From a virus, in the IMG/VR virus record IMGVR_UViG_3300022752_000326, positions 1 to 26,934 of that record: a stretch of 26,934 nucleotides of DNA; one strand, 5' to 3'. The translations under genes and the position numbers were made by a program. Shown one piece after another: positions 1 to 26,934 of the stretch. The first letter of the stretch is position 1, and every line of letters starts with the position of its first letter. The notes beneath the pieces are model-generated. The model was not told the DNA's origin. It saw only the letters and a list, made by a program, of their open reading frames with translations, and did not search any database.

Positions 1-117
1 ACAGCTGGCGCTTCTGGTGTGACGCTTGTAGGTAGTGCAACAATTGCAGCTGCTAGTTCAGCTTCGTTTGTTGGTGTTTTTACCGCAGCAGACACAGTTA
101 GCATCTACCGTAAGTAG
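1..117 (+). CDS. C-terminal end of a structural protein (partial)
   Basis: The first frame is open from base 1 to a TAG at 115-117, giving 38 residues that begin outside the window. The residues are rich in Ala, Ser, Thr, Val and Gly and end in DTVSIYRK, the type of beta-rich ending often seen in phage capsid, head-decoration or fibre proteins. A strong stem-loop follows directly, so this probably ends a transcription or processing unit. Its position just before head-tail connector genes fits a head protein, but family assignment is not possible from this fragment. Confidence 0.55.
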   Translation, partial: TAGASGVTLVGSATIAAASSASFVGVFTAADTVSIYRK

Positions 118-126
118 ATATAATGT

Positions 127-155
127 TTGGGTGGGGGATAAAAGCCCCCACCCAA
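127..155 (+). terminator. Stem-loop after the partial structural gene
   Basis: An 11-bp perfect stem (TTGGGTGGGGG at 127-137 with CCCCCACCCAA at 145-155) encloses a 7-nt loop. It lies between the TAG at 117 and the next start at 178. The tract after it is AACAATTATT rather than a run of T, so it may be a weak terminator or an RNA processing/stability element. High expression of the upstream gene would explain it. Confidence 0.6.
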
Positions 156-177
156 CAATTATTAAAAGGAGAAAATA

Positions 178-444
178 ATGCGTGGAATGGAAGAAACTTT
201 TGGCATGGGCGCAGGTGCGTCTGTTAAAAAAGGCAAAACAGCAAAACAAGTTCGTCGTGCTAGAAAACAAATTAATGCTGCAAAAAAGACAAGTAAGAGC
301 AGCGTTGCCCCAGCAACAAAACCTGCGTCAAGTAGCGTTAAAAAGTACGGTCAGTCATCAAAGTCATATAGTGTTGGAAAAACTCCAGCAAAAGCGCGAC
401 AAGTAACACCGGGTAGGCCAAAGAATTACCGTCGCAGTCAATAA
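178..444 (+). CDS. Small, very basic Lys/Ser/Ala-rich protein (88 aa)
   Basis: The start ATG has a good AAGGAG ribosome binding site six bases upstream. The protein is dominated by Lys, Arg, Ser, Ala and Gln with no hydrophobic core: a disordered, highly cationic chain like a histone tail. Nucleic-acid contact, for example a DNA-condensing or minor head protein, is an inference from charge only. No family is recognised. It sits between two stem-loops in the structural block. Confidence 0.7.
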   Translation: MRGMEETFGMGAGASVKKGKTAKQVRRARKQINAAKKTSKSSVAPATKPASSSVKKYGQSSKSYSVGKTPAKARQVTPGRPKNYRRSQ

Positions 445-456
445 ATAATTCGTAAT

Positions 457-493
457 TTGGGGTGTGCCCCCCACCTTCCAGGGCATACCCCAA
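457..493 (+). terminator. Stem-loop between two small structural-region genes
   Basis: A 13-bp stem with one G-T wobble (TTGGGGTGTGCCC at 457-469, GGGCATACCCCAA at 481-493) encloses an 11-nt loop. There is no T-run after it. It starts 12 bases after the stop of the basic protein and ends just before the next ribosome binding site, like the stem at 127-155. Confidence 0.55.
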
Positions 494-515
494 GTAACGA
501 AAAGGACAAGTAGTG

Positions 516-731
516 ATGAAGAACGCACAATTGTCCGGCGAATATTACGGCGTACCAGTACAAGGTATCCGTCCTTCCGCAGAAGTTCCAGGCTCACGCC
601 AAGCACCACCAAGCGGCCCATATCTTGGTCGCGGTAATTTTTGTGCTGCAAACGATGATACATGTACGGGTCGGAAAGCCAAAGGCACCGATTACTGCAT
701 GGGTCACTTACGAAGCAGGGGTGAATCATAA
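516..731 (+). CDS. Small Cys/His-rich protein, possible zinc-binding (71 aa)
   Basis: The C-terminal half carries the pattern Cys-x6-Cys-x11-Cys-x3-His (FCAANDDTCTG then YCMGHLR), which could bind one zinc ion. The N-terminal half is Pro/Gly-rich. ATG at 516 is preceded by AAAGGA nine bases upstream; an in-frame GTG at 513 is an alternative. The stop TAA overlaps the next ATG by one base (TAATG), so it is translationally coupled to the adaptor gene. The function is unknown. Confidence 0.7.
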   Translation: MKNAQLSGEYYGVPVQGIRPSAEVPGSRQAPPSGPYLGRGNFCAANDDTCTGRKAKGTDYCMGHLRSRGES

Positions 732-1426
732 TGACAATGAGTCTTGCCGATGTTCGCACTATGGTGCGAAACATCTCCGACCTTGATTCGGTAGATTTGC
801 CAAACAGCATTATTGACAATGCTGTGAAGGAAGCATTTCAGCGCATTATCGCCCTTGAACGCCGATGGCCAAAATACCAAGAAACCTACACATTCAATAC
901 GGTTGCAAGTCAGCGCCCATATACAATATCTACAATTGGCGATATTCGAGAAGTTATATCTCTTGTAGACACATCTAGCGCAGGTAGTCGTTTGACAATG
1001 ATTCCCTACGACAACGCAGAAGACATCTGGTTGGGTAATACTGACGTTCCTTCCCGCCCATATTTTTATGCAATATGGGATGCACAACTGCACCTATATC
1101 CAAAGCCTGATGCTGTCTATACGATAACGCTTCGCGCTTATCGTAATCCTGTTTACACTTGGCTAACAAACACATCTGAGGCAATTGACCTTGATGAGTG
1201 GTTTCACGTTCTACTTGCGTATTTTGTGTTGGCTCGTGTTTATCAACGCCAAGAAGACCCAGAGCTTTCAGCAATGTATCTCAGGTCGTTTGAGGAAGGC
1301 GTAGCCATGGCTCGCCGTGACTTGATGAAGACTCCTAGCGCAAGACCTTTGTTGATGTCGGGTGGTAGGCAGTATCCAACTATGCGTCGTTGGTTGCAGA
1401 CTCTTGGCGCAACGCTAGGTACATAA
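731..1426 (+). CDS. Putative head-to-tail adaptor protein
   Basis: This 231-residue protein has the size, helical character and location of phage adaptor proteins that join portal to tail (T7 gp11 / P22 gp4 type). The N-terminal part (1-45) is helical, a central beta-containing part reads RPYTISTIGDIREVISLVD and PYFYAIWDAQLHLYPKPD, and the C-terminal helices around DLDEWFHVLLAYFVLARVYQ resemble the adaptor helical bundle. The start overlaps the previous stop as TAATG, and the stop overlaps the next start the same way. The nozzle-like gene downstream is the partner expected in podoviruses. Assignment is by composition, motif style and order, not by a computed match. Confidence 0.55.
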   Translation: MTMSLADVRTMVRNISDLDSVDLPNSIIDNAVKEAFQRIIALERRWPKYQETYTFNTVASQRPYTISTIGDIREVISLVDTSSAGSRLTMIPYDNAEDIWLGNTDVPSRPYFYAIWDAQLHLYPKPDAVYTITLRAYRNPVYTWLTNTSEAIDLDEWFHVLLAYFVLARVYQRQEDPELSAMYLRSFEEGVAMARRDLMKTPSARPLLMSGGRQYPTMRRWLQTLGATLGT

Positions 1427-3033
1427 TGGCTCAGATTCTTCTTGAGCGCTATGACGATTTTACTGGCGGCTTGAATCTTCGAGCCGACCAGTTCTTGCTT
1501 GCCAAGAATGAATCGCCAGACATGCTCAATGTTGAGATTGACCCTCGTGGTGGTGTGTTTAGTCGCGGTGCTATGCAGCGCTTGAACACAACAGCTGTGT
1601 CGGGAACTTGGGCGCCTGACAAACTTCATGCTTTTTATGGTGCTACGCCAACAATCATGTTGGCGAATAGCACAAAGGTTTATCGTTCTACCGGTGGAAA
1701 CTTTTCAACTCTTGCTTATTCATCGGGTAATGACATTGCTACAACGAACGCGCATGGCGCGTCGTTTGCCAATTGGGGTTCAACGCTATATATCAGTACA
1801 GGGGCAACAGCAACGGCTGGATACAAATGGAACACAACAGACACATACGCAACAGCCCTAACCGCATCTGGTCCTACGTGGCAGGCTTACGTAAGTCCCG
1901 TAGGTGGATACATGCCAAAAGCAGAACACAACATTGTGCATGCCAACAAAATGTTCGTAGCCAACACAAGGGAAAATGGCGTAAATTACCCTGACCGAGT
2001 GCGTTGGTCGCACGAAGGTTTGCCCGAAGACTGGATGGAAGACGACTACATTGACGTCAAGGGTGGCGGTAGTGGAATAAATGGCTTGGCTGTCGTGCAG
2101 GGTCAATTAGTTATTTTCAAAACTAATGCAATCTATTTGTTGGTTGGTACAGAATCAGACAACTTTAATGTTGTTGAATTGACAAACACTCTTGGTTGCT
2201 CAAGTCGCAATAGCATAGCAACAGCAGAACAAGGTGTGTTTTTTTACTCAACCCCAGAAGGTTTATTTTATTACAACGGTTCCGTGGTTGAAGATGTTTT
2301 TGATGCTCTACGCCCAATTGTGGACAACAAAGAACTTAGTGCATTGAGCACAGAACCCTACAGCGTTTCCTATGTCGGTCGTCGTGTTTGGCTGGCTTTG
2401 CCGTACGATGATACATCGTCGGCAACAGCCCCGACTGTTAATTTTGTTTTTGACCCAACATTTGGTCGTAATGGTGCATACATGCAGTTTGCTACAGCAG
2501 ACAGCAAAGGTGTTATTGGTGGCATTAACTGGACCGATTCAAGCAATGACAATTTGCGATTGATGATTCATCCGACACAACCGTATGTGTTGAAAGTTGA
2601 TTTGTACGACGAGGAACAAGACAATATCGCAGGAACAGCTGCTGGATTTACTTCCTATTACAGAACCGGCTGGATTGATGGCAGAACCTATGCTCAGAAG
2701 AAAATGTTTCGCCGTCCAGATATTGCTTTTAAGCAAGTTGACACACAAAGAATTGTAAACGTGAAAGTGTTTCACGATTACGAAGAATCATCTGGTTCTG
2801 AGCGCAAACAATTTGATGCAACCCTTGGTGCGGCGGGTGAAGGAATGATTTGGGGTACCGACCTTTGGGGAACTGGTTTGTGGGGTAAACAATCAGAAGG
2901 TGTTCAAATTATTAATGGTTCAAATCTTGGTTTTTGCCGTTCGGTAAGTTTGTTGTTTACTGGACCACTATCGCTTGACTGGGGTTTTGACTCTATTGCA
3001 ATTAAGTACAACAACCGAAAGATGACAGGATAA
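1426..3033 (+). CDS. Putative tail nozzle / head-tail stabilisation protein
   Basis: The 535-residue protein starts at the ATG that overlaps the preceding stop (TAATG); a longer in-frame version from 1390 would run into the adaptor gene and is not needed. The N-terminus (DDFTGGLNLRADQF, NVEIDPRGGV) and middle (LAVVQGQLVIFKTNAIYLLVG, then GVFFYSTPEGLFYYNG) are of the beta-propeller-rich type seen in nozzle proteins such as P22 gp10 and T7 gp12. The C-terminus is Trp/Gly-rich (WGTDLWGTGLWG). It lies directly after the adaptor gene, which supports a role in forming the short tail tube that seals the head. Confidence 0.6.
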   Translation: MAQILLERYDDFTGGLNLRADQFLLAKNESPDMLNVEIDPRGGVFSRGAMQRLNTTAVSGTWAPDKLHAFYGATPTIMLANSTKVYRSTGGNFSTLAYSSGNDIATTNAHGASFANWGSTLYISTGATATAGYKWNTTDTYATALTASGPTWQAYVSPVGGYMPKAEHNIVHANKMFVANTRENGVNYPDRVRWSHEGLPEDWMEDDYIDVKGGGSGINGLAVVQGQLVIFKTNAIYLLVGTESDNFNVVELTNTLGCSSRNSIATAEQGVFFYSTPEGLFYYNGSVVEDVFDALRPIVDNKELSALSTEPYSVSYVGRRVWLALPYDDTSSATAPTVNFVFDPTFGRNGAYMQFATADSKGVIGGINWTDSSNDNLRLMIHPTQPYVLKVDLYDEEQDNIAGTAAGFTSYYRTGWIDGRTYAQKKMFRRPDIAFKQVDTQRIVNVKVFHDYEESSGSERKQFDATLGAAGEGMIWGTDLWGTGLWGKQSEGVQIINGSNLGFCRSVSLLFTGPLSLDWGFDSIAIKYNNRKMTG

Positions 3034-3326
3034 TGCCACTTACAGTACCTTATTCATTTACCAACGGAACAGTTGCTGAAGCTGGTGAAGTTAATAGCAA
3101 CTTCACCGCTATCAAAACATTTGTTGATGGTTTGGCAACTGGTGCAAACATTGACAACAATGCACTCGACTCCGATAACCTAACCGCAACTGGCGTAACT
3201 GCCGGTTCGTACACAACTGCCGATATTACCGTTGATGCTAAGGGTCGTATTACAGCCGCTTCTAGCGGCAGTAGCGTAACCGGCGATAGCGACCAGGTTG
3301 TGTTGGGTTCGCAGGTGTTTGGATAA
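3033..3326 (+). CDS. Small tail-fibre-like virion protein
   Basis: The 97-residue protein opens with PYSFTNGTVAEAGEVNSNF, a motif widespread at the N-terminus of phage fibre and baseplate proteins. It continues with AGSYTTADITVDAKGRITAA, the repeat style of trimeric beta-structured fibres. It is much shorter than a full fibre, so it may be an attachment or collar piece. Start and stop are both TAATG-coupled to neighbours. Confidence 0.6.
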   Translation: MPLTVPYSFTNGTVAEAGEVNSNFTAIKTFVDGLATGANIDNNALDSDNLTATGVTAGSYTTADITVDAKGRITAASSGSSVTGDSDQVVLGSQVFG

Positions 3327-3499
3327 TGAGAACATGGAACACTCCAATTGTCAACGCATTGAAGACGGACGACGCTATTGCGTTGCAACAAATCTTTTCT
3401 TCGTTGTCGCAGGAGATTGGTCGCATTAATGAAAAAATTGAACAAATACAAATTGAAATGGCTCAATCAAATCGCAGGGATTATCAAAGGATTAAGTAA
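3326..3499 (+). CDS. 57-aa coiled-coil protein in the tail gene run
   Basis: This short frame begins at an ATG overlapping the fibre-like stop (TAATG) and ends in a TAA overlapping the next ATG, leaving no free bases on either side, which strongly supports it as a gene. Residues 19-57 read as an amphipathic heptad helix (SSLSQEIGRINEKIEQIQIE and following), predicting a short coiled coil, perhaps an assembly chaperone or minor tail protein. No family is recognised. Confidence 0.75.
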   Translation: MRTWNTPIVNALKTDDAIALQQIFSSLSQEIGRINEKIEQIQIEMAQSNRRDYQRIK

Positions 3500-3933
3500 T
3501 GGCATATAATCCAGCTGATTACGAAGCTCGCAGGCGCGGGTATACGCAGCAGTATGCTGCGACTGGTGCGATGAATGCGTACGCTAATTTTCTTGCACAA
3601 CAACGTGGTAATCGTGAACGCCGAGGAATTACGGAACAGTATGAGAAAGCTCAACCGCAGGTTGTGGCTGGTTATTCTCGTCGTGGAATGGTTGGTCCTA
3701 ATGTTCGTTCTGGTTTGTTTGCGCGTGGTTTGCAAGATTTTGCAAAACAACGCGCTCGTACTTTTTCGGAGTTTGACCAAGGTTTACAGGAACAGCAACG
3801 AGCCTATGATTTGGGTGAGGCTCAACGTCTTGAGGCGTTTAGGAATCAGTTAGCGGATATGGAATCAGAGAAAGCACAAACTATTGCTGACGCTGCACGT
3901 CAGCTTTATGCACGTAGAGCAGGAGCAGTATAA
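3499..3933 (+). CDS. Helical virion-region protein, possible internal virion protein
   Basis: This is 144 residues, almost wholly alpha-helical and rich in Arg, Gln, Ala and Glu, with a Gly-rich turn near residues 58-72 (YSRRGMVGPNVRSGLFARG). Its place after nozzle and fibre-like genes and before the giant protein matches where podoviruses keep internal or ejected core proteins. The start is TAATG-coupled to the coiled-coil gene and the stop is TAATG-coupled to the next gene. The role is inferred from order only. Confidence 0.6.
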   Translation: MAYNPADYEARRRGYTQQYAATGAMNAYANFLAQQRGNRERRGITEQYEKAQPQVVAGYSRRGMVGPNVRSGLFARGLQDFAKQRARTFSEFDQGLQEQQRAYDLGEAQRLEAFRNQLADMESEKAQTIADAARQLYARRAGAV

Positions 3934-5189
3934 TGGCACACGTACCAGGACATAATGTTGAGCAAAGCGGAAATGTTTATGTTTGGAATCCTGCAGGTAA
4001 AGGTTTCAATCCAATTACAGGTATTAAGGACGATTTTCGTAATGTAACTAGTCAGATTCCAAGCAACAAAAGAACTAGAGCGCTTGCGATAACTGCTGAT
4101 GCTGCACCTGAGTTGTTTCCTAATTTAAGTGGACAAAATTCACAAAATCAATTTTATTTACAAGCGCTACAAGCATTGGCTGGTTATGGTTCTGGGTCTG
4201 GTTCTGGTTCTGGTGCATCCGACAAACTTGCTCGAGATAAATTTGAGTACGAAAAACGTCAAGATGCATTAGATAGGGCTGCTGCACTTGAGGCTTCAAA
4301 TTATGCTCGTGCGCGCGAAGGACGTGTTACTTCTGGTTTAGAAAATCTTTATGGTGGTGGTCAGGGAACTTTTAATCAGGGTTTTGACAAGTTGTTGAAC
4401 ATGATTGCTGAACAGGGTAAAGTTTCTCAACAGGGCGTAACAGACGCCTATGGTCGCGCAATGACGGGAATCAATGAAGGTTATGATGTCGCCTCTGGTT
4501 TGGGTCAAACTGGTTTTAATGCTTTAAATCAATATTTGCAAGCAAACCCTAATAATCCATACGCAGCTATGCGGGCGCAGGTTGGTACTGCGCCAGATGC
4601 TTTGAGCGATTATTTGAGTGCTTATGGTGTGTCTGATGTGCCTGTGCGTGGACAAATACAGGCAGACCAATTGCAAGCGCAACAGGGTGCCGCTAATTAT
4701 CAAAATCTAATTGATGTGTTGAGCGGTGTTGCTGAACAGGGTGCTGGTTCTCGTAGTGCAGAAGCCCAAATGGCGGAGTTGTTGTTTGGTACTGGTTTGG
4801 GTCAAGAGCGTGCTAGTTATCGTAGTCAGGCTGAGAACGCGCAAGCGCAGGCGCTTGCTGCGTTGCAGCAGGCTATGTTCCAGTCAAGGTTTGGTGTTGA
4901 AGGGGACCGTGCTGCTTACGCTCGCCAGTTGGCTGAGTCTGTTATTAACGCTGGTGGCAATCCAACTGCACCAACTGCACCAACTGCACCAACTGCACCA
5001 ACTGCACCAACTGCACCAACTGCACCAACTGCACCGCCATTTGTTAGCACGTCATATGATGTAAATAGACCAGTTGCGCCACCAATCAATCCATTGGTTG
5101 CCCAACAATTAGCAAATCTTCACGAGAATGTTCGTGGCCAAGATGCTCAAGAACTCCTCGACGCGCTTAACGCGCGACGAGGCAGGTAA
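3933..5189 (+). CDS. Putative internal virion protein with GS and PTA repeats
   Basis: The 418-residue protein has a Gly-Ser linker (about residues 85-95), a long Ala/Gln-rich helical middle (100-335), and a Pro-Thr-Ala repeat of eight identical 9-bp units near residues 344-367. The tail is Pro-rich then helical ([20 protein letters not shown]). Long helices with flexible linkers suit a protein that unfolds during ejection, but the function is not established. The start is TAATG-coupled. The stop lies 17 bases before the next GTG start. Confidence 0.6.
4962..5033 (+). repeat. Perfect 9-bp tandem repeat (8 copies) in coding sequence
   Basis: CCAACTGCA is repeated eight times without change, encoding (Pro-Thr-Ala)8, then degenerates to CCGCCA. 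The unit is a multiple of three, so copy-number change would keep the frame and only lengthen or shorten the linker. Lack of synonymous drift suggests recent slippage expansion. Confidence 0.95.
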
Positions 5190-5206
5190 CGAAAGGACTT
5201 ATAGAC

Positions 5207-6070
5207 GTGGACCCGCTCCAACAGTTTTACCTTGCCATGGCGCAAGCAGGACAACTTGCAGGGAAACCTGGCTCTCAATTAAATACTGGGGATATGAGTA
5301 GCCTTTTTTCACCTTATCTTGGACTTTTGACTAACACGTTAACTGACACAACTCAAACCAATGAAGATATTTATGCTTCGGTTGCGCCAAATATTTCTCG
5401 TGTCAAAAATAATCCAGATGCCGACCCGATTGCTACTTTGATAGTAGAAAATCTTGAGAGTGGATTTTCGTTGCCTCAAACCCTTATTGAGCTTCGTAAA
5501 AAAGTTTCTGGTGGAGATTTGAAAGCATATCAAGAATATGCAAAAGAAGTTAGCAAAGAAATGGGCGATGTAAAATCTGCTTTGGGTAAAAGAAAAACTC
5601 CTGCTTCGGAAGCTGGTTTGCCTGAACCTGGTGCTGGATATGACCCGACTCCTCAAATGTCAAATATTTACTCTCGTTTAATGAAACAAGCAGAACCAGT
5701 AGCTGCGCCTGTTAAAGAAAAAGCCCCAGAAAAAAATGAAGTTGGATTTAAAGCTTTAGCCAAAACTTTAAATCCAATTAGTTTGATAAGCAAAATACCC
5801 GTTAGTGGTCGTTTGCAATATGCGCCTCGTGGCAAAAAAGAAAAAGAACAACGTGCTGCATTGGAAGAAAGATATGTGCAAGCAAATGAAGCCAAAACAA
5901 AAATAGCTGCACGAGAATACGAAGATGTTAGAAATCTTTTGGCTAGTTCTATGCAACGCAATAGTCTTGCTGGAAGTCCTTTCATGGATGAAATTATGAA
6001 GCGTACGATTATGAAAAGGTTAATAGAAAACCCTGGGGCAATTAGCAAACTTATTAAACCGCAAGGGTAG
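5207..6070 (+). CDS. Virion-region protein of unknown function (287 aa)
   Basis: The chosen start is GTG at 5207, with AAAGGA nine bases upstream. The protein has a mixed N-terminal region (1-95), a helical charged middle, a Pro/Ala/Lys-rich linker near residues 160-180 (AEPVAAPVKEKAPEKNEVGF) and a basic helical C-terminus. There is no recognised domain. It precedes the giant protein by two bases and is probably another component of the same internal or ejected complex. Confidence 0.6.
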   Translation: MDPLQQFYLAMAQAGQLAGKPGSQLNTGDMSSLFSPYLGLLTNTLTDTTQTNEDIYASVAPNISRVKNNPDADPIATLIVENLESGFSLPQTLIELRKKVSGGDLKAYQEYAKEVSKEMGDVKSALGKRKTPASEAGLPEPGAGYDPTPQMSNIYSRLMKQAEPVAAPVKEKAPEKNEVGFKALAKTLNPISLISKIPVSGRLQYAPRGKKEKEQRAALEERYVQANEAKTKIAAREYEDVRNLLASSMQRNSLAGSPFMDEIMKRTIMKRLIENPGAISKLIKPQG

Positions 6071-6072
6071 TT

Positions 6073-9000
6073 ATGGCTAAACCGCCAATTAGTGAAGAAG
6101 ATTTCCTAAAAGCATTAGGTAAAATTTCTGGTAAAAAACAAACCCAAACCACTACAGGTGGTTTGGGTAAAAGCCCACTACAAAACTATTTTGAAACAAA
6201 AGACGCTGAAGCCGCAAAAGCGGCAGAAGCGTTAGGTGTTGCTGGCAAAATTCTTAAACCAGTTTTTAAAGCTGTTACCGTTCTTGACGCAGGAAAACGA
6301 GCAGCGGTTTCTGGTGTTAGAGAAATTGTGGATGTTTTGGATGCTGACCCAAACACAAATGCAAGTTGGTCAGATTTTATTAAACAATCAAAAGATGAAA
6401 CTTACGGTTTTGGCACAGCGTTCCCTATAAAAAATAAATGGGGCGGAAGAATTGTTGGGTTCATAGGCGATACCGTGCTAGACCCTTGGACATATGCAAC
6501 CCTTGGTGGTGCTGTGCCCGCCAAAGCGACAATGAAATCGATAATGTCGGGTGGCAAAATTATTTCTAAGGGTGGCAAAACAAGAGAAATATTGGGTGGC
6601 ATTAAATATGTGCATGGTCGCGAAGGGCGACTCGCCCTCGCGAACCTTGCAAAATCACGCATGGAAGCAATGGGCGAGGCAGGGATTAGAAACTTTACCA
6701 AAGATGAATTTGGTAAAGTTTTTAGAGATGTTGCTGCCAAAGGCAAAAAAGCACTTCCCGGATATTTGCGTGACGATTTGGGTATTCGTGGTCCTGGTAT
6801 TTATTATTTTGGTTCAAGAGTAAAACTTCCTGGTTCTGGTCCAGTTGGCGGTTTTTTAGAAAATTTGGTTACAGGCGCACGTTTAGGGCTTGTAAAAAAT
6901 CCTGTTGGTCAAAAAGTGATGAAGTATGTGACACCAGATGGAACATTTCAAGCAGCCTACATTGACAATCAATCCGTATTAAGAGACAGGGTTGCTTTGG
7001 CTTCTGGAACCCTAGAAAACGGAGACATCTTAACTCCGCAAGAAGCATTGAATGCTGGTGTGCGTTTGCGTATGGCGCAAAATCAACGCATAGCAACAGC
7101 CAAAAACGATGAGTATGTTACGCAAGAAGTTATCAGAGTTGTTAATGACCCCGATATGGAAGCAAATAGATTATCTCTTACTTCTGTTTTGGAACAAGAA
7201 GGCGGTATAGAAACTGCGGACAATGTTGTTGGTCCACTTGCCCAAAAAGTAAGAAACTTTTTGGACTCAAGACTTGGTGATGTTCAGCGAAAAGCAGACG
7301 AAGTTTCTGAAGAATACGGTGCACAATTTGCAAGAAAAAGAAATTATGTTCCGCACATGGAATCAGATGAAGCTGTTGTAGACAGACTAAAAATGGGTGA
7401 GGAAGCCTGGAAAGCAAGAACTGGTGGTGCCGCTATTGATGACAGCCACAGGTTTGCTTCTTCATACAGAAGAAGAAGTTTAGAGCCTGGAGATAACTTT
7501 TTTGGACACACCATAGAAAAAAGACCGTACACAATTGATGAATTGAATGATATGGCAAAAAATCCTGGGCCTCTTTTGAATGACGTAACAAAACAGCCAT
7601 TTGAACCATTGACTTATAATTTTTACGAAAATGACATGGTTAAAATTTTGCAGAAATATTCTCGGCACTTTGCACAGCAACAAGGATTTACTGAATATTT
7701 GCTAACAGCAAAACGAGAAGGTGGAGATTTTTTTAGAGTTCTTGCAAAAGACGCAGAAGCAGACCCGTTAATTGCAATTGATACTAGCAACGCTGTTGGT
7801 GAACTTACTTCTCGCGCCGTAACATCTGCTGGCAGGGTTGGTATTGAGGCAACAACTGACGTTGCTGTTCCTACACTTGCGACCATTGCGTCCGCCCCTG
7901 TTGTGTCCGAACTAGCAACGCCTTTGCCGGTTAGTCAAAATTTGGTAAATGCGATAGATGAATTTGGTTCAACGCTTAATGAATTAAACAATGTGTTTGA
8001 GGTTCCACCCAAAATGTTGTCAGACATTTTGGATGGATACGAAAAGGTAAGAGACAAACTTGTTAACAATTTGACAAAAGAAGGAATTGTTGCTGAAACA
8101 GTTTCTGGGGTGCAGGCGTTGGCTCGCGATTTACAAAGAATGGTTGAGATGGGGAATTATGTTCCCAAACGGTCAACTGTTGTTAATAGCGCTGAAGCCG
8201 GTACTCGTTTGGGATTTGACAACGTAATAGATAAAAAAACAATTAATTCCATTCAGGCATTAATAAAAAACTTGTCTATAGCTGATGCGGACACAATTGA
8301 TAAAACAATTGCGTTTGCACTTAAAGATGTTTTTAACAAAGTTGACAAACAGCTATTTGCTTCATCTGAAACAAAATTTGGAGTATTGCAGGCTTTTTAC
8401 GAGAAAACTAAAAGATTAAAAAATATAAGAAGGGTAAATCTTAAAAAACCAAATTTGTCTCGAGTCGAAATTGCTAAAAATGATTTGCGTTATGGTTTTG
8501 CTTTACAAGACATGCAAATTTTTGGAAACATAATTAAAGGAATTGACGAACGAATTAAACAGTATGTCCAATTTAATTTTGGTCCGTCTATTTTGAATCA
8601 AACCGAAATAGAAGATATTGCTGCTGAAGTAACTTTGTTGTATGTGTTTCAGACACAAAGAGAGTTGGACCGTGTTGCGAAGTTGCAAAATTTGCTTCAA
8701 AGAACAGTTACTGACGAAGGTGGTCTAGAGGAAGAAATTGCAATAATTAAAGGATTGATTCCAGATTTGGATTTGCCTTTGAACACGGAAGATGACCTTG
8801 CACAATTTATCCGCGTGTATCTTGGCGATGCTGTAAATGATGGTTTGTTGGAAACTCAACGCAAATTATTGAAACAAAGAGTTTTGGATTTGGAAGCTAA
8901 TTCTTTTTCTGGTGTTGCTGCCCAAACGGTTTTGGGTCGTGAACCCAAAACCGCTTTAGAGATAAGCAATGAAGTAATAAAGATTAAAAAGACCGTAAAC

Positions 9001-12000
9001 GTAAAAGCAACAAAGGTTAATACAGAAAGCCGCCGTGCAGCACAGCTAAAAAAGTATCCACAAAATGAACAAAAATTATTTAATGCACATTTGGAAAAAT
9101 TAGAAACAAGAAGAAAAGATATTATAAAACGTCAGGAAAAAATTCTTGCAAGACAAAGAGAAGTTAAAAGAATTCAAGTAGACGAAGAAAATGTTCGTAC
9201 TGGTATTTTTGCAAAGATACAAAAATACATTAATGAAACAAAACTAAAAGATTGGTTTCGTCCACAGCCAATTACGGCAACGGATGCAACTTTGTCAACA
9301 AGATTTAGAGATTTTTTCCTTGAGTCCATGCCGCAGGTTTTGGGCAAAAATAAAAGATATTCCAATCTTGATGACATAACGCAAAAGTTTGTTAATGAAA
9401 ACAACCTTGCCTTTGATGTGTTGGATATTCTTTTAACCAAAAATCCAAATGCAGTAATTGATGCCGTTGATTTTCAAACAGTATTAGATATTGCGTTTTC
9501 AAATTCAACAAGAGCTAAAACAGTTTTGGCTGAAAGTCGCAAAATTACTAAACGCGCAGATATAAAAAACTATGATGATTTAAAGAATTTTCTTTTTAGC
9601 GAAGCGGGCGCTTCACAAAGAACAAATGTATTAGTTGCCGATTATTTATTTGCGGCTTTAATAAATGATTTTGAGGATGTTGTAACTAAAATTTCCGAAT
9701 TGACCGTTAATGAACTACGTAGGGATGTACTAATTGCTAATAGGGCAATGATTTTGGCAGAAGAAGAAATAGAAAAATTAACAAATCAATTAAACAAATT
9801 GTTGCCAGATGAATATTTTGCAAGATTTCAAAACACTATATTGCCCGAACAATCAAGACAAGCCTTGGAGACGCCAACGGAAGTTCCGCTGGCTAATCGC
9901 ATCAATCCTGAAACTGGTGAAATTACTGGGCAACAAAATTTGGCTGCCAACAAACAAATGTTGTTGGAAGAAAATGATTTCTACCCACAAGCCAAGGCCG
10001 TTTTGAACCGTATGCAAAACTTGCAACAACTTGCCAATATTGATGGCAGCATGGTTGACTGGACTTTTGGGGGAAGAATACAGTTTTTATACAATAATCA
10101 ACCAATGTCATTTACGCCCCAAGAGTGGGATGCGTTCGTAAACCCACGCAATACCGCCTATGTTCCAAACGACAAAATACAGTACATTGTTTCGCGGCTA
10201 AAAGATGAAGATTTGCGTCGCATTGTTTTGGGTGATAATTACACCGACCAAACAATACCTGACGATGAGATGTTGCAAAAGTTTGTTTCATATGTTTCCA
10301 AAGAACAACCTGATGCTTTTGCTAGTGAACCAACTTTTCTTGCACGACAAGAAAAAATTGGTGAGGTTTGGAACAAATCAGATGCCAATAAATTCTTATT
10401 TGAACATACCAGAGTTAAGAATTTGGCTGCTGAGGAAGCAGCTAAAAGACAACCAAAGAATGTTGTTAGCGAATTGGACAGAGAAATTAAAGGTTTGGAT
10501 AATCAAATTGATTATTACACCACGGAAAGAGTTAGAACTCAAGAGTGGTGGGAAACTTATGGGGCTAGCGAAAGACCTTTGAATGCTGTTGAGTCTTTGC
10601 AACAACGAACAAACAGAATTAATAGATTAACTAATTTGGAATATAGCGACGTTTATCAGGGTTCGCAAAAAGAAATTCCTCAAGGTTTGAAAGCAAGACC
10701 AAGACCTGGTAGTCCCGATTATGACAGTTTAGTCATATTGGGTGTGCCCGAAAATATTTTAAATTCTCCAAATGTCAAAGTTTTGAATGACTGGTTGAGG
10801 GAGCATCCAGAAATTTTTAATTCAATTTTGGCTAATTTTAACGATATCCAAATCAGCGATTTGGATGAGTTTATTTTTATGACGCCCACAACTCGAGCAA
10901 TGCGCGATAAACAGGTTGAGGTTTTGAAAGCAATAAAAAGAAACGGTTTGGAAACTAACCGTACACGAAACAAGAGTATTAGCAAACTTATTAGGGATAA
11001 AGAAAGACTGTTTAGAACGCCCGAGGAAGATAAGGTTCTTGCTGACACAATCGCTAAACGAGCACAGCAGCGGGCAAGAATAGATGAAATTAAAAAGAAG
11101 CAGGTTGCTGCAAAAGCTGTTGACCAGCCAAAAGAAATACCACCGCCAGCAACGGCTGCATCAAGTTACAATCCTGACCTTCCGTACCATCAACAAGTAG
11201 CCAATGTTGAGCGACGAACATTGCAATCTGTGGCAGATTTACCACCTAAAAAAACAGAAACAATCAATCGTCTTGTTCAACAATTTGATTCACAATACGA
11301 TGAATTTGACAAGGCCGCACAAGCAGAGGCACTTAAAGAAGCTCAACGAACAAAAGGTGTAATAGCGTCTGATTCAACGGTTGTTGATTTTGATGCTATG
11401 GGAAGAATAAGAGATACCGAAAACATTTTGGCAAGTGTTAAAAAACGTGGAACTGCAACACCTGTGGAAGAAGTTCTTTTGGATGCAGGAACAAAAGAAG
11501 CCGAGGCAATGGTTGTTGCTTCCCGACTTCCGCAAACGGAAGTCGAGGCAAGACTAATGGATGGTTTGGTTTCCATGGCAAAACCAGCAACACGAACCGT
11601 TCCGTTTACTGCAAGAGAAACTGGCATTGCCGACATGATAACGGAAGGATGGAAACGTCTTGGTGCAAAGTTTGACGACATCCAAGTAAGTCCAGAGTTT
11701 TATGAACTCTGGAAAAACGCAAAATATTTTGAAGACCCAGCATTTGTGCGCCAAATGGCAAATCTTGTTGGTGGATACACAAAATTCCATAAAGCCTACG
11801 CAACGCTGACTCCAGGCTTTCATGTTAGAAACCTCATAGGTAACGTATTTCAATATGTGTTAGCCGGTGGTCAAATAGAGCACTACCGTCGCGCTACCGA
11901 AATATTTTTTGCATGGAATGAAGCATACAGCAAAGGTGTTTCGTGGAAAAAGTTTTTACAAACTTTGACACCAGAAGAACAAGTATTTGCAACCAAAGCC

Positions 12001-12753
12001 AGAACCGCAACGCTTGGTTCTGGTGGCGGTATTTATAGTGACTTGTTCCAAAGTCTTGTTCCGGGCAACAAATCTTACGATTGGGCACTTACTCGCGCAT
12101 CTCGTAATCTTGGTCAAAAATCAGACAACATGTCACGTTTTGTTCTTGGATATGACTCTGCCGTTCAGGGCATGAGCGTAGACATGACGATAGCAAGAAT
12201 TAAACGATTCTATTTTGATTACGAAGACCTATCCAAACTTGATAGAGCAATGAAGCAGTTTGTACCATTCTGGATTTGGACTTCACGAAACCTTCCACTA
12301 CAACTAGAAAACATGTGGCTTAATCCAAAGCCGTATCAAATATACAATTCTGTTGTACGCAACTTGCGAGACAAAGAAACCGAACAAGAACAACCATTAC
12401 CTATTTGGTTGCAACAAATTAACGCATTTAGAATTCCAGGATTGCCGCTTTATGCGGCACCTGACCTTGGCTTTACAAGAGTACAACAACAACTCGAGCA
12501 ATTGGCTATGCCCAAAAAGTTTGGTTCAAACCTTAACCCGTTGTTGAGGGTTCCAATTGAACAAACTTTGGGTCAAAACTTATTCAATGACGAAAAACTA
12601 GAATCACCGAGCGACAGAATAATAAACATTGTTCAGGGAAGTTTTGTGCCCGTTGCAACCACTGACCGTTTGTTGAATTCATACGGTGATGCTAAAATCA
12701 ATGCTTGGTTGGGATTCTTTGGTTCACCAATTAAAAAAATCAAAAAGGAATAA
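6073..12753 (+). CDS. Giant putative ejected virion protein (2226 aa, polyvalent type)
   Basis: The start has an AAGGG ribosome binding site. The protein takes about a quarter of the window. Near residues 120-160 there is a Gly-rich hydrophobic part (IVGFIGDTVLDPWTYATLGG). Around residue 420 the motif RKRNYVPHM resembles a recurring element of phage polyvalent proteins. Long coiled-coil stretches occupy the middle, for example near 1000-1070 (EKLETRRKDIIKRQEKILAR). Toward the C-terminus it reads FHVRNLIGNVFQYVLAGGQ and later KQFVPFWIWTSRNLPLQLEN, closely resembling the LPD38-like C-terminal segment of large polyvalent proteins injected with phage DNA. No transglycosylase, protease or polymerase motif was recognised by eye. 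T7 gp16-like ejection protein is the nearest functional analogue; the enzymatic content, if any, is unknown. Confidence 0.65.
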   Translation: MAKPPISEEDFLKALGKISGKKQTQTTTGGLGKSPLQNYFETKDAEAAKAAEALGVAGKILKPVFKAVTVLDAGKRAAVSGVREIVDVLDADPNTNASWSDFIKQSKDETYGFGTAFPIKNKWGGRIVGFIGDTVLDPWTYATLGGAVPAKATMKSIMSGGKIISKGGKTREILGGIKYVHGREGRLALANLAKSRMEAMGEAGIRNFTKDEFGKVFRDVAAKGKKALPGYLRDDLGIRGPGIYYFGSRVKLPGSGPVGGFLENLVTGARLGLVKNPVGQKVMKYVTPDGTFQAAYIDNQSVLRDRVALASGTLENGDILTPQEALNAGVRLRMAQNQRIATAKNDEYVTQEVIRVVNDPDMEANRLSLTSVLEQEGGIETADNVVGPLAQKVRNFLDSRLGDVQRKADEVSEEYGAQFARKRNYVPHMESDEAVVDRLKMGEEAWKARTGGAAIDDSHRFASSYRRRSLEPGDNFFGHTIEKRPYTIDELNDMAKNPGPLLNDVTKQPFEPLTYNFYENDMVKILQKYSRHFAQQQGFTEYLLTAKREGGDFFRVLAKDAEADPLIAIDTSNAVGELTSRAVTSAGRVGIEATTDVAVPTLATIASAPVVSELATPLPVSQNLVNAIDEFGSTLNELNNVFEVPPKMLSDILDGYEKVRDKLVNNLTKEGIVAETVSGVQALARDLQRMVEMGNYVPKRSTVVNSAEAGTRLGFDNVIDKKTINSIQALIKNLSIADADTIDKTIAFALKDVFNKVDKQLFASSETKFGVLQAFYEKTKRLKNIRRVNLKKPNLSRVEIAKNDLRYGFALQDMQIFGNIIKGIDERIKQYVQFNFGPSILNQTEIEDIAAEVTLLYVFQTQRELDRVAKLQNLLQRTVTDEGGLEEEIAIIKGLIPDLDLPLNTEDDLAQFIRVYLGDAVNDGLLETQRKLLKQRVLDLEANSFSGVAAQTVLGREPKTALEISNEVIKIKKTVNVKATKVNTESRRAAQLKKYPQNEQKLFNAHLEKLETRRKDIIKRQEKILARQREVKRIQVDEENVRTGIFAKIQKYINETKLKDWFRPQPITATDATLSTRFRDFFLESMPQVLGKNKRYSNLDDITQKFVNENNLAFDVLDILLTKNPNAVIDAVDFQTVLDIAFSNSTRAKTVLAESRKITKRADIKNYDDLKNFLFSEAGASQRTNVLVADYLFAALINDFEDVVTKISELTVNELRRDVLIANRAMILAEEEIEKLTNQLNKLLPDEYFARFQNTILPEQSRQALETPTEVPLANRINPETGEITGQQNLAANKQMLLEENDFYPQAKAVLNRMQNLQQLANIDGSMVDWTFGGRIQFLYNNQPMSFTPQEWDAFVNPRNTAYVPNDKIQYIVSRLKDEDLRRIVLGDNYTDQTIPDDEMLQKFVSYVSKEQPDAFASEPTFLARQEKIGEVWNKSDANKFLFEHTRVKNLAAEEAAKRQPKNVVSELDREIKGLDNQIDYYTTERVRTQEWWETYGASERPLNAVESLQQRTNRINRLTNLEYSDVYQGSQKEIPQGLKARPRPGSPDYDSLVILGVPENILNSPNVKVLNDWLREHPEIFNSILANFNDIQISDLDEFIFMTPTTRAMRDKQVEVLKAIKRNGLETNRTRNKSISKLIRDKERLFRTPEEDKVLADTIAKRAQQRARIDEIKKKQVAAKAVDQPKEIPPPATAASSYNPDLPYHQQVANVERRTLQSVADLPPKKTETINRLVQQFDSQYDEFDKAAQAEALKEAQRTKGVIASDSTVVDFDAMGRIRDTENILASVKKRGTATPVEEVLLDAGTKEAEAMVVASRLPQTEVEARLMDGLVSMAKPATRTVPFTARETGIADMITEGWKRLGAKFDDIQVSPEFYELWKNAKYFEDPAFVRQMANLVGGYTKFHKAYATLTPGFHVRNLIGNVFQYVLAGGQIEHYRRATEIFFAWNEAYSKGVSWKKFLQTLTPEEQVFATKARTATLGSGGGIYSDLFQSLVPGNKSYDWALTRASRNLGQKSDNMSRFVLGYDSAVQGMSVDMTIARIKRFYFDYEDLSKLDRAMKQFVPFWIWTSRNLPLQLENMWLNPKPYQIYNSVVRNLRDKETEQEQPLPIWLQQINAFRIPGLPLYAAPDLGFTRVQQQLEQLAMPKKFGSNLNPLLRVPIEQTLGQNLFNDEKLESPSDRIINIVQGSFVPVATTDRLLNSYGDAKINAWLGFFGSPIKKIKKE

Positions 12754-12754
12754 T

Positions 12755-13249
12755 ATGAGAGCAAAAAAAACATATACAGGAAACAGCGATGGGCTTGCTG
12801 CGGGTGAACGCCCAGGCTTAACAGAACTGGTCAAGCACCTTGTTTATTTGAGCGAAGGTGCGTTGTGGAACAACGGCACCTTCGTAAACAGGCCCAAGAG
12901 GGGCTCTGAGAGTCTCTCTGTGCACGCTACAGGACGTGCTGTAGACCTCAGTTACCGCAAAACCCCGACCAAAGGTAGGCGCAACGGCAGAGAACTTGCC
13001 GCACACATCGCAGATTTTCTTGTTCGTCATTCAGACGAATTAGGCATTGAAATGGTGTTGGACTATTTCCCAGAGCCACACGGTCGTGGCTACAACTGGA
13101 CCCGTGGTACTTGGCAGAAATACACCAAGCCGACAATACATGGCGCGCCAGGTGGTGACTGGTTGCATGTGGAATTGAGTCCGTTGTGGGCTGATTCTAA
13201 ACAGAAGGTTCGGGATTCGTTTCTGAAGATATTTCCGCAGGCTCAATAA
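12755..13249 (+). CDS. M15-like peptidase endolysin
   Basis: Read from ATG 12755 with an AAAAAGGA ribosome binding site, the product is 164 residues. It has the metallopeptidase M15 (VanY / D-Ala-D-Ala or L-Ala-D-Glu peptidase) signature SVHATGRAVD with zinc ligands His57 and Asp64, and a distal WLHVE with His138 and likely catalytic Glu140. Such enzymes cut peptide crosslinks of peptidoglycan during lysis. No signal peptide is visible, so a holin or other export would be needed, and none was recognised nearby. A longer in-frame start at 12686 overlaps the giant gene and is less likely. The 3' end overlaps an opposing gene by 53 bases. Confidence 0.75.
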   Translation: MRAKKTYTGNSDGLAAGERPGLTELVKHLVYLSEGALWNNGTFVNRPKRGSESLSVHATGRAVDLSYRKTPTKGRRNGRELAAHIADFLVRHSDELGIEMVLDYFPEPHGRGYNWTRGTWQKYTKPTIHGAPGGDWLHVELSPLWADSKQKVRDSFLKIFPQAQ

Positions 13250-13568
13250 ACTCGTAAACCTCGGGACGTTGAGCGAACTTGCCTTGCAAGTATCGCTCAA
13301 ATTCTTCTTTGTCTCCATACATTTTAGCTTCACTCAAAATCTGTAGTGGTGCTACGTACACAATCATGTCGTATGGGATTGCCATAATCCCACAGCAATT
13401 ACCGCCGTCTTGGTCAATTGTTGAAGCAATGTGAACGTAGTCGTTGTTATAGGCAACAATGTAGCCGATAGAAATGTTTGGTGTTTCGGGTTTGGGATTG
13501 TAGTGCTCAACACTCATCCATTCGTCTTCTGAATAGGCGTCATCCCAAAGAACGATTACTGGTCTCAT
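13197..13568 (-). CDS. Unknown phage protein ending the minus-strand block (123 aa)
   Basis: The start at 13568 is chosen because it overlaps the upstream stop (ATGA) and has an AAAGGGA ribosome binding site; an in-frame ATG at 13586 has none. The protein begins MRPVIVLWDDAYSEDEW and contains YIVAYNNDYVHIAST and CCGIMAIPYDMIVYV, a compact alpha/beta pattern with two adjacent cysteines. No family is assigned. It is the last gene of the minus-strand series and its 3' end runs 53 bases into the endolysin gene on the opposite strand. Confidence 0.7.
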   Translation of the reverse strand: MRPVIVLWDDAYSEDEWMSVEHYNPKPETPNISIGYIVAYNNDYVHIASTIDQDGGNCCGIMAIPYDMIVYVAPLQILSEAKMYGDKEEFERYLQGKFAQRPEVYEFIEPAEISSETNPEPSV

Positions 13569-13708
13569 TGTGGTTCCCTTTTCCATAGTTCTTGCTGCGC
13601 AATACGAAGTTCTGCACGCAGAGCTTCCAATGTTACTTCAAGTTCTTCTACCCGGTCACGAAGGTAGCGTTCCGTTTCTGCTTGCGTTTCTGACAGTTCA
13701 TTTTGCAT
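13565..13708 (-). CDS. 47-aa coiled-coil peptide
   Basis: A short frame starts at ATG 13708 behind AGAAGGGA and ends in TGA overlapping the next ATG by four bases (ATGA). The product is a single heptad helix (ERYLRDRVEELEVTLEALRA) likely to dimerise. Its start overlaps the upstream stop by 11 bases. The tight coupling at both ends is the main support. Function unknown. Confidence 0.65.
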   Translation of the reverse strand: MQNELSETQAETERYLRDRVEELEVTLEALRAELRIAQQELWKREPQ

Positions 13709-13982
13709 ACGGGTCTATCCCTTCTTCGTTTAGGTGTTCTTCAATTGTATCAATCAAAGCACTTAAAAACCCCATTATGTGCAACCAAGCATCTAGATTG
13801 CCTTGTGTGCCATCACGATAAGCGCGACACAACTTGATGGCACTATCGTTGGTTGCCGACAACACAACATTAACTCCATTGTCTAAATTGTGTTGAAGAC
13901 TTTTAGCCTTTGATTCTATTTCCTCAACTTGTTTGGCTGGGATAATGTCGTATATCCAATCTTGCGATTCTTTACTTGACAT
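13698..13982 (-). CDS. Unknown helical protein (94 aa)
   Basis: The start MSSKESQDWIYDIIPAKQ at 13982 is preferred over an upstream in-frame ATG at 14066 because the small gene 13972-14145 covers that interval and its stop overlaps this start. The protein looks helical, with GFLSALIDTIEEHLNEEGID near its end. There is no recognised domain. It is part of the terminal cluster of small genes downstream of the replication genes. Confidence 0.65.
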   Translation of the reverse strand: MSSKESQDWIYDIIPAKQVEEIESKAKSLQHNLDNGVNVVLSATNDSAIKLCRAYRDGTQGNLDAWLHIMGFLSALIDTIEEHLNEEGIDPYAK

Positions 13983-14145
13983 GTTTTTTCTTTTTGTTAT
14001 GAACGTATAAACAGTTGGTTTGTAAACCGTTTTCCAAAACTCCACGACCGATATCAATGGGTCCATAGTGTTTCTCTAAAATTGCCGCAATTTCAGATGC
14101 TGTGACAGGCATTTCAAATCCAATCACTAACTGACTCGTTCGCAT
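13972..14145 (-). CDS. Unknown small protein with strong ribosome binding site (57 aa)
   Basis: Translation from ATG 14145 gives MRTSQLVIGFEMPVTASEIA and on to a Lys-rich end (HNKKKKHVK). An AGGAG stands seven bases before the ATG, one of the best ribosome binding sites in this block. It overlaps the preceding gene by 32 bases and the following start by 11 bases, in line with the packing elsewhere. The ASEIAAILEKHYGP segment may form a small helix-turn-helix, but this is tentative. Confidence 0.65.
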   Translation of the reverse strand: MRTSQLVIGFEMPVTASEIAAILEKHYGPIDIGRGVLENGLQTNCLYVHNKKKKHVK

Positions 14146-14962
14146 AATTTTCTCCTAGTTCCAAATGAAATGTTTCGTCGTTAAGCATCAAAGCTATTAC
14201 ACAATAGCCCACTATGTCTCGTAGCGTATCAAGCAACGATTCATTTTGTGCTTTAGATTTTTTGGATTTAAGATTATTTAAACGCTCAATTTTGTCAGAC
14301 AAACGAACAAGAACACCCCTAAGGCCAAACGCAGTTATATTGCCATGACCATAATCATGTTGTTTTGATACGAGCAAAGAACACATTTGTCCAGAATCCC
14401 AAACACCACGTAAACGCAACTCCTGAATTGCCTCAATACCTATCTCTGTCCAAAGCAAAGATACCGGCAGGTCATCGTCATCGAATAAACATTTTTTTGC
14501 CGACTCACAGAGACGCATAAGTTTTGCATTGTTGGTTTCTGTTTCTTCTGTAGCAAACGACGCAATGTGCATAACCCATTGACTTGCCGATTGTTCCCAT
14601 GTGTCAACCACTCTGACCTTCTTTCTAATTAACGGGTGCATTGTTAGTAGCTGTTGTAGTTTAGCATAAGCATTGTTCTTGAGTCGCCAAGCATGAGGCT
14701 TGGAAACGCCGAGGCGTTTACCAAGCTGTTCATAGGAAAGAAATTCGCTGTTGACGGCGTTCACAATAAATTGGTCTTGCTCGTCAAGTTGCTCAATACA
14801 CATTGCTACTGCTTCGCGTAGCGGTTGTAGTTCTTCTACTGATTCTTCTATTGTGTCGGACACAGAAAGCATCAATGCTTCCATCGCCGTCTGTGGGCGC
14901 TGTTTATTTAGATAGGTTGATGAAAAGACGTAATTGTCTTGGGGTATGTCATTCTTTGACAT
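14114..14962 (-). CDS. Sigma region 4-like HTH fused to DUF1599/Nmad1 domain
   Basis: The start at 14962 (MSKNDIPQ) gives 282 residues and overlaps the upstream gene by 14 bases; an in-frame ATG at 14980 is possible, and neither has a clear ribosome binding site. Residues about 55-108 (LDEQDQFIVNAVN, then LSYEQLGKRLGVSKPHAWRL) match the sigma-70 region 4 / LuxR-like helix-turn-helix plan. Residues about 195-270 contain KQHDYGHGN, FGLRGVLVRLSDKIERL and DTLRDIVGYCVIALML, the recognisable core of DUF1599, also called nucleotide modification associated domain 1. The middle (110-190) is unassigned. A role in transcription and/or nucleotide metabolism is inferred; catalytic activity of the DUF1599 part is not established. 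Confidence 0.7.
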   Translation of the reverse strand: MSKNDIPQDNYVFSSTYLNKQRPQTAMEALMLSVSDTIEESVEELQPLREAVAMCIEQLDEQDQFIVNAVNSEFLSYEQLGKRLGVSKPHAWRLKNNAYAKLQQLLTMHPLIRKKVRVVDTWEQSASQWVMHIASFATEETETNNAKLMRLCESAKKCLFDDDDLPVSLLWTEIGIEAIQELRLRGVWDSGQMCSLLVSKQHDYGHGNITAFGLRGVLVRLSDKIERLNNLKSKKSKAQNESLLDTLRDIVGYCVIALMLNDETFHLELGENYANESVSDWI

Positions 14963-15377
14963 CGTCGTATGCGGGGTCATAGAGGAGTTGTGACACTTCC
15001 TCTGGCAACAACAAATAACCCTTCGCTGGATTATTTGTGCCTTCCGCAAACAACCTAATTCTTGACTTTGGTAACATTTTTATATAACGCTTTAATCTTT
15101 CTGTGGACACTACTATCATTGCTTGGTTCATAGTATACACATAGACCCACCACTCTGCCTCAGTTATCATAATTCCTGAGGGTTTCCAGCCATGTTTACG
15201 AGGGTTTTGGGCTATTTCAACCACCATTTTGCCGTTCCGATAGCGGTCAGATTTGACTTCAAACGAGCCATTAACAATTCCTTGTAGGAATTGTTTAACC
15301 TGGTCTTCACCTTGTTTGCCAAACTCTAAATCTTTTTTAAAGTTTGGCTTCGGAATATCCCATCTAGATTCTTTCAT
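14949..15377 (-). CDS. PD-(D/E)XK superfamily nuclease
   Basis: The 142-residue protein begins with a charged helix FGKQGEDQVKQFL, whose Glu24 is the usual helix-A acidic residue. It then has FEVKSD with Glu40-x-Lys42, followed by KMVVEI. This is the core of small resolvase-like or VRR-type PD-(D/E)XK endonucleases, which cut DNA with Mg2+. The start overlaps the RusA stop by three bases (ATGA type). A role in junction or branch cleavage during replication or packaging is likely by context. A single-domain host-DNA-degrading nuclease is an alternative. Confidence 0.7.
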   Translation of the reverse strand: MKESRWDIPKPNFKKDLEFGKQGEDQVKQFLQGIVNGSFEVKSDRYRNGKMVVEIAQNPRKHGWKPSGIMITEAEWWVYVYTMNQAMIVVSTERLKRYIKMLPKSRIRLFAEGTNNPAKGYLLLPEEVSQLLYDPAYDDVKE

Positions 15378-15715
15378 TTTTTCCTCAACTCCAAACTGAT
15401 GATTTGTTTATCGTCTGTATAAGCTACACCATTTAAAGCGTCAAGTATTGCTTTAGCGTAATTGTCAATATCGCCACGCAATTTAGATGGATTGCGTTTA
15501 GGTTTTAATTCCTTGATAGTTATTTCTGTTTTGTCGTTATCAAAAATTAACGTGATATGTAGCGGGCCATCGGCAAAAGCAACACCCGAATATGCTTCCG
15601 AAATTTTTTTTTCGTACTCTCTGGTTTCTTTAGGGGTGTAAGTATGACCAGAACGCGTGCTACGAGGACGCTGTTTGGAACGCGGTTTGATGTTGAATGT
15701 TTGTTTGTGTATCAT
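15374..15715 (-). CDS. rusA: RusA-like Holliday junction resolvase
   Basis: The 113-residue protein has the RusA layout: an N-terminal basic strand (NIKPRSKQRPR), YTPKETREYEKKI, and the catalytic block RGDIDNYAKAILDALNGVAY ending in TDDKQI. The acidic residues Asp82, Asp84 and Asp101/102 and Lys88 match the metal-binding and catalytic positions of RusA. It is slightly short at the C-terminus compared with the usual 120 residues. It would cut four-way junctions formed in replication or recombination. The start overlaps the primase stop (ATGA). Confidence 0.85.
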   Translation of the reverse strand: MIHKQTFNIKPRSKQRPRSTRSGHTYTPKETREYEKKISEAYSGVAFADGPLHITLIFDNDKTEITIKELKPKRNPSKLRGDIDNYAKAILDALNGVAYTDDKQIISLELRKK

Positions 15716-16593
15716 TCGCCATATACATCAGCAATAATTTTTGCTAAGTGCATTTCCCCGTCTTCTCTATCATAAAATTTGCCCCAAGTTTTATCAGCCG
15801 TACGGATAATACCATACGCTATTTCTGGTGGCACACCATCAGACCTTAGCCTGTATGCAAGACGCACAAGCGTACCTGAACGGTCAGAAGTTGGTAACGG
15901 ACCTTCCATAAACATTTTGAATGTGTATGGCGACAACAAAGTTTTGGCTACATCAATGGGAACACCAGCACTATTCGCAGCAAACTGAACTGGGGATTTC
16001 GGAACATAAAGTTTTGCAAGAGGTTCCAAATCTTCTTGCACTACGGCATAGGTTGTTGCTTCGCTAACAAAAGTTTCTAGAGACATAGGTTTATCAGAAC
16101 TATCAATAATGTAACGAACCGAACATGGCTCAAATAAAGCACCAGGATACGGCAAACGGACATAATTACCGTAACCCGATGCTTCTTCTTGTTTCGGATT
16201 AATTTCTTTAGCCGGCACTTTAACGGCCGCGTGTGCGGCGAGCAAAGCTCGACGCATCACGCGAGCATCAACAGGTTTTCTGGCAAACACCCACACATGA
16301 AAACCTTTAACAGTTTTCTCAACCCAACTCTCAATCAGTTTAAGTTTGAGAGCCAATTGAATATTGCGAGCCTGGTCAATGTCGTTCACATCAATATCTG
16401 AACACCCCCACCAAACCGTGCTGTTATCCATCATTGGGTAAATGCCAATGTACTCTTGCCCCCACAAATGCTTTGTGTACGAACCAAGAGTTACTGGTTG
16501 CTTAATACAACCACCTTCCCAAGAGCCATAAGCATCGGTGCGACCAGCAAACAACGCCGAAAAGTTTTTAACTAATTCAGAATTGTTTGTCAT
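15712..16593 (-). CDS. Archaeo-eukaryotic-type (AEP) DNA primase
   Basis: From ATG 16593 the protein has 293 residues. The N-terminus GRTDAYGSW leads to the metal motif CSDIDV with Asp66 and Asp68, then GFHVWVF with His99, then EINPKQ (130-135) and GNYVRLPYPG (142-151). These are the motifs of the AEP primase/primase-polymerase fold found in many actinobacteriophages and TOTE-type systems. The C-terminal part (about 235-293) resembles a primase C-terminal helical domain. It would synthesise primers, and may copy short stretches, next to the helicase encoded just upstream. GTG at 16626 is an alternative start but lies within the helicase gene. The start overlaps the helicase stop by 17 bases. 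Confidence 0.8.
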   Translation of the reverse strand: MTNNSELVKNFSALFAGRTDAYGSWEGGCIKQPVTLGSYTKHLWGQEYIGIYPMMDNSTVWWGCSDIDVNDIDQARNIQLALKLKLIESWVEKTVKGFHVWVFARKPVDARVMRRALLAAHAAVKVPAKEINPKQEEASGYGNYVRLPYPGALFEPCSVRYIIDSSDKPMSLETFVSEATTYAVVQEDLEPLAKLYVPKSPVQFAANSAGVPIDVAKTLLSPYTFKMFMEGPLPTSDRSGTLVRLAYRLRSDGVPPEIAYGIIRTADKTWGKFYDREDGEMHLAKIIADVYGE

Positions 16594-17632
16594 GAAAACC
16601 CCGCAAATACTGTTTAGGTAAATCACCGTTAATTAACGGCGTCAACCGACCAGTAGCCAAGTCTAATTCAAAATCAATATCGTCAACAAGTTGACCAGCT
16701 GGACGCTTGTTTTTTAACAAACTTACAGTAACCGTATACTCATGAATTTTGGCTTCATAACGCAAAGCATCCAAACGCTCCATAGAGCGTTCGGAATGAG
16801 TTTTATCTAACTTGTTAATAATCTCATTCATCTCAGCCATAATAGAATATTTTTTACGGCGAACACCAATAACTGAAGTTGCTTGTTGTTCACCACCAAA
16901 AGCACCAGACGACATAGTTAACTTCATGCCGTCAGCACCCGAACTCCGAGAAGTTTGATGCAACACCAGCAATGGCACATCATGCCTACGACCAAACGAC
17001 TTAACAAATGTCGCTTTATCAGGCACAGTTTCACCAGCACCAACAAGGTCAAGATAGTCAATCACAACCAAATCAGGTATCTGACCCCAAACATCGGACA
17101 CTTCGTTGTAAGCCCGCTCCATATCTAAAGCGGTCAAAGGTTGGTCAAACACAGCAAGATGTGGAAAGTTTTCTTCTGCTGTTTCGCGAAGCAAATCAAT
17201 AGCGTCACGGTCATCCATTGCAACAAGACGCTCCAACTCTCGAGCATCAATACCGTGGTACATGCAGGTAAGTTTTATCAAAATAAGTTGACGAGGTTCG
17301 TCGGGGATAAACATTGCAATATGTTTGTCACGATTATGCAACAACGAATGAAGCAACAACAGCGTTTTACCACCGTGCGCATAACCAATCATCATTGACA
17401 TTTCACCGGCAGCAATACCACGCATCTCTGCGTCTATTTGTTGCAAACCTAAATGAATGCGTTCGTGTGGGCTTTGTGCCCAACGAACAAACGAATGTGC
17501 AGCTTCAGCCAGTGGTTCATACATTCTGAACTCTGAAGGCGGAGTAACAGCAGAAAGGTCAGGTGAAACTGAGTTCACCTGACCCTCAACTGCATTCCAA
17601 CCCGCAGAAATTTGTTCTGCGGTTAATTTCAT
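16577..17632 (-). CDS. DnaB-like replicative helicase
   Basis: The start at 17632 overlaps the previous stop as TAATG and gives 351 residues. The RecA-type ATPase core has Walker A GYAHGGKT (83-90), Walker B DLVVID (187-192), and LVLHQTSRSS (222-231) carrying the His-Gln sensor. The entry sequence LGLQQIDAEMRGIAAGEM is typical of DnaB/gp4-family motor domains. It lacks a full N-terminal primase-binding or zinc domain, as the separate AEP primase gene downstream would predict. It unwinds the fork. Confidence 0.85.
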   Translation of the reverse strand: MKLTAEQISAGWNAVEGQVNSVSPDLSAVTPPSEFRMYEPLAEAAHSFVRWAQSPHERIHLGLQQIDAEMRGIAAGEMSMMIGYAHGGKTLLLLHSLLHNRDKHIAMFIPDEPRQLILIKLTCMYHGIDARELERLVAMDDRDAIDLLRETAEENFPHLAVFDQPLTALDMERAYNEVSDVWGQIPDLVVIDYLDLVGAGETVPDKATFVKSFGRRHDVPLLVLHQTSRSSGADGMKLTMSSGAFGGEQQATSVIGVRRKKYSIMAEMNEIINKLDKTHSERSMERLDALRYEAKIHEYTVTVSLLKNKRPAGQLVDDIDFELDLATGRLTPLINGDLPKQYLRGFHDKQF

Positions 17633-18051
17633 TATCGTGTCTTTGGCGCCCAATAAGCTTTATCGGCATCAACGGCCTTGAACCAAGGACGCTTAGGGTT
17701 TATTGACAAACCATCACGATTGTCATACACCTTGGTTACACCATCACGCTTACATGCTTTGATAAGCCAGTCTGGCAAATCGCCATGTTGTTTACCAATA
17801 ATCTGCAACACCCCACCAACAGACTCACTGGTTGCACTGTTGTTTACGGGTGTTGCATTGAAAGTTGATTTTGCCATTTCATAAATTTGAGCATCTTGAC
17901 TGCCATCAATGATTTCAAACATAATGTCTTTCACACTTGTGAACAAAGTTGTAAATTCGCCCAACTTTGTATCGGTGTCTGCTTCCTTATTGACGAGGTC
18001 TGACGCAATTTTTGCGGCGACCTGGGTGATTATTGCCCTGTCCTTATCCAT
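17632..18051 (-). CDS. Replication-associated protein with degenerate zinc ribbon
   Basis: ATG 18051 with AGGAG nine bases upstream gives 139 residues; upstream in-frame starts overlap the RecB-like gene further and lack this site. The end KVYDNRDGLSINPKRPWFKA resembles the C-terminal zinc ribbon (DNR..NPK.PDFKC..) of small proteins beside actinophage helicases, but the metal-binding cysteines are absent; the only Cys is at 100. The N-terminal 60 residues are helical. It lies between nuclease and helicase genes, overlapping the former by 8 bases and coupled to the latter. An accessory, possibly ssDNA-binding, role is inferred. Confidence 0.6.
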   Translation of the reverse strand: MDKDRAIITQVAAKIASDLVNKEADTDTKLGEFTTLFTSVKDIMFEIIDGSQDAQIYEMAKSTFNATPVNNSATSESVGGVLQIIGKQHGDLPDWLIKACKRDGVTKVYDNRDGLSINPKRPWFKAVDADKAYWAPKTR

Positions 18052-18886
18052 TGTTATCTCCTGTTTCATTGTCAAGCACACTAATGTGTGCACCTTTACA
18101 TACCGACCACCACGGACACCAGCGTTGTGAACACAAGTAGTGTTGGTCGTTTATTAACCAACGTTCATCCGTTGGCAATTCTTTTCCTTGAAGCATAGTA
18201 TACGCATAACTGACAGCAGATTGCGCTTGTTTAACAACAAAATCTCCATGCGCTTTAGTTCTGTTAACAGACACAATTTGACCATAAGCGTTGTTTACGC
18301 GAATCATTACACCAAAATTAAAAACCGACAATGCTTTTACAACACCCAACTTGTGTCCAGCAAAAGTATAAATAGAAGACTGAATATCCTGCGATTGTTT
18401 TTCCGACTCAGAATACTTTCGTGCCGCAGTTTTCCAATCCCAAATACCTTGTTCATGCAAATAATCCATTGTTCCCTCAAACCATAACTCCATACCTTTT
18501 ACAGAAGCACCTGTAGGCACAGCAAATGGAACTTCCGACTGACCACCAAGCGGAACTTTAGGAAAAATATCTTTTACCCACGCTTCTGTTAAACCAATTA
18601 CATGACCATGCCATGAGTCGGGATTAACATTTGTGTGGTTGATACCTGCGCTCTCAAGTTCTTTGAACTTGGTGAGCGAAACATACGGAGCATCGGATGT
18701 TGATGCATGCCCACCTAACACGGCTTCAATACCAGCATGCACAGCAGTACCAATAGCAGCACTATCGTTTTGTGTTTTAAACTCTGGTTGCACGACGCCA
18801 AGTCGTGCTCTTTCCGGACACAATAACATGTCTTTCAACCAAGACTGTCGTACAAAAACCCGATTAGTTTCTTTTTCAATTCTCAT
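18044..18886 (-). CDS. RecB/Cas4-like exonuclease with Fe-S cluster
   Basis: ATG 18886 follows AAGGAAGG and gives 280 residues. Motifs in order: LLCPERARL with Cys23, GTAVHAGIEA with His50, FEGTMDYL with Asp141, IWDWKT with Asp150 and Lys152, QDIQSSIY with the Gln169-Tyr173 pair, and LCSQRWCPWWSVC with Cys252, Cys257 and Cys263. The nuclease core is PD-(D/E)XK. The four cysteines match the Fe-S clasp of Cas4, AddB and similar exonucleases. It likely resects DNA ends during phage recombination or replication. It is the first gene after the leader at 18887-19057. Confidence 0.85.
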   Translation of the reverse strand: MRIEKETNRVFVRQSWLKDMLLCPERARLGVVQPEFKTQNDSAAIGTAVHAGIEAVLGGHASTSDAPYVSLTKFKELESAGINHTNVNPDSWHGHVIGLTEAWVKDIFPKVPLGGQSEVPFAVPTGASVKGMELWFEGTMDYLHEQGIWDWKTAARKYSESEKQSQDIQSSIYTFAGHKLGVVKALSVFNFGVMIRVNNAYGQIVSVNRTKAHGDFVVKQAQSAVSYAYTMLQGKELPTDERWLINDQHYLCSQRWCPWWSVCKGAHISVLDNETGDNNG

Positions 18887-19057
18887 TAGAACCTTCCTTA
18901 AGTCGTTTAAGCTTACCACGCCGACCCTTCGGTTGGCGTGGAACTTGTGTATGTCCCCCCGCTATCGGGTCTTCGCTACCCCCCTGACGGGGGATTATAT
19001 AAAAGCACATTTGTGTACGGTCTGTCAAGTATTCAGGCTCAACCCCTATCCCCCAAA
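18887..19057 (-). promoter_or_regulatory. Leader of the replication operon with hairpins
   Basis: This stretch between the lysozyme-like stop and the RecB-like start holds a GC-rich stem (CCACGCC at 18916-18922 with GGCGTGG at 18935-18941, inner ACC/GGT closing a short loop) and a CCCCC/GGGGG stem at 18980-18993. Directly upstream of the latter is a TATAAT on the minus strand. A 67-codon frame crosses it but has no ribosome binding site and reads through both stems, so I treat the region as a non-coding leader that may control the replication genes. Confidence 0.5.
18994..19028 (-). promoter_or_regulatory. Possible promoter for the replication genes
   Basis: On the minus strand, TTGACA (19023-19028) and TATAAT (18994-18999) are both perfect consensus hexamers, but they are 23 bases apart rather than about 17. 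Either the TATAAT works without this -35, or the TTGACA is part of another site: the same TTGRCAGACCGT string recurs at 24758-24769. It is placed correctly to drive the RecB-to-primase gene series. Confidence 0.35.
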
Positions 19058-19564
19058 CTATGTTTGCCATGGCAACCACCCGTCATCGTGTTCTCTGAGC
19101 GAATAAAGCCATATTAGACGGGCTGAAAGCAGGTTTATGCGTGGCTCAAACAACTGCTCGCAGTTGTCTAGGACACCGAACGCCTGCAAGTATCCGTTTG
19201 GATACCAGTCCGAAGGCTTACACCAATAGGCATTAACCTGCATCAGACCGTAAGAACCCCCGTTTGGGTCTTGGTTGTAGTGAACAGCACTATAACAACG
19301 GGACTCCCTATGAATGATGTGGTCAAGCATTGGTAAGTCTTCTTCTTGCCAGCCTGTGTCAATGGCTATTTGTGCCCATTGAGGGCACATCATATTGTTG
19401 GGCAATATGACTCTGTCTTTGTAGACAATAGGGATTGGCTCAACTGGTTCCACAACCACGCTAAATGGCGTGATTGTGGCTTTCTGTTCGGCTAAGCGTG
19501 GTGGGGTGAGCAACCAGCCCACCCCAAGAGCCACAACCGTAACTAACGCTAATCGTTTGACCAT
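19058..19564 (-). CDS. Membrane-anchored lysozyme-like / transglycosylase protein
   Basis: The 168-residue protein has an N-terminal hydrophobic segment after Lys3-Arg4 (about residues 5-20, LALVTVVALGVGWLL) acting as signal peptide or anchor. The SLT/lysozyme core shows IIHRESRCY with likely catalytic Glu87, followed by GGSYGLMQVN (102-111) and paired cysteines (60, 90, 115, 134). Such domains cleave the glycan chain of peptidoglycan. Being in the early, minus-strand block and exported by itself, it may act in cell-wall remodelling or alternative lysis rather than as the main endolysin. The ribosome binding site (AGAAAG) is weak. Confidence 0.8.
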   Translation of the reverse strand: MVKRLALVTVVALGVGWLLTPPRLAEQKATITPFSVVVEPVEPIPIVYKDRVILPNNMMCPQWAQIAIDTGWQEEDLPMLDHIIHRESRCYSAVHYNQDPNGGSYGLMQVNAYWCKPSDWYPNGYLQAFGVLDNCEQLFEPRINLLSARLIWLYSLREHDDGWLPWQT

Positions 19565-19586
19565 AATATACTGCTTTCTGTATGTT

Positions 19587-19898
19587 TTATTTTATGTTTC
19601 CATGTTTGTTCAGTTTTGATATGCCAGCAAAAGTAAATAATCTGCCACCCCATACGCCAACACAATCATGGGTTTTTGCAAAGTTGAAACACTCTGTTTT
19701 GACTTTGCACTCATTGCAGGTAAGGAATGCGCAATGCAAGTTAGAGCCTGGGGCTGCTGATATTCCACCCTTTTTATTTTCGGGGAAAAACCATTCGCTC
19801 GGACAGTTTGTGCAATTTGCATTTGCATAAATTACTTTTAATTCTTTTGTTATTTGTTCGTTGAGCAATTTTTTTTCTTTAGATGTTTTTGTTCCCAT
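19587..19898 (-). CDS. WhiB-like Fe-S transcriptional regulator
   Basis: The 103-residue protein has the WhiB pattern: Cys29 before EWFFPE, then Cys61-x2-Cys64-x5-Cys70 (CNECKVKTEC), then GVWGG (81-85), the family hallmark turn. The four cysteines would hold a [4Fe-4S] cluster and the protein would bind the host sigma factor region 4. The basic tail usual after GVWGG is short here. Phage WhiB proteins, such as that of mycobacteriophage TM4, can repress host whiB genes and alter septation; a similar role is inferred. GGAGG lies ten bases before the start. The protein class restricts the host to Actinobacteria. Confidence 0.9.
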   Translation of the reverse strand: MGTKTSKEKKLLNEQITKELKVIYANANCTNCPSEWFFPENKKGGISAAPGSNLHCAFLTCNECKVKTECFNFAKTHDCVGVWGGRLFTFAGISKLNKHGNIK

Positions 19899-19901
19899 GT
19901 T

Positions 19902-20114
19902 TTACCAACCTCCACATTCTATGAATCGTTTACCACCAATATTCCAACCAGCGTCGTCAAGTAGTTGCCACATTATTTCACAACCTGCTTCACGCACATA
20001 GGAACGGAATAGTTCTTCTATATCTTCCAACGCTAATGCTTGTGTTGTGCCCTTTAGATGTGGCATACATTGACCAGCGTCTTCTAACTCGAATCCAACA
20101 CTAATTGCAGTCAT
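19902..20114 (-). CDS. Unknown small protein (70 aa)
   Basis: ATG 20114 is preceded by AAAGGAG at ideal spacing. The product, MTAISVGFELEDAGQCMPHL onward to WNIGGKRFIECGGW, is mostly helical (EDIEELFRSYVREAGCEIMW) and has three cysteines. An in-frame extension upstream to 20351 would overlap two other genes and has no comparable ribosome binding site. It ends three bases before the WhiB start, so the two are likely cotranslated. Function unknown. Confidence 0.7.
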   Translation of the reverse strand: MTAISVGFELEDAGQCMPHLKGTTQALALEDIEELFRSYVREAGCEIMWQLLDDAGWNIGGKRFIECGGW

Positions 20115-20125
20115 TATGTTCTCCT

Positions 20126-20200
20126 TTAGTATTTCGTAATTTGATTTATCATGAATATTGTTGCACAGATAAACACAATTACTATTATTGTAAACATCAT
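20126..20200 (-). CDS. 24-aa hydrophobic single-span peptide
   Basis: An ATGATG at 20195-20200 overlaps the stop of the 85-residue gene and opens a frame ending in TAA just before the next AAAGGAG. The peptide MMFTIIVIVFICATIFMINQ plus ITKY is one membrane-spanning helix. There is no separate ribosome binding site, so expression would rely on coupling. Size and location allow a small membrane peptide, but it could be chance. Confidence 0.4.
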   Translation of the reverse strand: MMFTIIVIVFICATIFMINQITKY

Positions 20201-20454
20201 ATCGATGGTTCTTTTTCCCTACAAATAATCGAATAATTGTTTTCGTCATGATGAACAGCCCATTCCATGTTTTTGTATCTGTTTCTGTATTGATAGAATT
20301 TGTTGTACATATTTTTGTATTCTTTTTCTGATTTGTTTTTTGTAGTATCAACTATCACCCATTTACCCGGTGGGCCTTCTTCAATAATAGTTTGTATTAT
20401 TTCTTTAATTTTTTGTTTTTTGATAACTGGATTTTCGATATATTGCAATATCAT
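20197..20454 (-). CDS. Unknown basic protein (85 aa)
   Basis: The start ATG overlaps the upstream stop (ATGA) and has AAGGAAG behind it. The product is Lys-, Glu- and Tyr-rich (ENPVIKKQKIKEIIQTIIEE; NMYNKFYQYRNRYKNMEWAV), apparently helical, with a short strand GKWVIVDTT. No family is recognised. It is part of a row of tightly coupled small genes between 20126 and 21899. Confidence 0.7.
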   Translation of the reverse strand: MILQYIENPVIKKQKIKEIIQTIIEEGPPGKWVIVDTTKNKSEKEYKNMYNKFYQYRNRYKNMEWAVHHDENNYSIICREKEPSI

Positions 20455-20612
20455 TTTGTTTCTTCCTTATCTACATGTTCAACAACATCACGGAACTTGG
20501 TTGCGTAACGATTGAATATGATTTCTATTTCTTGGTCAGTAAACACAACACCCTGTTGCGAGAATGTCGCAATAAATTCATTAACAACATCACTTCTTTT
20601 GACAATATTCAT
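20451..20612 (-). CDS. Unknown small protein (53 aa)
   Basis: The frame begins at ATG 20612, one base after the upstream TAA, and ends in TGA overlapping the next ATG. The sequence MNIVKRSDVVNEFIATFSQQ and following VVFTDQEIEIIFNRYATKF looks like a small helical domain. The ribosome binding site is weak (GAGAA). Supported mainly by continuous coupling with both neighbours. Confidence 0.65.
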   Translation of the reverse strand: MNIVKRSDVVNEFIATFSQQGVVFTDQEIEIIFNRYATKFRDVVEHVDKEETK

Positions 20613-20613
20613 A

Positions 20614-21072
20614 TTAGTTATTCTCATTTTCTGCTCTGAGTTTTTCTTTCAGCAAATCCCAAACAGCATCTGCCAAAGAACCTTTAGCCTTATTTTCATC
20701 AGTAACAATTTCGTCAGGATTATCTTTGAAACGCAACACACTGGCAACACCAGTAACACTTGCGCCAACAACCAAACGAACTCGACGACGTTCTTTGTGT
20801 TCTGAAGGAGCAACATCTGAATCGTCAAGTGGCGCAGCCCAACCGCATGTCAAAATAGTGAAAAACGGTGCGTGTTTAACAGCGGTTACCGTGGTTGGGT
20901 CAACCAACAAATCATAAACATCACCCGATTTTTTAATCAAAATCATGTCATGAAATTTGTTTTCAACCCAAATAGAAGCTTCTGGAAGACTCCAGGGGTC
21001 TTTATAATTTTGTAGTACTGAATTAATTTTTTGTTCAGCCGAAATAATTTTTTTTAATATAACCGATTTCAT
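20614..21072 (-). CDS. Unknown protein (152 aa)
   Basis: The start ATG 21072 has AAGG at eight bases; a GTG three codons upstream would overlap the previous gene. The protein begins MKSVILKKIISAEQKINSVL, has a beta-rich middle (MILIKKSGDVYDLLVD; APFFTILTCGWAAPLDD; RRRVRLVVGASVTGVASVLR) and a charged helical C-terminus (GSLADAVWDLLKEKLRAENE). No family is assigned. The basic-beta-helix plan could suit nucleic-acid or protein binding, but nothing decisive is visible. Confidence 0.7.
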   Translation of the reverse strand: MKSVILKKIISAEQKINSVLQNYKDPWSLPEASIWVENKFHDMILIKKSGDVYDLLVDPTTVTAVKHAPFFTILTCGWAAPLDDSDVAPSEHKERRRVRLVVGASVTGVASVLRFKDNPDEIVTDENKAKGSLADAVWDLLKEKLRAENENN

Positions 21073-21073
21073 T

Positions 21074-21358
21074 TCAGTCACCTTCCATTTCTATATGTGC
21101 TCTGTTGTAATATCTACCGTCAACCAGAATGATGTGTCCGTCAAGACGCAACATATCTAGCCGTATTCTTGTTTCGTTCATGCGCATCCGGTCATCAGAA
21201 CGGGCACACTCCACAAGAGTGAGCCCGAAATCTGAATCAGAAATACGCTCAAACAACTCCCGCATATGCGGACTAATATTTTCTAACATTTTTAATTTGT
21301 TTGTATATTGTTTATGGTAATTTTTGGCGTCAGAAAAAGATTTGATTTTTACAGACAT
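21074..21358 (-). CDS. Unknown protein (94 aa), possible winged-helix-like
   Basis: ATG 21358 overlaps the upstream stop (TGATG), with AGGTG upstream. A helical N-terminal half (DAKNYHKQYTNKLKMLENI) leads to RMNETRIRLDMLRLDGHIIL and VDGRYYNRAHIE, a helix followed by a beta hairpin as in a winged helix. This is a weak resemblance only. It is surrounded by unknown coupled genes, so its role cannot be inferred further. Confidence 0.65.
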   Translation of the reverse strand: MSVKIKSFSDAKNYHKQYTNKLKMLENISPHMRELFERISDSDFGLTLVECARSDDRMRMNETRIRLDMLRLDGHIILVDGRYYNRAHIEMEGD

Positions 21359-21756
21359 CAAACATCACCTGCAATTCCATTGTTTTCTTGCATGAGCGTG
21401 GAAACACGCTCAACAGTTTCATTAATTAAACCAACAGTTGCAATATTTAAACCACGCTGAACCAATGTTTTGAAACGTTCATCGGACAACAAATGCGCAA
21501 CCAATTCTGTTTTGGCATGGTCAATGACACGACCATAATTCATCATGTTTGCGGCTTGATAGTTGATTGCTTCGTAATCAATACGAGATGTAATTTGTTG
21601 AATAAATTTTTCGGTTAATTTAGATTCAATCAACTCCGAAATTAGTTCACCATAACGCTCATCAAGTTTTTGTTGAATTTCACGAAACATACGATTGTAT
21701 GTTTCGACATCAACATCCAAGCGCAACACATCTTCCGTTACAAGTCTGATACTCAT
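21358..21756 (-). CDS. Unknown helical protein (132 aa)
   Basis: The start overlaps the upstream stop (ATGA) and has AAAGGA behind it. The sequence is almost wholly helical with alternating charges (YNRMFREIQQKLDERYGELI; TELVAHLLSDERFKTLVQRG), suggesting a coiled-coil or bundle protein that oligomerises. No catalytic motif is seen and no family is recognised. Confidence 0.7.
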   Translation of the reverse strand: MSIRLVTEDVLRLDVDVETYNRMFREIQQKLDERYGELISELIESKLTEKFIQQITSRIDYEAINYQAANMMNYGRVIDHAKTELVAHLLSDERFKTLVQRGLNIATVGLINETVERVSTLMQENNGIAGDV

Positions 21757-21899
21757 TTTTTACTGTTCCTTTCTTTTTCTTTAGCCAATAAAATTTCATA
21801 CTTAGTTATTTCGGCAAGAACTTTTTCCCAACCGAAATCTTTGCGTTTAACTTTTCTTTTCATTTTTTTACGACGCTTGTTGCTTAGATTTTGCTTCAT
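21753..21899 (-). CDS. Small strongly basic protein (48 aa)
   Basis: ATG 21899 lies behind AAGGGA inside the end of the amidotransferase gene and overlaps it by 32 bases. An in-frame ATG at 21863 is an alternative. The product MKQNLSNKRRKKMKRKVKRK followed by DFGWEKVLAEITKYEILL is a Lys/Arg cluster plus an amphipathic helix, like a small nucleic-acid-binding peptide. Longer in-frame versions are shadows of the amidotransferase gene. Confidence 0.55.
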   Translation of the reverse strand: MKQNLSNKRRKKMKRKVKRKDFGWEKVLAEITKYEILLAKEKERNSKK

Positions 21900-22908
21900 A
21901 AGAAATAGTCCCTTCTTTTTCATTCCAAACAATATATTTTTCACCATATTCATAATCATCCCAACACTCACAACTTTCCGTATTTGAACAATGAAAACAG
22001 CATAAACACTCACCACAATGAGTAGGGACAGGCTCCATGGCATCAACAAAATATTCAATGCCACAGTTATAACAAGTAATCCTTGCGTATTCCACATTAG
22101 AAAAATCTGTAAACACACAAATTTGTTCAAAAGCTTTTCCGGTTGGATACAACTCGTCTTCGATTAAATCTAATTCATCTTCTTGTGTCCAAGCAAAATC
22201 ATTATCTTCAGCCAAAGAACGCGGTTGCTTCACCCATTCATAATCATCGTCGTAGTCGTAATCGTCCCAACCACTTTTGTAGGGATTACCACCATACATA
22301 CCACGACTGCTTGAATAACTTGGATAACCCATAGGCGTTCGCATATAACTGAAAGCTTTATATGAACTATTAGACCACCAAACACCTGCATCCCAATGAC
22401 CTAAATTTTCATTGATGATGTACCAATCGCGTTCAACATCTTCTTCAACAGTCAAAATAACCATTTTGTTACCAGAAGCCCAACGACCAACATCATCAAA
22501 GAAATTTTTGTCATCCAAAGCTTTAACACCACCAATATGTGGCAACACAATTTCGGCAAACAGCTTTGTGTCCGAACGATGGTCATTGACTGGCATAGTT
22601 AAAGGCAACATGCCGTTGTGCGCCAAGACGCTACGCGGATTGTTGTCAACATCAAATGGATGACAGTTGCCCAAATCCGTATTGCCATGAGTGGCAATAC
22701 GGAAATGGAACAACGCAGCACCACGATATGTTTTACGCATATCAGACCAACGAAGCCACAATTTATCAAAATTCATATCATGGTCTTTGATAATTGCAAC
22801 ACCAGCATGAATAGCGAAACCAAAACCGTCAGGATTAGCTTTAGCAGCAGTTCTAGCTCGCTCATAATCCATATCAACATTGGGTGGCATAAAAGTTAAC
22901 AAACACAT
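21868..22908 (-). CDS. Class II glutamine amidotransferase with Cys-cluster tail
   Basis: From ATG 22908 the protein begins Met-Cys, so Cys2 becomes the N-terminal nucleophile of an Ntn-hydrolase (GAT-II) after Met removal. Supporting motifs are PDGFGFAI (26-33), ALFHFRIATHG (65-75) with Arg70, NCHPF (81-85), VLAHNGML (95-101) with Asn98-Gly99, and Asp113. These provide glutamine binding and ammonia release. Beyond about residue 175 is an extension with an acidic stretch (DDYDYDDDYEW, 215-225) and two Cys sets: Cys279/282/298/301 and Cys304/307/313/315, likely zinc ribbons. No synthase domain is attached. It follows the amidoligase gene by one base, so the released ammonia or the activity is probably used with that enzyme. 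Phage class II amidotransferase of unknown substrate. Confidence 0.8.
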   Translation of the reverse strand: MCLLTFMPPNVDMDYERARTAAKANPDGFGFAIHAGVAIIKDHDMNFDKLWLRWSDMRKTYRGAALFHFRIATHGNTDLGNCHPFDVDNNPRSVLAHNGMLPLTMPVNDHRSDTKLFAEIVLPHIGGVKALDDKNFFDDVGRWASGNKMVILTVEEDVERDWYIINENLGHWDAGVWWSNSSYKAFSYMRTPMGYPSYSSSRGMYGGNPYKSGWDDYDYDDDYEWVKQPRSLAEDNDFAWTQEDELDLIEDELYPTGKAFEQICVFTDFSNVEYARITCYNCGIEYFVDAMEPVPTHCGECLCCFHCSNTESCECWDDYEYGEKYIVWNEKEGTISYEAKSKQQAS

Positions 22909-22909
22909 A

Positions 22910-23983
22910 TCACTTACTTTCTTTCTGTTCAAGGACCTTACGCTTAATAACACGACTAATAAAAGTTGAATACCTGTCGCCCTGCGACATAGCAAAACGA
23001 ATTAAAGCATCAAACTTCAAACCGTCATGTTTCAGAATTTCATTAGAAGTAACTTGTTTGGTATACATAAACAAACACTCAACAAACTCCATGTATGCCA
23101 AAACCGTGTCAAAACGCAACGAAGGTCTGAAAATACGCAACTCGTGAGTATGTTCACCCATACGATTGACAGCAAGATTGCGTTCGTAAGGGTGCGGAAC
23201 ATAGTTGCCGTTTTTTTGAATACCTTTAACAATCTCAATTAGATTAGGTTTGTTAGGACCCCAAATGCTGTCTTGATTGTTGACAAAAGCATCATAATCA
23301 TATTTGGCATAAGAAGAATTACGACCAGCAAACCTAATTAGTTCAGCTTTGTTTTTGAACATGAAATACAAAAACTTCATTTGATGCTTAGCATCAACAA
23401 AAGAAACTTTTGAAATATGAATATGCAAACCACAAGTAGAAGTTTTCCAAGCATGATAACCGTTGTTGCGCAAATAATCCAACATTTCTTTATAGATGGT
23501 TATGTGCTTGAAATAATCCAAACTCATAGGATGAGAAACAATCTCAAAACCATGATTAATAGAACAATCTTCCTTTAGATAAACAAGTGGCGCAGTATTG
23601 TTGTTGATGAAACTAACAGCGTCATTTAAATAATTTTGACCAACATTTTCAACTTCCAACTCGATGCCAAAAACTGGTACATCTTTATTGATGTGTTCGC
23701 GAGACACATGAATATTACCGTCAACTATTGTGTAAAACCTTGGTGAAGGTTTGTAACTATAGCTGTTAATGCCATGGCGGTCATCATCGTTGTCTGAACT
23801 CCAATCATCACCGTCATAATCATTGTTTTCTTCGCACAACGAGTTATAACAATTTTCACAAACCCAATCGCCGTTATAGCGATTAGCGAATTCTGTTCGC
23901 TCAAATTCGTAATCACCACACGCTTCGCATTCGGTAATATTGTCAGCGAGCCGTGCGTCTTGTAACCGTAAAGTTCTAGGCAT
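22910..23983 (-). CDS. Amidoligase (COOH-NH2 ligase, glutamine synthetase-like fold)
   Basis: ATG 23983 behind AAAGGA gives 357 residues. The N-terminus has a C4 zinc ribbon (Cys19/22, Cys42/45, plus Cys50), then an acidic linker (about 51-69). The catalytic part shows FGIELEVE (105-112), EDCSINHGFEIVSHP (138-152), CGLHIHIS (184-191) with His187 and His189, and HTHELRIFRPSLRF (278-291) with Glu281 and Arg283. These are the signature elements of the Amidoligase_2 family, which joins an amine to a carboxylate using ATP. Natural substrates of phage members are generally unknown. The adjacent class II amidotransferase gene is a recurring partner of such ligases in comparative genomics. Peptide or protein tagging, or making a small amide metabolite, are the leading hypotheses. 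Confidence 0.85.
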   Translation of the reverse strand: MPRTLRLQDARLADNITECEACGDYEFERTEFANRYNGDWVCENCYNSLCEENNDYDGDDWSSDNDDDRHGINSYSYKPSPRFYTIVDGNIHVSREHINKDVPVFGIELEVENVGQNYLNDAVSFINNNTAPLVYLKEDCSINHGFEIVSHPMSLDYFKHITIYKEMLDYLRNNGYHAWKTSTCGLHIHISKVSFVDAKHQMKFLYFMFKNKAELIRFAGRNSSYAKYDYDAFVNNQDSIWGPNKPNLIEIVKGIQKNGNYVPHPYERNLAVNRMGEHTHELRIFRPSLRFDTVLAYMEFVECLFMYTKQVTSNEILKHDGLKFDALIRFAMSQGDRYSTFISRVIKRKVLEQKESK

Positions 23984-24027
23984 AACAATTCCTTTCGTTA
24001 GATATAAATGGATAAACACACAGTCGC

Positions 24028-24064
24028 GTTTGCTTGCGCCCGCGAAGCGGGGGCGCAAGCAAAC
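24028..24064 (-). terminator. Long GC stem-loop upstream of the amidoligase gene
   Basis: A 14-bp perfect stem (GTTTGCTTGCGCCC at 24028-24041, GGGCGCAAGCAAAC at 24051-24064) encloses 9 bases. An alternative inner CCCGC-GAA-GCGGG pairing is possible. It lies between the small gene 24085-24231 and the amidoligase ribosome binding site. Without a T-run it may be a processing site or attenuator rather than a full terminator. Confidence 0.65.
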
Positions 24065-24084
24065 CGACATTACGATTAATATTG

Positions 24085-24231
24085 TTAATTATTGTCATCA
24101 AATTTTTCTTTGCAATATGAGTAATACCATTCATCTGTTAGTAATTTGCCCATTAATGCCATTTTGATAATAAACCATAAACTATCGTCCCATTTTTTGC
24201 TGTTTCGATAATGTTGCAACAGTTTTTTCAT
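24085..24231 (-). CDS. Unknown small protein (48 aa)
   Basis: The frame starts at an ATG overlapping the upstream stop (ATGA) and has AAAAGGA at good spacing. The product MKKLLQHYRNSKKWDDSLWF then IIKMALMGKLLTDEWYYSYC is aromatic-rich and helical, with a modestly hydrophobic middle. No family is recognised. It ends 21 bases before the long stem-loop. Confidence 0.65.
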   Translation of the reverse strand: MKKLLQHYRNSKKWDDSLWFIIKMALMGKLLTDEWYYSYCKEKFDDNN

Positions 24232-24398
24232 TGTTGTTTTCCTTTTGTTTGTGTAATGTTGAGGATTTCAATGGTTTCACCGTGTTCCAACCAGAATATG
24301 TCTTCTAATTTTTCTTGAAGTTCTGTCATATTGTTTGGGTTGTTATTGTTTGAGTTGTATTTGAGTGTGATTATGAATTCTCTTTTTTGTTTATACAT
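24228..24398 (-). CDS. Unknown small protein (56 aa)
   Basis: The start overlaps the upstream stop (TGATG). The sequence MYKQKREFIITLKYNSNNNN then PNNMTELQEKLEDIFWLEHG resembles a beta strand, an Asn-rich turn and a helix, a compact alpha/beta peptide. It ends in TGA overlapping the next ATG. Supported by coupling on both sides; no function can be given. Confidence 0.65.
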   Translation of the reverse strand: MYKQKREFIITLKYNSNNNNPNNMTELQEKLEDIFWLEHGETIEILNITQTKGKQQ

Positions 24399-24661
24399 CA
24401 CGACCAACTTTGTTGGTCAGGGTCAAACTCACGAACAACAGTCAAAGGCTCAACTGCTGGACCGAAAGTATCAACTTCAGTCAAAGACATGTCATGATAA
24501 TCAAACACATACCTTTTTTCATTTTTGCCCACATAATGCCATTGAACGGCATCACCATTATTAGGCATCACATTTCTGCTAGCCCGCAACATGGCTTCAT
24601 TAAACGAATCAGCTTCAATTTCGTATTGAACAAGCAATCTGACATTATATTTTAGTTTCAT
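24398..24661 (-). CDS. Unknown small protein (87 aa)
   Basis: ATG 24661 follows GGAAGG closely. The protein starts MKLKYNVRLLVQYEIEADSF, with NEAMLRASRNVMP next, then a YVFDYHDMSL strand and an acidic end. The start resembles the small strand-helix-strand proteins common in phage early regions. It is the first gene after a 270-base leader rich in repeats, so it likely opens the transcription unit that contains the amidoligase pair. Confidence 0.65.
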   Translation of the reverse strand: MKLKYNVRLLVQYEIEADSFNEAMLRASRNVMPNNGDAVQWHYVGKNEKRYVFDYHDMSLTEVDTFGPAVEPLTVVREFDPDQQSWS

Positions 24662-24877
24662 ATTTTCCTTCCAAAGAAAATTGCAACACCCGAACAAATT
24701 ATTGGCATACACAAAAAATGCGACACCCGAACAGAAGAAAGCCCTACAGTAGAAGTGACGGTCTGCCAAAGGGGCTGGTGTTTCCCAAACCCGTTTGACA
24801 GACCATTACGAGGCATTGTCGCGTCGCGTAAGCGACCCATAGCGACAATGACGAAAACCGCAGTTTTCCAAGTTCTT
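24662..24877 (-). promoter_or_regulatory. Repeat-rich leader before the amidoligase gene cluster
   Basis: No convincing gene is seen here. It contains two 14-base direct repeats (GCRACACCCGAACA at 24683-24696 and 24720-24733), a pair of inverted 11-base arms (GGTCTGCCAAA at 24760-24770, TTTGACAGACC at 24794-24804), and a nested palindrome (CATTGTCGC at 24814-24822 with GCGACAATG at 24842-24850, enclosing GTCGC-GTAA-GCGAC). This density of repeats suggests operator sites or structured RNA. No convincing -10/-35 pair was found. Confidence 0.5.
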
Positions 24878-24920
24878 GAAACAATAACAAAGGGTCCGGT
24901 GGACCCTTTGTTATTGTTTC
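24878..24920 (-). terminator. 20-bp perfect stem-loop terminator
   Basis: The arms at 24878-24897 and 24901-24920 are perfectly complementary over 20 bp with a 3-base loop. The GC core GGGTCC/GGACCC is flanked by A/T-rich outer parts, so each side ends in a T-rich tract (TTTGTTATTGTTT). It stands 11 bases after the stop of the gene at 24932-25255, so it most likely terminates that transcript; by symmetry it could act on both strands. Confidence 0.8.
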
Positions 24921-24931
24921 TATTGAAGTTG

Positions 24932-25255
24932 TTAAGCAGTAACAACTTCAAGTTTTGCCATAGGCTCAAGTACTGGCTGAGTAATGGTCATCTGACCGCC
25001 AAGCAACAGTTGTTGCTTAGGATTAACGAGGTCAACTGGTTTTCCGTCTTTCTCGTATTGGTATTGAACATCGCCCAAAGCACGAACATCTTGTACAGTC
25101 AAAGTCACGCCTGCGCGGATATTGTGAGCTGACACAAGTTCGTTAGGCAACCAAGCCCAAGTACGAATACCGTCAACAACAGTAAAATTAACTGCTGTAG
25201 ACTTTTTGCCTGAGCCACCAAGCCCTGCTACTACTAACTCAATGTAATCTGACAT
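24932..25255 (-). CDS. Unknown beta-rich protein (107 aa)
   Basis: ATG 25255 has a strong AAAGGAG ribosome binding site. The protein MSDYIELVVAGLGGSGKKST contains repeated beta-strand segments (VNFTVVDGIRTWAWLP; AGVTLTVQDVRALGDVQYQY; GGQMTITQPVLEPMAKLEVV). GGSGKKST only superficially recalls a P-loop and there is no Walker B, so I do not call it an ATPase. The single gene between two stem-loops, with a strong ribosome binding site, suggests an abundant early protein. Function unknown. Confidence 0.75.
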   Translation of the reverse strand: MSDYIELVVAGLGGSGKKSTAVNFTVVDGIRTWAWLPNELVSAHNIRAGVTLTVQDVRALGDVQYQYEKDGKPVDLVNPKQQLLLGGQMTITQPVLEPMAKLEVVTA

Positions 25256-25303
25256 TATTTACTCCTTTCAAGAGTATCTAGTTATTGTTTTTTATTCTTG
25301 TGA

Positions 25304-25341
25304 GGGTTTCTTGCCCCACGCGAACGCGGGGGCAGAAACCC
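25304..25341 (-). terminator. Long stem-loop after the 121-aa gene
   Basis: GGGTTTCTTGCCCC (25304-25317) pairs with GGGGCAGAAACCC (25329-25341) with one bulged T, and the inside can form CGC-GCG closing a 4-base turn (UUCG on the minus strand). It begins 10 bases after the TAA/stop of the upstream gene. No T-run follows on the minus strand. Confidence 0.6.
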
Positions 25342-25350
25342 AATGTGCTG

Positions 25351-25716
25351 TTACCTATGAATGGAACCACAGAGACACTCAAAGTTCCGAGCAACCCTGA
25401 GGTTCCAAGTTGGGCATAGCACTTCTGACGCCGACCGAGGAACGAGGTCGGCAAATTTTGCGTCTGAATAATCTGGGTCAACAGACATATTCAGCATCGG
25501 ACGCAATTCATCGGGGTCAGTACCGAGTTCCTGTTTGCGCATATCAATCTCTAGCGCAATATCAGACTCAGGTTCTTCAACGATGCCATAATCGTCCAAA
25601 GCACGCTGACGCTGTTCGTCTTCGCGCTCAAGTTCATCAATTTCATCAACAACAAAACTTTTAGTTTTGTTTTTGATAGGTGTAACACGCTTGATTTTAG
25701 ATAAATCTAATTTCAT
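25351..25716 (-). CDS. Unknown acidic protein (121 aa)
   Basis: ATG 25716 with AAAGG gives MKLDLSKIKRVTPIKNKTKS, a basic start, followed by a highly acidic helical middle (DEIDELEREDEQRQRALDDY) and a C-terminal tail with Cys residues (EVLCPTWNLRVARNFECLCG) that may bind a metal. The longer in-frame start at 25914 covers another gene and the hairpin at 25738-25773 and is rejected. No family is recognised; the acidic middle might mimic DNA or contact a basic partner, which is speculation. Confidence 0.7.
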   Translation of the reverse strand: MKLDLSKIKRVTPIKNKTKSFVVDEIDELEREDEQRQRALDDYGIVEEPESDIALEIDMRKQELGTDPDELRPMLNMSVDPDYSDAKFADLVPRSASEVLCPTWNLRVARNFECLCGSIHR

Positions 25717-25737
25717 AACAACCTTTCTAGTAGAGAA

Positions 25738-25773
25738 GTAAACGGTGCGCTCCCGAAGGGGCGCACCGTTTAC
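25738..25773 (-). terminator. 13-bp stem-loop with UUCG-type loop
   Basis: GTAAACGGTGCGC (25738-25750) and GCGCACCGTTTAC (25761-25773) are perfectly complementary. The inside pairs further as CCC-GAA-GGG, which on the minus strand is a C(UUCG)G tetraloop, a very stable fold. It follows the stop at 25778 by four bases. It probably ends or processes the transcript of the 100-residue gene. Confidence 0.7.
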
Positions 25774-25777
25774 GGAT

Positions 25778-26080
25778 TTATATATTCTCGTCGTCCTGAC
25801 TTTGAATGAACTCAAGCGCATTGTGAGCGCCAAACTCATCAGCCAACGACCACAGAGCCTGAACCGTGTAACGGTCAAGGACACGGAAAGCCCAATCACC
25901 ATAATGATTTTCAATCAAGGTAATCAAGTCCGCATAAGCGTCAGTACCACTCAACTCACGGTTAAAAGCATAAACGCCACGCGACTCTGCCAGCAAAGTT
26001 TCCGCAAACAGAATATCGTCAGATGTTTGGACATCGCCAAACATATGAACACTCAACATATTTTCACTATCCATAACCAT
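25778..26080 (-). CDS. Unknown acidic helical protein (100 aa)
   Basis: ATG 26080 is preceded by AAGG at seven bases; ATG 26074 is an alternative two codons in. The sequence is helical and acidic (DAYADLITLIENHYGDWAFR; VQALWSLADEFGAHNALEFI). It contains no recognised motif. It is framed by stem-loops on both sides, like the other single-gene units in this area. Confidence 0.7.
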   Translation of the reverse strand: MVMDSENMLSVHMFGDVQTSDDILFAETLLAESRGVYAFNRELSGTDAYADLITLIENHYGDWAFRVLDRYTVQALWSLADEFGAHNALEFIQSQDDENI

Positions 26081-26093
26081 TTACCTACCTTCC

Positions 26094-26172
26094 GCCCCGA
26101 AGGGCAACGAACCACATACACGGGATTGTGTATGTGGCAACCTTGACCAACAGATTTATAAGAAAATCTGTT
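26094..26172 (-). other. Cluster of three hairpins between two early genes
   Basis: Three stems follow one another: GCCC-UUCG-GGGC on the minus strand (26094-26105), CCACATACAC with GTGTATGTGG (26112-26121, 26128-26137, loop GGGATT), and AACAGATTT with AAATCTGTT (26149-26157, 26164-26172). The last lies right after the stop at 26173. The first lies right before the ribosome binding site of the 100-residue gene. Termination, processing or translation control are all possible. Confidence 0.55.
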
Positions 26173-26355
26173 TTATAATTTGTTTGCTTTAATTGCTTCA
26201 GCAATGTCGCGCAAACAATCCATATAGCCTTCAAATCGCGTGTGGGTTTCCCATTCGCCCGCGAAATCGTTTTCCATTTCGCACCATTCGCACAAAGACG
26301 AATACTTGGCTAGACTTTTTTCGTGGACTTCTGCGATTATCTGATGTATGTTCAT
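26173..26355 (-). CDS. Unknown small protein (60 aa)
   Basis: ATG 26355 follows GAAGG. The product MNIHQIIAEVHEKSLAKYSS onward contains CEWCEMEND, a Cys-x2-Cys pair, and CLRDIAEAIKANKL. It looks helical with possible metal contact, though a single pair of Cys plus one more is thin evidence. It is the first gene after the 343-base leader, so it may be among the earliest expressed. Function unknown. Confidence 0.65.
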   Translation of the reverse strand: MNIHQIIAEVHEKSLAKYSSLCEWCEMENDFAGEWETHTRFEGYMDCLRDIAEAIKANKL

Positions 26356-26698
26356 TACAACCTTCTTTCCGTAGGTTTAGGAAGGGGCGAAATCCCCTTC
26401 GTAGCGACAGCGCAGAGGGGTTTCGCACCCGTCTCGTACACACACACACACCACACACCACATACCCCAACCAACCACCAAGGCTGACCGCTGGTGTCTC
26501 GCGTCGCACGGGTGGGGGGAAATTGGTAAAAGTATTTACAGCAATCTGTACGCAGACACAATGGTGTACAGGTTAGAGGGGGGGGGACAGGGGGGTACGG
26601 GGGGACTTTAACAAGGAACCTGGCATAAGCCAAAGCCATCTGGACTATTTTTTAAAAGTGGGGGTACCTAGCAAGCAAATAGGGTACCTTAAAAATTT
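26356..26698 (-). promoter_or_regulatory. Low-complexity 343-base non-coding region
   Basis: No credible gene is seen; frames crossing it consist of repeats. Going up from 26356 it holds a 7-bp stem (GAAGGGG 26381-26387 with CCCCTTC 26394-26400), an AC-rich microsatellite (about 26438-26463), C/G-rich tracts including a run of nine or more G (about 26578-26586), inverted CTGTAC/GTACAG (26546-26551 and 26566-26571), and twin GGGTACCT sites 20 bases apart (26662-26669, 26682-26689). A weak minus-strand promoter, TTGCTT with TAAAAA 18 bases on, overlaps the twin sites. The content suits a control region for early transcription. Confidence 0.5.
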
Positions 26699-26932
26699 TT
26701 ATAGCGTTTGTAGATTTGTTTCGCGCCGTTTTACCTTTGCCACACAGGCTTTTGCGCAATATAGGATACCTTTGTATTCGCGGATTATGGCGCGTTTTGT
26801 TTTTTTGCCGCATTCTGGGCATACATGGTTTGTGTCTGGTGTCAAACCAACATAAAGTGTTGGTTTGCCGTAGTCTTTTTTGGGTGCTACGGGTGTGCTG
26901 GTGCTTCGTTTGGCTGGTTTTTTGCCGGCCAT
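26699..26932 (-). CDS. Small zinc-ribbon protein (77 aa)
   Basis: ATG 26932 is preceded by TA, so it probably overlaps an upstream stop (TAATG) that lies outside the window. The N-terminus is Lys/Ser/Pro-rich. The core CPECGKKTKRAIIREYKGIL then YCAKACVAKVKR forms a Cys-x2-Cys ... Cys-x3-Cys zinc ribbon or treble-clef-like knuckle. Such small proteins often bind nucleic acid or bring partners together. It is the last identifiable gene at the right edge. Confidence 0.7.
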   Translation of the reverse strand: MAGKKPAKRSTSTPVAPKKDYGKPTLYVGLTPDTNHVCPECGKKTKRAIIREYKGILYCAKACVAKVKRRETNLQTL

Positions 26933-26934
26933 TA

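Follow-up and report, generated by a model that had tools for sequence, protein, structure and literature searches.

A zinc-ribbon amidoligase and a class II glutamine amidotransferase form an ordered gene pair in phages and on other mobile elements

The 26,934-nucleotide virus record analysed here (the window) carries two adjacent genes, encoding an amidoligase and a stand-alone class II glutamine amidotransferase (GAT-II), which in the viral relatives examined form an obligate, ordered two-gene unit (Table 1). We interpret the pair as a two-subunit glutamine-dependent amide synthase that would be made early and would act on a carboxylate acceptor, probably on the host side, to the benefit of the element carrying it; we put the probability of this reading at roughly 0.6. 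The pairing of such enzymes in phages is already known. What is added here is the obligate ordered unit with its zinc ribbons, and its presence also on non-viral mobile elements.

Table 1. Features of the window, and second amidoligase genes of related phage loci (positions refer to the window unless a locus is named)
Feature	Position	Strand	Basis or conservation
Sigma-70 region 4-like helix-turn-helix joined to DUF1599 (nucleotide-modification-associated)	14114-15049	-	Pfam
WhiB protein	19587-19898	-	Pfam scan of window ORFs
Basic 36-aa ORF, 4 nt past the stop codon of GAT-II; overlaps the following gene	21753..21863	-	6/76 dereplicated loci
Stand-alone GAT-II (N-terminal nucleophile hydrolase), 346 aa	21868..22908	-	Pfam, model, conservation
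GAT-II C-terminal zinc-ribbon cysteines C279, C282, C298, C301	22006..22074	-	63-66/70 phage relatives
Amidoligase, GS-like carboxylate-amine ligase fold, N-terminal zinc ribbon, 357 aa	22910..23983	-	Pfam, model, conservation
Ligase zinc-ribbon cysteines C19, C22, C42, C45	23849..23929	-	each kept in 68-70/70 relatives
Second amidoligase paralogue, locus L017	4508-5221
Second amidoligase paralogue, locus L097	3118-3954
Second amidoligase paralogue, locus L101	3062-3937
Second amidoligase paralogue, locus L105	5563-6420
Second amidoligase paralogue, locus L116	5978-6607

The window is a 26.9-kb record, possibly incomplete, of a small freshwater-type phage. Among its ORFs scanned with Pfam, structural genes occupy the plus strand and early-type genes the minus strand, the latter including a DnaB-like helicase, an AEP-type primase, RusA and a PD-(D/E)XK nuclease. 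The pair, also on the minus strand, lies ahead of the helicase, primase and RusA genes, in agreement with the early region proposed by the original prediction, and it precedes the replication genes likewise in MEP402 and LUZ24. A likely actinobacteriophage had been proposed as well; the WhiB protein supports this, and from its gene content the host of the phage is likely actinobacterial.

The ligase exhibits a score of 25.9 bits against Pfam Amidoligase_2 (cut-off 22) and contains all the motifs named in the original prediction, GIELEVE (106-112), GLHIHI (185-190) and ELRIF (281-285). Its structural model (pLDDT 84.5) is matched by Foldseek to YbdK, glutamine synthetase, gamma-glutamylmethylamide synthetase (GmaS), plant GCL and Dop, neighbours that fit an amidoligase. 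The top matches are all carboxylate-amine ligases with TM-scores of just 0.3-0.4, so that the fold supports the superfamily and no specific reaction or substrate can be read from it. Residues E108, E110, D139, S141, E147, G185, H187, R221, E281 and R283 are invariant in 70 relatives; by comparison with known enzymes, they are equivalent to the residues that bind metal and ATP in glutamine synthetase. The ligase presents the ExE, HxH and ExR catalytic motifs within a predicted GS/GCS-like fold. A search of solved structures by sequence found no relative. Of 80 cellular relatives, 79 show a ribbon-type cysteine pattern like that at the N terminus of the ligase, those of Ruminococcus giving a weak LIM-like match. 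In the sequences compared, the phiEco32 and LUZ24 ligases begin at the catalytic domain, without an N-terminal ribbon. In some phages a further amidoligase paralogue, shorter and without a zinc ribbon but with its motifs intact, is encoded upstream of the pair (Table 1).

GAT-II scores 25.5 bits against Pfam GATase_4 (cut-off 23); both proteins therefore lie above their family cut-offs, and the two enzyme assignments made earlier from the letters of the sequence are upheld. Met1-Cys2, FRIATHG and AHNG are all found. The model (pLDDT 83.5) adopts a GlmS-type fold, with 49 PDB matches at E<=0.001, the GlmS glutaminase domain coming first and GFAT, EgtC and PurF among the others. The residues invariant in 70 relatives (C2, R70, T73, H74, G75, H97, N98, G99, S112, D113) comprise, by the same kind of comparison, every part of the glutamine site known from class II amidotransferases. 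The cysteines of the C-terminal zinc ribbon, common among phage relatives, are found in 1 of 70 Ruminococcus-type relatives. In phage C75C1 (locus L007, 6001-6897) a GAT-II homologue and a C-terminal gamma-glutamylamine cyclotransferase domain are encoded by a single ORF.

The two genes are, as previously noted, one base apart (22909), the ligase stop codon occupying 22910-22912 and the GAT-II start 22906-22908. IMG/VR was searched independently with each protein, together with a deeper ligase search, and the loci used were the 80 best-scoring ones per search, out of about 414-418 relatives of the ligase and 165 of GAT-II. Among the matches listed, both genes are present in 158 of 160 viral loci, on the same strand in all 158, with the ligase first in 157 of them and a median gap of 3 bp. 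If the count is confined to distinct sequences that extend 400 nt or more on the side where the partner is expected, again among the matches listed, GAT-II lies directly downstream of the ligase in 122/122 cases and the ligase upstream of GAT-II in 67/67. An ordered pair in every testable viral relative examined indicates that the pairing is not due to chance, and these two counts much strengthen the idea, already present in the original prediction, that the enzymes act together. The distance matrices of the two proteins correlate with r = 0.85 (shuffled maximum 0.19), which shows their joint inheritance; matched distances also arise from the co-inheritance of adjacent genes. The sole exception met among phages is the C. 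difficile phage AR1086-1, where the ligase has no ribbon and no GAT-II is detectable; free ammonia or another amine may serve there. One locus (L235) exhibits at first sight a single ORF with both domains. A GGAGG precedes an in-frame ATG-TGT in it, so that internal initiation or a lost stop codon is likelier than a fusion, and it was not counted as one.

The pair is found in phages of different kinds (mycobacteriophage cluster S, ctgrD200, MEP402, C75C1) and, with the ligase first, on plasmids of Mycobacteroides abscessus and Mycobacterium paragordonae. The 80 cellular loci are nearly all from Ruminococcus and related Clostridia, and in 70 of them the ligase is followed by a GAT-II that is diverged yet intact. 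Neighbours in 37 dereplicated cellular loci include DUF960 (29), resolvase (15), relaxase (12) and integrase (12), which suggests that the Ruminococcus pairs reside on mobile elements. Ruminococcus-type strains carry several copies of the pair (L177-L256); R. flavefaciens FD-1 and YRD2003, for example, have four loci with the ligase apiece. The presence of the pair both on phages and on non-viral mobile elements makes a function solely in lysis or virion assembly unlikely.

One of the closest known parallels is mycobacteriophage Marvin (cluster S), whose gp105 and gp106 are an adjacent ligase and GAT-II in the same order and on the same strand, at one end of the genome, and whose ligase also has a cysteine-rich ribbon region. 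Marvin differs in its 65-kb genome and in sequence (about 30-36% identity to the window proteins), and its two proteins are annotated just as glutamine amidotransferase domain proteins. In the OM43 (Methylophilales) phages MEP401 and MEP402, an amidoligase (PF12224) and a GATase are likewise adjacent and precede the replication genes (PMC10580990); these phages, however, belong to the Zobellviridae, infect a Gram-negative host and have a ligase with a long N-terminal extension. The pairing was reported for the OM43 phages in that paper, which cites Iyer 2009 and the Marvin paper for earlier reports in phages. It has been reported for LUZ24-like phages too, and RIO1-like phages are described in PMC5498523 as carrying a "peptidoglycan modification cassette" with these enzyme types.

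The phiEco32/LUZ24 cassette resembles the window in having a homologous amidoligase immediately 5' of a homologous GAT-II, in an early region ahead of primase and helicase. It differs in that a PF14395 ligase, an ATP-grasp enzyme and a gamma-glutamyl cyclotransferase accompany the pair, and in that its GAT-II is much longer (510-676 aa, against 346 aa in the window). The PF14395 ligase was detected in both LUZ24 and phiEco32, used as positive controls, and in 0 of 51 related records, nor was it found in the window or its nearest relative. The ATP-grasp enzyme is not seen in the window (a 26.9-kb record that may be incomplete) and is found in two related records besides LUZ24 and phiEco32. The cyclotransferase is missing from 50 of the 51 related records, a search set that did not include the window, C75C1 being the exception; none is seen among the window ORFs scanned with Pfam, with the same reservation about completeness. 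Judged by gene content, the window pair appears to be a reduced form of the LUZ24/phiEco32 cassette. As the companions are missing from nearly all 51 records, explanations that need them lose support.

This bears directly on the possibility that the pair amidates, or modifies in some other way, the carboxylates of peptidoglycan stem peptides, altering the cell surface and excluding competing phages. The homologous enzymes inside the phiEco32/LUZ24 cassette favour it, as does a proposal that Iyer and colleagues made for phiEco32 and that was taken up again for OM43 and RIO1-like phages (PMC10580990, PMC5498523, PMC11318856); glutamine-dependent amidation of wall glutamate is known in Gram-positives from MurT/GatD (PMC3267633). 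Yet the wall-peptide pathway was built on the ATP-grasp enzyme, the COOH-NH2 ligase and the gamma-glutamyl cyclotransferase that nearly all records of this group lack, no domain or signal for binding wall peptides was seen, and the zinc ribbons are left unexplained. We regard a wall target as possible, on a tentative footing.

The search for other neighbours gave no further lead to a substrate. Neighbour clustering of 76 dereplicated viral loci revealed no third gene family accompanying the pair across lineages, so that the conserved third gene looked to by the original prediction as a substrate clue did not emerge. The next families after the pair are phage backbone genes, sigma region 4 (35/76 loci) and WhiB (33/76). 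No small ORF near the pair is shared across clades in these 76 loci, the 36-aa ORF 3' of GAT-II being conserved only near the window's own clade. The targets offered by the original prediction (a protein, a wall peptide or a small molecule) are conjectural.

A protein acceptor is about as likely as a wall peptide, and we hold it equally tentatively: the pair would act as a simple peptide-modifying system and amidate carboxylates, at side chains or at the C terminus, of a protein of the host or the phage, for instance one of transcription, translation or defence. Dop, a protein-modifying enzyme, is among the Foldseek neighbours of the ligase, but that match is weak. The zinc ribbons, given the weak LIM-like match of the Ruminococcus ligases, could bind a protein partner, and the early region together with the occurrence of the pair in both phages and integrating elements fits a host-takeover or anti-defence role, although no conserved substrate or tag gene stands beside the pair.

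The structural neighbours also suggest a part in gamma-glutamyl or amino-acid metabolism, with GAT-II as an EgtC-like gamma-glutamyl hydrolase and the ligase resembling glutamate-cysteine ligase, so that a gamma-glutamyl metabolite would be built by the two and trimmed again, or nitrogen metabolism supplied. YbdK (a weak glutamate-cysteine ligase) and plant GCL lie near the ligase model and EgtC near the GAT-II model; in C75C1, GAT-II shares its ORF with a cyclotransferase domain, and a role in nitrogen metabolism has been claimed for Phage-ZRK32 (PMC10945688). Against these points, none of the other 50 records has the cyclotransferase, and GAT-II carries the full glutaminase residue set including S112-D113. 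We consider such a role rather improbable.

A role in DNA hypermodification, in which the ligase would amidate a carboxyl group on phage DNA bases in the manner of CmoX/CmoY, has little support and is very improbable. Phage amide ligases acting on DNA do have a precedent in Synechococcus phage S-B43, and one of the clusters concerned contains a glutamine-hydrolysing domain (PMC12783734); the window itself encodes a DUF1599 protein. However, DUF1599 is found in just 28 of 54 related and comparison records and in none of Marvin, MEP402, LUZ24 and phiEco32. The window and 48 of 52 records lack C5-methyltransferase-type genes, and all records searched lack genes of the thymidylate-synthase type.

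For the two-subunit amide synthase that we favour, the following course may be proposed. After removal of the initiator methionine, Cys2 of the GAT-II subunit would hydrolyse glutamine, and the ammonia released would be handed to the amidoligase subunit, which, like glutamine synthetase, would use ATP and Mg2+ to activate a carboxylate and would convert it to an amide. Expression would come early, ahead of DNA replication. The acceptor would most probably be a carboxylate on the host side, in a cell-wall peptide or a protein, and its amidation would help the element to dominate or protect the cell. Against the two-subunit reading stands the fact that no substrate gene lies alongside the pair.

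Comparable divisions of labour exist in cellular systems. MurT-GatD of Staphylococcus aureus is also a two-gene system for the glutamine-dependent amidation of a carboxylate, but its folds are unrelated to those of the window pair (a Mur ligase and a class I GATase), so that the analogy is functional at most. In the GatCAB tRNA amidotransferase, a GS-related kinase subunit (GatB) is fed ammonia by a separate glutaminase; in contrast to the window pair, this glutaminase is an amidase-signature protein and not a GAT-II, and the target is tRNA.

A bolder interpretation, which we think unlikely, is that the zinc-ribbon pair constitutes a self-contained weapon of phages, plasmids and integrating elements, amidating a conserved host component and so disarming defence or locking out rivals. 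A search of the open literature found no biochemical example of such a covalent modification, nor any biochemical assay of the amidoligases that have been annotated in phages for more than 15 years. The strict two-gene unit implies that the minimal system consists of two proteins, small enough for direct expression and assay, and cultured carriers of the pair exist in Marvin and MEP402.

Some other features of the window may be recorded. A single ORF of 2226 aa in the structural region (6073-12753, plus strand) takes up about a quarter of the record; the ORF before it (3933-5189) contains a PTA tripeptide repeat. No RNA families were found in the window, and around the pair the patterns expected of promoters and terminators are no commoner than in shuffled sequences. 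Four long stem-loops with arms of 16-20 bp (24028-24064, 24878-24920, 25304-25341 and 25738-25773) lie between minus-strand early genes upstream of the ligase, and two relatives (L012 and L009) exhibit stem-loops of partly different sequence at similar intergenic spots.
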